Assembly: GCA_007118495.1 (NCBI GenBank)
Contig: SKRM01000011.1
Coordinates: 1 to 64,000 of the forward strand
Direction: 5' to 3'
Origin: Bacteroidales bacterium
Lineage (GTDB): Bacteria; Bacteroidota; Bacteroidia; Bacteroidales; UBA7960
Length of the DNA: 64,000 nucleotides
Shown here: positions 1 to 64,000 of the stretch, piece after piece
Numbering within the stretch: the stretch's first letter is position 1
Layout of the letters: the number at the start of each line of letters is the position of its first letter
Notes under the pieces: generated by a model
What the model saw: only the letters and a program-made list of their open reading frames with translations
Database searches by the model: none
What the model was told of the DNA's origin: nothing
Translations under genes and position numbers: made by a program

Positions 1-290
1 AAAATAATCTAACCTGTTTCTTTCGTCAATCCTTTCACTAAAAAAAAATTAACGGGTTTGCTACTTTGTTTGGCTTCCCAATTCCTCAAAGATCTTTTTT
101 ACCCCGTTTTACTTCCGGGTAAGAACCCCCGTTTGGGGAGGGCAAAGATACAAAATGTTTTTTGTAATAAACAATGTTTTTTTTAAAAAAATTACCGGTT
201 TAAAAACATAAAGCTGGTATTGAACCAGTTAAAAAAAATTCAATAAATATGATGCATTAAGAAGGTAGGCCGTTACCTTCAGGAGCATCA
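1..290. other. AT-rich intergenic region, no gene seen
   Basis: No convincing open reading frame lies here. The stretch is AT-rich and follows the stop of the MoxR gene. At 143-150 the sequence CAAAGATA reads TATCTTTG on the minus strand, which fits the Bacteroidetes -7 element TAnnTTTG, so a promoter for a minus-strand gene beyond the left edge is possible. No good -33 partner was found at the expected spacing. Confidence 0.4.
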
Positions 291-1265
291 TTATTGAGGT
301 AAGCAAACCTGGTCAATGATATGCTCTACTGAAACATCTTCAGCCTCAGCCTTAAAATTGCGTACGATGCGATGTCGCAATACGGCATGAGATATGGCCT
401 TAACATCTTCGATGTCTGGCGCATACTTTCCGTTGAATGCTGCATGACATTTGGCACCGATAATGAGATATTGAGAGGCCCTGGGCCCTGCCCCCCAATG
501 AATGTACTCATTGGCAAGCTTGTGCGCATTGGATGTGCCCGGTCTGGTTCTGGCAGCCAATCCAACGGCATATTCCATCACATGATCCGTTACCGGAACC
601 CGTCTTACAAGATCTTGAAAATACTGTATTTCTTCGGCCTGCATTACCACATTCAAGGATACATGCTTTCCGGATGTCGTATTTTTAACTACCTGCATCT
701 CTTCAGCAAATGATGGGTAGTCAAGGTACACATTGAACATAAAACGGTCAAGTTGCGCTTCAGGCAATGGATACGTACCTTCTTGTTCGATAGGGTTTTG
801 GGTGGCCAGTACAAAAAATGGCTCCTGAAGCCGATGGGTTACTCCTCCTGCTGTAACAGAGCGCTCTTGCATTGCTTCAAGCAGCGCCGATTGCGTTTTT
901 GGAGGCGTCCGGTTAATCTCATCCGCCAAAATAATATTGGCAAACAGGGGTCCTTTAATAAATCGGAAATTCCGGGTTTCGTCAAGGATCTCAGTTCCTA
1001 TAATGTCTGAAGGCATCAGGTCAGGAGTAAACTGTATTCGGTTATATCTTAATCCTAAGACTCCTGAAATAGTGTTTACCAAAAGTGTCTTGGCAAGACC
1101 CGGAACTCCCACCAGCAAGCAGTGCCCCTTGCTGAAAATTGAAATGAGAACATTTTTAACTACATCTTCCTGACCTACGATAACCTTTCCGATCTCACCA
1201 CGTAAAAGTGAAAATTTTCCGGCAAGTGCATCAAGGGCCTCTACATCTGAGTTATATTGCATCAT
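291..1265 (-). CDS. MoxR-family AAA+ ATPase
   Basis: A 324-residue AAA+ ATPase of the MoxR family, thought to act as a chaperone-like ATPase in maturing or activating partner proteins, often with DUF58 and von Willebrand A proteins. Visible motifs are Walker A (VGVPGLAKT), Walker B (IILADEINR), the sensor-1 region FVLATQNPIEQEGTYPLPEA and the arginine-rich lid. Length fits the family. The start is one of two adjacent Met codons (1265 or 1262). The usual DUF58/VWA partners are not in the window on the upstream side; they would have to lie downstream, left of position 1. It follows the SurA-like gene by about 18 bases, so cotranscription with the folding-factor genes is likely. The specific client is unknown. 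Confidence 0.9.
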   Translation of the reverse strand: MMQYNSDVEALDALAGKFSLLRGEIGKVIVGQEDVVKNVLISIFSKGHCLLVGVPGLAKTLLVNTISGVLGLRYNRIQFTPDLMPSDIIGTEILDETRNFRFIKGPLFANIILADEINRTPPKTQSALLEAMQERSVTAGGVTHRLQEPFFVLATQNPIEQEGTYPLPEAQLDRFMFNVYLDYPSFAEEMQVVKNTTSGKHVSLNVVMQAEEIQYFQDLVRRVPVTDHVMEYAVGLAARTRPGTSNAHKLANEYIHWGAGPRASQYLIIGAKCHAAFNGKYAPDIEDVKAISHAVLRHRIVRNFKAEAEDVSVEHIIDQVCLPQ

Positions 1266-1283
1266 AGTTTTTTACTTCCTAAC

Positions 1284-2636
1284 CTACTCTTTCAGCCAGC
1301 CCACCTCAAATGTGCAATGCTGAAAATCTTCATGTACATAAATGTATGTTGTCTGCAGTCTTCTCTCAACCCATCTTTTCACTGCCTGTTGTTTTTTCTT
1401 TTGCAGAGCTAACTGTTGTATAAAGTCATAGTCTTGCTCCAGGTTTGCCGGATGGGGATCTATCCGTTCAACTACCTTGATAATTTTGTAGGCCTGCCTT
1501 CCTCCTTCAGTCATGGTATCAATGGGCCTTGAAATCTGTCCCTGCTCAATTCTGTCAACCACAAAGAATACCCTGGGGTCAATTTCATCTGACCTGAACC
1601 GGGTTGTTCCGGTGTAAGGATTGATCATATTCCCTCCGGTACGTCCACCGGGATGGCTTGAAAACCTCCTGGCCGCTTCGGCAAATGTCATTTCTCCATC
1701 CATGACCAATGTGCGGATACTGTCAAGCTTGTTCTTTGTTTCCTGCTCAAGCTCCGGACCAACCTTTGGCTGCAGAAGAATATGCCGCACATTTACCATT
1801 TCTCCCCTCCGGGATATTAACTGGATAATATGGTATCCTGATCTGGTCTCAACAATTTCAGACACTTCACCTGGTCGCAGTCCAAAAGCAACCGCTTCAA
1901 ATTCGGGGTGAAGGTCTCCTCTGCCATAAAATCCAAGCTCACCTCCGCGTCTGGCCGACCCAGGGTCTTCAGAATATAATATGGCAAGGGTTCGAAAACT
2001 TTCTCCCTCGAGTATGCGCTGACGAAAGCCCTCCAGTCGTTCCTTAATGGCATTGATCTCTTCTTGTGGAATCTGAGGTTCAATGAGGATCTTGGCCAAT
2101 TGCATTTCACTTTCAACCATGGGGATGCTATCTTCAGGAATATTCTCAAAAAAAGCCTTGACTTCAGCAGGGGTTATGGTTACATTTCGTGTGATTTGCC
2201 CTTCCATCCTTCGGCTCATTTCTTGTTCTCTGATCGGCTCACGAAATTCGTCCCTTAACTCTTCGATGGTCCGACCATAATACTCCTCCAGACGCTCTCT
2301 TGATCCAATTTGCTGGATAAAAAACCGAAGTCTTCTTTCAATCTCCTGCTCAACCTGACTCTCACTGACCTCAACACTGTCAATCAAGGCCTGGTTGAAT
2401 AAAAGTTTCTGAAACATCATATCATCCAACAGGACGCAGTATGGTTCAGGACCTAAATCAATGCCCTGTGCTTCTATTTGCTGTCTTTGTGCCGTCAGGT
2501 CTGAACGAAGAATGGCACTATTTCCAACCACTCCAACAACCTGGTCGATGATTACCCTTTCTTGTGCCAGCCCTGATCCGCTGCCAATCATCAGAATTGA
2601 GAACAATACAGGTAATGCTTTTGATAAAATATTCAT
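1284..2636 (-). CDS. SurA-like periplasmic peptidylprolyl isomerase
   Basis: A periplasmic SurA/PpiC-type folding factor of about 450 residues. The chosen Met at 2636 begins a clean signal peptide (MNILSKALPVLF... ending near GLAQ); the longer reading from 2702 adds a charged extension before it and overlaps the preceding gene. After a SurA N-terminal chaperone region come two parvulin (rotamase) domains, seen as YSEDPGSARRGGELGFYGRG and FSSHPGGRTGGNMI blocks, the first closer to consensus than the second. Such proteins help outer-membrane beta-barrel proteins fold. It is the last of three related genes in one minus-strand run and is followed closely by the MoxR gene. I avoid the symbol surA because several paralogues exist here. 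Confidence 0.88.
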   Translation of the reverse strand: MNILSKALPVLFSILMIGSGSGLAQERVIIDQVVGVVGNSAILRSDLTAQRQQIEAQGIDLGPEPYCVLLDDMMFQKLLFNQALIDSVEVSESQVEQEIERRLRFFIQQIGSRERLEEYYGRTIEELRDEFREPIREQEMSRRMEGQITRNVTITPAEVKAFFENIPEDSIPMVESEMQLAKILIEPQIPQEEINAIKERLEGFRQRILEGESFRTLAILYSEDPGSARRGGELGFYGRGDLHPEFEAVAFGLRPGEVSEIVETRSGYHIIQLISRRGEMVNVRHILLQPKVGPELEQETKNKLDSIRTLVMDGEMTFAEAARRFSSHPGGRTGGNMINPYTGTTRFRSDEIDPRVFFVVDRIEQGQISRPIDTMTEGGRQAYKIIKVVERIDPHPANLEQDYDFIQQLALQKKKQQAVKRWVERRLQTTYIYVHEDFQHCTFEVGWLKE

Positions 2637-2673
2637 TGGTTCTGGGTTTAATTTTTTTTTACAATTGATCGCA

Positions 2674-3561
2674 TCAAATAAATTTTTCAATGCTACTGGC
2701 ATTTAAGGCCTGATTATACAATTCAAGCCTTTTTTGCTGGATAAACTGTTTTTTCCTTTGATTGAGCAGTAACATGCGAATATTAACCCGCTCAAACTCT
2801 ATGGGAGGGATATCTCCCGTTAACCGGTAATCATGGATGTAAAGAAAGTAACGATAATAATCATCGGTTATTTCCACATATCTGTTATTGCGCAAAAAAC
2901 TTGCCGGGTTAGAAGTCTGTATGGGCATATCCCGCAAAATGTCACTAAACAGCATCCAGGTGTCTTTACCGAGAAAATAGGTGGCAGCATGCTGCAGACA
3001 ATATTCTTCAAGCTGTGCCAGGCTCTCATCATCTGTACGTCTGTATAATGACCGGGCCTGATTTACGTCAGGTGCCTGCAGGGGCAATTTTATATAGGTT
3101 ACATGGACAATATTTTCCTTTAAGGTAAACTGCCTTTCATGTTGCTGAAAATATTCTTCCATCTGTTGTTCTGTCACAACGGTATCCATTTCTTCTCTGA
3201 CCAATACCGATTCATAGGCATGAACCAGGAGCGCATCACGATAATCCCTGACCTGCTGTTCAATGTCAATATCATCAGAAGATAAACTCTGCAAAGCATG
3301 ATGCAGCAACACCTGTTGATTGATCCATCGATCTACATATCTGTTGATCAGCGTTATACTGTCTATTGAGGATGAACCTGGCGGAACAACTCCCCGGATA
3401 TCCTCCAAATAAAGCCTGCTACCGTGTACCCGGGCAAGCATGGTGCTCTCGGAACGAAGCTCAAAAAAGCTGCACGACATCATGATAAAAACAAACATAA
3501 CGGGTAATAGCTTGAAGACCATTACATGATATGAACCTCTGATATCTGTGCTCTTGTTCAT
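2674..3561 (-). CDS. SurA-N-like lipoprotein without a clear rotamase domain
   Basis: A protein of about 295 residues in the middle of the three-gene folding-factor run. The Met at 3561 overlaps the preceding gene's stop as TAATG, a sign of translational coupling; a GTG six bases upstream is less likely. A hydrophobic N-terminus ends in a lipobox-like VFIMMSC, so it is probably a lipoprotein. The helical region resembles the SurA/PrsA N-terminal chaperone domain, but the parvulin core blocks (YSEDP, GGELG, GYHII) of its neighbours are absent. It probably binds unfolded clients without isomerase activity. The function is inferred from context and is not certain. Confidence 0.7.
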   Translation of the reverse strand: MNKSTDIRGSYHVMVFKLLPVMFVFIMMSCSFFELRSESTMLARVHGSRLYLEDIRGVVPPGSSSIDSITLINRYVDRWINQQVLLHHALQSLSSDDIDIEQQVRDYRDALLVHAYESVLVREEMDTVVTEQQMEEYFQQHERQFTLKENIVHVTYIKLPLQAPDVNQARSLYRRTDDESLAQLEEYCLQHAATYFLGKDTWMLFSDILRDMPIQTSNPASFLRNNRYVEITDDYYRYFLYIHDYRLTGDIPPIEFERVNIRMLLLNQRKKQFIQQKRLELYNQALNASSIEKFI

Positions 3562-5564
3562 TACCACTCTTCTTTAATGCTGTTTAATACTTCATAATCA
3601 ATGTAGACATGATAAGTTTCACGCAAAGAGCTGATCCATTTTTTTTCCAGGTAGTTCTGGTAGTCTGAAATAACCTGTCCTCTGACTTCAGAAAGTTTCA
3701 TTGGCCGCGCAGGCAGTACGTCGGCAATGTCCAGAATTTTATATTGTCCCCCCACCTGTAATGGGCCATATATTCCTGTTGAGACATTATCAGGTAGCGG
3801 TAACTCTTGCATCTCAAAGACACCTTCAACCATAGTAACCCTGGGTAAAGATTCTCCGTCATTTAAAGTGTGCATGATCATTGTGTGATCGGTATCGCTT
3901 GATGTATCACTGATCAACTGCATGATTTCATTTGCTACAGGCGACGAAGTTGTGGTAAAAACAACAGCTTCAATCCTGTCTGGCAAGGTATAATTGGCTC
4001 CATGCTCGTTGAAAAACTCCCGGAGACCGAGTGTGTCTTCAACCGCATTACTCCAAACCATTTTATCGGTTATTTCAAACAGCAGTATTCCGTCATGATA
4101 CTCCTGCATGAGCTGCCCAAATGCGGGATATTTTTCATCAAGAACTGATCGCTCGTATGCAAGTAGGCGTTCTTCAGAAAAACGCTTGAAAGTTGCATTT
4201 ATATAGGCTACCAGATCAGTTTGATTTTGCCTGGACTGATTGTCTGCAATATGGTTTGCAAATTGCTGCTGGGTGTAAGACCGCTCTGCGAAGCGAAATA
4301 GCTCGTCATTCATATTGGCTGCAACTTCTGCGTTCCAATTGGCCTGAAAAACTGATTCATCTATAAGTTCGTAAAATGGAGTCAGTGCAGCATAGTTCTC
4401 CTCGTATGCATATTCTTTTTTAAGTCTTTCAATGATAGATCTTTCACCCAACTGAGACCGGCTATCCTGCTTGATTTTTGACTGCAAGCTGACATAAGCT
4501 TCATCAAATCCGGGAGGTGGTACTTTCTCAATCAATTGTATTATATGCCAACCGTAGGCTGTTCGAACAGGAGGTGAGAAATCTCCTGTATTGGCTAGTT
4601 TACTAATGGCCTGGATAAATTCAGGAACCATTCTGTTACTTGTAAAAGGATTCATCTCACCTCTTCTTCTGGCAGTAGGTGAATCTTCAGAATACCCTGA
4701 AGCAAGTTCGCCAAAATCGGCTCCCTGAACTAATTTATTATATAATTCCCTGATTTGATTCTCCTTACGATCAATCTCATCATGCGGCATCTCCGGGGGT
4801 GTCATCAACATGATATGTGCAACTTTAGCCGTGCCCATGGCAGGGAGTTTGTCAACAACCTTGATCAGGTGATAACCAAAGGCAGTTCTGGCGGGCAATG
4901 AAATTTCACCAACAGGGGTATTATAGGCTGCTGTCTCAAATGGATACACCATATTAAAGACGGAAAAATAGCCCAGATCACCTGCGTTTCCTGGTCTAAT
5001 TGGGTGCTGATCTGAGCCCTCAGCAGCCCGGGCAGCCGGATCATCAGAATATTCTCTGGCCAGTGTCGCAAAATGCTCACCCTGTAATGCCCTTTCTCTC
5101 ACCATCATGGCAGTTTCGTAGGCAGAGAGGGTATCATCCGGGTGGGCATGCTCTCCAACCGCAAACAAAATATGTGAAGCCCTGATGTCATATAATGACC
5201 TGTTATAGGCCTCTACGATCAGCTGTTCGGTTACCTCACGGTCAACCATATATTGAGCCGCCAGTTGTTCTCTATAACCTGCAAGCTCGCGGACAAAACC
5301 CGGGTCATTGTGCATACCAAGTCTTTTGGCTTCTTCAACCTTCAGCCTGAAATCAATATACACCTGAAGGTATTCTTCAATTGACTTGGGTTCAGCAATG
5401 AGGTGTTCAACATTGTTTCTCCGGTAAATAGCTTCAAATTCAGAGCGGGTCAATTCAAAACCATTGAGGCGAAAGAGTACAGGATCATCACTTTGTATTG
5501 ATTCAGCCCGCAAAGCACCCTGAAATATAAGAAAAAACGAAACTAGAAAAATAAGTATGCGCAT
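3561..5564 (-). CDS. Two-domain PpiC-type periplasmic peptidylprolyl isomerase
   Basis: A large exported foldase of about 667 residues. The Met at 5564 starts a signal peptide (MRILIFLVSFFLIFQGALRA); a second possible Met lies four codons upstream. Two parvulin domains are plain: one near residues 125-245 (ASHILFAVGEHAH, GDLGYFSVFNMVYPFE, GYHLIKV) and one near 250-350 (AHIMLMTPPEM, YSEDSPTARRRGEMNPF, GWHIIQLIEKVPP). The long helical C-terminal half is probably the chaperone part. It is the first of three adjacent SurA-like genes and its stop overlaps the next start. The likely role is folding of envelope proteins in the periplasm. Confidence 0.88.
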   Translation of the reverse strand: MRILIFLVSFFLIFQGALRAESIQSDDPVLFRLNGFELTRSEFEAIYRRNNVEHLIAEPKSIEEYLQVYIDFRLKVEEAKRLGMHNDPGFVRELAGYREQLAAQYMVDREVTEQLIVEAYNRSLYDIRASHILFAVGEHAHPDDTLSAYETAMMVRERALQGEHFATLAREYSDDPAARAAEGSDQHPIRPGNAGDLGYFSVFNMVYPFETAAYNTPVGEISLPARTAFGYHLIKVVDKLPAMGTAKVAHIMLMTPPEMPHDEIDRKENQIRELYNKLVQGADFGELASGYSEDSPTARRRGEMNPFTSNRMVPEFIQAISKLANTGDFSPPVRTAYGWHIIQLIEKVPPPGFDEAYVSLQSKIKQDSRSQLGERSIIERLKKEYAYEENYAALTPFYELIDESVFQANWNAEVAANMNDELFRFAERSYTQQQFANHIADNQSRQNQTDLVAYINATFKRFSEERLLAYERSVLDEKYPAFGQLMQEYHDGILLFEITDKMVWSNAVEDTLGLREFFNEHGANYTLPDRIEAVVFTTTSSPVANEIMQLISDTSSDTDHTMIMHTLNDGESLPRVTMVEGVFEMQELPLPDNVSTGIYGPLQVGGQYKILDIADVLPARPMKLSEVRGQVISDYQNYLEKKWISSLRETYHVYIDYEVLNSIKEEW

Positions 5565-5591
5565 AAAATAAATCATTCAGACATATTCTGG

Positions 5592-7082
<1,491 letters not shown>

Positions 7083-7153
7083 TTAGCAAAAGTAGGAAAA
7101 ATATGCCACAAACACCTTTTAAAAAAGCTTAAAACAGTGACAAACAGCCGATG

Positions 7154-8461
7154 CTATTGTCGCCTGGAGTCATCCAGCCTCACAGGCCCTTCATCTTTGC
7201 CACCACCAAAGTAGTACACCACAGTATAGGTAACCCCGTTTGAGGCAGTAATGGTTACCCTGTCCATAACACCAGGTTGTGCTCCGGGAATATTAAAGGT
7301 AGCTACACCACTTGCATTGGAAGTTCTGGTTCCACTATTTGAATATCCGTCAGTACCAATGATACTGAAATGTACCTGGCAGTTTGGAGTGGCCGGAAGC
7401 AATGATCCAACTACAGTAACACTCTGGTATGGCTGGGGGTTAGACGGAACAGGATGGCCTGTTACAAACGCCACCATATCGCAGTTTGTGCCTGATGATG
7501 GCTGTTGATAATAACAGACCTGCACATTTGAACTAGCTGACTTAACAGAATAACCCGGCTGAACTGCTGCTTCGCCTTTTACCGAATAACCTGCAAAATC
7601 AATTTCAATAAGCATCTCATTGCCCTGCTGGGGATACCTGAAATTCTCGAGCAGTACAGGGGGTTGCCCATCAACCAGGATGGCCATATTACTCCCTGGC
7701 GGCAATAGTGTGGCAGGAAAAGGATCATTGAGGCCATAACCCTCGATGATTGAAAAAATGGTAATATCATCTCCTGATTTGTTCTTGGAGGTATACCAGT
7801 TCAGCAACCTGTATGAGCCATAGGCCACAGTGCCACCAATGGCCCCTATGGCTGCAAGTGCAGGCCAGGTGGGGGCTGTAATGATGAGTGCAGCGCCATA
7901 GGTCGCTCCGGCACCCAATGACCCTGCTATGCCCATGTTTACAACACGCATTGGATTATTGATGCGCAATTCATCCATACGCTGCTTATATTGGGCATCT
8001 GTAATCAAACCTTCTTTGTGGGCCTGCGCAATGGCTGCAGCTTCGGTTCTTGTTTCACCGATAATATCACCCAGTCTTTTGATTGTGAGTGGATCCAATC
8101 CTGAAATACCAAAAACCCCTGCAACTACACTTTCGCAATATTCAGCCACTTTCAGGGATTCATGTTTGAGCGTTTTCCCTTTGCCTGCAATAAGCGCTTC
8201 CATTTTAACGGCAAAATCATCAACACTTTGGAGGTATTTTACCGTAATATTGTACACTTCGTCATTGCTCATGTTCGCAAAATTGGCCGATTCATATTCG
8301 ACCGAGATCAGGAGAAAATCAGCTGTGGTATCCATAACGATTCCCAGCTCTTTTTTAAATTGCTCTACCTGCTTTTCAGGAGAGCTATTGTCCAGATCAC
8401 AGGACACAAAGCCCAACCCTGTAATCAGGATCAGACTTAAAATAATTGCCTTCGCTTTCAT
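7154..8461 (-). CDS. Lipoprotein with a hydrophobic hairpin and Ig-like C-terminus, function unknown
   Basis: A predicted lipoprotein of 435 residues; the Met at 8461 starts the signal peptide with lipobox GFVSC (Cys 21). A longer reading from 8527 has no signal sequence and is rejected. A helical region (about 35-170) is followed by a Gly/Ala-rich hydrophobic stretch (about 172-222: MGIAGSLGAGATYGAALIIT...) that could insert in a membrane or pack as a hairpin. The last 90 residues look like a bacterial Ig-like beta domain (VTVVGSLLPATPNCQVHFSI). I do not recognise the family. It stands alone between guaB and a type IX secreted protein. Confidence 0.75.
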   Translation of the reverse strand: MKAKAIILSLILITGLGFVSCDLDNSSPEKQVEQFKKELGIVMDTTADFLLISVEYESANFANMSNDEVYNITVKYLQSVDDFAVKMEALIAGKGKTLKHESLKVAEYCESVVAGVFGISGLDPLTIKRLGDIIGETRTEAAAIAQAHKEGLITDAQYKQRMDELRINNPMRVVNMGIAGSLGAGATYGAALIITAPTWPALAAIGAIGGTVAYGSYRLLNWYTSKNKSGDDITIFSIIEGYGLNDPFPATLLPPGSNMAILVDGQPPVLLENFRYPQQGNEMLIEIDFAGYSVKGEAAVQPGYSVKSASSNVQVCYYQQPSSGTNCDMVAFVTGHPVPSNPQPYQSVTVVGSLLPATPNCQVHFSIIGTDGYSNSGTRTSNASGVATFNIPGAQPGVMDRVTITASNGVTYTVVYYFGGGKDEGPVRLDDSRRQ

Positions 8462-8679
8462 TTTTATATGGTATTGTTTAAGGGCTAAAAAATGCATGTT
8501 GCAGACGATCAAAATACTGACCGACAATTAAAGCATTGTCTAAATTTATTGATAATATCAATCTGCAAATTGCTGTGGATGAGGTTCAATACGGCAAAAA
8601 CCCTGGTTTTTTACCATTTGATATTAATAGTAAAAGAATTTTACTTTTTGGGAATCAAAGAATGGGACTCACAGGGACA

Positions 8680-10329
8680 TTAACGAACCAGGTAGACCAC
8701 CCCTTTTCTTTCAGCTGGTTCACCAGAAGGCAGGGTAAAGCGGACATGGTACATATAGGCACCATCAGGCAGGGCTGAACCGGCAGTTCCTGATCCGTCG
8801 CCATGTAAACGGCCATCCCAGGCTGTTTCCAGTTCATTTGTTGAGAAAATCAGCAGACCATGGCGGTCGTAAACAGACAATGTGTAGGTGGATGGGGTAA
8901 ACCCAATAAAGCGGGGCTGAAAGTATCTGTTTTCATCTACATTACTGTTGGGGCGAAACGCATTGGGGATGTTGACTTCTGGTTCAATGGACAATACAAG
9001 CAGATTGGAAAAGCTTTCTCCATCAGACATGTTCACCCTGAATGTGACATCTTCGCTGAAGGGGAGCGGGTGGTCAAGAGAAATTTGCTCAGAGCGATTG
9101 CCGGTAAAGAAAAATGGTCCCGAGGCTATTTCAAAGACTGGGTTTCCAGCAATTTGGTATTCTATATAATATTCCGCTGAGATTGGTTGGACAGGATGCG
9201 TTATACCAAGTATTATATCCCAGCGGCTTTCATCCATCTGCATATCTTCCAATTCAAGGAAAATGGTGGACATCACTTCAGAGACCATAAATTCTTCATC
9301 ACAAGCTTCTCCACCATCATCAACCAAATAGGCCACCACCCTGTAATACCATGGACCCACATCAAGAGTCACATCCAGGTCAGTAAAATTTAGCTCTCCG
9401 TCTTGACCGGGGGTCTCACGGACAACTTCTTTCCAATCATTGGCATCGGGGCTGCGCTCCAGGGCAAATTCAAAATCACCAATGTCGCCCCTGACTATGG
9501 CAGAAGCTGTGACTCCTTGATTTCCGGCAACGCTTAAATCATTCATATCCAGCATTTCCAGTTCGGGAAAAATAATTAGTTCTGTAATGATATTGGAAAA
9601 CGAAAACCTGCCAGGGTTATCCGGATCGTCAAATTCGGCGGCTTGCGCCCTGAAATTGAATGTACCCGGTGTCAGTAGTTCGTGAACATATGATTGGAGG
9701 GCTAGCTCCCCCTCAAAATCAATGCTTTCTTCATATTCATCGTCAATGTAAATGTGATAAAATGCAAAAGGCACCGGTTCTCCCCTGCTTTCAGGGTCGT
9801 TTTCAGCAAATTGATTGTGGGTTTGTATCCTGTATTGCGTCCATTCAATGGTAATCTCTCTTGTGCAGGCATTAAAATGAGAATCTTCTTGCAAATAAAT
9901 GCTCCGGTGTATAAGTGACTGAAGATATGAGCCTCCTGCACCAGGTTCAGAACCAGAAGGCTGGTAAGCCAGATAATATAAGAAAGGTGGCTCAATGCCA
10001 GCTGGAACCAAATCTATGTGGTGATAAACATAGTCCTCAACAGGATCACGTTGTACAGTGGATAAATCAATATCGATGGGCTCAAATGGACCATCATCAA
10101 TAGCATAACCTTCGCCCTTATATCTGTTGATGATCAATGTCCCCGACAGGTCATCAGCGCGCAGAAAAAATCTGATTTCCACCTGGCGGTTATTCTCATC
10201 TGAAATGCTTAACTCTAAAAGTTCCAGAACTTCATTAACGTTTACCTGGGTCTGGGGCTTTGTTCCCGTCACCCAAAAAGGTAGTAGTACGAACAACCAA
10301 ATGAGCAATATGCCAGCGGATTTTTTCAT
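8680..10329 (-). CDS. Type IX secreted protein with gliding-motility (type B) C-terminal domain
   Basis: An exported protein of 549 residues. It has a signal peptide (MKKSAGILLIWLFVLLPFWV), two or three beta-rich repeats with fibronectin-like character, and a C-terminal domain of the CHU_C / gliding-motility type B class: IPNAFRPNSNVDENRYFQ, YTLSVYDRHGLLIFST, AWDG, LPDGAYMYHVRFTLPSGE and a final KGVVYLVR. In Bacteroidetes this domain directs secretion through the type IX machinery, with type B cargo usually linked to PorP/SprF-like partners. Its extracellular role cannot be read from the sequence. The roughly 218-base gap before the next gene (8462-8679) holds nothing else I recognise. Confidence 0.88.
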   Translation of the reverse strand: MKKSAGILLIWLFVLLPFWVTGTKPQTQVNVNEVLELLELSISDENNRQVEIRFFLRADDLSGTLIINRYKGEGYAIDDGPFEPIDIDLSTVQRDPVEDYVYHHIDLVPAGIEPPFLYYLAYQPSGSEPGAGGSYLQSLIHRSIYLQEDSHFNACTREITIEWTQYRIQTHNQFAENDPESRGEPVPFAFYHIYIDDEYEESIDFEGELALQSYVHELLTPGTFNFRAQAAEFDDPDNPGRFSFSNIITELIIFPELEMLDMNDLSVAGNQGVTASAIVRGDIGDFEFALERSPDANDWKEVVRETPGQDGELNFTDLDVTLDVGPWYYRVVAYLVDDGGEACDEEFMVSEVMSTIFLELEDMQMDESRWDIILGITHPVQPISAEYYIEYQIAGNPVFEIASGPFFFTGNRSEQISLDHPLPFSEDVTFRVNMSDGESFSNLLVLSIEPEVNIPNAFRPNSNVDENRYFQPRFIGFTPSTYTLSVYDRHGLLIFSTNELETAWDGRLHGDGSGTAGSALPDGAYMYHVRFTLPSGEPAERKGVVYLVR

Positions 10330-10363
10330 AGGTAATTAAAGATTCAACATACTGCAGGTCTGA

Positions 10364-11647
10364 TCAACCCTGCCCTCCGGCAACCACTTCCATCATGCTG
10401 TCTTCATGCAGGTAATCTGCGGCAGTGAGCATGATTTCTTCTGCTTTTATTGTCTTAAGTGTGGTCAGATAGTCTTCGTAATGCCGTTGATCCAATCCAA
10501 AGACCAATAGTTCTTTGAGTCGTTCGCTTTGTGCAAACGGACCATCAAACGACCTGAGAAAACTTCCTGAAAGATAGTTTTTCAAGGTCTCCAGTTCATC
10601 ATCCGAAGCCGGTACTGTCCGCAGTGCTACCAACTCCTTGTATATTTCCTTTATGGCTTCATGGGTTACAACAGTTCCAACCTGGGTAGATATAAAAAAG
10701 TAACCGCTTTTGAGTAATGACACAAGGTTGGAGCCGATTCCGTAGGTAAAGCCCTTGTCCTGCCGTATGTTCTGCATGAGTCTGGAACCAAAATAGCCGC
10801 CAAACAGCGCATTGGTGATCTTCAGCTTGTGAAACGACGGATGGGTGCGGTTCACCAGTTGTTTTCCTATCCTTACGGCCGACTGGACAGCTCCCGGCAC
10901 CTCAAGGTGTACCTTTCGGCTGCCGGTTGATAACATTTTATAGAATGGTGAAACTGGCTTGTCCTGACCCAACCATGAATCATCACCAAAACGATGGGCC
11001 ATGGCCTGTGTAATATGATCAGGCAACTTTCCGGACACAATGCAAAATGCATTTTCAGGTCTGTACCAATGGTGGTGAAATGCCAGCAACTGATCACGGT
11101 TTACCTGGTCGAAATCTTCCACTTTAAGCTTGTATCCATAAGGGTGCGACTCACCGTACACCAGCTCATTAAAACAAGTTCTGGCCAAATGTTGCACCTT
11201 TTTCTGGTTGATGAGGTGGAGTTGTTTTTGATTTTTCAGAAACGCCAATAACTCTTCTTCAGGAAACAGAGGGTCTCTGATCAATTCTGCCATCAGGTCA
11301 AGGGCTGGCTCAAGGTGCTTGTTCAACACAAACATACTTACAGAGGTAATGTCCTTTTGGGCATCCAGTTGCAGGTGCGCACTGTAAAAGTCTAGCAGTT
11401 CATGGATTTCTTCGCGGTTTTTATGTCTCGACCCGGATCGAATCAGATTGGCTGTTGCATAAGCAACCAGGGGTTGGAATTGTTGATAGCTGCCGGCAAA
11501 AAACACCATTTCAACCTTTAGGAAATCTTCGGTGCCTCCTTCCATAAAGTATATGGGCAATCCGTTGGGCAATCGGGCACCCGTTGGGTTTATGAATGGG
11601 ATACTGGTTATCAGCTCTGTCTTCGGTGGCTTTTTTCTATCAGGCAT
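10364..11647 (-). CDS. M16 peptidase homologue, non-catalytic partner
   Basis: A 427-residue protein of the M16 (pitrilysin/MPP) family. The family fold is seen in RLPNGLPIYFMEGG, the 80-150 helical region and the C-terminal half with GGYFGSRLMQNIRQDKGFTYG, a glycine-rich and R/Y substrate-binding block typical of the second domain. The zinc motif HxxEH is missing: the equivalent stretch reads AYATANLIRSGSRHKNREEI. It therefore resembles the non-catalytic subunit of heterodimeric M16B enzymes, paired with the active subunit encoded 15 bases upstream. No signal peptide is evident, so a cytosolic peptide-degrading role is likely. Confidence 0.88.
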   Translation of the reverse strand: MPDRKKPPKTELITSIPFINPTGARLPNGLPIYFMEGGTEDFLKVEMVFFAGSYQQFQPLVAYATANLIRSGSRHKNREEIHELLDFYSAHLQLDAQKDITSVSMFVLNKHLEPALDLMAELIRDPLFPEEELLAFLKNQKQLHLINQKKVQHLARTCFNELVYGESHPYGYKLKVEDFDQVNRDQLLAFHHHWYRPENAFCIVSGKLPDHITQAMAHRFGDDSWLGQDKPVSPFYKMLSTGSRKVHLEVPGAVQSAVRIGKQLVNRTHPSFHKLKITNALFGGYFGSRLMQNIRQDKGFTYGIGSNLVSLLKSGYFFISTQVGTVVTHEAIKEIYKELVALRTVPASDDELETLKNYLSGSFLRSFDGPFAQSERLKELLVFGLDQRHYEDYLTTLKTIKAEEIMLTAADYLHEDSMMEVVAGGQG

Positions 11648-11662
11648 GGGATCAGTTTTTGG

Positions 11663-12913
11663 TTATAAACCGGGCTGGTCTTTTTTTACGTAATGAAGCA
11701 CCGATACATTGCGCAGGGCAAACAAATCAGCAGCCACACGTTTTATATGGGATGCATCTACACTGAAGTAAGCGTCTGTCTGTTTATTGATCATAGCGGC
11801 GTCGCCCAAAAGTTCATGGTATGACAGATTCATGGCCTTTGCCAGCACATTGCTTTCTGAAAACGTTTGTGTTGCCTCAATCTTGTTTTTTACTTTTTGT
11901 AATTCGCGTACCCCTATGGCTTCATTGGCCATGGTTAAAGCTTCACGCCACAAAATCTCTTCAGCCTGCCTGGCATCTACGTGACTATGGGGTTTACCTG
12001 TAATGACAAAGAGACCAGGATCAATATTGCCTGTTAAATAGGCATTGACCTCGCTGAACAACTTTTGTTCATGTACCAGCTTTGCAGGCAAACGGGCTGA
12101 ATCGCCATTGGCCAGGATATCACTGAGCAGGTCTGTAGCAAAAAAATCAGGATGGGTTCTGGCGCACATATGAAATGCCATAAAAATCTGATCTTGCGGA
12201 ACATCTCTTTCAACCACCTGCCTGCGCTCTTCTTTTTGAGAAGGTTCCCGGGGCAGATCTCTGATGTTCCCCTGTCCGGCATCGATTTCTCCAAACCACT
12301 TTTCAGCCAGTTTAAACACATGGTCAGGGTCAACGTGCCCTGCCACCGTTAAAATGGCGTTGGCCGGATGATAAAAACGCTTGAAGAAACTCTTCACATC
12401 TGCAAGGTTTGCATGGTAGATATGGTCAATGCATTGTCCGATTGTGGCCCAGCGATATGGGTGCTCTGTATATGCCAAAGGACGCAACATAAGCCAGGCA
12501 TCACCGTAAGGCTGGTTCAGATAAGATTGCCTGTACTCTTCAACAACAACATTTTTTTGGGTTGCCAGTTTTTCTTCAGAAAAGGCCAAATTCAACATCC
12601 GGTCTGATTCAAGCCAAAAAGCGGTTTCCAGATTTTGCGCTGGAAGGGTCAGGTAATAGTTTGTTATATCATTGGTGGTAAATGCGTTGTTTTCACCACC
12701 TGCATGCTGAAGATGGTAATCGTAGCGGAGGATATTTACTGAGCCTTCAAACATAAGGTGTTCAAAAAGATGGGCAAAGCCTGTCCTGTCAGGGTCTTCA
12801 TCTCTTGCGCCAACATCATACAATATGTTAACCGCGGCCATGGGGGTTGTAGTGTCCCTGTGAACTATTACCTTCAATCCATTGGATAAGGTATGCTTTC
12901 TAAATTCTACCAT
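11663..12913 (-). CDS. M16 zinc metallopeptidase, catalytic subunit
   Basis: A 416-residue insulinase-like zinc peptidase. The inverted zinc motif HLFEH is at residues 48-52, with the distal glutamate in NVVVEEYRQ (about 125-126), matching the HxxEH-X(74-76)-E spacing of the family. The N-terminus LSNGLKVIVHRDTTTPMAAV is typical. It is encoded directly before an M16 homologue lacking the zinc site, the arrangement known for two-subunit M16B peptidases in which the inactive subunit supplies substrate binding. No signal peptide is visible. It follows the OstA-like gene by 30 bases. Confidence 0.93.
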   Translation of the reverse strand: MVEFRKHTLSNGLKVIVHRDTTTPMAAVNILYDVGARDEDPDRTGFAHLFEHLMFEGSVNILRYDYHLQHAGGENNAFTTNDITNYYLTLPAQNLETAFWLESDRMLNLAFSEEKLATQKNVVVEEYRQSYLNQPYGDAWLMLRPLAYTEHPYRWATIGQCIDHIYHANLADVKSFFKRFYHPANAILTVAGHVDPDHVFKLAEKWFGEIDAGQGNIRDLPREPSQKEERRQVVERDVPQDQIFMAFHMCARTHPDFFATDLLSDILANGDSARLPAKLVHEQKLFSEVNAYLTGNIDPGLFVITGKPHSHVDARQAEEILWREALTMANEAIGVRELQKVKNKIEATQTFSESNVLAKAMNLSYHELLGDAAMINKQTDAYFSVDASHIKRVAADLFALRNVSVLHYVKKDQPGL

Positions 12914-12943
12914 CCTTGCATGCTTTCTTTATCTGACAGTAAA

Positions 12944-14476
12944 TTATCTCCATTCAAAAATATCTGTTTTATCTAAGGGTCGTCGGTAATCGAGCCAACG
13001 AAAATTTTGCAGCATACGCTCTCCTTCAGGCAGCTCATCAGGTGGGTACAATACTGCATCCGGCTGGCGTATAAACCGAAGTCCTGTTACCTCTGCTCCT
13101 TCTACGAATATAATAATATGTGATGCAACCGCTTTATTAATCCCAACCAGGCTACCATCGTCTTCTCGTATATGGAAAATGGTTTCACCATTTCCATCAA
13201 CCTCTACCTTCCAAAGCTGGTTGTCTCTAAAATACCCCTGCATAAACCGGCCTTTCATCTGATTAAACCCAATGTCTGCTTCTTGTGAAACAATAAAGGC
13301 ACCATCATGCATTTTGATCCATTCTACTTCTTCTCCAGTTGTTCTGATTTCTAACGTTGTGGCAGTAATTTGGTAATTATCAGACCACAATACAGGGTCA
13401 TAAAACATATTGATCACTGAATCAGCCATATTATAGGCAACCGAGTCACTAAGCCCCTGCAGATCTTTCCGGTAAAACCTAACATGATGGTAGGCCAGTA
13501 ATTGCCGGTCTTCTGTATCCCGGTCAAAGATGGTCTCGAGGGTGTCTGCGTGCAGGAATAATGAGTCATTATCAGCAACAATAGTCAGCACGGCATCAAG
13601 GGTAACCACCGAACGCTCTTCGTGCTCAAAGTGCTCAGCAAAATGCCCCGTAATAATCACATTCTCTATGCTATCACGTATCAGCACATTTCCCATAACC
13701 TTTCCATACCCCAGGTTCCTGTCATAATAGACTGAATCACCAGTGAGGCTCTGCTCCTGATTGGTAAAATAGGTATCCCTGCCAAAACTGGCTATGTCTT
13801 GCCGGGTATCATACCAACCATTGCGGCAATAGATGGTGTTTTCATCGCTGACAATGGTGGTAGGCCCGAAAAAATAGGTTACCTCCGTCCCCGTATTGTA
13901 TTTTAGAGTGTCCGATGACATGGTATATTCTGGGTTGACTAAAATGACATTGTCTTTGAAAAAAAACTCTCCCAGGTCGGCAAAATAAAAACCCCATTGG
14001 CTGGTGAGTTCGTTTTCTGCATCAACAATACGCCCTCCCCTGGTGTAGGTGGCTGTATTGGCCTCAAGGTCGTACTCAAGGTAAGGTGTATATAAAGTCA
14101 TCTGAGGGTCAACCATCCGGACATTACCTGTCAATTCAGCCCACCGCCTGTTACCATCATAAAACAACTGATCGCCATAAATAGTCACTGTATCACTCAC
14201 CTCGATAACAATATTGCTGAATGCACGCAAACTATTGTCAGCAGTGTACAAATAAGCACTGTCACAAAACATCCTGGTATCCTCATGCACAAAAACCACC
14301 TCTCCGATCAATCTTCTTACATGCTCACCGATACTTCGATCATGCAACATTGAAGAGGCCTCCCACTCAATAGGTGTTCTGTCTTCCTGAGCCCCGGCAT
14401 AGCCTGCGGCCAGCACCAGTAAAAGTCCCAGCATCCTTACAAATAATTGCAAATGGGGTTTTGACAACATAGGCAT
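12944..14476 (-). CDS. OstA/LptA-like organic solvent tolerance protein
   Basis: A 510-residue exported protein with a signal peptide (ending near GYAGAQ) followed by repeated short beta units characteristic of the OstA/LptA jellyroll: for example FCDSAYLYTADNSLRAF, IYGDQLFYDGNRRWAELTGN, LTGDSVYYDRNLGYGKVMGN. LptA-like proteins form the periplasmic bridge carrying lipopolysaccharide to the outer membrane; the long Bacteroidetes versions are less well studied, so an LPS transport role is an inference. Two Met codons (14476, 14470) could serve as start. A strong hairpin (14497-14534) lies about 20 bases upstream of the start. Confidence 0.82.
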   Translation of the reverse strand: MPMLSKPHLQLFVRMLGLLLVLAAGYAGAQEDRTPIEWEASSMLHDRSIGEHVRRLIGEVVFVHEDTRMFCDSAYLYTADNSLRAFSNIVIEVSDTVTIYGDQLFYDGNRRWAELTGNVRMVDPQMTLYTPYLEYDLEANTATYTRGGRIVDAENELTSQWGFYFADLGEFFFKDNVILVNPEYTMSSDTLKYNTGTEVTYFFGPTTIVSDENTIYCRNGWYDTRQDIASFGRDTYFTNQEQSLTGDSVYYDRNLGYGKVMGNVLIRDSIENVIITGHFAEHFEHEERSVVTLDAVLTIVADNDSLFLHADTLETIFDRDTEDRQLLAYHHVRFYRKDLQGLSDSVAYNMADSVINMFYDPVLWSDNYQITATTLEIRTTGEEVEWIKMHDGAFIVSQEADIGFNQMKGRFMQGYFRDNQLWKVEVDGNGETIFHIREDDGSLVGINKAVASHIIIFVEGAEVTGLRFIRQPDAVLYPPDELPEGERMLQNFRWLDYRRPLDKTDIFEWR

Positions 14477-14496
14477 TTACTGCTAACACGATGATA

Positions 14497-14534
14497 CACC
14501 AGAAGGTGTCTGAAAAATCAGACACCTGCTGGTG
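14497..14534 (-). promoter_or_regulatory. Long hairpin just upstream of the OstA-like start
   Basis: The arms 14497-14513 and 14518-14534 pair over 17 positions with a single mismatch, around an AAAA loop. It lies 119 bases after the stop of the AGCS symporter gene and about 20 bases before the OstA-like start on the minus strand. No T-run follows it on the minus strand, so it is not a textbook intrinsic terminator. It may be a terminator of the Bacteroidetes kind without a strong U-tract, or an RNA element controlling the next gene. Confidence 0.6.
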
Positions 14535-14652
14535 ATATTAAAAACTCAAAATAAATCAAAATGTTTTATTCCAGCGACAAAATCTATGCCTGACCTGACA
14601 AAGCTTGTCATATTACCCGCCGCCGAATCAGGGCGATCAGGCTGAAATGTCA

Positions 14653-16110
14653 TCAGGAAATCCGCTTGTTATAATCGGGCATACTGAAGTAATTCTTTAT
14701 TTCGCGCTTCATAACCGGTGCCAGTAAAACTATGGCTATCAGGTTAGGTATGGTCATAAAGGTAATAACCATATCAACAAAATTCCAAACTAACTCCAGA
14801 CCCCAGATTGAGCCAAAGAAAACAAACAAGGCATATACATAATAATAAGGCTTTATGGCTCTGAAACCAAAAAGATATTGTGCAGCCCTGGTTCCATAAT
14901 ATGACCAGGAAATAATGGTAGAGAAGGCAAACAATAGCAATCCAACCGAAATAATGTGGGGGGCCAAATAGCCAATGCTGATCTTGTCAAGACCCAGGCC
15001 AAAGGCTTCAACTGTCATTCCTACGCCTTCAATACCTGACTGCCATGCACCTGTCATGATAATCACGATAGCTGTCAGGGTACAGATAAACAGGGTGTCA
15101 ATAAAAGGTTCCAGACTGGCAACCAAACCCTCTCTCATGGGGTATTGGGTCTTGGCTGCAGCATGTGCCATTGCAGCAGAACCCTGTCCTGCTTCATTTG
15201 AGAACAGCCCCCTGCGAACGCCCATGGTAAGTGTAAGTATAAATACAGATCCTGCAAATCCGCCTGCTGCCGCAGTGCCGGTAAAAGCGTCGGTGAAAAT
15301 GAGTCCAAATGCAGGAAGCAGGTTCTCAATATTGAGAACTACCACCAGAACAGCGGCCAGAAAATAAATAACTGCCATTATTGGAACAAGCTTTGAGGTT
15401 ACCTCTGCAATACGCTTGAGCCCTCCGACCACAATAACCAGTACCAGTGATGCAATGATCAGGCCTGCTATCCAGTGGGGAATATTATAGGTTGAGTTCA
15501 GCACATCAGTCATTGAATTGCTTTGCGCCATGTTACCCGTACCCAGCGAACATAAAACGGCTGCAGCCGCAAAGATAATGGCAAGGGTTTTGGCATGTTT
15601 GCCCAAAATATCTTTCAGGCCGTGCTCCATATAATACATGGGGCCTCCCGACACGGTACCATCAGGGTTGAACTGTCTGTATTTTAAGCCAAGCGTACAT
15701 TCGACCATTTTTAGCATCATGCCAAAAAACCCGGTTACCCACATCCAGAAAATAGCTCCCGGACCTCCCCAGTGTATGGCTAAAGCAACACCTACTATAT
15801 TGCCCGTTCCTACAGTAGCAGACAAAGCTGTGGTAAGGGCTCTGAAGTGATTTACATCACCTGACTCGCCCTTTCCGGTAAAACGCCCGGCCAGAATGGC
15901 AAATGAATGCCAGAATTTTCTGACATGCAAGAACCTGAATTTAAATGCAAAATAGATCCCTGTGGGTACCAGCAGAAACAGTAACAAATACCCTCCAACA
16001 AATTCATTATACCATGAAATTATGTTGTTCAGACCATCCAGCAAGGGTGAACCGAGAGTCGAAACAGCCACTTCAGCTTCATTGACAATTTGATCTTGTG
16101 TTAGAGACAT
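14653..16110 (-). CDS. Sodium:alanine/glycine symporter (AGCS family)
   Basis: A 485-residue inner-membrane transporter of the AGCS family, importing alanine or glycine with Na+. The signature regions are present: FRALTTALSATVGTGNIVG near residue 90, GGPGAIFWMWVTGFFGMM, GGPMYYMEHGLK, and GLFSNEAGQGSAAMAHAAAKT in the middle, with about ten hydrophobic helices. Length is normal. It lies 30 bases downstream of an NSS-family transporter in the same direction, so the two sodium-coupled amino-acid carriers are probably cotranscribed from a promoter near 17572-17602. Confidence 0.95.
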   Translation of the reverse strand: MSLTQDQIVNEAEVAVSTLGSPLLDGLNNIISWYNEFVGGYLLLFLLVPTGIYFAFKFRFLHVRKFWHSFAILAGRFTGKGESGDVNHFRALTTALSATVGTGNIVGVALAIHWGGPGAIFWMWVTGFFGMMLKMVECTLGLKYRQFNPDGTVSGGPMYYMEHGLKDILGKHAKTLAIIFAAAAVLCSLGTGNMAQSNSMTDVLNSTYNIPHWIAGLIIASLVLVIVVGGLKRIAEVTSKLVPIMAVIYFLAAVLVVVLNIENLLPAFGLIFTDAFTGTAAAGGFAGSVFILTLTMGVRRGLFSNEAGQGSAAMAHAAAKTQYPMREGLVASLEPFIDTLFICTLTAIVIIMTGAWQSGIEGVGMTVEAFGLGLDKISIGYLAPHIISVGLLLFAFSTIISWSYYGTRAAQYLFGFRAIKPYYYVYALFVFFGSIWGLELVWNFVDMVITFMTIPNLIAIVLLAPVMKREIKNYFSMPDYNKRIS

Positions 16111-16140
16111 GGGTGGAAAAGTTTTAGATTGTATGTGATA

Positions 16141-17499
16141 TTAAATAATACCTAAGCTATCAAAAAGCACAACGGCAATGGCCACTGGTGCCACGAACCT
16201 CAATATAAACCTTAATGCGCCTGTAAATCGGGCCCTGACAACGCCTCCGTTGGTAATTTCATCTTTTACATCCACACCTTTCATGTACCAGCCAACAAAC
16301 AAAACAATCATCAGGCCTCCCAGGGGAAGCAGCAGATTTGAGGCAGTAAAATCAAGAAGGTCAAATACGTGCAGCCCACTAATTGTAAAACCTTCAAGGG
16401 CTCCGAATGAGAGCGTACAGAACATCCCGACAAAAGCTGCAGCTGAAGTTGCCATAACAGTGGCCTTGCGACGTGTCATGCTAAGTTCTTCGGTAAGGTA
16501 AGCCACGATCACTTCTAAAATACTGATGGATGAAGTCAGGGCTGCAATGGCGAGTAAGATGAAAAAGATTACCCCAAAGAAATAGCCCCCTGGCATTTGC
16601 TGAAAAATACCGGGCAATACATTAAATATAAGCCCTGGTCCTCCTGCAGGATCAACCTGAAATGCAAAAACAGCGGGAAAAATGGCAACCCCTGCCAGTA
16701 AGGCTATCAGGGTGTCTGCCACTGAAACTTCCACGGCAATATTACCCAACTTGTTGTCTTTTCGAATATATGATCCGTAGGTAATGAGTGTTCCCATTCC
16801 AATACTCAGTGAAAAGAAGGCCTGCCCCAGGGCAGCAAGTAATACATTGGAGTCAATGGCAGAAAAATCAGGCCTGAAAAGAAAAGCAAGGCCCTCACCC
16901 GCCCCGGGCAATGTGAGTGATCTGACGGCCATAATGATTAGCAAGATCACCAAAAAAGGCATAAGTACCTTGGCATATTTTTCAATACCTTTTTTAACTC
17001 CTGAAACAATAATCCAGGCCGTCATAAACATGAACACCAACTGCCATACCAGTGGCCAAAGGGCCTGGGTGTGGAAGTTATCAAACATCAGGGCTATCTG
17101 ATCTGGCGATTTACCAGAAAATGAATTGGTCAGTGACTTGACAATATATTCAAGCGTCCAGCCGGCTATGGTACTGTAAAATGCCAGGATCATGAATGCA
17201 GCCACAATGCCCATAACACCTACAAGATACCAGGGCTTTCCGGGAGCAAGCCTTTTGAATGAACCAAGTGCATTTCGCTGGGCCCTGCGACCAATAACAA
17301 ACTCTGACAACATAACGGGAATACCGAGTAACAGGATAAATCCAAGATATATTAACAGAAAGGCGCCTCCTCCACTCTCTCCGACAATGTATGGGAAGCG
17401 CCAAATGTTACCCAGCCCGATGGCCGATCCGGCTGCGGCACATATGATGCCAAACCGGCTGCTGAAGCCATCACGGCCTTCATTTTCAATTGAAGACAT
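16141..17499 (-). CDS. Neurotransmitter:sodium symporter family transporter
   Basis: A 452-residue inner-membrane transporter of the NSS (SNF, LeuT-like) family for sodium-coupled amino-acid uptake. The hallmark first helix is intact (CAAAGSAIGLGNIWRFPYIV), followed by GESGGGAFLLIYL; about eleven or twelve helices can be traced. The Met at 17499 (MSSIENEGRDGFSSRFG) matches the usual NSS N-terminus; the reading from 17550 adds 17 polar residues. The substrate cannot be told from sequence. It is the first gene of a two-transporter unit with the AGCS gene. Confidence 0.94.
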   Translation of the reverse strand: MSSIENEGRDGFSSRFGIICAAAGSAIGLGNIWRFPYIVGESGGGAFLLIYLGFILLLGIPVMLSEFVIGRRAQRNALGSFKRLAPGKPWYLVGVMGIVAAFMILAFYSTIAGWTLEYIVKSLTNSFSGKSPDQIALMFDNFHTQALWPLVWQLVFMFMTAWIIVSGVKKGIEKYAKVLMPFLVILLIIMAVRSLTLPGAGEGLAFLFRPDFSAIDSNVLLAALGQAFFSLSIGMGTLITYGSYIRKDNKLGNIAVEVSVADTLIALLAGVAIFPAVFAFQVDPAGGPGLIFNVLPGIFQQMPGGYFFGVIFFILLAIAALTSSISILEVIVAYLTEELSMTRRKATVMATSAAAFVGMFCTLSFGALEGFTISGLHVFDLLDFTASNLLLPLGGLMIVLFVGWYMKGVDVKDEITNGGVVRARFTGALRFILRFVAPVAIAVVLFDSLGII

Positions 17500-17571
17500 A
17501 GATTTGTTATTTGTTGTTGTTTTGGTTAAGCCGGTGGGGTTTTTCCGCAATCATCCCAACCAGAAAAAGGC

Positions 17572-17602
17572 CAAAAATATAAAATAATAAGCAAAAAGCA
17601 AT
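17572..17602 (-). promoter_or_regulatory. Putative Bacteroidetes-type promoter for the symporter pair
   Basis: Read on the minus strand, ATTG (17602-17599), a spacer of 19 bases and TATTTTTG (17579-17572) resemble the Bacteroidetes consensus TTTG-N19-TAnnTTTG, with one mismatch in the -33 box. Transcription would start near 17565, giving a leader of about 65 bases before the start at 17499. Confidence 0.5.
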
Positions 17603-17702
17603 TTCAACCTGTTTTTTTATCCGCTCAGGAAATTCATCGCTGAAAACCCGAAATATTTATGCAGTCCATTGTAATTTTAATCCGATGTTTTTATGTTTTC
17701 GT

Positions 17703-18395
17703 ATGGATTTTCTCGCTTATAAAGACTGGTTATATTTTAGCAAGGGGCAGAGACAAGGTATTCGACTGCTCATTATGCTAATCCTGATGACTCCGCTGGC
17801 AGGAAATTTCATCAGGCATACTGGCTATGGATCATACAATGACCAGGAAAAATTTATGGCTGAAGTCAGACAGTTTATGCTTGAAAAACATTATAAAAAT
17901 GAAACATCAGGCAATGATGAAGATATAGGGTTTTCGCCTGGAGATACAGTGACCAGTATAAGCATTGCTGATACATCTACACCCGATGCAAATACCCCAA
18001 CTATAAACATAAACAAGGCTGACTCACTGGAACTTCAGGCCATCAGGGGTATAGGGAGCGTTTTGGGAAGCAGGGTGGTAAGATATCGCGAATTGCTTGG
18101 GGGGTTTTACTGTACATCCCAATTGGGTGAAGTGTATGGAATTGACAGCCTAAGGCTGCAAAACATTCTTCCATATGTGATCACTGACACCCTGACTATC
18201 AGAAAAATCAATATCAACACTGCCCGATTCGGAGATTTGCTCCGGCACCCATACCTGAGTCGTGACCAGGTAGCTGCCATCACCACATGGAGAGAAAACC
18301 AGGGGGTTTTCATCCATACATCACAAATTCTTGAAGCCACAGGCATGGATACATCAGATTGGGAAAAGTTGCGTCCATACCTGCGTTTGGAATAG
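17703..18395 (+). CDS. Helix-hairpin-helix (ComEA-like) membrane-anchored protein
   Basis: A protein of about 230 residues. The start at 17703 (MDFLAYKDWLYFSKGQRQGI) is preferred; a Met six codons upstream is also open. One membrane helix (about 20-35) is followed by a polar linker and two or three helix-hairpin-helix units: ININKADSLELQAIRGIGSVLGSR is the clearest (split here in two: ININKADSLELQAIRG and IGSVLGSRVVRYRE), then ININTARFGDLLRHPYL. ComEA-type proteins bind DNA in the periplasm during uptake; related Bacteroidetes proteins are common and mostly unstudied, so DNA binding is likely but uptake is not shown. It stands alone. Confidence 0.8.
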   Translation: MDFLAYKDWLYFSKGQRQGIRLLIMLILMTPLAGNFIRHTGYGSYNDQEKFMAEVRQFMLEKHYKNETSGNDEDIGFSPGDTVTSISIADTSTPDANTPTININKADSLELQAIRGIGSVLGSRVVRYRELLGGFYCTSQLGEVYGIDSLRLQNILPYVITDTLTIRKININTARFGDLLRHPYLSRDQVAAITTWRENQGVFIHTSQILEATGMDTSDWEKLRPYLRLE

Positions 18396-18510
18396 ATCAC
18401 AATAATTTCTATTTCGATCAAAAAATCTTTTAAACATTTCTGACTGATTTTTGTTATTTAGACAAAGACTAAATATGGACAACAAAAAACCCCAAAAAAA
18501 ACACAACGTC

Positions 18511-19251
18511 ATGAAGAGGATAAAAACTTATCTGTTCATTGTCATGGCCCTTGCCATTTTTGCTGCATGCCAGCAACCAGCACAAGAAAGAAATTCAAAT
18601 GAAGATAAAACAGGAGGAACAATTATGACCACACAAAACGGAAAACACGAACTGGCACCATTGCCATACGCACATGATGCACTGGAGCCTTATATCGACC
18701 AAAAAACCATGGAAATTCACCATGGCAAGCACCATCAGGCATACGTAAATAACCTGAATGCAGCCATTGAAGGCACAGAACTTGAAAATAAAAGTCTTGA
18801 AGAAATATTTAAAAACATGAGCCAATATTCTGCAGCGGTAAGAAATAACGGTGGAGGACATTGGAACCATGATCTATTCTGGAACATTATGGGGCCCAAT
18901 GGTGGAGGTAAACCATCCGGAAGATTGTTGTCGGCCATTGAAGACACCTTTTCATCATTTGATGCATTCAAAGAAGAATTTAAACGTGCAGGAGCAACCC
19001 GTTTTGGCAGCGGCTGGGCCTGGCTAAGTGTAAATGCCGATGGTAAATTACAGATAAGCAGTACTCCAAATCAGGACAACCCCCTGATGGACGTAGCTGA
19101 TGTTCAAGGAACCCCCATTTTGGGCGTTGATGTTTGGGAGCATGCATATTATCTTAAATATCAAAATCGCCGACCTGAATACCTTGACAACTTTTGGAGT
19201 GTTGTCAATTGGGATGAAGTTTCAAGAAGATATGAGAAATTGGTTCAATAA
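18511..19251 (+). CDS. Superoxide dismutase (Mn/Fe family) with lipoprotein signal
   Basis: An Fe/Mn-family superoxide dismutase that converts superoxide to oxygen and hydrogen peroxide. From the Met at 18511 the 246-residue product starts with a lipoprotein signal (lipobox FAAC, Cys 20) and an Asn/Glu-rich linker, then the normal enzyme. Metal ligands are seen in [15 protein letters not shown] and [19 protein letters not shown] and NQDNPL look more Mn-like than Fe-like. An in-frame ATG at 18625 follows a strong AGGAGG (18612-18617) with seven bases between, so a cytosolic form may also be made. A good terminator follows at 19284-19321. The enzyme identity is certain; which metal it uses is not. 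Confidence 0.95.
18612..18627 (+). promoter_or_regulatory. Internal Shine-Dalgarno and ATG inside the dismutase gene
   Basis: AGGAGG at 18612-18617 stands seven bases before an in-frame ATG at 18625, which begins the dismutase proper ([16 protein letters not shown]). The upstream start at 18511 has no comparable site. Strong Shine-Dalgarno sites are scarce in this window (rocD has another), so this one suggests a real second start or the remnant of the ancestral start. Confidence 0.5.
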
Positions 19252-19283
19252 TATTTGAAGATACGGGTGATGAGTGATGGTGA

Positions 19284-19321
19284 CCGGCAGTACCCTTTTA
19301 CAGGGTCTGCCGGTTTTTTTA
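19284..19321 (+). terminator. Intrinsic terminator after the dismutase gene
   Basis: CCGGCAG-T-ACCC (19284-19295) pairs with GGGTCTGCCGG's complement arm (19303-19313) with one bulged base, and is followed by a run of T from 19314. It lies about 30 bases after the dismutase stop. Confidence 0.8.
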
Positions 19322-19365
19322 TTTTCAATTGGTTCCAGATCATGACAAGTTATACAGCTCTGCAT

Positions 19366-19396
19366 TTTTTTTCAACAAGGCCTTTTGTTATATTTG
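19366..19396 (+). promoter_or_regulatory. Putative promoter of rocD
   Basis: TTTT (19366-19369), 19 bases, then TATATTTG (19389-19396) fits the Bacteroidetes consensus TTTG-N19-TAnnTTTG with one mismatch in the -33 box. Transcription from about 19403 would give a leader near 70 bases before rocD. Confidence 0.55.
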
Positions 19397-19474
19397 CCGG
19401 AGTTAATTCTGTAAAACAACCGGTTTGGACTGCCCGCCTGCGGTCCTTTCATTAAATTATAAAGGAGATTCCAT

Positions 19475-20704
19475 ATGAGTATGACTGAAAAGATCACCAC
19501 ACAAGAGGCCATTGCCCTGGAAGAAAAACACGGTGCACATAACTACCATCCACTTCCGGTGGTACTGTCAAGGGGTGAAGGCGTTTACGTATGGGATGTG
19601 GAAGGGAAAAAATACTATGATTTCCTTTCTGCGTATTCAGCCGTAAACCAAGGGCACTGCCACCCGAAAATCGTCAAAGCCCTGACCGAGCAATCACAAA
19701 AGCTGGCGCTCACTTCAAGGGCTTTTCACAATGATGTTCTGGGTGTGTACGAAAAGTATATCACCGGTTTGTTTGGCTACGATAAGGTATTGCCAATGAA
19801 TACCGGAGCAGAAGCAGTTGAAACTGCCATCAAACTTTGCCGCAAGTGGGCGTATAAGGTAAAAGGCATACCTGAAAATCAGGCAAAAATTGTGGTCTGT
19901 GAAAACAATTTCCACGGCCGTACCACAACCATAGTGAGTTTCTCAAATGACCCTGACGGTTACAGCGATTACGGACCTTTCACACCCGGGTTTATCCGCA
20001 TCCCCTACAATGATGTAGATGCCCTGGCTGAGGCCCTTAAAGACCCCAATGTGGCAGGATTTCTATTTGAACCCATTCAGGGTGAAGCGGGTGTATTTGT
20101 TCCTGACGAAGGCTACCTGACAAAAACCTACGAGTTGTGCAAGCAGCACAATGTGCTGTATATTGCAGATGAGGTGCAGACAGGAATTGCCCGGACCGGA
20201 AAAATGCTTGCATGCGATCATGAAAATGTAAAACCTGATGTTGTTATTCTGGGCAAAGCAATCAGTGGCGGACTGTATCCTGTGTCGGCCGTCCTTGCCA
20301 ATGATGACGTTATGCTGGTGATAAAACCAGGACAACACGGATCTACCTTCGGAGGCAATCCGGTTGCAGCCAGGGTCGCCATGGCCGCCCTTCAGGTGAT
20401 AGAGGATGAAAAACTCGCAGAAAGATCTATGTACCTGGGTGAGCTATTGCGAAAAGAATTACGTGCAATAAAATCAGACATGCTAACCCTTGTCAGGGGC
20501 AAAGGCTTGCTGAATGCCATTGTTGTTAAACCCAGGGGCGACAAGGAGGCCATGGATGTTTGCCTGAAAATGGCAGAAAATGGCCTGCTTGCAAAACCCA
20601 CCCACGGTGACAAAATAAGGTTTGCACCACCACTTGTTATTACCGAAGATCAACTAATGGAGTGTGTGGATATTATTCGCAAGTCAATCCTTGCATTTGA
20701 ATAA
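19475..20704 (+). CDS. rocD: Ornithine aminotransferase
   Basis: A class III, PLP-dependent ornithine-oxo-acid aminotransferase of 409 residues that turns ornithine and 2-oxoglutarate into glutamate semialdehyde and glutamate. The N-terminal [20 protein letters not shown] is typical of RocD, as are [48 protein letters not shown], the aspartate in [18 protein letters not shown] and the PLP lysine in [18 protein letters not shown]. An AGGAG (19463-19467) lies seven bases before the ATG. It has its own promoter and terminator, so it is a single-gene unit. Its product joins proline metabolism; proline dehydrogenase is encoded at the far end of the window. Confidence 0.95.
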
Positions 20705-20722
20705 TCCCCCAGACCATCCCCA

Positions 20723-20756
20723 AAAAAAAGCCGGTTTTTTACACCGGCTTTTTTTA
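20723..20756 (+). terminator. Intrinsic terminator after rocD
   Basis: AAAAAAAGCCGG (20723-20734) and CCGGCTTTTTTT (20744-20755) form a perfect stem with a nine-base loop and a trailing T-run, 18 bases after the rocD stop. Its symmetry lets it act in both directions. Confidence 0.9.
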
Positions 20757-20788
20757 TATTTGGTGTACACTAAGTTATTCGCAACGAC

Positions 20789-20974
20789 ATGAACAGATAC
20801 AAAAAGTTAAGAAAAAACGATGACCGCATGATCTTTGGAGTTTGCGGCGCACTCGCTGAATACTTTAACATGGATCCAACCCTGGTCAGGATTCTTTTTG
20901 TTATAGGGTTTTTTCTCGGACTCATCGGATTGCTGTTCTACCTTATCCTTGCCATTGTTATTCCTTCACGCTAA
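20789..20974 (+). CDS. Small PspC-domain membrane protein
   Basis: A 61-residue protein made almost wholly of a PspC domain: a charged N-terminus (MNRYKKLRKNDDRMIFGVCG), the ALAEYFNMDPTLVRILFV motif and one or two hydrophobic segments (FVIGFFLGLIGLLFYLILAIVI). PspC proteins respond to envelope stress in other bacteria; stand-alone short forms are frequent in Bacteroidetes and their role is not settled. TATATTTG (20755-20762) may be the -7 element, although its -33 position falls within the preceding terminator. Confidence 0.85.
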   Translation: MNRYKKLRKNDDRMIFGVCGALAEYFNMDPTLVRILFVIGFFLGLIGLLFYLILAIVIPSR

Positions 20975-21004
20975 ATGATGCTTGCATCGAAATTGCAGGC
21001 TTGT

Positions 21005-21035
21005 TTTGGCGACAGGGTAATAATTTCTATATTTG
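21005..21035 (+). promoter_or_regulatory. Consensus Bacteroidetes promoter of the methyltransferase-peptide-radical SAM cassette
   Basis: TTTG (21005-21008), exactly 19 bases, then TATATTTG (21028-21035) match the Bacteroidetes sigma consensus TTTG-N19-TAnnTTTG without mismatch. Transcription would begin near 21042, 46 bases before the methyltransferase start. There is no other good promoter before 23186, so the three cassette genes are likely one transcript. Confidence 0.75.
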
Positions 21036-21087
21036 TCTTTATTGTTATATACATATATGCATCTTTTAAAACACAATCAATTATTCC

Positions 21088-21726
21088 ATGAGTGATTTGT
21101 CAGGTAGTATTGCAAAAAGATACGATGCGCTCTCAGCCAAAGATTGCTGCCTTTCATGTGGCGGAGCTTTTTCACTTGCAGAAATAAAAGCCGGAGATGT
21201 TTGCATTGATCTTGGTTGCGGAAAAGGACATGACGTTCTCCGCATGGCCACTTTGGCCGGAGATAACGGCATGGCATGGGGTGTGGATATTTCTGACGGG
21301 ATGCTGGATACAGCTATCAGGCATGCCCAGGTTATGGGATTTGAAAATGTCAGGTTTATTAAGTCAGAGCTGGAACAGATTGATCTTGCAAGTGATTTTG
21401 CAGATGTTGTTATTTCAAACTGTACCATCAACCACTCCCTTGAGCAGGATATGGTTTGGCGGGAGATATTCAGGATACTCAAACCCGGGGGCCATTTCGT
21501 TGTCAGCGACATATATGCAACAGAAAAGGTTCCTGATATTTTCCGCAACGACTCTGAAATGGTTGCCCAATGTTGGGCAGGTGCAGTTACAAAAAGCCAG
21601 TATATGCAGCATATAGAAGATGCAGGTTTTTCTCAGTCAGAGGTGTTGGAAGAATCGAATCCATATGATAAGGGCAGCATTCAGGTTGCAAGTTTTACAA
21701 TAAAAGGAACAAAGCCAAAAACATAA
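21088..21726 (+). CDS. ArsM-like SAM-dependent methyltransferase in a peptide-modification cassette
   Basis: A 212-residue class I methyltransferase. Motif I is DLGCGKGHD (41-49), the post-I acidic residue is in WGVDISDGML, and the region VISNCTINHS followed by FRILKPGGHFVVSDIY is characteristic of the arsenite methyltransferase (ArsM) neighbourhood. Cysteines at 20, 21, 24, 39, 44, 112 and 162 include counterparts of ArsM thiols (NCTINH, AQCWAGA). It has no arsR, arsB or arsC neighbours. Instead a 35-residue Cys peptide gene begins 14 bases after its stop, and a radical SAM/SPASM gene follows. It may methylate that peptide or a metalloid; the first is an inference from position, the second from family. 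Confidence 0.8.
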   Translation: MSDLSGSIAKRYDALSAKDCCLSCGGAFSLAEIKAGDVCIDLGCGKGHDVLRMATLAGDNGMAWGVDISDGMLDTAIRHAQVMGFENVRFIKSELEQIDLASDFADVVISNCTINHSLEQDMVWREIFRILKPGGHFVVSDIYATEKVPDIFRNDSEMVAQCWAGAVTKSQYMQHIEDAGFSQSEVLEESNPYDKGSIQVASFTIKGTKPKT

Positions 21727-21739
21727 AAATCATATCCAG

Positions 21740-21847
21740 ATGAAGAGTCTTATCAAAAAAACAAACAAAAAAGAAAAGCAGCCAACGACAAAACAAGCAC
21801 AGTGCTGCGCAAAAACCACCATTGCCCAGGCAGGTTGTCACGATTAA
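21740..21847 (+). CDS. 35-residue Lys-rich, Cys-containing peptide, candidate modified-peptide precursor
   Basis: A short frame of 35 codons fills the space between the methyltransferase and radical SAM genes. The product begins MKSLIKKTNKKEKQPTTKQA and ends QCCAKTTIAQAGCHD: a basic, polar N-terminal half that could serve as leader and a C-terminal part with Cys 22, Cys 23 and Cys 33 and several Thr and Ala residues. The stop at 21845-21847 is six bases before the radical SAM start. Length, composition and position are those of precursors for SPASM-type peptide maturases, but I know no named family with this sequence. Expression is not shown. Confidence 0.65.
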   Translation: MKSLIKKTNKKEKQPTTKQAQCCAKTTIAQAGCHD

Positions 21848-21853
21848 TGACAA

Positions 21854-23155
21854 ATGGGTGCTTCCAAGTATAATATTGTTGCAGAAATTCCTGGAACAGA
21901 AAACTACATTCTGGCTAATTTGCTTTCTGGTCAGGCAGATATCATATCAAAATCTGAACTTGACCAATTAAAGCAATGTAGCGGGCATTTGCAAAATGCA
22001 GACTTTGTATCCAAAGGGTATATTACTGATCCGGATCAGGAAAAACAACGCCTGCGCCTTGCCTATATAGATTTTCTGGAGCAAAGAAGCAAAGAGGAGG
22101 TTCAGATTTTTTTCGCACCAACCTACAATTGCAACTTTGAATGCAGTTATTGCTACCAGTCATCATACCATCACTCACCGGAAAAACTTTCAGAAGAGCT
22201 GATTGACGGTTTATTCATATTCATCAATACTCACCTGGCCCAACAGAAAAAATACATCACCCTTTTTGGAGGTGAACCATTTTTATCGGGCAAATCGTAC
22301 ATGACTGCTCTGGATTACTTCCTTGAGCTTTGTGGCAGGCATGACATGGATGTTGCTGCTGTGTCTAACGGATATTACCTGGATCAATACCTACAGATGC
22401 TTGAAAAGGTAAATATTCGTGAAATTCAACTTACACTAGACGGCCCCGAAAAGACACACAACAGACGAAGACCTTACAAGGGAGGCAAACCAAGCTTCAG
22501 CAGAATCGTTTCAAATATTGAAGAATGCCTGTCAAGAGGAATCACAGTAAATCTGCGCGTTGTGGTCGACAAGGACAATATCGGCACCCTTCCTGAGCTG
22601 TCGAGATTTGCCATAGACAGAGGATGGACAACATCTCCCGGTTTCAAGACCCAGCTGGGACGCAATTATGAACTTCACCACTGCCATGCAGGCGCAGAAA
22701 AGCTGTTTTCAAGACTAGGCCTGTATGGTGAACTATACATGCTTATTCAAAACCATCCTGAAATACTTGAATTCCATCGACCGGGATTCAGCGCAGCCCG
22801 CTTCATAAAAGACAACGGAGCATTACCTGCTCCCCTTTTTGATGCCTGCCCGGGTTGCAAAAGTGAATGGGCCTTTGATTACCTTGGAAATATTTATAGC
22901 TGTACTGCCACCGTTGGGAAAAAAGGTGAAGAACTGGGCAGCTTTTTCCCAAATATCAAGCTCAACCACGAAGAAATTGCCAAATGGCAAAGCAGAGATG
23001 TCCTTTCCATTAAAGAATGCAGAGAATGTCATCTGCAACTCTTGTGCGGAGGCGGCTGCGGCGCCATTGCCAAAAACAGCAAAGGGAGCATTCTGGCAGC
23101 TGATTGCCGGCCAGTTGACAAGCTTCTCGGAATGGGCATTTCTACATATTTTTGA
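21854..23155 (+). CDS. Radical SAM/SPASM domain protein, candidate peptide maturase
   Basis: A 433-residue radical SAM enzyme. An N-terminal part of about 85 residues (MGASKYNIVAEIPGTENYIL...) precedes the cluster motif CNFECSYC (Cys 93, 97, 100); GGEP at 139-142 is the usual SAM-binding strand. The C-terminus is a SPASM domain with Cys 332, 335, 350, 389, 392, 398, 402 and 418 (CPGC, CRECHLQLLCGGGC, ADCRP), enough for two auxiliary iron-sulfur clusters. Enzymes of this build modify small peptides (thioether or carbon-carbon links) or mature sulfatases. No sulfatase is near, while a small Cys peptide lies directly upstream, so peptide maturation is favoured. Confidence 0.88.
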   Translation: MGASKYNIVAEIPGTENYILANLLSGQADIISKSELDQLKQCSGHLQNADFVSKGYITDPDQEKQRLRLAYIDFLEQRSKEEVQIFFAPTYNCNFECSYCYQSSYHHSPEKLSEELIDGLFIFINTHLAQQKKYITLFGGEPFLSGKSYMTALDYFLELCGRHDMDVAAVSNGYYLDQYLQMLEKVNIREIQLTLDGPEKTHNRRRPYKGGKPSFSRIVSNIEECLSRGITVNLRVVVDKDNIGTLPELSRFAIDRGWTTSPGFKTQLGRNYELHHCHAGAEKLFSRLGLYGELYMLIQNHPEILEFHRPGFSAARFIKDNGALPAPLFDACPGCKSEWAFDYLGNIYSCTATVGKKGEELGSFFPNIKLNHEEIAKWQSRDVLSIKECRECHLQLLCGGGCGAIAKNSKGSILAADCRPVDKLLGMGISTYF

Positions 23156-23185
23156 TCTTTTTTTCTGGCTTAATCAGATTTTACA

Positions 23186-23193
23186 TACCTTTG
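23186..23193 (+). promoter_or_regulatory. -7 element of the cobalamin operon promoter
   Basis: TACCTTTG matches TAnnTTTG, and transcription from about 23200 would begin right at the start of the riboswitch. A T-rich stretch upstream may act as a poor -33 box. Confidence 0.5.
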
Positions 23194-23203
23194 TCGCGTA
23201 CAG

Positions 23204-23380
23204 GTTCCGGCATCCAATTCGGATCAACCGGATGAAAAGGGAATCGGGTGAAAGTCCTGAACAGTTCCCGCTGCTGTAAGCTCCTGCATATATTGTTTAT
23301 CTCTGCAATGCCACTGCCCAAAAGGGTGGGAAGGCGATAAACATGGAGTAAGTCAGAAGACCTGCCTGCACTATTAATGA
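23204..23380 (+). ncRNA. Cobalamin riboswitch
   Basis: The leader before the TonB receptor carries the conserved blocks of the Bacteroidetes cobalamin aptamer in order: GGATGAAAAGGGAATC and GGGTGAAAGTCCTG, the B12-box core ACAGTTCCCGCTGCTGTAA, a GCCACTGCCCAAAAGGGTGG hairpin, GGGAAGGCGATAAACATGGA and the closing AAGTCAGAAGACCTGCC. Adenosylcobalamin binding would turn the downstream uptake genes off. The ends are approximate. The regulated receptor starts at 23428. Confidence 0.92.
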
Positions 23381-23427
23381 TTTGTAGCTTTCGGGAAAAA
23401 GGCAAAAATTTACCGGAAACCAATCGT

Positions 23428-25359
23428 ATGTTTCGTGTTATATTGTTGTGTTTATTGCCACTTCAGGCATTGGCTGGTAATGTTTACCTGCCTGATAGTC
23501 TTATCACATTGGATGAGGTGCAGGTAAGTGCGTCAAGATACCAATTGTTTGATGCCGGCTATCAACTGATGCAAATCCAGGATCATGCCATCAGTGGTCA
23601 TCAGCATCAGTCAATTGATCAGTTATTGCGCCGGCACAGCGGAATTTTCATAAAAAGTTATGGGCCTGGAATACTTGCCACCACCTCATTGCGTGGAGGG
23701 TCGGCAGCCCAGACTGCTTTGGTGTGGAATGGATTTCATATACAAAACCCGATGCACGGGCAAACAGACCTGGCTCTGATACCCGTTTTTTTCACTGACC
23801 GCATCAGTGTTCAATATGGAGGAGGCAGTGCCATATGGGGAAGCGGGAGCATGGGAGGGGTTGTCCACTTTCAAAATGACAGATTCAGCGAACAAGGGGT
23901 ACAAACCACCTTCGGGTTAAGCGGTTCTGACACCGGAGAGCTTTTACAGCAATTGTCACTTGGTGCTGGTTTCGGACGTATAAGCACCAGAATCAGGTTA
24001 TTCAACCTGAGAGCAGATAATCGCTATCAGTACATAAACACGGGTTTTGCTCATCAACCTGTTATGACGCAAGAATTTGCCGGTGCCAGACAACAAGGTA
24101 TCCTGCATGAAATTTATTATCAACCCCATCCAAAACACCATGTGGATATCAGGTGGTGGCTACAAGACAACGCACGCCATATTCCGCCAGGCTTGATGCA
24201 AATGCATCAAGGTGGCTTCCAGGAGGATGCATCTCTTCGACTCACCGGGCAATGGTCATATGCCGGAAAAAACGGTATTGTAAACTGGAGGGGGGCATTT
24301 TTTGACGAACAACTTCTATATATTGACAGCCTGAGCCATAAAAGCAATTCATCTGCTGAAACCCTTTCGCAAGAAGCAGATTTTATCTTTGGCCTGGCTT
24401 CAGGATTGGTTGGAAGTGCCGGCTTTCATACCCAACGGGTCAGGGCATGGTCAGATGAGTATGCAGACCGAAAACAGCAGTTGACCCACGCATTATTCGC
24501 ATCGCTTAAATGGGATCTGGTGGCAAACACCATACAACTGCATGCCAATGCCAGACAGGAGTTCCTTTCAGGCCATGACGTTCCTTTTGCTCCATCTCTG
24601 GGTGTATCATGGAGGGTGAAATCAGGAATGTATGTAAAAGCAAACGCCGGAAAGAGCTATCGAATCCCCAGCCTGAATGACAGATATTGGGTACCGGGGG
24701 GGAATCCTGACTTAAGGCCCGAAAGGGGCTGGAGTCAGGACATGGGGATCAACCTGGAACGTTCAGATCCAAAGCGTCCAGGTGCTTTCGAACGGTTTTC
24801 CCTTACAGGTTTTCATAGAATGATCAATGACTGGATTATCTGGGTGCCTGTACAGGGTAGCATGCACTGGAGACCTGAAAACATCATGCAGGTGAAAAGC
24901 TATGGAGCTGAAACCCGTATGCAGGGTCAGTTACAAAGAGGAGAAACTATTTTTAACTGGGAAGTTTTGTGGGATTATACAAGGACTGTCAATACAGTGG
25001 CGAAAAGTCCCAACGATGCTTCAAAAGGAAAGCAACTCATATATGTTCCACAAAACCAGTTGGGTATTAATATGCATGTAACGCACAGGCAATGGCAACT
25101 TTCAATGAATCAGTCATATACAGGGAAACGCTATACCACTACTGACAACAGCCAGTGGCTCGAAGCTTATCACCACACTGACATAACTCTCTATTGGAAA
25201 CCCACTTCATATCAATTGACTGTGTTTACATCAATAAACAATGTGTTCAATGAATCATACCAGATTATGTCCGGAAGGCCAATGCCCCTTAGACATTTCA
25301 GGGCAGGGGTCAGATATTCAGTAAATCTTTATACACAAAACAAATCAGATGGTCTATGA
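23428..25359 (+). CDS. btuB: TonB-dependent cobalamin receptor (BtuB-like)
   Basis: An outer-membrane TonB-dependent receptor of 643 residues. The Met at 23428 starts a signal peptide (MFRVILLCLLPLQALAG); the reading from 23377 runs into the riboswitch and is rejected. LDEVQVSASR near the mature N-terminus is a TonB-box-like segment, the plug follows (LLRRHSGIFIKSYGPGI, TTSLRGGSAAQTALVWNG, GGGSAIWGSGSMGGVV), then a barrel ending in an aromatic strand (LRHFRAGVRYSVNLY). The cobalamin riboswitch directly upstream and the BtuG-like propeller downstream indicate corrinoid uptake. It overlaps the next gene by four bases (ATGA). Confidence 0.9.
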   Translation: MFRVILLCLLPLQALAGNVYLPDSLITLDEVQVSASRYQLFDAGYQLMQIQDHAISGHQHQSIDQLLRRHSGIFIKSYGPGILATTSLRGGSAAQTALVWNGFHIQNPMHGQTDLALIPVFFTDRISVQYGGGSAIWGSGSMGGVVHFQNDRFSEQGVQTTFGLSGSDTGELLQQLSLGAGFGRISTRIRLFNLRADNRYQYINTGFAHQPVMTQEFAGARQQGILHEIYYQPHPKHHVDIRWWLQDNARHIPPGLMQMHQGGFQEDASLRLTGQWSYAGKNGIVNWRGAFFDEQLLYIDSLSHKSNSSAETLSQEADFIFGLASGLVGSAGFHTQRVRAWSDEYADRKQQLTHALFASLKWDLVANTIQLHANARQEFLSGHDVPFAPSLGVSWRVKSGMYVKANAGKSYRIPSLNDRYWVPGGNPDLRPERGWSQDMGINLERSDPKRPGAFERFSLTGFHRMINDWIIWVPVQGSMHWRPENIMQVKSYGAETRMQGQLQRGETIFNWEVLWDYTRTVNTVAKSPNDASKGKQLIYVPQNQLGINMHVTHRQWQLSMNQSYTGKRYTTTDNSQWLEAYHHTDITLYWKPTSYQLTVFTSINNVFNESYQIMSGRPMPLRHFRAGVRYSVNLYTQNKSDGL

Positions 25360-26393
25360 GAACTACTACTAAAAAAGTTCTGCTTACATTCGTTGTCTTA
25401 TTTCTTACACACATGACAGCCTGGCATGGAAATGCCCAAACCATTGCAAATTTTGATGAAATTCAACTAGATCCGGAAAGTTACTGGAACGGGGCAGATG
25501 GTTCTGGCGGATTTGTCAGTGGCCACATATTTTTTCCAAATTTTTTTACCTGGTGGACGGATGAATTATACAGCTGGAGTGGGTTTGCGCTTTCCAATAT
25601 AACAGACAATGAGACACCTGGGTTTGGCAATCAATACAGTGCCTTTACCGGAGGGGGTTATGGAGAAAATAAAAATTATGCCGTTGCCTATGTGTCTGAT
25701 CCTGTAACATTTGCCAATAGCATATTCCTCGTTCCGAACGGACCCGCAAAAGGTGGTTCCCTAAAGGATATCGTAGTAACAAATACAACGTATGCAGCTT
25801 TGGCCATGCAAAACGGGGATGATTTTTCAAAGAAGTTTGGTGGTGCAGACGGCAACGATCCAGACTGGTTCATGTTAAGCCTGGTAGGCTGGCGTCATGG
25901 GGAGGCCATGGAAGATAAAATAGTAGAATTTTACCTTGCAGATTATCGTTTTGAAGATAATAGTGAGAATTACATCATAGATACCTGGGAACGCATAGAG
26001 ATTGCAGAGATGGGTCCATTGGACAGTCTTGAGCTCAGACTCAGTTCATCTGATGTTGGTGAGTGGGGCATGAACACACCTGCATTGATCTGTATCGGAC
26101 AAATCACTACCATGGATAATGAAGATACTACCAATACCCCCTTTGTCAGTGATGTACGAGATGCGGTGATATACCCGAACCCATTCAGGGATAGGGTCAA
26201 TGTACGTTACATCGGATTAAGCGGATCTGACCAGGTAAGTTATCGTATAGCTGACGCCGCGGGGCGACTGCTTCAATCTGGCAAGACAAGCCAGGGGCAG
26301 TATATTGATCTGGCCGCTTTGCCTTCAGGTATTTACATCATGGTGCTCGAAGGTGCCCATTTTCGCCATACACAAAAAATCATCAAGAAATAA
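25356..26393 (+). CDS. DUF4465 family surface protein with type IX sorting domain
   Basis: A 345-residue exported protein with a signal peptide (ending near HGNAQ). The body matches DUF4465: DFEDL-like IANFDEIQLDPESYWNGADG, FSGFALSN-like SWSGFALSNITDNETPG, and NQYSAFTGGGYGENKNYAVAY. The last 80 residues are a type A T9SS sorting domain (VIYPNPFRDRVNVRY, LPSGIYIMVLEG, KIIKK). DUF4465 proteins recur in riboswitch-controlled cobalamin loci of Bacteroidetes, so a role in surface capture of corrinoids is likely by context. Translationally coupled to btuB through an ATGA overlap. Confidence 0.85.
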   Translation: MRTTTKKVLLTFVVLFLTHMTAWHGNAQTIANFDEIQLDPESYWNGADGSGGFVSGHIFFPNFFTWWTDELYSWSGFALSNITDNETPGFGNQYSAFTGGGYGENKNYAVAYVSDPVTFANSIFLVPNGPAKGGSLKDIVVTNTTYAALAMQNGDDFSKKFGGADGNDPDWFMLSLVGWRHGEAMEDKIVEFYLADYRFEDNSENYIIDTWERIEIAEMGPLDSLELRLSSSDVGEWGMNTPALICIGQITTMDNEDTTNTPFVSDVRDAVIYPNPFRDRVNVRYIGLSGSDQVSYRIADAAGRLLQSGKTSQGQYIDLAALPSGIYIMVLEGAHFRHTQKIIKK

Positions 26394-26418
26394 TGCAAAA
26401 CCCAGGACAGCCCGGCTT

Positions 26419-27453
26419 ATGGTAAAAACAAACATATATATCGGATGGATTGCATGGCTCTGGTCCATTTTGGTTCCGGGCTTGTTCCTGGTGTTTCCGT
26501 TGGCGCTCAATGCACAATTCTCACCGCCGGCAGGTCGTCAGGGGTCAACTGCCATCCATAAGGATTCTGCCGTGTTTGTTGGATGGGCCGTGGGGTGTAC
26601 CGTACAGCGTGGTTATATTGATATATCCAGACCTTCGCTGGGACTTGCTTCAGCAGGCAGCTGCGAAGATGCAATTGGCATGGCTGGTACAAAGGGCACC
26701 CTTAGTCTGGGAGACGCTGGATATGCAGTCCTGACATTTGATCCACCCATTGCCAACGGCCGGGGCTATGACTTTGCTGTTTTCGAAAATGCATTTGATG
26801 ACTATTTTCTTGAACTTGCCTTTGTTGAAGTAAGTTCAGATGGTAAAAACTTTATACGGTTTCCCAATACCTCATTAACACAGACCCATGAACAGATTTC
26901 TTCATTTGGTACTTTGGAGGCTGAGAAAATCCACAACCTGGCAGGAAAGTACCGTTTGTTTTACGGGGTACCTTTCGATCTGGATACACTTAAACATGTC
27001 GCCGGGTTGGATGTGAACCATATTACCCATATTCGCATCGTGGATGTGGTCGGCAGTCTTAACCCCGATTACGCCAGCTTTGATAGCCACGGTAATATGG
27101 TGAATGACCCCTGGCCAACGCCTTTCCATACAGGAGGTTTCGATTTGGATGCCATTGGGGTAATACATACGGCCGCAGTTACGCACACATCATTGCATGC
27201 AGACATCAATCCCAATCCCATGGGAGAAGACGGAAGAATCAGGGTATATATGCCCGAAAAGGGATCACTTGCTTTGGAAATATTTGACATTTACGGACGC
27301 AAAATTTACCGTCAAACTGAAGTATTCACTACCGAAGGATATCATGAGTTATCCCTTAGAGGCTTATCGCTTCGAAGCGGAACATACATACTCCGTCTTT
27401 TATCCGGATCGCAGATACATACTGAGAAATTCATATTCAATAATCAGTTATGA
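26419..27453 (+). CDS. Cell-surface protein of the cobalamin locus with type IX sorting domain
   Basis: A 344-residue exported protein. The Met at 26419 begins a signal peptide (MVKTNIYIGWIAWLWSIL, cleaved near LALNAQ); the longer frame from 26305 overlaps the preceding gene and is rejected. The body is beta-rich with the motifs SLGDAGYAVLTFDPPIANG, GYDFAVFENAF and VEVSSDGKNFIRFP, then FDLDAIGVIH. A type A T9SS domain closes it (NPNPMGEDGRIRVY, FDIYGRKIYR, LRSGTYILRLLSG). This kind of surface protein is found with btuB genes in the phylum; whether it binds cobalamin itself is inferred from the operon. It overlaps the next gene by four bases. Confidence 0.8.
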   Translation: MVKTNIYIGWIAWLWSILVPGLFLVFPLALNAQFSPPAGRQGSTAIHKDSAVFVGWAVGCTVQRGYIDISRPSLGLASAGSCEDAIGMAGTKGTLSLGDAGYAVLTFDPPIANGRGYDFAVFENAFDDYFLELAFVEVSSDGKNFIRFPNTSLTQTHEQISSFGTLEAEKIHNLAGKYRLFYGVPFDLDTLKHVAGLDVNHITHIRIVDVVGSLNPDYASFDSHGNMVNDPWPTPFHTGGFDLDAIGVIHTAAVTHTSLHADINPNPMGEDGRIRVYMPEKGSLALEIFDIYGRKIYRQTEVFTTEGYHELSLRGLSLRSGTYILRLLSGSQIHTEKFIFNNQL

Positions 27454-28532
27454 GAGTAAAAAGTCCACTACATATGGTAAAATTTTGCGCATCGTCCCCT
27501 CTTCAGCTTATCTGTATACTGACCCTGTTCAGTGTGCTTTTTACCGCCTGCGAAACTGATACCCCGGCACCAATAATCAGCATGCCCGAAGTTATAAGCG
27601 GAGACGGGGTATTAATTGTGAATGAAGGAAATTACGGATGGGGCAACGCTTCATTGAGTTATTACCAAAAATCATCTGATGAAATCTTTCACGAATTATT
27701 TCGTCATGCCAATGGTGACAAACTGGGGGATGTGTTTCAGTCTGTATACCTTGGTGACGAATATGCCTGGCTGGTTGTGAATAATTCGGGAAAAATTGAA
27801 TGTATTGACCTCAAAACCTTCAACAGGGTTGGTAGTATTCATGGCCTCATTTCACCCAGGTTTATGCTGTCTGTGGGCACAGACAAAGCCTATGTCAGCG
27901 ACCTGTTTGGGAACCGTATTACCATAATAAACCTGGCTTCGCTTGAAATAACAGGAAAGATCGAGGTAAATGGATGGACTGAATCATTGGTTTTGCATAA
28001 TGACAGGGTTTTGGTAACCGGAGTTCAGTCTGGCTTTATTTATGCCATTGATCCGGCTACTGACCAGATAACAGACAGCCTGGCAGTGCCACCTGGGCCC
28101 ATCTCAATGGTCAAAGATGCCGACGAGCATATTTGGGTATTATCGGGCGAAGCCCCTATGCTTAAAAACCGGCCTGCATTGTACCAGATAGCCGGTGACA
28201 AGTTCAAGGTAAGCAGGCATATACATCTACCAGGCGAAAACACCAGTTATAGTAATCTGGCTGTTTGTCCCGCGGGTGAATTCCTTTACATACTCGGAGA
28301 CCATGTTTACCGTCTTGACTTGCTTGATTCTGAAGCAGATATTGAAGTCTATATTCCGGCCAATGGCAGAATACTCTACGGCTTATCCGTCGATCCGGCC
28401 AATGGAGATATTTACGTTACTGATGCCATTGACTTCGTGCAACCAGGGATAATGTTTCGTTACCATAGTGATGGTACTTTAATCACTTCACACAAGACGG
28501 GTTTGATCCCCGGGGGCTTCGCTTTCCCATGA
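27450..28532 (+). CDS. Beta-propeller lipoprotein of the BtuG / YncE type
   Basis: A 360-residue lipoprotein (lipobox LFTAC) with a beta-propeller of the YncE/DUF5074 type: repeated blades such as GDGVLIVNEGNYGWGNASLS, KTFNRVGSIHGLISPRFML, DLFGNRITIINLASLEITG and DPATDQITDSLAVPPGP. BtuG of Bacteroides is a propeller lipoprotein that caps BtuB and binds B12 very tightly. This protein has the same architecture and sits in a riboswitch-controlled btuB operon, so the same role is likely. The start at 27450 overlaps the previous stop (ATGA); an internal Met at 27474 would also give a good signal peptide. Confidence 0.8.
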   Translation: MRVKSPLHMVKFCASSPLQLICILTLFSVLFTACETDTPAPIISMPEVISGDGVLIVNEGNYGWGNASLSYYQKSSDEIFHELFRHANGDKLGDVFQSVYLGDEYAWLVVNNSGKIECIDLKTFNRVGSIHGLISPRFMLSVGTDKAYVSDLFGNRITIINLASLEITGKIEVNGWTESLVLHNDRVLVTGVQSGFIYAIDPATDQITDSLAVPPGPISMVKDADEHIWVLSGEAPMLKNRPALYQIAGDKFKVSRHIHLPGENTSYSNLAVCPAGEFLYILGDHVYRLDLLDSEADIEVYIPANGRILYGLSVDPANGDIYVTDAIDFVQPGIMFRYHSDGTLITSHKTGLIPGGFAFP

Positions 28533-28544
28533 AAAAAATTCGTG

Positions 28545-28552
28545 TACTTTTG
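28545..28552 (+). promoter_or_regulatory. -7-like element before the DUF6452 gene
   Basis: TACTTTTG matches TAnnTTTG and lies 20 bases before the DUF6452 start. The -33 position has only partial resemblance (CTTT). It would separate this gene pair from the cobalamin operon. Confidence 0.35.
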
Positions 28553-28571
28553 CTACTGTATAACTCAATTC

Positions 28572-29072
28572 ATGATGAGGAATAATTTCCGCAAACCTGC
28601 CTTATTTTTGATCAGCTTAGTGGTCGTCGTTCTGACCGCTTGCCAGGGAGACGAAGTATGCGAAGACCAGTCATCAAATGAACTCAGGATAAGATTTTAC
28701 ACTTTGGGCGCTGAGGATAACGCCACCATAAGTATTGATTCGCTGATTATTTTCGGGGTTGGGCAAGACGATAAGTTAATATACGACGGCAGTGATGCGG
28801 TGTCGCTGGCGGCCCTGCCTATGGATCCCGGTGCTGATTCATGCGGGTTCGTTTTTGTGGCAGGAGAACAGGCAGACACCCTTTGGCTTACATACCGACG
28901 CGAATTACATTTCATTTCAGCCGAATGTGGGTTCACCATGTTTTTCAATATCCTTGATAAGGATTACTCAACCAATATTTTTGAAGCCATTGAGGTAAGC
29001 AACCCTCTTGTAAGCAATATTTTCGATGAACACATCAAGGTTTTTGTTCTTGTTACTGATCCTGACGAGTAG
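28572..29072 (+). CDS. DUF6452-like lipoprotein
   Basis: A small predicted lipoprotein of about 166 residues (signal to VVVLTAC). It has a mature N-terminal Cys cluster (ACQGDEVCEDQ), then a beta-rich domain (LRIRFYTLGAEDNATISID, GVGQDDKLIYDGSD, LWLTYRRELHFISAECGFTM). It resembles the DUF6452 family of Bacteroidetes, which commonly precedes a DUF6048 gene as here. Function unknown. Adjacent Met codons at 28572 and 28575 are equally good starts; the one at 28542 lies before the -7 element. It overlaps the next gene by 47 bases. Confidence 0.7.
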   Translation: MMRNNFRKPALFLISLVVVVLTACQGDEVCEDQSSNELRIRFYTLGAEDNATISIDSLIIFGVGQDDKLIYDGSDAVSLAALPMDPGADSCGFVFVAGEQADTLWLTYRRELHFISAECGFTMFFNILDKDYSTNIFEAIEVSNPLVSNIFDEHIKVFVLVTDPDE

Positions 29073-29679
29073 TTTTACTCTGATGGCGCGGCCTGATACG
29101 CTATTCAGCCCTTCAATCCGCCTGGGAGTTGATCTGGGAGGATTTGCCAGGCAGGCTTTTGAGCCTGAGACAAAGCCCCTGGAGCTCACAGTAGACGTTG
29201 AATGGAGGCAGCATTATTTTGCGGTCATTGAAATTGGTATGCTTGATGTTGATATTGACAGGGAAAGTCACCGTTATCAGGCCCAGGGGCTTTTTATCAG
29301 GGCAGGAATGGATTTTAATATTCTGGGACAAACTTCTACCAACCCCCATGATGGTGTTTTATTATCAGTCAGGTATGGTTATGGTTCACTTGACCATGAA
29401 GCACCCATGGTGATGATAACTGATCCATATTGGGGTAACTATACCACCAGTATGCCAACTGAAGCATATCAGGCGCACTGGCTTGAAGCAGGCATAGGCC
29501 TTAAAACACAAATATGGGGGCAATTGTTTCTGGGATGGAGCCTGCGTGGGAGGCTGCTCGTGAGCCGTCCATCATCAGCAGGCATGGAACCATACTACAT
29601 AAGTGGTTTTGGGAAGTCAGGCAGTTCTGGAAATCTAATGCTCCACTACACAATTTCATACAGAATTCCATTCAGGTAG
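29026..29679 (+). CDS. DUF6048-like exported beta-rich protein
   Basis: A 217-residue exported protein with a signal peptide (MNTSRFLFLLLILTSSFTLM). The mature part looks like a small outer-membrane barrel: alternating strands such as IRLGVDLGGFARQAF, VDVEWRQHYFAVIEIG, GVLLSVRYGYGS and a C-terminal LHYTISYRIPFR with a terminal aromatic. It matches the DUF6048 family, the regular partner of the lipoprotein encoded upstream. Its start lies inside the upstream gene, so translation is probably coupled. No function is known to me. Confidence 0.7.
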   Translation: MNTSRFLFLLLILTSSFTLMARPDTLFSPSIRLGVDLGGFARQAFEPETKPLELTVDVEWRQHYFAVIEIGMLDVDIDRESHRYQAQGLFIRAGMDFNILGQTSTNPHDGVLLSVRYGYGSLDHEAPMVMITDPYWGNYTTSMPTEAYQAHWLEAGIGLKTQIWGQLFLGWSLRGRLLVSRPSSAGMEPYYISGFGKSGSSGNLMLHYTISYRIPFR

Positions 29680-29779
29680 TTTTACTTCCTTCTTTTTACT
29701 ACAGGCCCATATCGGTTTTTTTTGTAATTTGTGTTCGTCAAAAGGTGCTTTTTTGTAGAAACAACCAACTTACTGCCTC

Positions 29780-33334
<3,555 letters not shown>

Positions 33335-33503
33335 GATATTGTCTTTTGTAAAATCTTCTGGCCCAATGTTGCAAACTACGAAAGTAAGCAAAATCAATTT
33401 ATCCCTGGGTTAAGGTTGCCATATGCTGAAATTTTAGTTCATGCGTCTATGACACTCAGATACATGAAAAAAAATCATGTACTTTTGGGTATAAAATGTT
33501 CTT

Positions 33504-34550
33504 ATGCGAAGAATAGCACGTATCATTGCCATTCTGATTGGCATAGTAGCCGGGTTTTTGCTTCTATTCATTCTTTACGCTGAAACCACAGCATTTCGAC
33601 CGGAGCAGTACGCCAGTTTATATAAAAATGAGCAACCGGATAGTTTGCGCAAAGGTGCTGTTTTTAGTATTATGACCTGGAACCTTGGGTATGCAGGTCT
33701 TGGTGATGATATGGATTTCTTTTTTGACGGCGGAAGGCAGGTTCGCACTACCTATGACAGGACCTTGGCTAACCTGGAAGCCATTCGCTCATACATTGGG
33801 TCAAGAGATGATATTCATTTCTTTTTTTTCCAGGAAGCTGATAAGCATTCAAAGCGTTCTTATAGAATACATCTTCCAGACAGTTTAAAAAAAACCCTCA
33901 TGGATTTTACCCATGGGTTTGCCCTAAACTACAGGGTTGGGTACGTTCCTGTTCCCTTGTACGCTCCCATGGGAAAGGTTGCTTCAGGGCTTGCAACAGC
34001 AAGCAGGTGGCAACCATCTGAAATGAAACGTGTTAGCTTACCAGGCAACTACCCATGGCCGGAGCGCCTTTTTAACCTGAAACGTTGTATTTTGGTAAGC
34101 CGCCATCCAGTCAGCAACGGAAAAGATCTTGTGCTGATCAATACGCATAACTCAGCTTTTGATGATGGCGATTTGCGTCAATTACAGATGGAATATATGC
34201 GCGAGTTGATGCTTGAAGAATATGAGAAAGGACATTATGTAATTGCAGGGGGTGATTTCAACCAATGCCCCCCTGATTTTGTCCCAAAATTCGAATACAA
34301 TCTCTTTGACACCACTGACCTGATGTATTTAAGTGAAGATCTGCTGCCCGGGTGGCACATTGTATACGATCAATCAACGCCCACTAATAGGAGACTTCTG
34401 GAGCCTTATGACGCATCTTCAACTAAAACCACCTTGATCGATTTTTTTATAGCTTCGCCCAATATCGACCCTATCGGTGTTGAAGGAGTACATCTGGGGT
34501 TTATTCACAGTGACCACAATCCTGTTGCAGCCACATTCAAACTTCAATAA
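33504..34550 (+). CDS. Membrane-anchored endonuclease/exonuclease/phosphatase family protein
   Basis: A 348-residue protein with one N-terminal membrane helix (IARIIAILIGIVAGFLLLFI) and an EEP domain outside. Catalytic signatures are visible: the first strand MTWNLGYAGLGDD, the glutamate in FFFQEAD, VLINTHNSAFDDG, AGGDFNQCP (Asp-Asn pair) and the final HSDHNPV with the catalytic His. Family members hydrolyse phosphodiesters in nucleic acids, lipids or inositol phosphates; the substrate here is unknown. TACTTTTG (33480-33487) could be the -7 promoter element. Its stop is three bases before the DUF1338 start. Confidence 0.87.
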   Translation: MRRIARIIAILIGIVAGFLLLFILYAETTAFRPEQYASLYKNEQPDSLRKGAVFSIMTWNLGYAGLGDDMDFFFDGGRQVRTTYDRTLANLEAIRSYIGSRDDIHFFFFQEADKHSKRSYRIHLPDSLKKTLMDFTHGFALNYRVGYVPVPLYAPMGKVASGLATASRWQPSEMKRVSLPGNYPWPERLFNLKRCILVSRHPVSNGKDLVLINTHNSAFDDGDLRQLQMEYMRELMLEEYEKGHYVIAGGDFNQCPPDFVPKFEYNLFDTTDLMYLSEDLLPGWHIVYDQSTPTNRRLLEPYDASSTKTTLIDFFIASPNIDPIGVEGVHLGFIHSDHNPVAATFKLQ

Positions 34551-34553
34551 GCC

Positions 34554-35375
34554 ATGGACCATACAACAATTTTCAACAAATTCTGGGAGACATACAGCAC
34601 CCAAAACCCCCTGGTCAGTAAAATATACAATTTGATTTCGAACCGGGGTAATCAAATTGTTCATGACCATATAGCTCTCAGGACATTCAATGACCCAAGG
34701 GTAAACATAGATGTAATTGCCCGTATCTTTACGGATAATGGATACGAAGCACGCGGTGAATATGATTTTAAAGTGAAAAAAGTGTATGGCAGGCATTATG
34801 AACACACAACCAATCCCGACGCGCCAAAAGTATTTATCAGTGAGTTGATGCTTGAAAAATTCACTCCCACATTGCAGGATGCCATATTGAATAAGCTTGA
34901 CAGCCTGCCCATAAAAGCTTATGCAGACCCCATGCTTGTCTATGGAGGAAGTATCTGGGGCAAAATTCCGTTTAAACTTTACAACAAAATCAGAGAAGAG
35001 AGCGAATATGCTGCCTGGACTCTCGTTTATGGATACAGGGCCAATCACTTTGCCATCAAGGTGAATGAGTTAAAGAGTTTCTCCACATTGCAACAGGTGA
35101 ATGAATTTATTAAATCAAATGGCTATCAGATGACTACAGTGGCGGGGAAGGAAATTTATGGTGCCCCTGATGAGCTGCTTGAGCAATCAGCAACCCTGGC
35201 TGAGATCCGGTCAATGAAGTTTTCTGACGGCATTTTTAAAATCCCTTCTTGTTTCTACGAATTCACACTTCGGTACCGCGATGCAGATGGGAATTTTTAC
35301 CAGGGGTTTAAGGCTGCCAATGCGGATAAAATTTTTGAAAGCACCAATTATTATAAAAGAGATGAAAACATGTAA
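34554..35375 (+). CDS. DUF1338 protein, HglS-like 2-oxoacid dioxygenase
   Basis: A 273-residue member of DUF1338. The characterised relative HglS (Pseudomonas putida) is an iron-dependent enzyme that turns 2-oxoadipate into D-2-hydroxyglutarate with loss of CO2. Probable metal ligands are the His in DHIALRTF (residue 39), the His in YRANHFAIKV and the Glu in CFYEFTLRY, the order expected for the family. It is clearly shorter than HglS (about 460 residues), so the substrate may differ. Its stop overlaps the start of a YdiJ-like dehydrogenase gene as TAATG, which suggests the two act in sequence. Confidence 0.82.
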   Translation: MDHTTIFNKFWETYSTQNPLVSKIYNLISNRGNQIVHDHIALRTFNDPRVNIDVIARIFTDNGYEARGEYDFKVKKVYGRHYEHTTNPDAPKVFISELMLEKFTPTLQDAILNKLDSLPIKAYADPMLVYGGSIWGKIPFKLYNKIREESEYAAWTLVYGYRANHFAIKVNELKSFSTLQQVNEFIKSNGYQMTTVAGKEIYGAPDELLEQSATLAEIRSMKFSDGIFKIPSCFYEFTLRYRDADGNFYQGFKAANADKIFESTNYYKRDENM

Positions 35376-38350
35376 TGGCCGCATCCGGTAACCGAATGAA
35401 ACAAATGACCACGACTTATCCCTTTGACCAACTTGCTGCGCAGCTTGATGGTGAGGTTTTTCACGACCAGGTTTGGCGATTGCTCCACGCCACCGATGCC
35501 TCTGTTTTTAGAGAAATTCCTGCCGGAATATGCAGACCGGCAAGCACAGATGATTTGAAAGCGATCATGGGGTTTTGTCGCGAACACAAACTGCCCATCA
35601 TCCCAAGAACTGCCGGAACATCACTGGCCGGACAGGTTGTAGGGCATGGACTTGTCGTTGATTTTTCAAGGCATATGAACAAAATACTTGAACTCAATAC
35701 CGAAGAAAATTGGGTCAGGGTGCAACCTGGGGTGATTCTCGACGACCTGAATCGCCATCTGGAGCCCCATGGCTTGTTCTTCGGGCCTGAGACCTCTACT
35801 GGCAACAGGTGTATGATCGGAGGCATGGTTGCCAATAACTCATGTGGATCGCATTCATTGGTCTATGGTAGTACCCGTGATCACACCCTCGAAATTAAGG
35901 CCCTGCTATCAGACGGCAGCACGGCGATATTCAACTCACTTAACAGAGAGGAGTTTCTGCAAAAATGTGTGGGCTCCAGTTTGGAGAATAAATTATACCG
36001 CCAGATACTGGAGCTTTTATCAAATCCTGAAAACCAGTCAGAGATACTGAATCATTATCCCGACCCACGTCTGCATCGTCGCAATACAGGATATGCCCTC
36101 GATCTTTTGCTTGATTCAGAAGTTTTTAAAGGTGCAGACACCTTCAACTTTTGCAAGTTGCTGTGCGGTTCAGAGGGTACACTGGCTTTGTTTACTGAAA
36201 TTACCCTAAACCTGGTGCCGCTCCCTCCTGATGAAAAGGCGGTAGTATGTGTGCATCTTGAAAATATTGACGAAGCCCTCGAGGCCAATGTTATCGCCCT
36301 GAAACATCATCCGGTTGCCGTTGAACTTATTGATAAGATTATCCTCGACTGCACAAGAGATAACCTGAGTCAGGCAAAGAACAGGTTTTTCCTGCAGGGT
36401 GACCCTGGAGCCATTCTCGTTGTTGAATTTGCCAGCCATGACACCGTTGAACTATTTGAAAGGGTAAAAAAACTTCAGGAACACCTTCAATATGAAAATT
36501 TAGGTTTCCATTATCCCATGCTAAGGCATGGAGATATCGCCAAAGTCTGGGATTTGAGAAAGTCGGGGTTGGGGTTATTGTCAAATATGCCGGGTGATGC
36601 CAAACCAGTGGCAGTAATTGAAGATGTGGCAGTACATGTGGAACAGCTCAAAGACTTTTTGGTTGATTTACGTAAAATTTTGGCTTCGCTGGGTCTTGAA
36701 TGTGTATACTACGCACATATTGGCACGGGTGAGCTTCACCTGCGACCCGTATTGAATCTTAAGAGCAGGCCAGATATAGAGCGTTTTTACCAGATTGCCA
36801 GGCAAACTGCTCTTCTTGTTAAACAGTACAGGGGATCTCTCAGCGGTGAACATGGCGATGGAAGACTAAGGGGTCCTTTTATCCCCATTGTCATTGGCGA
36901 AAAGAACTATCAGATGCTGATTCAGGTTAAGAACACCTGGGATCAGAACAATCTGCTGAATCCGGGTAAAATAACCGGTGCACCCGATATTAAATCATCA
37001 CTCAGATACGAAGCAGGGAAACCTGAAAAGAAACTAAAAACGTATTTTTCGTACGATTCCAGTTTGGGTTTTATCAGAGCTGTCGAGAAATGCAATGGAT
37101 CAGGTGACTGTCGTAAACCCCATCAGGCTGGCGGTGTTATGTGTCCCTCATACCATGCTACACTTGATGAAAAAGATTCCACAAGGGCAAGAGCAAATAT
37201 TCTGAGGGAGTTTGTTTCTAACTCTGCAAAGGCTAACCCATTCAATCACAAAGAGATCATGGACATTCTTGATCTTTGTCTAAGTTGTAAGGGTTGCAAG
37301 GCTGAGTGCCCCTCAAGTGTTGATATGGGTAAATACAAAGCCGAAGTGCAGCAGCAGTATTATGACGCCAATGGAACACCTTTCAGGTCAAGGGTTACAG
37401 GTGCCTACGCAAAGTTGTCGAAAGCCGGAAGCCTCTCACCAGTATTGTACAATTTTCTTGCACAAAATAATCCCGGTGCCTATTTCATTAAGTCGCTTCT
37501 GGGTTATGAATCAAGGCGCAAATTACCTGTAATGAGCAAACAAAGTTTGCGAAAATGGGCCAACAGAAACCTGCCGCCTCTAAACCGCAAGCTTAAAGGC
37601 AATAAAAAAGTATTTTTATTCTGTGATGAATTCACCAACTACAATGACACCAATGCAGGAATTAGTTGCATCATGCTGCTTCATTATCTGGGCTATCAGG
37701 TCGATATTCCTCAACATCTTGAAAGTGGTCGCACCTACCTGTCAAAAGGACTCCTGAAAAAAGCAGAATCGATTGCAACTAAAAACGTCCGGTTGTTGAA
37801 CCAGGTGATCAATAAAAACACTCCGCTTATTGGTATCGAGCCTTCAGCCTTACTGTGCTTCAGGGATGAATACCCTGATATGTTAAAAGATGAATATAAA
37901 GATCAGGCCCTGTCACTGAGCGAGCATAGCTTTTTGCTGGATGAGTTTTTCTGCAATGAACTGGAGCTTGGACATATTGACAATTCACTTTTTAACACGA
38001 AGTCTATGAGCATATACCTGCATGGACATTGTCATCAAAAAGCTCTTTCATCAACAAACCATACGCTTCGTATGCTTTCATGCATACCTGGAGCAAAAAT
38101 CTCTGAGATTAATTGCGGATGCTGCGGTATGGCAGGTGCATTTGGTTTTGAAAAAGAACATTATGAAATAAGTATGCGTATTGGAGAGCTTAGTCTTTTT
38201 CCTGCTGTCAGAAAAGCAGGAAAAGATACTGTTATTGCTGCAAGCGGAACAAGCTGCAGACAGCAGATACTGGAGGGAACCGGACGCAAGGCCTGGCACC
38301 CGGCTGAAATAATGTATCATGCCTTCAGAGGTTATCCATTGGAAGATTAA
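35375..38350 (+). CDS. YdiJ-like FAD/iron-sulfur D-2-hydroxyacid dehydrogenase
   Basis: A 991-residue fusion: an FAD-binding type 4 domain (PRTAGTSLAGQ near 77-87, GGMVANNSCGSHSLVYGST), an FAD-linked oxidase C-terminal domain (HIGTGELHLRPVLNL, SGEHGDGRLRGPF), two ferredoxin-type Cys groups (CNGSGDCRKP near 572; CLSCKGCKAECPSSVDM near 633) and a CCG domain (CGCCGMAGAFGFE near 913). This is the YdiJ arrangement; in Pseudomonas putida a YdiJ homologue oxidises D-2-hydroxyglutarate to 2-oxoglutarate. D-lactate or glycolate are alternatives. Start may be the Met at 35375 (overlapping the DUF1338 stop), 35396 or 35405. Coupling to DUF1338 favours D-2-hydroxyglutarate. Confidence 0.88.
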   Translation: MAASGNRMKQMTTTYPFDQLAAQLDGEVFHDQVWRLLHATDASVFREIPAGICRPASTDDLKAIMGFCREHKLPIIPRTAGTSLAGQVVGHGLVVDFSRHMNKILELNTEENWVRVQPGVILDDLNRHLEPHGLFFGPETSTGNRCMIGGMVANNSCGSHSLVYGSTRDHTLEIKALLSDGSTAIFNSLNREEFLQKCVGSSLENKLYRQILELLSNPENQSEILNHYPDPRLHRRNTGYALDLLLDSEVFKGADTFNFCKLLCGSEGTLALFTEITLNLVPLPPDEKAVVCVHLENIDEALEANVIALKHHPVAVELIDKIILDCTRDNLSQAKNRFFLQGDPGAILVVEFASHDTVELFERVKKLQEHLQYENLGFHYPMLRHGDIAKVWDLRKSGLGLLSNMPGDAKPVAVIEDVAVHVEQLKDFLVDLRKILASLGLECVYYAHIGTGELHLRPVLNLKSRPDIERFYQIARQTALLVKQYRGSLSGEHGDGRLRGPFIPIVIGEKNYQMLIQVKNTWDQNNLLNPGKITGAPDIKSSLRYEAGKPEKKLKTYFSYDSSLGFIRAVEKCNGSGDCRKPHQAGGVMCPSYHATLDEKDSTRARANILREFVSNSAKANPFNHKEIMDILDLCLSCKGCKAECPSSVDMGKYKAEVQQQYYDANGTPFRSRVTGAYAKLSKAGSLSPVLYNFLAQNNPGAYFIKSLLGYESRRKLPVMSKQSLRKWANRNLPPLNRKLKGNKKVFLFCDEFTNYNDTNAGISCIMLLHYLGYQVDIPQHLESGRTYLSKGLLKKAESIATKNVRLLNQVINKNTPLIGIEPSALLCFRDEYPDMLKDEYKDQALSLSEHSFLLDEFFCNELELGHIDNSLFNTKSMSIYLHGHCHQKALSSTNHTLRMLSCIPGAKISEINCGCCGMAGAFGFEKEHYEISMRIGELSLFPAVRKAGKDTVIAASGTSCRQQILEGTGRKAWHPAEIMYHAFRGYPLED

Positions 38351-38420
38351 TAATTGCCATACGTTAGGAATTCAAACGCTTTACATTTACTTTTGCAAAA
38401 AATATAAATACCTGATCAAC

Positions 38421-39266
38421 ATGTTACACAGGCTCAAAATTGCCGTTATACTACTTTTCCTATGCCTGAACAGCCTGCAAGCACAAGAAGCAGACAGGCC
38501 CATATTCAACAAGGGTTTTAGCCTGTACTCCTCTGGCGACATGCAGGGAGCCATCAAATATTTCTCCCAATCACTTGAATCAGAAAAACGGTCTGCACAG
38601 ACTTACCTTTACAGAGCCATGGCCTTTAAGTCAACAGGCGAGCTATTAGCAGCCATCAACGATCTGTCGTCAGGTATCTCCATCGATTCACTAAATCCAC
38701 ACTATTTTTTTTTACGGGCTCAATTGTATATGGAGCTGCGAAAATCAGACCTTGCATATGATGACTGCACGCGTGGGATAGACCTTGATGAAGATCATCT
38801 TGAATTGAGAATTCTCAGGGGGACATTGGCATTAATAAAAGGAGAACACGAACTTGCCGTTGAAGACCTGCACCAGGCTGTGATTCTTGGTGCAGATCAG
38901 CCTGATATATTTTACATGCGGGCTGAAGCCAATGCCGCAACCGGACAATGGGCTGCCGCGGCCGAAGACCTGACAACCCTGATCAATCTTTATAACAGGC
39001 GAGATACCAATCTTTACTTTTCAAGGGGAGAGGCATTTTACTTAACAGGGGCGTACCAATCAGCTATTCGCGACTTTACAACTGTTATTAAAAACAATCC
39101 GGACATGCAACCTGCATACCTTTACAGGGCTAAAGCCAGTTTTTGTCTGGAAAGATACAGTGATGCCCTATCTGACTTACAAACAGCACTTAATATGCAA
39201 CCCGACTGCGAGGATTCCAGAGAATTAAAGCAAACCATTGATACCATTCTGGGATACCGTCAATAA
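38421..39266 (+). CDS. Exported tetratricopeptide-repeat protein
   Basis: A 281-residue protein with a signal peptide (MLHRLKIAVILLFLCLNSLQAQ) and about seven TPR units (for example GFSLYSSGDMQGAIKYFSQS, YLYRAMAFKSTGELLAAIND, YLYRAKASFCLERYSDALSD). The Met at 38421 is preferred to 38319, which overlaps the preceding gene and has no signal sequence. A TACTTTTG (38388-38395) upstream may be its -7 element. It probably serves as a periplasmic scaffold; no partner is apparent. A bidirectional terminator separates it from the convergent rpsA. Confidence 0.85.
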   Translation: MLHRLKIAVILLFLCLNSLQAQEADRPIFNKGFSLYSSGDMQGAIKYFSQSLESEKRSAQTYLYRAMAFKSTGELLAAINDLSSGISIDSLNPHYFFLRAQLYMELRKSDLAYDDCTRGIDLDEDHLELRILRGTLALIKGEHELAVEDLHQAVILGADQPDIFYMRAEANAATGQWAAAAEDLTTLINLYNRRDTNLYFSRGEAFYLTGAYQSAIRDFTTVIKNNPDMQPAYLYRAKASFCLERYSDALSDLQTALNMQPDCEDSRELKQTIDTILGYRQ

Positions 39267-39302
39267 AAAATGGCTTACCAGTAAAACCGGCAAGCCATTT
39301 TT
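39265..39302. terminator. Bidirectional terminator between the TPR gene and rpsA
   Basis: AAAAATGGCTT (39266-39276) pairs perfectly with AAGCCATTTTT (39292-39302); an inner CC/GG pair extends the stem. A/T runs flank it on both sides, so it can end the TPR transcript on the plus strand and the rpsA transcript on the minus strand. Confidence 0.85.
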
Positions 39303-39322
39303 AAAAAACTCAGACGGGATGC

Positions 39323-41641
39323 TTATTTGTCCTCTTCTGTTTCGTCAGATTCTTCAGCTTCTTTTTTAGCTGATTTGGCCCGGGTCTTCTTTACAGGCTC
39401 AGGTTTATCATCGGTTCCAGCTTTCTCCTCTTCCTTCTCTTCAGTCTCAGCTTTCTCATCTACCTTCTCTTCAGTCTCAGCTTTCTCCTCTACCTTCTCT
39501 TTAGTCTCAGCTTTCTCCTCTACCTTATCCTCTGTCTTAGGTTTCTCTTCAACCTTTTCCTCAGCCTTAACCTTATCCTCAACCTCAGCTTGCTCTTCAA
39601 CTTTATCCTCTTCTTTGCCCTGATCCCTGACCTTAACTTCTTCGGCCCTGGCTTCAAGTTTCTTAATGGCCTCCTCTTTCTTGGCGGTGCGTGCAGTCTT
39701 CTCTGATTTCTCAAACTCCGACTTCAGGTTGGCCAAAACATCAAGATCACCCAAGGTGGTTTTCTCCAGGTTATCCTTCACTTTTTTCACCGTTTTCTTG
39801 GTGGCTTTATCTTTCGATTTTCTATCAGCTGCCTCTGACGCCCTTTCAGCGTATTTGGCATCCTGGTAAACCTTGGTATGGGAAACAACGATCTTCTTGC
39901 TTTCTTTGTTAAACTCAAGCACTTTGAAGTCAAGGGTTTCATCCATTTTAGCGGCAGAACCGTCTTCTTTCACGATATGCCGTGTGGGAGCAAATCCTTC
40001 TACTCCGTACGGAAGTGCAACAATAACTCCCTTATCGGATGTACCCACAATTGTTCCCTGATGTACTGAGTCAATAATAAATACTGATTCGAAAACATCC
40101 CATGGATTTTCTTCAAGTTGTTTGTGTCCCAGACTCAATCTGCGGTTTTCCTTGTCAACGTCCAGTACAACAACTTCTATGCTCTCACCAATTTTGGTAA
40201 ATTCTGCAGGATGTTTGATTTTCTTGCTCCATGAAAGGTCACTGATATGGATCAGACCATCAACGCCTTCTTCCAGCTCAACGAAAATTCCGAAGTTGGT
40301 AAAGTTCCTTACAGTAGCAGTGGTCTTGGTTCCGTTTGCATACTTTTCATGGATGTTTTCCCATGGATCAGGGATCAGTTGCTTGATACCAAGTGACATT
40401 TTTCTCTCTTCCCTATCAAGGGTGAGGATTACCGCCTCAACTTCATCACCTACTTTGAGGAAATCCTGGGCAGTACGTAAATGCTGTGACCAGGACATTT
40501 CTGAAACGTGGATCAGACCTTCAACGCCTGAAGCAATCTCAATAAATGCGCCATAATCGGCAATCACTACAACCTTGCCTTTTACTGTGTCGCCAACCTT
40601 CAGTTCCGGGTCAAGCGAATCCCATGGGTGGGGTGTAAGTTGTTTAAGACCTAGTGCAATACGCTTCTTGTTTTCGTCAAAGTCAAGTATTACAACATTG
40701 ATTTTTTCATCGAGCTTGACAATTTCTTCAGGATGGTTGATGCGTCCCCATGACAGATCGGTAATGTGAACAAGACCGTCAACACCACCCAGGTCAACAA
40801 ATACTCCGTATGAAGTAATATTTTTGACAGTTCCTTCAAGGATTTGCCCTTTTTCAAGCTTGGCAATAATTTCAGCTTTCTGTATTTCAAGTTCAGCCTC
40901 AATGAGTGCTTTGTGCGATACAACCACATTTTTGTATTCGTGATTGATTTTCACCACTTTGAAATCCATGGTTTTACCCACGTATATATCGTAGTCGCGA
41001 ATGGGTTTCACATCAATCTGAGAACCGGGCAGGAATGCCTCAATTCCAAACACATCCACAATAAGTCCACCTTTGGTACGGCATTTAACAAACCCCTGGA
41101 TAATCTCATCATTGTCCATGGCCTGGTTAATACGCTCCCATGAACGTAAAGTTCTTGCCTTTTTGTGAGAAAGTACCAGCTGTCCTGTTTGATCTTCCTG
41201 ACTTTCAACATAAACTTCAATGGTATCACCAATTTTCAGGTCAGCATTGTAGCGAAGTTCTGCAGCAGGAATAACTCCATCAGACTTGAACCCAATGTTC
41301 ACAACAATTTCACGGGCGTTTTTTGATACAACAATACCATCAATAACTTCACCCTCACCGATTGACTTCAGGGTTTCTTCATACATGCCCTCCATGCGCT
41401 TGCGATCTGCATCTGAATAGAGATCCAGCTTCTTATCTACAGCATCCCAGTCAAATTCACCAGGTACCTGCTCCGGAAAAGCACTTTCATGTTTAACAGG
41501 AATCTCTTCTTCAGCTATCGGGTTTTGCGGATCTTCAATCTGTACTTCATCCAGATTGGCTTTGGGCTCTTCAGCCTGATCCGACACTTTTACAACTGGT
41601 TTTTCTTCCGGTGAACCGGTTTGTTTGTTTTCTTCTGACAT
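39323..41641 (-). CDS. rpsA: 30S ribosomal protein S1 with a long charged tail
   Basis: Ribosomal protein S1, which holds mRNA on the 30S subunit and matters greatly in bacteria that seldom use Shine-Dalgarno pairing. The 772 residues comprise an acidic start, six S1 (OB-fold) repeats from about residue 95 to 590 (for example GVFVDLGGVDGLVHITDLSW, IEIASGVEGLIHVSEMSW, FVELEEGVDGLIHISDLSW), then a Lys/Glu-rich tail of about 170 residues including a tandem repeat encoded at 39421-39570. The tail makes it longer than the usual 560-620 residues. A promoter with TACCTTTG lies near 41755. The gene is followed by a terminator. Confidence 0.96.
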   Translation of the reverse strand: MSEENKQTGSPEEKPVVKVSDQAEEPKANLDEVQIEDPQNPIAEEEIPVKHESAFPEQVPGEFDWDAVDKKLDLYSDADRKRMEGMYEETLKSIGEGEVIDGIVVSKNAREIVVNIGFKSDGVIPAAELRYNADLKIGDTIEVYVESQEDQTGQLVLSHKKARTLRSWERINQAMDNDEIIQGFVKCRTKGGLIVDVFGIEAFLPGSQIDVKPIRDYDIYVGKTMDFKVVKINHEYKNVVVSHKALIEAELEIQKAEIIAKLEKGQILEGTVKNITSYGVFVDLGGVDGLVHITDLSWGRINHPEEIVKLDEKINVVILDFDENKKRIALGLKQLTPHPWDSLDPELKVGDTVKGKVVVIADYGAFIEIASGVEGLIHVSEMSWSQHLRTAQDFLKVGDEVEAVILTLDREERKMSLGIKQLIPDPWENIHEKYANGTKTTATVRNFTNFGIFVELEEGVDGLIHISDLSWSKKIKHPAEFTKIGESIEVVVLDVDKENRRLSLGHKQLEENPWDVFESVFIIDSVHQGTIVGTSDKGVIVALPYGVEGFAPTRHIVKEDGSAAKMDETLDFKVLEFNKESKKIVVSHTKVYQDAKYAERASEAADRKSKDKATKKTVKKVKDNLEKTTLGDLDVLANLKSEFEKSEKTARTAKKEEAIKKLEARAEEVKVRDQGKEEDKVEEQAEVEDKVKAEEKVEEKPKTEDKVEEKAETKEKVEEKAETEEKVDEKAETEEKEEEKAGTDDKPEPVKKTRAKSAKKEAEESDETEEDK
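39421..39570 (-). repeat. 30-bp tandem repeat in the rpsA tail
   Basis: Five 30-base units follow one another (39421, 39451, 39481, 39511, 39541); the first three differ at only a few bases and the last is the most diverged. Each encodes a decapeptide of the kind EKAETEEKVE. The block stays in frame and lacks spacers. Confidence 0.9.
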
Positions 41642-41754
41642 TAAAATTTACTCTTCTGTGGTTGCCCGAACTGCCGTGCAATGGTTATAAACAGGCAGAA
41701 TAGTTTCAGGGAACCGGGTTATACAATAAAAACATGGGCCCGCAAACGGGACTG

Positions 41755-41762
41755 CAAAGGTA
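41755..41762 (-). promoter_or_regulatory. -7 element of the probable rpsA promoter
   Basis: Read on the minus strand TACCTTTG matches TAnnTTTG. At 19 bases upstream the box reads TTTC, one base off TTTG (41785-41782). Transcription would begin near 41748, about 107 bases before the rpsA start. Confidence 0.55.
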
Positions 41763-41832
41763 GAAAAAAAGAAACAAACAAGAAAACTAAAAACCAGAAA
41801 TTTAGGTGTTTTACAAGTGATAACTGCCTGAG

Positions 41833-44283
41833 CTATTTCACTTTCTGCTTATACATACACAGATCAACCACCTCTATCATGTCCTTAACATACTTAAATT
41901 CAAGCCCTTTAATGTATATCGGCTTAATTTCCTCAACGTCCTTACGGTTTTCGGCTGACAATATAATCTGCTGAATACCTGCTCGTCGGGCAGCAAGTAT
42001 CTTATCCTTAATACCACCTACAGGCAAAACCTTGCCCCTAAGGGTAACCTCACCTGTCATAGCCACTGCCGATTTAATCTTGCGCCGGGTAAAAGCTGAG
42101 ACCAATGCAGCGAACATGGTAATACCCGCCGACGGGCCGTCCTTGGGGGTTGCCCCCTCTGGTACATGGATATGTACATGGCTGGTACCAAATATGGCCG
42201 GATCAATTGAAAGTAAGGCAGCCTGTGACTTCAGGTATTCGTAGGCCAGCGTGGCTGATTCTTTCATCACATCACCGAGGTTTCCAGTAAGTGACAATCC
42301 ACCCTTGCCCTTACTTACACTTGCTTCAACGTACAAAACTTCACCTCCGGTCTGTGTCCAGGCCAAACCTGTCATTACACCGGCAATATCCTTGAGCAAG
42401 TCCTGATCTCTCGAGAACCGGGGTACACCAAGAATTTCATGCAAATCTGCCGGTTTCAGTCCCGGATCAATTTCCTGCCCAAGAACGATTTGCCTTGCCC
42501 TTGAACGTATCACCTTGGCGATGGTTTTCTCCAGGCTCCTCACACCCGATTCACGGGTATAGTCTTGAATAATTCCCTCAAGAACTTTCTTATTAAAACG
42601 AAGTTGATCTTTTTTCAGCCCGTGGGCTTCAAGCTGTTTAGGGATCAAATGACGGCGTGCAATTTCCTGCTTCTCTTCAAGAATATACCCACTCAGATTA
42701 ATTACTTCCATCCGGTCACGCAGCGCAGGTTGAATTCCAGACAAGGTGTTGGCTGTGGCAACGAACATTATATTAGACAAATCATACTCTACCTCCAGGT
42801 AGTTGTCATAGAAAGTATTGTTTTGCTCAGGATCAAGCACTTCAAGTAGCGCCGAAGACGGATCGCCTGAAAAGGTCTGATACCCCACCTTATCTATCTC
42901 ATCAAGCACGAAAACGGGATTCGAAGAACCGGCCTTTTTAAGATTTTGAATGACCCTTCCGGGCATGGCACCCACATAAGTTTTCCGGTGTCCTCTTATT
43001 TCGGCTTCATCTCTGAGTCCACCTAAAGACATGCGAATGTACTTACGACCTACAGCACGGGCAATTGATTTTCCCAGTGACGTCTTACCAACTCCGGGAG
43101 GCCCGACAAAACAAAGTATGGGCGATTTCATATCCCCCTTAAGCTTTAGCACCGCCAGGTATTCAATAATTCTTTCCTTGATCTTTTCCAACCCATAGTG
43201 ATCCTGATCCAGAATTCGTTGTGCTTTTTTCAAGTCGAAATTATCAGGGGTGAACTCATTCCAGGGCAACTCTACCATGGTTTCAAGGTAGTTCATATGA
43301 ACTGTATATTCCATGGCAGCGGGGTTCATTCGCTGAAGCCTTGATAATTCTTTATTAAATGTCTCCCTGACCTGTACATTCCATTTCTTTTTTGATGCCC
43401 TTTCCTTTAGGTCATTGATCTGCTCCTCATGTGGGTTGCCTCCAAGTTCTTCCTGTATAGTTTTTAGGTGCTGTCCAAGAATGTAATCTCTTTGCTGTTT
43501 GTCAATATCAACCTTAACTTTTGACTGGATCTGGCTTTTAAGCTCTGCCATCTGCAGCTCACTATTCAGGTGACCTAAAACAACATTGGCCCTTGTTTTT
43601 AAATCTTTTATTTCCAGCAATTTTTGCTTTTCCTCAAGCTCTACATTCAGGTTTGATGAAATAAAATTTACCAGAAATACCGGGCTTTCAATGTTTTTTA
43701 AGGCAAATGCAGCCTCACTCGGTACATTTGGCGACAACTTGACAATTTGTATGGCCAGGTCTTTGATGGTAGAGATGAGGGCCTTGTATTTATCTGTTTT
43801 GCGGGGTTCATCCGCGGCCTCATATGGACCGATCCTGGCCTTGAAGTATGGATCGGTGCTGATCATTTCAATGAGCTCAAAGCGCTTTTTCCCCTGAATG
43901 ATCACGGTTGTGTTCCCGTCGGGCATTTGCAGAATCTTAATAATATGTGCAACAGTGCCAATTCTATTCAAATCATCTGCCACCGGATCTTCAGTTGAGG
44001 CATCTTTTTGGGCAACAACTCCAATAACCTTTGTCTGCTTATAAACCTCCCTGACCAATTTGATTGATTTGTCCCGGCTAACTGTAATGGGTATAACCAC
44101 TCCTGGAAACAGAACTGTGTTTTTCAATGGAAGAATGGCCAGCTCTTCAGGCATTTCCTCTGCAGCCATTTGCTGCTCTTCTTCGGTTGAAAGAAGGGGT
44201 ATAAATTCGCTGTCGGCATCAAGTCCTTCAGGCGTTAAAAAAATATCACTATCCAAAAAATTCCCCATACGGATTTCAGTCAA
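41833..44283 (-). CDS. lon: ATP-dependent Lon protease
   Basis: Lon (La), an ATP-driven serine protease that removes misfolded and regulatory proteins in the cytosol. The 816 residues contain the N-terminal substrate-binding LON domain (LAILPLKNTVLFPGVVIPIT), the AAA+ module with Walker A GPPGVGKTSLGK and Walker B PVFVLDEIDK, and the C-terminal protease domain with catalytic Ser 718 (KDGPSAGITM) and Lys 761 (GGIKDKILAARRAG), using the spacing of the E. coli enzyme. Met codons at 44283 and 44268 are both possible starts. The 227-base region upstream (44284-44510) shows no gene or clear promoter. Confidence 0.98.
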   Translation of the reverse strand: MTEIRMGNFLDSDIFLTPEGLDADSEFIPLLSTEEEQQMAAEEMPEELAILPLKNTVLFPGVVIPITVSRDKSIKLVREVYKQTKVIGVVAQKDASTEDPVADDLNRIGTVAHIIKILQMPDGNTTVIIQGKKRFELIEMISTDPYFKARIGPYEAADEPRKTDKYKALISTIKDLAIQIVKLSPNVPSEAAFALKNIESPVFLVNFISSNLNVELEEKQKLLEIKDLKTRANVVLGHLNSELQMAELKSQIQSKVKVDIDKQQRDYILGQHLKTIQEELGGNPHEEQINDLKERASKKKWNVQVRETFNKELSRLQRMNPAAMEYTVHMNYLETMVELPWNEFTPDNFDLKKAQRILDQDHYGLEKIKERIIEYLAVLKLKGDMKSPILCFVGPPGVGKTSLGKSIARAVGRKYIRMSLGGLRDEAEIRGHRKTYVGAMPGRVIQNLKKAGSSNPVFVLDEIDKVGYQTFSGDPSSALLEVLDPEQNNTFYDNYLEVEYDLSNIMFVATANTLSGIQPALRDRMEVINLSGYILEEKQEIARRHLIPKQLEAHGLKKDQLRFNKKVLEGIIQDYTRESGVRSLEKTIAKVIRSRARQIVLGQEIDPGLKPADLHEILGVPRFSRDQDLLKDIAGVMTGLAWTQTGGEVLYVEASVSKGKGGLSLTGNLGDVMKESATLAYEYLKSQAALLSIDPAIFGTSHVHIHVPEGATPKDGPSAGITMFAALVSAFTRRKIKSAVAMTGEVTLRGKVLPVGGIKDKILAARRAGIQQIILSAENRKDVEEIKPIYIKGLEFKYVKDMIEVVDLCMYKQKVK

Positions 44284-44510
44284 TTTGTCATGAATATATG
44301 CTAAATAGTCACACCAGGTTCATGCGTGCTGTCAGATGTTTCAACAGAACTTACACGTAGTGCGCTGTCTTTGTGGTTTATCGGCTATAATACATTGAAC
44401 CTGTGCTACCAATATGTCCACGCTCATGGTGAATGAATCAACCAACGTGCCATAATGATCATTTCAATGTATTAACCAAGCTGATCAGGTAGAAAAGGAG
44501 ACCTTCCTGC

Positions 44511-45701
44511 TTAAAAGATTTTTCTAAAACCAAATGTTTGTGAAAATATATGCCTCAGTATTGCCTCATCAACCTTCTGAAACTCCAGGTCTCTTCTGGC
44601 ATATACCCTTCGGGCAACCACTATGGCTTTTTCGATTTCAACGGTGGTATATCCTGATACACTTCCCCATGTAAATGAAGGAATGAAATTGCGCATGAAG
44701 CCGGCTCCGAATATCTGTGCATTGACACCCACAACGGTTCCGGTGTTGAACATGGTATTAATTCCACACTTTGAATGGTCTCCCATAAACGTGCCACAAA
44801 ACATCATCCCGGTATTTACAAAACTTTCTTCAGCATAATCCCAAAGCCTTACCTCATCGTAATTATTCTTCAGGTTGCTTGTATTGGTATCTGCACCAAG
44901 ATTACACCATTCTCCAATTACGCTGTGCCCGAGGAATCCGTCATGTGCCTTGTTTGAATATCCAAAAATCACCGACGACATCATCTCTCCCCCCACTTTT
45001 GAATAAGGACCAATCGAAGAACCTCCATACACCTTGGCGCCCATCCTGACCACTGACCCCTCACCCACCGACGCAGGCCCCTTGAGCAATGAACCATCCA
45101 TAATATGGGCATTTTTTCCAATATAAACAGGACCTTCAGTAGCATTGATAAAGGCCATATCAAGTTTGGCCCCTGCCTCAATAAACACATTTTCAGGATT
45201 CATAACCCGTACATGCTCCGGAATGGCCTGACTCTCCCTGCCCCTGGTAATAATCAGAAAGTCATCAACAATTTGCTTCTCATTAAGCCCAATAATGTCC
45301 CAGAGTTGAAAGAGCTTTTTAAAATTGCTCCTGGTGTGCATGGGCTCCACATCCTCCAGTAACTCAACATCCAGGTTATCAATATCTTCGGCTCGCAACC
45401 TGTGGGCTATTAATATATCACCCGCAATGAGTGTCTGGTTTGGCGTAAGTTGGTGAATTTCTTCTACCAGTGTGGCATCAGGAATCACACTACTATTGAT
45501 CAAAACATTATCAGCTTGCTTGACAAGGGGAAATTTTTCAGACAGATAGGGTTCTGTCAATGTTGAAGTGGGTTTATTTAAAAGCTTTTCCCATTTTTCT
45601 CTGATGGTCAAAATACCAACCCGGATATCTGCGATGGGTCTGATAAATGTAAATGGTAAAAGGTGTTCTCTTGCCTGTGCGCCAAATAAAATATAATTCA
45701 T
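44511..45701 (-). CDS. GlmU-like nucleotidyltransferase/acetyltransferase family protein
   Basis: A 396-residue protein of the Bacteroidetes alternative GlmU-like family, assigned to UDP-N-acetylglucosamine synthesis. The N-terminal part (YILFGAQAREHLLPFTFIRP, ADIRVGILTIREKWE) lacks the classic GxGTRM nucleotide loop of GlmU; the C-terminal part is a left-handed beta-helix built of hexapeptide repeats (VYIGKNAHIMDGSLLKGPA, VGEGSVVRMGAKVYGGSSIG). Which of the two GlmU reactions it performs cannot be decided from sequence. It is downstream of rpmE, separated by a terminator, in the order common to the phylum. Confidence 0.85.
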   Translation of the reverse strand: MNYILFGAQAREHLLPFTFIRPIADIRVGILTIREKWEKLLNKPTSTLTEPYLSEKFPLVKQADNVLINSSVIPDATLVEEIHQLTPNQTLIAGDILIAHRLRAEDIDNLDVELLEDVEPMHTRSNFKKLFQLWDIIGLNEKQIVDDFLIITRGRESQAIPEHVRVMNPENVFIEAGAKLDMAFINATEGPVYIGKNAHIMDGSLLKGPASVGEGSVVRMGAKVYGGSSIGPYSKVGGEMMSSVIFGYSNKAHDGFLGHSVIGEWCNLGADTNTSNLKNNYDEVRLWDYAEESFVNTGMMFCGTFMGDHSKCGINTMFNTGTVVGVNAQIFGAGFMRNFIPSFTWGSVSGYTTVEIEKAIVVARRVYARRDLEFQKVDEAILRHIFSQTFGFRKIF

Positions 45702-45752
45702 GGGGATATGCTTGTAGTATTGTTAAATATCGTTTTCAAGCATAAAAATAAA

Positions 45753-45784
45753 CAAAAAAAGCCCTTTAAACAGGGCTTTTTTTG
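45753..45784 (-). terminator. Intrinsic terminator after rpmE
   Basis: AAAAAAAGCCCT and AGGGCTTTTTTT flank a six-base loop; on the minus strand the stem ends in a T-run about 25 bases after the rpmE stop. Its symmetry makes it usable in both directions. It would limit read-through into the GlmU-like gene. Confidence 0.88.
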
Positions 45785-45808
45785 AATTATTTTTAAAACA
45801 GAGACTGA

Positions 45809-46072
45809 CTATACGTCTTGCTTCAGATGCTTTTTGTATTTAGTCCTGAATTTATCCACACGTCCGGCGGTGTCAACAAGCTGTTGTTTACCGGTGTAAA
45901 ATGGATGGGATGTATGTGAAATTTCCAATTTGATCAGCGGGTATTCGTTTCCATCCTCCCATTTGATTGTTTCCTTACTGCTCGCAGTAGACCGTGTAAG
46001 AAAACTGTAATCGTTTGACATATCCTTGAAAACGACAAACCGGTAGTTTTTGGGGTGGATATCTTTCTTCAT
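45809..46072 (-). CDS. rpmE2: 50S ribosomal protein L31 type B
   Basis: An 87-residue L31 of the type B class: [29 protein letters not shown]-like YSFLTRSTA, and [21 protein letters not shown]. The zinc-binding CxxC pairs of type A L31 are missing, so it works without zinc. In bacteria with both types the B form replaces the zinc form under zinc limitation; in Bacteroidetes it is usually the only one. A promoter-like TATCTTTG and a small hairpin lie upstream. Confidence 0.96.
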
Positions 46073-46141
46073 CAGAATCTTTGTTTTAAAGTTTATCTGG
46101 TATTACGCCTGATGTAAACAGGCAAATTCACTTCATTTGTT

Positions 46142-46189
46142 GAATCCCAGTTTGGGATTGCAAAGATAGCAATTTATTTTAAAAACAAA
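46142..46189 (-). promoter_or_regulatory. Promoter-like element and small hairpin upstream of rpmE
   Basis: Minus-strand TATCTTTG (46168-46161) matches the -7 consensus, with TTTG (46189-46186) at a slightly short spacing of 17. Just downstream, AATCCCA and TGGGATT (46143-46159) form a seven-base-pair hairpin at about the expected transcription start. Confidence 0.5.
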
Positions 46190-46209
46190 ATGCAATTCCA
46201 AATAAAGTT

Positions 46210-47454
46210 TCAATCAAGCACATTCACCACAAGACCGCTTCTGAGCTTGGGCTCAAACCAGGTGGTTTTTGGAGGCATGATATTGCCTGTATCGGCAATG
46301 TCCATCAGTTGCTTCATGGTAACAGGGTAAAGCGCAAATGCAACCTGCATCTCACCACTGTCAACCCTTCGCATCAGCTCCTCCAGCCCGCGTATCCCTC
46401 CAACAAAATCAATGCGTTTATCAGTACGCAGGTTTTTAATACCAAGTATTGGCTCAAGAACTGACTTTGACAGAATGGTCACATCCAGCACGCCAATGGG
46501 GTCATTGTCATCATAGGTGTGTGGCTTTGCTTTCATGGCATACCAGGTTCGATCAAGATACATGCTCATCTCATGTAATTCCTGGGGCTTAAATTCTCTT
46601 TCTCCCATGGGTTTGATCTCAAAGTCAGCCTCCAGCTTTTTCAAAAAACTTTCCTTGTCCAGACCGTTCAGGTCTTTGACCACGCGATTGTAGTCAATGA
46701 TTGTCAGCTGGTCATCAGGAAAAAGCACAGCCATGAAATAATTATAGGGCTCTTGCCCAGTATGGGCAGGATTGTTTTCTTTTTTCTCTTTGCCCACTAA
46801 TGCTGCTGCAGCGGTGCGGTGGTGGCCGTCAGCCACATAAAAAGAGTTAACACCGTCAAATAGTTTCTCAAGCTTTGCTATGAGTTCATCGTTATCTATA
46901 ACCCAAAAGTGGTGTCCAAATCCGTCATCGGCTTTGAAATCATACACCGGACGATGCTGAACAACCCCAGCTACAATTTCATCAATGGCCTTCTGGCCCG
47001 GATAAGTAAAGAAAACTGGTTCTGCATTGGCATTGGTGATGCGTACATGTTTCATCCGGTCTTCTTCTTTGTCTGGCCTGGTCAGCTCATGTTTTTTAAT
47101 CACATCATTAAGATAGTCTTCAACTGCTGCGCAGCCCACGATACCATATTGGGTTTTATCTCCCCATGTTTGGGCGTAAACATAGTAACATGGTTTCTCA
47201 TCTCTGACAAAATAGCCCTTTTCAATAAAAAGTTTAAAGTTTGACAAAGCCTTGTCATAAACCTGCTGTGAGTAAAGATCTGTATTTTCGGGAAGTTCTA
47301 TTTCGGGCTTGACCACCCTTAAAAAGCTGTAAGGGTTATCACCGGCTTCTTGCCTTGCTTCTTTAGAGTTCAACACATCGTAGGGCCTTGATGCCAAGTC
47401 TTTCACAATTTCATGCGGGGGTCGGTACCCTCTGAAAGGTTTTAAAATCGCCAT
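46210..47454 (-). CDS. DUF1015 family protein
   Basis: A 414-residue cytosolic protein of DUF1015: start FRGYRPPHEIVKDLASRPYD, then NPYSFLRVVKPEI, YVYAQTWGDKTQYGIVGCAA, RPDKEEDRMKHVRITNANAE, and the conserved FYVADGHHRTAAAA motif. In Bacteroidetes the gene regularly follows serA, here 22 bases downstream of it, which ties it to serine metabolism by context; no activity is established to my knowledge. It is the last gene of the serC-serA-DUF1015 unit. Confidence 0.9.
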   Translation of the reverse strand: MAILKPFRGYRPPHEIVKDLASRPYDVLNSKEARQEAGDNPYSFLRVVKPEIELPENTDLYSQQVYDKALSNFKLFIEKGYFVRDEKPCYYVYAQTWGDKTQYGIVGCAAVEDYLNDVIKKHELTRPDKEEDRMKHVRITNANAEPVFFTYPGQKAIDEIVAGVVQHRPVYDFKADDGFGHHFWVIDNDELIAKLEKLFDGVNSFYVADGHHRTAAAALVGKEKKENNPAHTGQEPYNYFMAVLFPDDQLTIIDYNRVVKDLNGLDKESFLKKLEADFEIKPMGEREFKPQELHEMSMYLDRTWYAMKAKPHTYDDNDPIGVLDVTILSKSVLEPILGIKNLRTDKRIDFVGGIRGLEELMRRVDSGEMQVAFALYPVTMKQLMDIADTGNIMPPKTTWFEPKLRSGLVVNVLD

Positions 47455-47475
47455 AACTATATATTTATTCTTGCG

Positions 47476-48396
47476 TTAATTAACCTGAAATGTCTTGTCT
47501 CCCTTTTCAAGGAAGTTAACAATTTGAGTCGCCGCAGCGATACCGGCATTTATGTTGGCCTCAGCTGTCTGCGCACCCATTTTCTTAGCCGTAAACACCA
47601 CACGGCCCGGATACTTTTCTTCAAGTATTTCTCTGCAATCAGGGGCTATATCTGACAAATAGTTAAAATCCTGTCGCTCTTGCATCAACCTGACAAGCCC
47701 TTCTTCATCAATCACTTCTTTTCTTGCAGTATTAACCAGTGTCCCATTTTTAGGCATCAGAGAAAGCAAGTCAAAGTTGATTGACTTTTTTGTCTTCTCA
47801 TTTGCCGGAATATGCAGTGAAATATAATCGCAGGTTTTGTACAGCTCTTCAACCGTATCAAATGGTGTAATTCCGTCATTGACCATATCACCCTTATCAA
47901 CGAATGGGTCAAAGGCAAACAATTCCATACCAAACCCCCTGGCTATGGCAGCTACAAATTTGCCAACGTTGCCATATGCATGGATACCCAGTTTTTTTCC
48001 GCGCAATTCAGTGCCTGAACTGCCATTAAATCCTTTACGCACAAGGTAAAGCATCATACCAAAAGCCAGTTCGGCAACGGCATTTGAATTCTGACCAGGT
48101 GTATTCATTGCGACCACGTCATTGCGGGTGCATGCTTCAAGGTCGATATTGTCGTAACCGGCACCAGCCCTTACGATAATCTTCAGATTATCAGCTGCCT
48201 CAATAATATCAGCTGTAGCTTTGTCACTGCGGATGATCATGGCGTCCACACCTTTTGATGCTTCTTTCCACTGCTCGGGGCTGGTATATTTCTCAAGCAA
48301 GACCAGTTCATAACCGGCTTTATCAAGAACATTTCTTATCCCATCAACAGCAATGGGGGCAAAGGGCTTTTCTGTTGCTACCAATACTTTTTTCAT
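47476..48396 (-). CDS. serA: D-3-phosphoglycerate dehydrogenase (lysine-type)
   Basis: A 306-residue D-2-hydroxyacid dehydrogenase that oxidises 3-phosphoglycerate, the first step of serine synthesis. The Met at 48396 (MKKVLVATEKPFAPIAVDGI) fits; the 48486 reading crosses the hairpin upstream. The NAD loop reads GIHAYGNVGK, a variant of GxGxxG. Arg in VNTARKEVIDE is expected, but where most relatives have the catalytic His (PHIGAST) this one has KKMGAQTAEAN, so Lys replaces His as in the type IIIK class known from Entamoeba and Bacteroides. It lacks ACT regulatory domains. It is flanked by serC and DUF1015. Confidence 0.93.
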   Translation of the reverse strand: MKKVLVATEKPFAPIAVDGIRNVLDKAGYELVLLEKYTSPEQWKEASKGVDAMIIRSDKATADIIEAADNLKIIVRAGAGYDNIDLEACTRNDVVAMNTPGQNSNAVAELAFGMMLYLVRKGFNGSSGTELRGKKLGIHAYGNVGKFVAAIARGFGMELFAFDPFVDKGDMVNDGITPFDTVEELYKTCDYISLHIPANEKTKKSINFDLLSLMPKNGTLVNTARKEVIDEEGLVRLMQERQDFNYLSDIAPDCREILEEKYPGRVVFTAKKMGAQTAEANINAGIAAATQIVNFLEKGDKTFQVN

Positions 48397-48505
48397 GTTA
48401 TATTTTTTTTTCAATTGAGACCCTGGGGCAGCCTCTTTGGCCGAAGTCTGTTTCAACGAATATTCGTGTCGACAACAGGGGTACAATTAAGTTGGTTTAT
48501 AAAGA

Positions 48506-48540
48506 CCTTTTCCAACCGAAAGCTGTCCGGTTGGAAAAGG
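48506..48540 (-). promoter_or_regulatory. Perfect 13-bp hairpin between serC and serA
   Basis: CCTTTTCCAACCG (48506-48518) pairs perfectly with CGGTTGGAAAAGG (48528-48540) around a nine-base loop. It lies 22 bases after the serC stop and 110 before the serA start on the minus strand. No T-run follows on either strand. It may be a weak terminator, an RNA-stability element or an attenuator adjusting serA relative to serC. Confidence 0.6.
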
Positions 48541-48561
48541 ATTAATGGTTACAAGAGAAGC

Positions 48562-49635
48562 CTATTTGGCATGCATTTTCTCAAACTCTTGCATGACATC
48601 GATCAAGGCCTGCACACTCTCTTTTGGCATGGCATTGTATGTAGATGCACGGAAGCCGCCAACTGAGCGATGACCTTTGAGGCCAACCATTCCTCTGGAG
48701 GTAGCGAACTCAAGGAATTCTTTTTCAAGTTCCTGATACCCGGGCTGCATCACAAAACAAATATTCATAAGAGAGCGGCTGTCGTTGGCAGCAGTACCTG
48801 TAAACAAGACATTGCGTTCAATTTCACCGTAGAGTAAAGCTGCCTTTTCCTGGTTCATTTTTTGCATCGCGCCTACGCCACCCAATTTCTTTAACCAGCG
48901 CAGTGTTTCCATACAAGTATAAATTGGAAGACAGGGAGGGGTGTTAAACATTGACCCTTCTTTAATATGGGTCTGGTAATCAAGCATGGTGGGAATGTAT
49001 CTGTCAACCTTGCCAAGAATGTCATCACGGATAATCACAAAGGTTACTCCGGCTGGCCCAAGGTTCTTTTGTGCTCCCCCATATATCATTGCATACTTTG
49101 AGACATCAATAGGACGGCTGAAAATATCTGAACTCATATCTGCAATCAATGGCACGGGGCTGTTATAGTCTTCGAATATTTCAGTACCGAAAATGGTGTT
49201 GTTTGTAGTAATATGAAAATAGTCAGCATCTTCAGGAATCTTGAATCCTTTGGGGATATAGTTAAAGTTTTTGTCTGCTGATGACGCCACTACCTCAACT
49301 TCACCAAAACCCTTTGCTTCTTTGATAGCTTTTTTTGCCCAAGTACCTGTTTCGAGGTAAGCTGCCCTGGCCTTTAGCAGATTGTAAGGTATCATTGAGA
49401 ACTGCAGGCTGGCGCCTCCACCAAGGAAAAGCACGTGGTAATTTTCGGGTATTTCGAGCAATTCACGAAACAGGGCTACTGTTTCATCCATTACTGCCTG
49501 AAAATCTTTACCCCTGTGAGAAAGCTCCATGACCGACAAACCAATGCCGTTTAGATCAAGTACTGCCTTTGCAGTGTTTTCGATAACTTCCCTGGCCAGA
49601 ATTGAAGGTCCGGCACTAAAATTATGTTTTTTCAT
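48562..49635 (-). CDS. serC: Phosphoserine aminotransferase
   Basis: SerC, 357 residues, PLP-dependent transamination of 3-phosphohydroxypyruvate to phosphoserine. Family features: [18 protein letters not shown] at the start, [34 protein letters not shown], the PLP lysine in [18 protein letters not shown] and the C-terminal [17 protein letters not shown]. Normal length. It is the first gene of the serC-serA-DUF1015 unit. Sequence near 49705 (minus GATCTTTG) is one base off the -7 consensus and may be part of its promoter. Confidence 0.97.
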
Positions 49636-49737
49636 TTCTTTGGACTTTTAGGTGATTAAGTAATGTATATTATGACATCTATACCAGATATGGTTATTCG
49701 CAAGCAAAGATCATAAATTAAAACATAATTTCACAGT

Positions 49738-50616
49738 TTATTCACCTCTTTCAGGCAAACGTGCATCCACGTCCCTCATAAGATTCCATTTCCCTTCTGA
49801 AAAATAAAGGCCATCAAATATGTTTGCCTCCGGAACATAAAATTGAAAGTTCCCCTTTAGTCTCTCCTGAAGCGGAGCCAGGCGGTCAAATACCACCATA
49901 TCATGCCGGCCAGACTCTGTTATAAAAAAATCATCCTCAACCAGCAGGCTCATGGAAACCGATGAGGAATACTCAAAGATAATTCGCCACATACCCTCAT
50001 AACTTTGTCCAAAAACTTGTGCCCCAAAAAGGGCTTGACCATCAAAAACCCCAAATGGCTCTATGATGCGCACCCGGGTAAGTGGATTGTCTCCCTTCCA
50101 TCCCAACAGTAAATACCAGTCACTGTTGTTTGCTTCAAAGTGGACCATATCATAATACCAGGCACCCGGCCACTGTTCAGGGCCAAGCTCCCCGGCCTCC
50201 CGCCAATTGATTTCTGAGGTAGCATCGCGAAATTCTATCAGTGAAGCTTGATTTGGTTCTGATGTGGGCAACTGTAGCACACCAAAATAATGGAACCTTT
50301 GCCCTGAAAGGGGCACATACCACGTAAACATCCTAAAACGTCCCAATGGACATGTTTGAATTGATACTGTTTTAAGAGAGTCAAAGGGGTATGCGAATGA
50401 GCCTTCTGTTGAGAGAACATCGAACAGTGACTCTCTGAATATTTCATTTTGTTCAAGCCGGGCTGCATCTGAAGCCGGTACAATGATTTGCTGTGCCATC
50501 TCCATCAAAACCTGCTCTTCAGCAGTAAAAGCAGCAAATAACTGCTCCTGATCAGGTTGATCAGAGGTGCATAAAGCTGTTGCCAGCAAGGATATAATTA
50601 ACAGGAATTGCACCAT
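49738..50616 (-). CDS. Exported protein of unknown function
   Basis: A 292-residue protein with a short signal peptide (MVQFLLIISLLATALC) that lacks a good lipobox despite the Cys. The mature part starts with an acidic helical stretch (QEQLFAAFTAEEQVLMEMAQ) and continues as a beta-rich domain with many aromatic residues (FRMFTWYVPLSGQRFHYFG, WYYDMVHFEANNSDWYLLLG). I do not recognise the family. It is divergent from the acyl-CoA reductase gene and 100 bases from serC, so it appears to be a single-gene unit. Confidence 0.75.
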   Translation of the reverse strand: MVQFLLIISLLATALCTSDQPDQEQLFAAFTAEEQVLMEMAQQIIVPASDAARLEQNEIFRESLFDVLSTEGSFAYPFDSLKTVSIQTCPLGRFRMFTWYVPLSGQRFHYFGVLQLPTSEPNQASLIEFRDATSEINWREAGELGPEQWPGAWYYDMVHFEANNSDWYLLLGWKGDNPLTRVRIIEPFGVFDGQALFGAQVFGQSYEGMWRIIFEYSSSVSMSLLVEDDFFITESGRHDMVVFDRLAPLQERLKGNFQFYVPEANIFDGLYFSEGKWNLMRDVDARLPERGE

Positions 50617-50680
50617 TTTGGGCTAAAAAAAACATTTTACTACTACGGGGTTAAAGACAGGATTCACTAACTTTACAGCA

Positions 50681-51814
50681 GTGTTGGCCTGCACCAAAGA
50701 TATTCCAAATTACAATGCCATACAAATCAGCAACGTGTCAAAACACCACTTTAAAAATCAATTAAACTTTCTCAACGAAATGGGCAGACAAATGGACGTT
50801 GCATCCATATGTCTAACCGAAGGCACTCCTGGTGATCATAAATATGACATCAGCAAAAGCCTTGTGCAATCGGCAATGAAAGCTTATAACGCAAACCCAT
50901 GGTTTACACCTGGAGAAATTTCGCGTGCCTTCAACGCACTGGCCCATATGCTTGAACCCGATAAGTTGAGCAGTTGGCTGGGTACATATGCGATACCATT
51001 GCTTACACCTTCAAAAAGAAAGATAATCAGGGTAATCATGGCTGGTAATATTCCATTGGCCGGATTTCATGATATGGTATGCGTCGTGTTATCAGGTCAT
51101 GTCCTGGAAATGAAGACTTCATCACAGGATGCATTTTTACCCCGAACTGTTGCAGAGATTCTTGCTGAACTTCCGGGATCTTCTTCCATCAGACCCTACA
51201 ACAGAAAGAATGAGCAGTTTGATGCAATCATCGCCACAGGGAGTAATAACAGTGCCAGGTATTTCAAGGCCATCGCAGATAACAAACCTTCTATTATCAG
51301 ACGAAACAGAAACTCAATGGCCGTGCTTACGGGTGCTGAATCGGATCATGACCTGCACATGCTGGCAGAAGATGTGTTTGCCTATTTTGGGCTGGGTTGC
51401 CGCAATGTCTCCCTTATCATGGTTCCCCTGGATTATGACCTCAGCATACTCGCAAGTGCCTGGGAGTCATACGCCCATGTTAAGCATCACCCAAAATATC
51501 GAAATAACCTTTTACACAACAAAGCGTTGTTTCAAATTAAAGGCGAACCTTTCGTTGATGCAGGGGTGTGTTTATTCAAAGAAAGTAATGAGCTGACTCC
51601 CCCTCTGGGTGTTGTACACTTTATGACATACAAGCATTTAAGCGATACGAAGCGGTTTTACAACTCCCACCACCATGATTTGCAGTGCGTAGTGGGCTCG
51701 TCTCTGGTCAGTGAATTCATACCACCTGCGATTCCATTTGGTACATCGCAAAAACCCGGTCTGTCTGATTATGCCGATGGGGTTGACACCATGGCATTTT
51801 TACTGAGTTTGTAA
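50681..51814 (+). CDS. LuxC-type acyl-CoA reductase
   Basis: An acyl-CoA reductase of the LuxC family, up to 377 residues, reducing activated fatty acids to aldehydes with NADPH. Seen are the nucleotide-binding region IIRVIMAGNIPLAGFHDM, KTSSQDAFLPR, NRNSMAVLTG and the catalytic Cys in FGLGCRNVS (about residue 240). The start is uncertain: the open frame has only GTG at 50681 or 50735 before the first ATG at 50780, and a TAACTTTA (50668-50675) resembling a -7 element would put transcription start near 50682, favouring 50735 or 50780. No other lux genes are present, as usual in this phylum. Confidence 0.85.
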   Translation: MLACTKDIPNYNAIQISNVSKHHFKNQLNFLNEMGRQMDVASICLTEGTPGDHKYDISKSLVQSAMKAYNANPWFTPGEISRAFNALAHMLEPDKLSSWLGTYAIPLLTPSKRKIIRVIMAGNIPLAGFHDMVCVVLSGHVLEMKTSSQDAFLPRTVAEILAELPGSSSIRPYNRKNEQFDAIIATGSNNSARYFKAIADNKPSIIRRNRNSMAVLTGAESDHDLHMLAEDVFAYFGLGCRNVSLIMVPLDYDLSILASAWESYAHVKHHPKYRNNLLHNKALFQIKGEPFVDAGVCLFKESNELTPPLGVVHFMTYKHLSDTKRFYNSHHHDLQCVVGSSLVSEFIPPAIPFGTSQKPGLSDYADGVDTMAFLLSL

Positions 51815-51819
51815 ATGGA

Positions 51820-54231
51820 TTATAGTTGGTCCCTGTCTCTGCTGAGAGACTTAAACAATAATTTACCATGGGCATCCATACCCTGCATGATGATATAAAA
51901 ACTCTCCAGCTTTTCCGGAAGTGGAAAATATACGGTTGTTCCTCCATCCTGCTCCGGAACAAGAGCTGAATCCCAGAATACGGTAAACGGCACACCTGAT
52001 TCTTCATAATGATAGGGATCCATAACTGCCTGGAAAAAGGTTCTGGGCAAGTTATAACCAAGCAGTTGGAACTCAAAATACACATCTCCCTGACCTGTCC
52101 TTGTGATGGCATTCAAGGCACCAGGCCCACCCCTCCGTCCAAATATGGCCGTACTGGGGCCACGATAGGCCTCAATTCGTTCAACATCGCGTGGATTCAT
52201 ATTGAGGAAGACATTGCTGTGCACAATTAATCCCTCAACAAGTGTGATTGGCTCACTTGACAAATTGATGCTTGAAGGGCCATGGAAGTAAAAAGTACCC
52301 CGGTCAATCCTTAATCCGGGAATGCGACCGGGCAATAAGCTGGCCAGATCAGGATAATCCATACTTACATCATCCATATAAAGTATGAAGTCAGGCTGGC
52401 CCCATGTACCACTGCGGTCAGGTTCTGATGTACGATCGGGAAAATCTGACAGCAATACCCTTGGTCTGCGTGATCTTTCCCAGTCATCACCACGGCTTAG
52501 CACATAGTGTGATTTCGTTTGCAGGCCAAAATAAGGTTCGTAATCAACCCTGTCATATTTGCGGCCTTTCATGTCAATACGGAAACGCCGGTTGCTCATA
52601 TCTCCTCTGGTAGTCAACTCTGCGACAAAAGGGCCCTCAACATCAAGTCCGGTAAATACGAATTCTCCGTTAAAGTTTGTCTGTGTGGCATAATTTGCAT
52701 ACACCCTGTCTTGAATAACCGACATATCCACTGTAATGTTACCCGTTGGCTGAGATGAACTGACCGGAACAACCTTACCTCTTATGGTCAGGCCTTTGGG
52801 GCGAGGATGAACGATTTCAGGGAATTCATCCGCAAGGACACTGCCCCACTCATGTCGACTCCATCCATGGGTCAGCATCAGCAAATCTAAATGATCAAGC
52901 CTTTCATCACCATTGCTGGCAAAATAATACCAGGGATTCTCAATAGATTGCCCAAGGTCATTCTCAAGGTAGAACCAGGTAATGATATTACTCCTATACT
53001 CATTCTTTGGGTTACCCTCAAGCATTGCAAGAGAATAGCTGCCTGGAGCATTTAGGTCAATATCATACCAGTCAAGCTCTAACGACATAACCTGCTGGTC
53101 TGTATCTATGCTAAGTTGCAAATCAGCATGGTCATATTCAATCTGGTCTGCATTGACAAAAACGAGGCGTTCGGCCAGAGGTGTGGTGTTGCCATCAAAA
53201 AGGGTAATTTGCAGGATGCCTGCCGGAAGCTCATCTGTCGGTATTACGGTTGAATACAAACCATCATCTAACTGACCCTTACCTGTATAATGTACAACCC
53301 CCCTCTGCTGCGCCAACACAAAGACATCTTTTGGCAATCCATAATCAGAAGGGTTAAAGTTTGACCTGACTGTGATTTCCACGCCCCGGGATGCTGTTTC
53401 AGCCTGCAAGACATATCCCTCAGGTTCAGATTCAGGAAGGGGAATACGCATGCTTTTTCCGCCTTCAAAACCTATCTCGGCCATATACATTTCACCCCAT
53501 ACCGGGGTGAATGAAAACACACCCATACCATCATGTGTAGTTGCAAGCCGGGCAACCTGATTGCCCCGACGGTCGGTAACAACCCCTTCAGCCACAATTC
53601 CGGCTCCCAGATTATCAGAGGCCTTGAAGGCTATCCTGTTTTCCAAACCGGCAATAAGATGCCCCCCCTCAGGGAAGAACGCAAATCGCCTCTCGTCTTT
53701 TTGTCTTGAAAGCTCTCTGTTAAAACGTCTGTTCTGACGGATCTCACTGCGGCGTATATAGTTCTCTTCTTCAAGATTATGGACAAACAACTGTTTCTCA
53801 AATATGAGATCATCTCCAAAATTCAACATCCAGTGGTTATGGGCACGGATAATGTAATTACCCGTTGGCAGTGAATCATGCAGAGAAAACTGCCCCCTTG
53901 CAAATCCGTCTTTAATTCTGAGAACTGTACCTGACACAATCTCCTCTCTGTAGTTCAAAACTTCAACCATCAGGTTGGTGCTGCTTATGTCTGGTTTATG
54001 TGTGTCAGCGTTGATTACATAAGCCTTCATCCATATAGTTTCTCCCGCCAGGTATTCGTCTTTGTCTGTATGTAGAAATATTTTTTGCTGCCGATAATCA
54101 GTGTTCAATACTTCCAATGCTTCAGTTGCCTTAATAAGCGGGGGAGGAATGCTGGAATCGGCGGTCGTGACAAACAGGCCAGTCAGTAAAAGCAGTAAAG
54201 GAACGATATTAGGTTTACACATATTGATCAT
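51820..54231 (-). CDS. Macroglobulin-like and TonB plug protein, paralogue 1
   Basis: An 803-residue exported protein, last of three tandem paralogues. Signal peptide near residues 1-28. An N-terminal MG2-like beta domain (KIFLHTDKDEYLAGETIWMK, STNLMVEVLN, DSLPTGNYIIRAHNHWMLNF) is followed by more macroglobulin-like repeats (FFPEGGHLIAGL, HDGMGVFSFTPVWGEMYMAE), a conserved MLTHGWSRHEW block, a carboxypeptidase-regulatory-like unit, and near 620-720 a TonB plug (LASLLPGRIPGLRID, VERIEAYRGPSTAIFGRRGG). About 80 residues remain after the plug, far too few for a barrel. Function unknown; envelope location is sure. It converges on the acyl-CoA reductase gene with five bases between. Confidence 0.8.
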   Translation of the reverse strand: MINMCKPNIVPLLLLLTGLFVTTADSSIPPPLIKATEALEVLNTDYRQQKIFLHTDKDEYLAGETIWMKAYVINADTHKPDISSTNLMVEVLNYREEIVSGTVLRIKDGFARGQFSLHDSLPTGNYIIRAHNHWMLNFGDDLIFEKQLFVHNLEEENYIRRSEIRQNRRFNRELSRQKDERRFAFFPEGGHLIAGLENRIAFKASDNLGAGIVAEGVVTDRRGNQVARLATTHDGMGVFSFTPVWGEMYMAEIGFEGGKSMRIPLPESEPEGYVLQAETASRGVEITVRSNFNPSDYGLPKDVFVLAQQRGVVHYTGKGQLDDGLYSTVIPTDELPAGILQITLFDGNTTPLAERLVFVNADQIEYDHADLQLSIDTDQQVMSLELDWYDIDLNAPGSYSLAMLEGNPKNEYRSNIITWFYLENDLGQSIENPWYYFASNGDERLDHLDLLMLTHGWSRHEWGSVLADEFPEIVHPRPKGLTIRGKVVPVSSSQPTGNITVDMSVIQDRVYANYATQTNFNGEFVFTGLDVEGPFVAELTTRGDMSNRRFRIDMKGRKYDRVDYEPYFGLQTKSHYVLSRGDDWERSRRPRVLLSDFPDRTSEPDRSGTWGQPDFILYMDDVSMDYPDLASLLPGRIPGLRIDRGTFYFHGPSSINLSSEPITLVEGLIVHSNVFLNMNPRDVERIEAYRGPSTAIFGRRGGPGALNAITRTGQGDVYFEFQLLGYNLPRTFFQAVMDPYHYEESGVPFTVFWDSALVPEQDGGTTVYFPLPEKLESFYIIMQGMDAHGKLLFKSLSRDRDQL

Positions 54232-54318
54232 GGCTAAGACCCCCCGGTTAAAAGTGAAACTAGAAAACTACCCGACAACCATAAATGTACAAAAAAACGA
54301 AACAAACTGCAAATCAAA

Positions 54319-54340
54319 GGCCGGCTTACAATCACCGGCC
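54319..54340 (-). terminator. Weak hairpin after paralogue 2
   Basis: GGCCGG (54319-54324) and CCGGCC (54335-54340) pair around a ten-base loop, about 27 bases after the stop of the middle paralogue on the minus strand, followed by a T-rich TTTGATTTG. It may be a weak terminator. Confidence 0.4.
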
Positions 54341-54366
54341 CTTCAGATTCTGTTATTTGAAGATGC

Positions 54367-56736
54367 TTACTTAATCATCTGCTCGGTAAACACAATGCGG
54401 CCTTCAGAATCAACACCCTGGAATATCAGCCTGACATAATCAAAATCATCAAGACCAAGAAACACATACCTGCTTCTACCTCTGGCATCGGGTCTGACCC
54501 TGTTATCCCACATGATGGTTTTTTCAACATTCAATTCTCTGTATTCATGGTACTGTATTTCATGCTGATAAAACCTTCTGGGAATATGGTAACCAGTTAC
54601 TGTAAATTCAGAAGAATAGCCTGTATCACCTGACTTGCTTACAGCATGTAAGGCACCTGCTGCTCCGCTGGCACCAAACCTTGCAGTGCTCGGGCCGGTA
54701 AAAATTTCAATCTTCTCCAATTCAAGCGGATTGAGGCTCATAAATGCCTGTTGCGAGACAGTTGTCCCATCAAGCAGATAGACAGGTGTGGTTGACAGGT
54801 TTATGCTCACCGGGCCCCTGAAAATCTGCACCCTTCCTATCAGAAGACTTTCCATATTATCAGGTTCACCTCTTATGTCATCAATATACAAAACCTGATC
54901 AGGAATTACACCTAGCATTGAAGGCGGCTCACTTCGCTTCGCTTCAGTATGTGATGGCAAGGTGGTAATTGGTTGGGATATCCTGCGCCAGGAAGTACCC
55001 CTTCTGGTAATATCATGTGACTGGGTGTAAAACCCCTTATTATAGGGTTGCCTGTCATATTCACGCCTGTCAAGTTCAACAATAAGCTGTCTTTCTCTTC
55101 TCGACTCAGGAACTATCAGGCTTACCCTGGTCAGTTCATCAAATTCAAGCCCGTCAAACTTGAATTCACCAGTATGCCGGCTGGTAGTGCGATACACTTC
55201 AGCAGCAGTACCGTCATACAGACGAAGCTCTACAGTTTGCTCGCCAGGAGAGTCTTGCGCTCTCAACAAGGCTACATTGCCTTTGATGGTTAGTCTGTTC
55301 TCAGGTTCAGCATCAACGTTTCCAAAATCGCCGGCAAGTATGTTGTCCCAGTCAAATCGTCTCCACCCGTGGGTTAACATCAGTAAATCAGAAGCCTTAA
55401 GGTGTGCTTCAGTGGTTCCCGACAAATAATACCAGGGTTCTTTTATGAGATGCCCTATTTCACTGGTCAGGTAAAACCATGTGGCAATATTTTCACCATA
55501 TGATGGTGGCTTGCCGAATCCGCCCAGCAAAGCTGTGGAAAAGCCAGCCCGGTCATCGCCAATATTCACCTCGCCAAAAAAGGCGTTGGCTTCCACTCCT
55601 TCTCTGCCGCCAATAAACATGGGGGCGGTCTGGACTGACACCTGGTGTATGTCGTCATGATTAACAAACACAAGACGCTCAGCAAGCGGTGTACTGTTTG
55701 CATCAAAAACAGTAATTTGTGCAACACCGGTTGGAAGCATATCAAGTGGCAGGGTTGTGCTGAAACGTCCCTGGCGGAGCTGACCCAGCTCATAAAAATA
55801 GGCATGCCCCCTGGTTTGCACAAGGATAAAAATATCCAGGGGGATATTATACTGACGGGAGTCAAAATTTGTCTCAACGCCAACCCGCAGATTCTCTCCC
55901 TCGCGGTCAACCTTTAATGCATAACCCTCGTCCAATGCTTCCGGTAAAACTTTCTCAACTGACCTTCCATCAGGAAACTTAACCCTTGCAGTATATGACT
56001 GGCCGCGTTCAGGTGTAAAAGTAAAACTCCCCATGCCATCATGAAAACTCTCAAAGGTTAACAGCTTGGTCCCATCGGCAGCATGAAGGCTTCCCGAAAT
56101 GTCCAGACCATTACCCAAACCATCGGCAGCCTTGAAAGCGACACGTGAATCAATGTCTTTAACCAGGTGCCCCCCTTCAGGGAATATGGCAAACTGTCTG
56201 ACAGACTGCAGCTTATCAAGATCGTTGTTGAAACGACGATTCTGCCGCATGCCGGCACGATTGATATAATTGGCTTGTCCTTTATTATGGACAAATATTT
56301 TTTTCCTAAACGCTTCATCCTCACCCCATGCTTCCATCAAGTCTGTATATCCCAGAATATGGTAGTTTCCATCCGGCAATGAATCAGGCAATTGAAAGTC
56401 GCCAAAACCATACCCGTTTTGCATACGTACAAGTCCAAAATCAATAAGGTCGCCCTGTACACTCAACAGGTGTACCTGGAGGTTGGTGCTGATATGGTCT
56501 GGCTCATGGGTATAGGCATTTACAAGGTATGCCCTGAACCAGATTGATTCACCCGCCAGATACTCATCCTTGTCTGTATGGATAAACAATTTTTGCTGTG
56601 GCATTGCCTGCGGCACCTGCCTGAGAGCCGTCAGAACTTCTCCCGCCACTTCAGTTTGACCATATGTCTTTGACAGTGAGGGAATAACAAAGACCAACAT
56701 GATCAAAAAATACATAATTCTAGGCATACTTCTCAT
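54367..56736 (-). CDS. Macroglobulin-like and TonB plug protein, paralogue 2
   Basis: A 789-residue exported protein with the same order of parts as its two neighbours: signal peptide, KLFIHTDKDEYLAGESIWFR and DSLPDGNYHILGYTDLMEAW (MG2-like), FAIFPEGGHLVKDIDSRVAF, FHDGMGSFTFTPERGQSYTA, MLTHGWRRFDWDNI, and a plug near 600-700 (IRGEPDNMESLLIGRVQIF, LEKIEIFTGPSTARFGASGA) followed by a 90-residue end domain (GYHIPRRFYQHEIQYHEYRE). There is no barrel. The strong resemblance to both neighbours shows tandem duplication. A substrate or partner cannot be named. Confidence 0.8.
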   Translation of the reverse strand: MRSMPRIMYFLIMLVFVIPSLSKTYGQTEVAGEVLTALRQVPQAMPQQKLFIHTDKDEYLAGESIWFRAYLVNAYTHEPDHISTNLQVHLLSVQGDLIDFGLVRMQNGYGFGDFQLPDSLPDGNYHILGYTDLMEAWGEDEAFRKKIFVHNKGQANYINRAGMRQNRRFNNDLDKLQSVRQFAIFPEGGHLVKDIDSRVAFKAADGLGNGLDISGSLHAADGTKLLTFESFHDGMGSFTFTPERGQSYTARVKFPDGRSVEKVLPEALDEGYALKVDREGENLRVGVETNFDSRQYNIPLDIFILVQTRGHAYFYELGQLRQGRFSTTLPLDMLPTGVAQITVFDANSTPLAERLVFVNHDDIHQVSVQTAPMFIGGREGVEANAFFGEVNIGDDRAGFSTALLGGFGKPPSYGENIATWFYLTSEIGHLIKEPWYYLSGTTEAHLKASDLLMLTHGWRRFDWDNILAGDFGNVDAEPENRLTIKGNVALLRAQDSPGEQTVELRLYDGTAAEVYRTTSRHTGEFKFDGLEFDELTRVSLIVPESRRERQLIVELDRREYDRQPYNKGFYTQSHDITRRGTSWRRISQPITTLPSHTEAKRSEPPSMLGVIPDQVLYIDDIRGEPDNMESLLIGRVQIFRGPVSINLSTTPVYLLDGTTVSQQAFMSLNPLELEKIEIFTGPSTARFGASGAAGALHAVSKSGDTGYSSEFTVTGYHIPRRFYQHEIQYHEYRELNVEKTIMWDNRVRPDARGRSRYVFLGLDDFDYVRLIFQGVDSEGRIVFTEQMIK

Positions 56737-56868
56737 AACTGGGATATTAAAACTTATTTAAATAAAGCACTTACATAAAAAAACGCAACCATAATCATGC
56801 CAAAACAAATGCTTTTTGGCCAACAAACCTGCTGCCAAAAATACAAATCCCACGTAAGTACCAGAAAA

Positions 56869-59274
56869 TTATTTTATGAAGATTCTGGAGTATACGGGCA
56901 TTCCCTTATTGGTCAGCCCTTCAATAACGACCATAATCTCCTCTGCACCACCTTCAACCGGAATATGTAAGCTATTTATTTTATCAGTTTCAAGGTCAAG
57001 TTCGGGTGTCCAGAAAATGGTGCGAGCCATACGTGTTTGTTCGTATATTTCAGATTCTATCCTTGAAAGATAAAATTCACGCGGTTCATGGTAGCCACCA
57101 AGTGAAAATTCAAAAGTACGACGACTGGTCTCATCGCCTTTTTTTGTAAAGGCAAGGAGTACTCCATTACCTCCTCTGCTTCCGAAAATGGCAGAACTGC
57201 TTCCCCTGAGCACTTCCAACCTCTCAAGGTCAGAAGGTTGCACCGCCATAAAGGTAGATTTATGCACCATGATTCCGTCGACTACGTACAAGGGTTCGTT
57301 ATCCATCAGAAAACTGCTTTGCCCCCTGAAAGTGAGGTTCCCGCCTTCAATGGTAAGCCCTAAGACTCTGCCCATTAATAACTCAATCATGTGGTTATAA
57401 TGGCCCTGAATATCATGTGCATAAATAACCTGATCAGGCCGCCCGAAATATGGGTCAGCAAGTTGAGGTTTTGATCGCTGATGTGCTCTGAGCCATGTAA
57501 ATGGGGGTCTTTTTCGCTGCCAGTTTTCACCTCTTTCAGTCAAAGACATGATCCTGGTGTTATGGTTAGGGACATAAGGTACTTCAGGATAACTGGCAGG
57601 AGCCAGATCAATCCATAAATTTCTTCCGTTGGTTTGATCAGGGGTGCTTAACCTGACCCTGAAAGATCCGTCATAATCAAGACCGGTAAATACAAAATGC
57701 CCCTCTTTGTCAGTTTTGGTTGTGTAACGGTTTCTGGTATCCTCGCCCACTATCATTTCAACCCCGACGCCTTCAGCCGCTTCAGCAGAAGAAAGCGCCC
57801 TGACGCTTCCTCTGACGCTTAGTCCCCGGGCGAAACCATAACGTATATCCGGCGTTTGGCCTGCAAGTAAATGTTCCCACGAAAACCGTCTCCATCCATG
57901 GGTCATCATCAGCAGGTCTGCGGCCTTTTTCACATCTTTATCACCAGATTGTATATAATAAGCCGGATTGGAGATGGTAGCGGCAATATCAGCTGTAAGC
58001 AAAAAGTATGAAGCTATATCCGATTGCGTATAATCTTCAGCATATTCAGCTGACAGAATGGCCATGGAGAACGAACCTTCAGATTTCACCCCAGACCTGG
58101 TATCAAAAAACAAATCAAGGCTCAGTATTGTTGTGTCCTGCTCATGACTAATGTACGGGTCAATGCTCACCCGGCCAATGTCATCGTGATTAATAAAAAC
58201 CAGGCGCTCAGCAGCGGGCTCGCCATGGCCATCGAACAGGGTAATATGGGTAACACCCGTTGGGAGCAATTCATCTGAAATAGAGAAACTAAGCTGGTCT
58301 GCCGGCTCAGTGATCTGCTTCATGTAAAGCGGGCTACCTCCTGAATGAGCAAGAATAAACGCATCATGCGACATATTGTAGCGGGCAGGATCGAAATTCT
58401 TATACACCAATACATCCAGGCCTTCACTGGTTTGGCTGACAGCCATGGCATATCCATGCGACTTTGGCATGGGCAAAGGATAGGTTTGGTATCCCCCCTG
58501 TTCAAAATTAACTTCAGCCTGGTATGTATATCCATGTTCCGGAGTCATGGAAAAAGAGCCCATTCCGTCATAAAATGTTGAAAAGCTGGCAATTTCTCTT
58601 CCTGTTTGATCGGTGATCCGGCCATTGACGTCAACTCCCCGACCCAGCCCATCTGCAGCTTTGAATGCTACCCTCGAAGGTAACCCATACACCCAGTTTC
58701 CACCCTCCGGAAAAATGGCAAACTGCATCGATGATGTCAACTGTTCAAGATCACGGTTAAACCTCCTGTTACTTCTCTGGGCACTTCTGGTAATATAATT
58801 GGCCTGCTCCGGATTATGAATGTAAATATGCCTTGAAAAGAAAAAATCATCAGAAAAATTGTGCATCCAATTTGTAAATGCCCTGAGTACATAGTTTCCA
58901 TCCGGCAGGGAGTCAGGAAAGTTTAATTGACCGTGTGCGAGTCCATCATGCAGCCTAAGGAGCTGACTCCTGATATGTTTTCCTTCTGAGTCGAGCAACT
59001 GAACATACAAATTACTGCTCAGGGTATCGGGTTTGTGCCTGAAAGCATCGACAATATAGGCCTTGAACCACAAAGTTTCATGGACATGGTATGTATCTTT
59101 GTCGGTGTGAAGAAAGACTTTTTGCCGGGGATAAGCCAGATAAGACTGCTCATAAGCACTGATTACTTCTGCATACGAAGGCACTGGCTGGGAAAACCCA
59201 TAGCCTCCCGTTGAGAAATTCAACACAAGAATAAGCAATAGTGTCAGTATGTCTGGGTTGGCAATTTTCTTCAT
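56869..59274 (-). CDS. Macroglobulin-like and TonB plug protein, paralogue 3
   Basis: An 801-residue exported protein and first of the tandem set on the minus strand. Signal peptide (MKKIANPDILTLLLILVLNF). MG2-like part: KVFLHTDKDTYHVHETLWFK, DSLPDGNYVLRAFTNWMHNF; then FAIFPEGGNWVYGLPSRVAF, FYDGMGSFSMTPEHGYTYQA, MMTHGWRRFSWEHL. The plug is the best kept of the three (YVVDGIMVHKSTFMAVQPSD, LERLEVLRGSSSAIFGSRGG, NGVLLAFTKKGDE), with a short end domain (GGYHEPREFYLSRIESEIYE) and no barrel. It is divergent from the isoaspartyl methyltransferase gene. Confidence 0.8.
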   Translation of the reverse strand: MKKIANPDILTLLLILVLNFSTGGYGFSQPVPSYAEVISAYEQSYLAYPRQKVFLHTDKDTYHVHETLWFKAYIVDAFRHKPDTLSSNLYVQLLDSEGKHIRSQLLRLHDGLAHGQLNFPDSLPDGNYVLRAFTNWMHNFSDDFFFSRHIYIHNPEQANYITRSAQRSNRRFNRDLEQLTSSMQFAIFPEGGNWVYGLPSRVAFKAADGLGRGVDVNGRITDQTGREIASFSTFYDGMGSFSMTPEHGYTYQAEVNFEQGGYQTYPLPMPKSHGYAMAVSQTSEGLDVLVYKNFDPARYNMSHDAFILAHSGGSPLYMKQITEPADQLSFSISDELLPTGVTHITLFDGHGEPAAERLVFINHDDIGRVSIDPYISHEQDTTILSLDLFFDTRSGVKSEGSFSMAILSAEYAEDYTQSDIASYFLLTADIAATISNPAYYIQSGDKDVKKAADLLMMTHGWRRFSWEHLLAGQTPDIRYGFARGLSVRGSVRALSSAEAAEGVGVEMIVGEDTRNRYTTKTDKEGHFVFTGLDYDGSFRVRLSTPDQTNGRNLWIDLAPASYPEVPYVPNHNTRIMSLTERGENWQRKRPPFTWLRAHQRSKPQLADPYFGRPDQVIYAHDIQGHYNHMIELLMGRVLGLTIEGGNLTFRGQSSFLMDNEPLYVVDGIMVHKSTFMAVQPSDLERLEVLRGSSSAIFGSRGGNGVLLAFTKKGDETSRRTFEFSLGGYHEPREFYLSRIESEIYEQTRMARTIFWTPELDLETDKINSLHIPVEGGAEEIMVVIEGLTNKGMPVYSRIFIK

Positions 59275-59379
59275 GACACTTGGAATATTATTTCAATCCT
59301 CCTGCCATAAAATTACAAAACAAGTGGCAAAACACAATGATTTTTAACGGTTTTTGGCACTCAGACATGAACTGATCAT

Positions 59380-59410
59380 TTTGACTGTATGCCGAATTCT
59401 AGTATTTTTG
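59380..59410 (+). promoter_or_regulatory. Consensus Bacteroidetes promoter of the isoaspartyl methyltransferase operon
   Basis: TTTG (59380-59383), 19 bases, then TATTTTTG (59403-59410) match TTTG-N19-TAnnTTTG without mismatch. Transcription would start near 59417, about 50 bases before the first gene of a three-gene plus-strand unit. Confidence 0.75.
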
Positions 59411-59467
59411 TCTGAGTGCAACTCTTGATGAACAATCAAAACAAACTGTAAAATAAACCACCGCACC

Positions 59468-60172
59468 ATGATCTATAGACTGACATGCTTTGTGATGTTT
59501 TTATTACTGCTTGCGATAATGGGATATGAAGTCAGGGCGGATGATTTCAGAAGAGAACGAAACAATATGGTCAGAAACCAGATCCAGGGCAGGGGAATTC
59601 GTGACCAGGCCACCCTTCAGGCCATGAGATCGGTGCCGAGGCATTTGTATGTCCCTGCTGTACAAAGACGTTTCGCCTACCAGGACAGACCCCTTCCCAT
59701 TGGGTACGGGCAAACCATTTCTCAGCCATATATTGTTGCATACATGACTGAGATCATTCAGCCACACTCAAACCAAAAGGTTCTGGAGATCGGCACCGGT
59801 TCGGGTTACCAGGCTGCGGTTCTTGCAGAAATCATTGATCAGGTTTACACCATTGAGATCATCAGGCCACTCGGAGAGCAAGCCCGCATTAAGCTTGAGG
59901 CACAGTACAGCAATGCACATGTAATGATCGGTGACGGCTACCATGGATGGGAAGAACATGCACCTTTTGACGCCATTGTTGTGACTGCTGCAGCAGAATA
60001 TATCCCACCACCCCTGATTGAGCAACTTAAAGAGGGCGGGCGGATGATAATCCCTGTAGGGTCACCCTTTCAAATGCAGCAACTTATGTTGGTTGAAAAG
60101 AAAAAAGGTGGAGAAATTTCAACCAGAAGCCTGATGCCTGTGCGTTTCGTTCCTTTTGAAAGAGACAGGTAA
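59468..60172 (+). CDS. pcm: Exported protein-L-isoaspartate O-methyltransferase
   Basis: A PCMT-family enzyme (234 residues) that methylates isoaspartyl residues in aged proteins. Family signatures: RNQIQGRGIRDQATLQAMRS, LPIGYGQTISQPYIVAYMTE, the SAM loop VLEIGTGSGYQAAVLAE and GDGYHGWEEHAPFDAIVVTA. Unlike the cytosolic E. coli enzyme it begins with a signal peptide (MIYRLTCFVMFLLLLAIMGY, then EVRADDF), so it is probably periplasmic, although SAM is not known to be there. The symbol follows the family only. Next comes a large membrane protein six bases downstream. Confidence 0.9.
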   Translation: MIYRLTCFVMFLLLLAIMGYEVRADDFRRERNNMVRNQIQGRGIRDQATLQAMRSVPRHLYVPAVQRRFAYQDRPLPIGYGQTISQPYIVAYMTEIIQPHSNQKVLEIGTGSGYQAAVLAEIIDQVYTIEIIRPLGEQARIKLEAQYSNAHVMIGDGYHGWEEHAPFDAIVVTAAAEYIPPPLIEQLKEGGRMIIPVGSPFQMQQLMLVEKKKGGEISTRSLMPVRFVPFERDR

Positions 60173-60177
60173 AGTCT

Positions 60178-62616
60178 ATGGGAGCCAAGTTTAAAACACA
60201 TCACCCTCTTTTATTGAGCCTCGGGCTTCAGTCAGCATCTATTATTGCCTTTCAGCTGACGCTTATGCAATTGTTATCCATTGCGCAATGGCATCATTTT
60301 GCGTACATGATCATATCAGTGGCCATGTTGGGTTTTGGTGCCAGCGGAACCCTGCTGGCCCTGGCTCGCAAATGGCTAACGGCCAGAGCCGAATGGCTCA
60401 TCCCCTTGCTTATGACCATTAGTGGGATTTGGATGATGTTTGCCTTCCGTCTTGCCAGGACCGAGATTTTCCGATTTGACATTTATCTGCTATTTGTCGA
60501 CTACTCGCAATTTCCAATTCTTGCCATCAATTACATTATCTATTTTTTGCCATTTTTCACGGGGGCACTGGCCATAGGAATGCTCTTTATCATCCATACC
60601 AGAGATATCGGCAAATACTATTTTTCTAATCTTTTGGGATCAGGAATGGGCGGTTTGCTGGCCCTTTTCCTGTTCTTCATTTTGACGCCACAACAAATAC
60701 CGCCGCTTGCCGGGTTGTTGTCGGTGATGGCCGGTCTGTTGGGAATGGGAAAAAGGTTTAAGAAAATGCATATAGCATTGGGAATAGCAGCCTGCTGCAT
60801 GGCTATTTTTTTTATTGCCAGACCAGGAACCATCCCCGTAAGCCAGTACAAAGGTATTGCCAGAGCCCTGAATCTGCCTGATGCCGAGGTGGTTTACAGA
60901 CAACCTCATTCACACGGACTGATTGAAGTGGTGAGTTCTCCGGCACTTCGTTATGCCCCCGCTTTAAGCCTATCCTATACAGGCCAGGTTCCGGTAAAAA
61001 AACACATTTTTGTCAACGGTGATTATGCGGGTGTGGTTCCAAAATACAAATCCGGCCAGGAAGATCACATATTAAACTACAGTACACAGGCTTTACCATG
61101 GGTGTTGGGTAAACATGACAGGGTACTGATGTTAAACGCTGCAGAAGGAGCCACCCTGTCTCAGATTTTTACAAAAAACCCGCTTCATGTTGATGCAATC
61201 ATTCCCAATGCCGGAATTATTGACGCTTTAAGAGAAAAATTCAGCAGTGAAAGTGCAGATCTGATCGCACATGAAAATTTACACATCCACCATATCGAGG
61301 GAAGAAACTTTCTGGCTTCAACACATCTTGCGCCATTTGACCTGATCCTTCTTCCACTGCAAGATGCATTCGGAGGCACTTCTGGTGTTAATGCCCTGCA
61401 AGAAAACTATATGCTGACACAAGAGGCTTTCGGATCTATGTGGCAAAACCTGAGCAATGACGGAGTTATATCCATATCGTCATGGATAGATTATCCTCCG
61501 CGAACAAGCTTGAAAATCCTGGCCACACTGGTTGGCACAATGACTGAACATTCGCCCCACGACCCCTCAGACCACATAGTTGCTGTCAGATCATGGGGAA
61601 CCATCACATTTATGGTAAAGAAATCGCCCTTTACAAAGGGTGAAATGGCAAACATCAGAGAATTTTGCCAAACCATGTATTTTGATCCCCTGCTGATGCC
61701 CGATCTGGAAATTGGTGAAAGAGACCACTTCAACAAATTGGATGATGGCAGTTTCTTCAATTATATCGACAGGATCATGGCCTTTGATGAGGCTTTTATG
61801 GAAGAGTACACCTTTATGATCTATCCTGCAATTGATGACAAGCCCTATTTTTCACAATTTTTAAAACCAGGAACCTTTCGCGAATTATCAAGAACTTTCG
61901 GAGCAGATCAGTTTCCATTTCTGGAGTTAGGCTACCTTATTGTACTGGTAACCCTTTTGCAGAGTGCTCTTCTGGCATTTGTGTTTATTATCATGCCGCT
62001 ATTGCGGTTGAAGAAAAAAAGCCGGGAAGGGAAAATGGCCACTGTGCTATATTTTGGTGCATTGGGTATCGGATATATGTTTGTTGAGATTATCCTGATT
62101 CAACGCTTTGTTTTATATTTTGGCCAGGCGGTATACGCCATTTCTGCTGTCATCAGCACCATGCTTATTTTTAGCGGGGCCGGCAGTCTTGTATCCGGAA
62201 GACTCAGACCCACATTGAACAACATGACAATAAACGGCCTGATAGTTGCCGGCATGCTGAGCCTGTACGTCGCCTTTTTAACCTCATGGCTTCAATATAC
62301 AATTGCAGCACCCCTGGGTGTTAAAATCCTCATAAGCCTGCTAATCATCGGCATTCCTTCGTTTTTCAAAGGCATGATGTTCCCCCTTGGTATTCGCCAT
62401 CTGGCCGGGTACGATATCAGGCAGGTGCCCTGGGCCTGGGGCATTAATGGCTCCTTCTCGGTTGTCAGCACATCTCTGGCCATGCTTATAGCTGTTGAAG
62501 CAGGTTTTCGGATGGTTTTGTCAGTGGCTGTCATTTGCTATGTGCTGGCAAGTATGGTATGGGTGCTGCACAAACTGGTCATAATGAAAAGAAACAACAG
62601 GGAGAACATTTTATGA
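60178..62616 (+). CDS. Polytopic membrane protein with a spermidine-synthase-like domain
   Basis: An 812-residue protein: six or seven membrane helices in the first 225 residues (LLLSLGLQSASIIAFQLTLM and on), a soluble part (about 240-570) resembling the SAM-binding fold of spermidine synthases (RVLMLNAAEGATLSQIF; FDLILLPLQDAFGGTSGV), and seven more helices to the end. Fused forms like this are widespread and uncharacterised. The canonical polyamine-binding signature is not evident, so actual spermidine synthesis is doubtful. It overlaps the following gene as ATGA and lies six bases after the exported methyltransferase gene. Confidence 0.8.
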   Translation: MGAKFKTHHPLLLSLGLQSASIIAFQLTLMQLLSIAQWHHFAYMIISVAMLGFGASGTLLALARKWLTARAEWLIPLLMTISGIWMMFAFRLARTEIFRFDIYLLFVDYSQFPILAINYIIYFLPFFTGALAIGMLFIIHTRDIGKYYFSNLLGSGMGGLLALFLFFILTPQQIPPLAGLLSVMAGLLGMGKRFKKMHIALGIAACCMAIFFIARPGTIPVSQYKGIARALNLPDAEVVYRQPHSHGLIEVVSSPALRYAPALSLSYTGQVPVKKHIFVNGDYAGVVPKYKSGQEDHILNYSTQALPWVLGKHDRVLMLNAAEGATLSQIFTKNPLHVDAIIPNAGIIDALREKFSSESADLIAHENLHIHHIEGRNFLASTHLAPFDLILLPLQDAFGGTSGVNALQENYMLTQEAFGSMWQNLSNDGVISISSWIDYPPRTSLKILATLVGTMTEHSPHDPSDHIVAVRSWGTITFMVKKSPFTKGEMANIREFCQTMYFDPLLMPDLEIGERDHFNKLDDGSFFNYIDRIMAFDEAFMEEYTFMIYPAIDDKPYFSQFLKPGTFRELSRTFGADQFPFLELGYLIVLVTLLQSALLAFVFIIMPLLRLKKKSREGKMATVLYFGALGIGYMFVEIILIQRFVLYFGQAVYAISAVISTMLIFSGAGSLVSGRLRPTLNNMTINGLIVAGMLSLYVAFLTSWLQYTIAAPLGVKILISLLIIGIPSFFKGMMFPLGIRHLAGYDIRQVPWAWGINGSFSVVSTSLAMLIAVEAGFRMVLSVAVICYVLASMVWVLHKLVIMKRNNRENIL

Positions 62617-63437
62617 AAGAACCCATAACAAGCCTTCAGAACAATCTGGTAAAATACATCCTCAGGCTGCAACAAAAGGTCAGAGAGAGGAAAGATTCAG
62701 GCCTGTTTGTCACCGAGGGGCGGAGAGAAATTTCCTTGGCTCTGTCAGCCAATATCAAAATCAAACATCTGTTGATCTGTAACGACATATACACTGAAGA
62801 CGAAGTCTACCCCATCAATACAGAGAGCATAGAGCCTGAAAAAATAATTCATGTAAGCAGGAGTGTATACAACAAAATGGCATACAGAGAAAATAATGAA
62901 GGGGTAATCTTGTTGGGAGAACAGCGTGAACATGCATTGAATAATATCGTCACCCAAAGCAATCCCCTGGTAATTATTCTTGAAGGCGTTGAAAAACCAG
63001 GTAACCTGGGAGCCGTGTTGCGCACAGCCGACGCTGTAGCTGCTGATGCTGTTATTCTGGTCGATCCGCGCACAGACTTTTATAGTCCAAATACGCTGCG
63101 GGCAAGCCTTGGTTGTGTTTTTACGGTACCCTCAGCCATTTGCACGGGTGACGAAGTTATTGAATGGCTTAAGGCTGAAGCAGTCTGGAGACAAGAAGAT
63201 GCAGTTATCCTGGCGGCATCTTTAGGGGCTGACACATCCATATATGAAACCAGTCTTACCGGGCCGGTGGCTCTTGTATTCGGTGCTGAAGACAAGGGAT
63301 TGTCAGGGCAATGGATAAAGGCTCCCTGCAAGCCTGTACTCATTCCAATGTCGGGGAAAATTGACTCACTTAACCTGTCTGCTTCAGTGGCCATCGTGGC
63401 CTTTGAAACAGTCAGGCAAAGAAAACATAGCCCCTAA
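62613..63437 (+). CDS. TrmH/SpoU family RNA 2'-O-methyltransferase
   Basis: A 274-residue SPOUT-class methyltransferase of the RlmB/TrmH group, methylating ribose in rRNA or tRNA. The three SpoU motifs are clear: EGVEKPGNLGAVLRTADA, ALVFGAEDKGLSGQW and IPMSGKIDSLNLSASVAIVA. The N-terminus (SLQNNLVKYILRLQQKVRER, GLFVTEGRREI) is the L30-like substrate domain. The Met at 62613 overlaps the preceding stop (ATGA) and is preferred over 62535. The RNA target cannot be told. It converges with the proline dehydrogenase gene, overlapping by four bases. Confidence 0.93.
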   Translation: MKEPITSLQNNLVKYILRLQQKVRERKDSGLFVTEGRREISLALSANIKIKHLLICNDIYTEDEVYPINTESIEPEKIIHVSRSVYNKMAYRENNEGVILLGEQREHALNNIVTQSNPLVIILEGVEKPGNLGAVLRTADAVAADAVILVDPRTDFYSPNTLRASLGCVFTVPSAICTGDEVIEWLKAEAVWRQEDAVILAASLGADTSIYETSLTGPVALVFGAEDKGLSGQWIKAPCKPVLIPMSGKIDSLNLSASVAIVAFETVRQRKHSP

Positions 63438-64000
63438 GCTTTCCGTCTGGCTATTTCCTTTTTGATCAGATATAACTCACGTGAAGTCTGACCGGCCACA
63501 GAAGTATTTTCTTCAGCTCGACGAATCAGGTAAGGCACCACCGTTTTAACGGGGCCATAGGGAACATATTTGCACACATTGTAACCGGCCGCTGCCAGGT
63601 TGTACGAAATATGGTCACTCATCCCCAGTAACTGGGCAAATGAAATATGGGGGTGCCCTGGATCAACAGACTGGCCCGAAATATGTGCAGCGGCCTTTGC
63701 GCAGCTGTCTTCATTGTGTGTTCCAATACAAACCGCTGTAGTGTAAACATGTGTCAGGCAATAAGCCGTTGCCTGATCAAAGGCCTGATCGGTGGCATCT
63801 TTGTCAGGATAAACAGGAGATGGATAGCCCATATTCTTTGCCCTTTCCCTCTCTTTTTCCATGTAGGCACCACGAACAAGCTTGAAAGCTGCGAAAACCT
63901 TTTGCTCCTCAGCCTTCCTTATGAAGGCCTTAAGGTATTCAAGCCTGTCATGCCTGTACATTTGCAGGGTGTTGAACACCATGGGTTTTTCCTTGTTGAA
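63434..64000 (-). CDS. Proline dehydrogenase, C-terminal part (cut by the window edge)
   Basis: The 3' part of a FAD-dependent proline dehydrogenase, which oxidises proline to pyrroline-5-carboxylate. The frame continues past position 64000, so the N-terminus is missing; 188 codons are visible. Signatures: FNTLQMYRHDRLEYL, FKLVRGAYMEKERERA, IGTHNEDSC, and the C-terminal YVPYGPVKTVVPYLIRRAEE with the paired arginines that bind the proline carboxylate. It is the stand-alone type rather than PutA, since the gene ends shortly after this motif. Confidence 0.95.
   Translation of the reverse strand, partial: FNKEKPMVFNTLQMYRHDRLEYLKAFIRKAEEQKVFAAFKLVRGAYMEKERERAKNMGYPSPVYPDKDATDQAFDQATAYCLTHVYTTAVCIGTHNEDSCAKAAAHISGQSVDPGHPHISFAQLLGMSDHISYNLAAAGYNVCKYVPYGPVKTVVPYLIRRAEENTSVAGQTSRELYLIKKEIARRKA

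Follow-up and report, generated by a model that had tools for sequence, protein, structure and literature searches.

A probable four-member RiPP pathway combining a radical SAM/SPASM maturase with an ArsM-type methyltransferase and a thioredoxin–thioredoxin reductase fusion

Introduction

In the biosynthesis of PQQ and mycofactocin, a SPASM maturase acts on a short peptide and the peptide-derived product is an intracellular cofactor. To our knowledge, peptide-derived products whose core is fixed across phyla are few, PQQ and mycofactocin being the known examples, and both proved to be cofactors. Of the radical SAM/SPASM peptides of similar size, most were first proposed as natural products, and methyltransferases are common RiPP tailoring enzymes. 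The pairing of an ArsM with a radical SAM enzyme is known from the clusters for arsenosugars (ArsM/ArsS) and arsinothricin (ArsL/ArsM), whose radical SAM enzymes, as far as we know, are not SPASM peptide maturases and whose pathways involve no peptide.

Here we analyse a 64,000-nucleotide stretch of a Bacteroidales contig (SKRM01000011.1), referred to as the window, for which the original prediction, made from sequence, described a mismatch-free Bacteroidetes promoter followed by an ArsM-like methyltransferase gene, a 35-codon frame and a radical SAM/SPASM gene.

Results

Layout of the locus

The promoter and all three frames were found as described (Table 1). Since the promoter motif has five sites in the window against 1.1 expected by chance, the site is weak evidence alone and is supportive only. 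The spacing between the peptide frame and the radical SAM gene is 6 bases, as originally given; that between the methyltransferase gene and the peptide frame is 13 bases rather than 14. Just 5′ of the promoter lies a gene for a PspC-domain protein of 61 residues (20789-20974). Directly 3′ of the trio, a cobalamin riboswitch (Rfam RF00174, 106 bits; 23185-23383) precedes a TonB-dependent receptor-like gene (23377-25359), a neighbourhood common only to the window's clade and outside the system.

Table 1. Positions in the window of the promoter, the three genes and their predicted functional elements
Feature	Position	Strand	Description
Promoter, Bacteroidetes-type	21005..21035	+	TTTG-N19-TATATTTG; 0 mismatches; upstream of the trio
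ArsM-like SAM methyltransferase	21088..21726	+	212 aa
Predicted precursor peptide gene	21740..21847	+	35 aa; MKSLIKKTNKKEKQPTTKQAQCCAKTTIAQAGCHD
Near-invariant peptide core	21797..21844	+	AQCCAK-x-S-x4-GCHD; peptide residues 20-35
Radical SAM/SPASM protein, probable peptide maturase	21854..23155	+	433 aa
N-terminal domain of maturase	21854..22093	+	Residues 1-80; RiPP recognition element-like (weak matches)
Radical SAM cluster motif	22130..22153	+	C93-x3-C97-x2-C100
SPASM region	22847..23107	+	C332 (C335), G-x4-C350, C389-x2-C392-x5-C398-x3-C402, C418

A short cysteine peptide is conserved beside the maturase

The radical SAM protein was searched for in 59 related genomes, which yielded 22 near orthologues, and, by an alignment-based method, across about 85,000 species, which yielded 367 relatives, the best 80 of which were analysed. 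Upstream of all 22 orthologues lies a same-strand frame of 31-39 residues with the terminus CC-x9-CHD, and a peptide likewise lies upstream of the maturase in 80/80 of the best 80 of the 367 relatives. The latter recurrence is an independent test because these loci were retrieved via the enzyme and not via the peptide. The expectation that a short frame with CC-x9-C would accompany homologues of the radical SAM gene is thereby borne out at both depths, and the 35-codon frame is kept in relatives that have both enzymes.

One consensus, MK[ST]L[IV]KK-x(n)-AQCCAK-x-S-x4-GCH[DN], describes the peptides of all 22 orthologues and all 80 loci; that of the window terminates in CC-x9-C-H-D, with T replacing the core S. 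Among 73 distinct peptides the core residues A, C, C, A, K, G, C and H are invariant, Q is present in 72, S or T occupies position -9 in 71, and D is found in 71, with N in two. The leader MK[ST]L[IV]KK is also conserved and the link between leader and core is variable. Pairwise comparison of the ten motif codons, by counts that ignore kinship, gave 16,317 synonymous versus 238 non-synonymous differences. In nearly all 80 loci the peptide lies 4 to about 240 bases from the maturase; in two (L077 and L082) the distance is 1.3-2.4 kb, with an outer-membrane protein gene inserted between them. Moreover, a DNA pattern of the peptide matched six of 395 genomes of the phylum (reversed control, 0), and the five new matches adjoin the same two genes, for the methyltransferase and the radical SAM protein. 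Neither NCBIfam nor Pfam yielded a model for the peptide. On these comparative sequence grounds the small frame is a real gene, conserved far above chance.

Extra cysteines, for example as SCC, SCGC or ASCCAPA, occur in the variable link of some peptides (loci L053, L077, L082, L097, L100, L103, L129, L131 and L136).

The radical SAM protein most resembles CteB

The three cysteines of the CX3CX2C radical SAM motif (C93, C97 and C100) are invariant in 63 sequences, as are the SPASM cysteines C332, C350, C389, C392, C398, C402 and C418, which were aligned to those of CteB; C335 varies. For an AlphaFold model of the protein (mean pLDDT 91.6), the structure closest over the whole chain was that of CteB (VIA-align Z 26.9, rmsd 3.7, 393 residues, 17% identity), its alignment beginning at residue 4, and the next-closest structures, anSME and ChlB, aligned only from residue 81 onward. 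Residues 1-88 folded alone had leader-bound TbiB1 and CteB as their top matches among 350,542 chains, these matches being weak (E 0.03 at best).

The nearest NCBIfam models were CefB, TIGR04463 and the Clo7bot maturases, all of them presumably, going by name, models of small-peptide maturases and each far under its cut-off; PapB ranthipeptide maturases (NF047865) gave 107.9 bits against a cut-off of 340. Assignment to a known NCBIfam RiPP maturase family was rejected, all scores being far below cut-offs. Nor does the protein group with sulfatase-maturing enzymes, the assignment that the original prediction had named as contrary to its reading: TIGR03942 gave 72.1 bits against a cut-off of 349, and the alignments of solved sulfatase maturases start no earlier than residue 81. 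Judging from sequence and model together, the peptide is very probably the substrate of the radical SAM/SPASM enzyme, because it is conserved in 80/80 loci, the N-terminal domain is leader-binding-like and the nearest structure is CteB. The conservation and the likeness to CteB also uphold the earlier view of the trio as one functional unit in which the radical SAM enzyme matures the peptide.

The methyltransferase is an ArsM paralogue tied to the peptide

Using tblastn, we found the methyltransferase within 4.5 kb upstream of the maturase in 72 of the 74 loci with enough sequence, as anticipated for an ArsM-like gene beside radical SAM homologues. In the two exceptions (L073 and L111) a TonB-receptor gene lies upstream, followed by the contig end. 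In most loci the methyltransferase gene adjoins the peptide gene. The protein belongs to the ArsM family, scoring 182.8 bits with the NCBIfam ArsM model PRK11873, under the cut-off of 263. Its C24, C112 and C162, which align with the As(III)-binding ligands C72, C174 and C224 of CmArsM (PMC3877260), are kept in 73, 75 and 74 of 75 members. C20, C21 and C39 are also conserved, the N-terminal CC and the arsenite-site cysteines being present in 72-75 of 75.

In a sample of 247 genomes of the window's order, methyltransferase matches of at least 197 bits occur in exactly the 32 maturase-positive genomes, and the ordinary ArsM proteins of many of the 247 score at most 143 bits, leaving a clean gap. 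The window's own genome (G000) has its ordinary ArsM on a different contig, within an ArsR-ArsC-ArsM-Acr3 operon (C33, ~6526-7026; L124). By these scores the methyltransferase and the ars-operon ArsM are separate paralogues. Homologues of arsR, arsC and acr3 were not found in the 80 loci by tblastn with one query each, the window genome's own copies, and on this basis an arsenic resistance island was rejected.

A thioredoxin–thioredoxin reductase fusion is the fourth member

The original prediction was of a three-gene system; the trio stands as a unit, and what it missed is a fourth member and the spread of the system across phyla. This member, about 425 residues long, joins a thioredoxin domain (TEC[PA]PC) at the N-terminus to a thioredoxin reductase domain (C[AP][TP]CD), the Thioredoxin and Pyr_redox_2 Pfam domains both lying above gathering scores; one fusion scored 315.6 bits with the thioredoxin reductase model TIGR01292, just under the cut-off of 343. 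The fusion is encoded in the locus in 59 of 76 cases and at most 700 bases from the maturase in 55. The 17 loci without it all belong to Bacteroidales MAGs close to the window's own, in which it is encoded elsewhere; in the window's genome it is unlinked (G000:C41:52056-53309).

Across the order sample, both the methyltransferase of this type (32/32 maturase-positive versus 0/215 negative genomes) and the fusion (31/32 versus 0/215; Fisher 1e-38, with genomes treated as independent, though related) follow the maturase. The fusion is present in 19/22 positives and 1/37 negatives of the related genomes, incomplete MAGs included, and in 8/11 positives and 0/226 negatives of a second sample, drawn from the phylum to which one Myxococcales MAG belongs (237 genomes). 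On contigs of sufficient length, the maturase of most positives in the second sample has the peptide, methyltransferase and fusion genes next to it, with the distant homologue L135 as the clear exception; one genome (G870) has three cassettes. Moreover, the pairwise distances of maturase, methyltransferase and fusion correlate at 0.79-0.91. Such unlinked co-occurrence of the fusion over many families is hard to explain except as a shared system: the precursor peptide, the radical SAM/SPASM maturase, the ArsM-type methyltransferase and the Trx-TrxR fusion are inherited together.

By their contig titles the loci come from Bacteroidota, Ignavibacteria, Spirochaetota, Myxococcota, Elusimicrobia and Neomarinimicrobiota, these being MAG titles of which single contigs may err, though the 11 positives of the second sample back a spread beyond Bacteroidota; nearly all named matches are MAGs. 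A distant maturase homologue (L135; 38% identity) has neither peptide nor methyltransferase in the available stretch and is perhaps an earlier or reduced form of the system. Adjacent to it are separate genes for a thioredoxin with the same TECPPC motif and for a thioredoxin reductase. Carriage by phage or plasmid was rejected, the peptide DNA pattern having no match in viral contigs and the maturase none on plasmids, and so was a role in anti-phage defence, for which PADLOC gave only weak superfamily matches.

Gene neighbourhood

The recurring neighbours amount to ordinary synteny (DNA ligase, CreD, an aminotransferase and others), with DUF1847 in 15 loci and DUF6132 in 11. Families of exporters, peptidases or immunity proteins did not recur beyond single clades in the loci examined. 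Genes for TonB-dependent receptors or outer-membrane barrels lie within or beside the cluster in L050, L073, L079, L110, L111, L077 and L082, and may reflect ligand uptake or chance. In Prolixibacteraceae (L067, L070, L071, L078, L095 and others), genes with phage tail sheath domains, possibly of a contractile injection system, occur 2-8 kb upstream on the opposite strand.

Discussion

We favour a dedicated four-member RiPP pathway with an intracellular product, to which we assign a probability of roughly 0.8, a figure that excludes any metalloid step. In such a pathway the N-terminal domain of the maturase would bind MKSLIKK, the short basic leader, and the enzyme would modify the core AQCCAK-x-S-x4-GCHD, most likely by introducing, like CteB, a thioether or similar cross-link at cysteine; the thioredoxin pair would keep the thiols of peptide and methyltransferase reduced, and the product would stay inside the cell. 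This location is proposed because the core hardly differs from phylum to phylum and recurrent exporters or peptidases are missing; since an immunity family does not recur either, retention in the cell is the simplest reading. The Trx-TrxR fusion and the spread over several phyla likewise point to use inside the cell. The product is probably intracellular and cysteine-based, and the near-unchanging end of the peptide points to a functional cell component common to these bacteria and not to an antibiotic. On the other side, the TonB receptor or outer-membrane protein genes in some clusters would fit an imported or exported product, against an intracellular one, and the L135 locus, together with a recognition-element match that is weak by itself, tells against such a pathway.

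Two tentative and about equally likely readings, which co-occurrence cannot separate, concern the target of the methyltransferase. In one, the product would act as a ligand, its three cysteines holding a soft metalloid (in the first place arsenite) for the methyltransferase. Methylation of a metalloid is at least as likely as that of the peptide because the enzyme keeps the full arsenite site, and since AS3MT methylates arsenite with the help of Trx, TrxR and NADPH (PMC12608789), an ArsM-type enzyme with a dedicated Trx-TrxR could already be a complete arsenite-methylating set, one to which a peptide with three cysteines is linked. The lack of arsR, arsC and acr3 in the 80 loci and the separate ars operon with its own ArsM argue against a role in arsenic metabolism. 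The fullest version, in which the peptide would be a RiPP cofactor of several phyla, presenting arsenic or another soft metalloid as its ligand to an ArsM paralogue recharged by its own thioredoxin, we regard as somewhat unlikely. In the other reading, the radical SAM step would be followed by methylation of the peptide itself by the methyltransferase, at the C-terminal carboxylate, a lysine, a histidine or the sulfur of a cysteine, with the thioredoxin pair doing no more than keeping cysteines open. This was the view originally taken, and it agrees with the adjacency of methyltransferase and peptide genes in most loci, with their perfect co-occurrence and with the conserved K, H and D of the core; however, it leaves the arsenite-site cysteines and the N-terminal CC unexplained, which a peptide methyltransferase would not obviously need.

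Alternatively, the mature peptide might be a redox cofactor or low-molecular-weight thiol, peptide-derived like PQQ and mycofactocin, with Trx-TrxR as its reductase and the methyltransferase finishing the cofactor. The near-invariant core across phyla, the missing exporter and the strict co-occurrence with a dedicated thioredoxin reductase-type enzyme that carries redox motifs are all consistent with this proposal, which we nevertheless consider unlikely: no dependent dehydrogenase or other user enzyme recurs in adjacent positions, and the Trx domain may have the methyltransferase as its partner instead. That the product is a secreted RiPP, bacteriocin-like or signalling, as the TonB receptor or outer-membrane protein genes inside a few clusters would suggest, is highly unlikely, given that there is no conserved exporter, peptidase or immunity gene and that the core is not diversified between phyla. 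The small frame is short and lies between two enzyme genes, but it is barely credible that it occurs by chance or serves as a regulatory leader, with the radical SAM protein being a sulfatase maturase or an enzyme of another kind. This reading is contradicted by amino-acid-level conservation with synonymous drift, by a peptide that persists whether it lies 4 bases or more than 1 kb from the maturase, and by the low sulfatase-maturase score.

The four-member pathway that we favour bears the same fixed-core, cross-phylum signature as PQQ and mycofactocin and is carried by roughly one genome in eight of the order sample. It poses the question of whether a ribosomal peptide takes part in metalloid methylation or an arsenite methyltransferase fold has been re-used on a peptide, and its four genes are a short list that can be expressed together.

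Comparison with known systems

A search of the available literature found no paper on AQCCAK or on Cys-every-fifth, none joining SPASM, ArsM and RiPP and none describing the four-gene set, in keeping with the original prediction, which knew of no described system with the trio; a survey of Bacteroidales RiPPs (PMC10352776) mentions neither arsenite methyltransferase nor thioredoxin. The system shares with CteA/CteB (SCIFF, thioether/ranthipeptide) the full-length fold of the maturase and the SPASM cysteines, and the N-terminal domain of the maturase resembles the leader-binding domain of CteB, weakly when folded alone. It differs in having three core cysteines, another core motif and methyltransferase and Trx-TrxR partners, and the SCIFF model TIGR03974 gives only 73.1 bits against a cut-off of 425. 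CefB (NF038107, Cys-every-fifth), the best NCBIfam model for the maturase at 145.3 bits against a cut-off of 600, resembles it in acting, going by the model's name, on a short cysteine peptide, whereas the peptide here has CC-x9-C and not a cysteine at each fifth residue.

With CmArsM and AS3MT the methyltransferase shares its family and the three As(III)-binding cysteines, but it is shorter at the N-terminus than ArsM and strictly tied to a peptide, and it reads SNCTINH where the ars-operon ArsM of the same genome reads SNCVLNL. The organoarsenical clusters have the same pairing of ArsM-type and radical SAM enzymes, although the methyltransferase falls far below the cut-offs of the arsenosugar and arsinothricin ArsM models. 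From PQQ and mycofactocin the system differs in core, partners and maturase family, the mycofactocin maturase model giving 57 bits against 265. In conclusion, the system is probably a radical SAM/SPASM RiPP in kind, with unusual partners and an unusual constancy across phyla.
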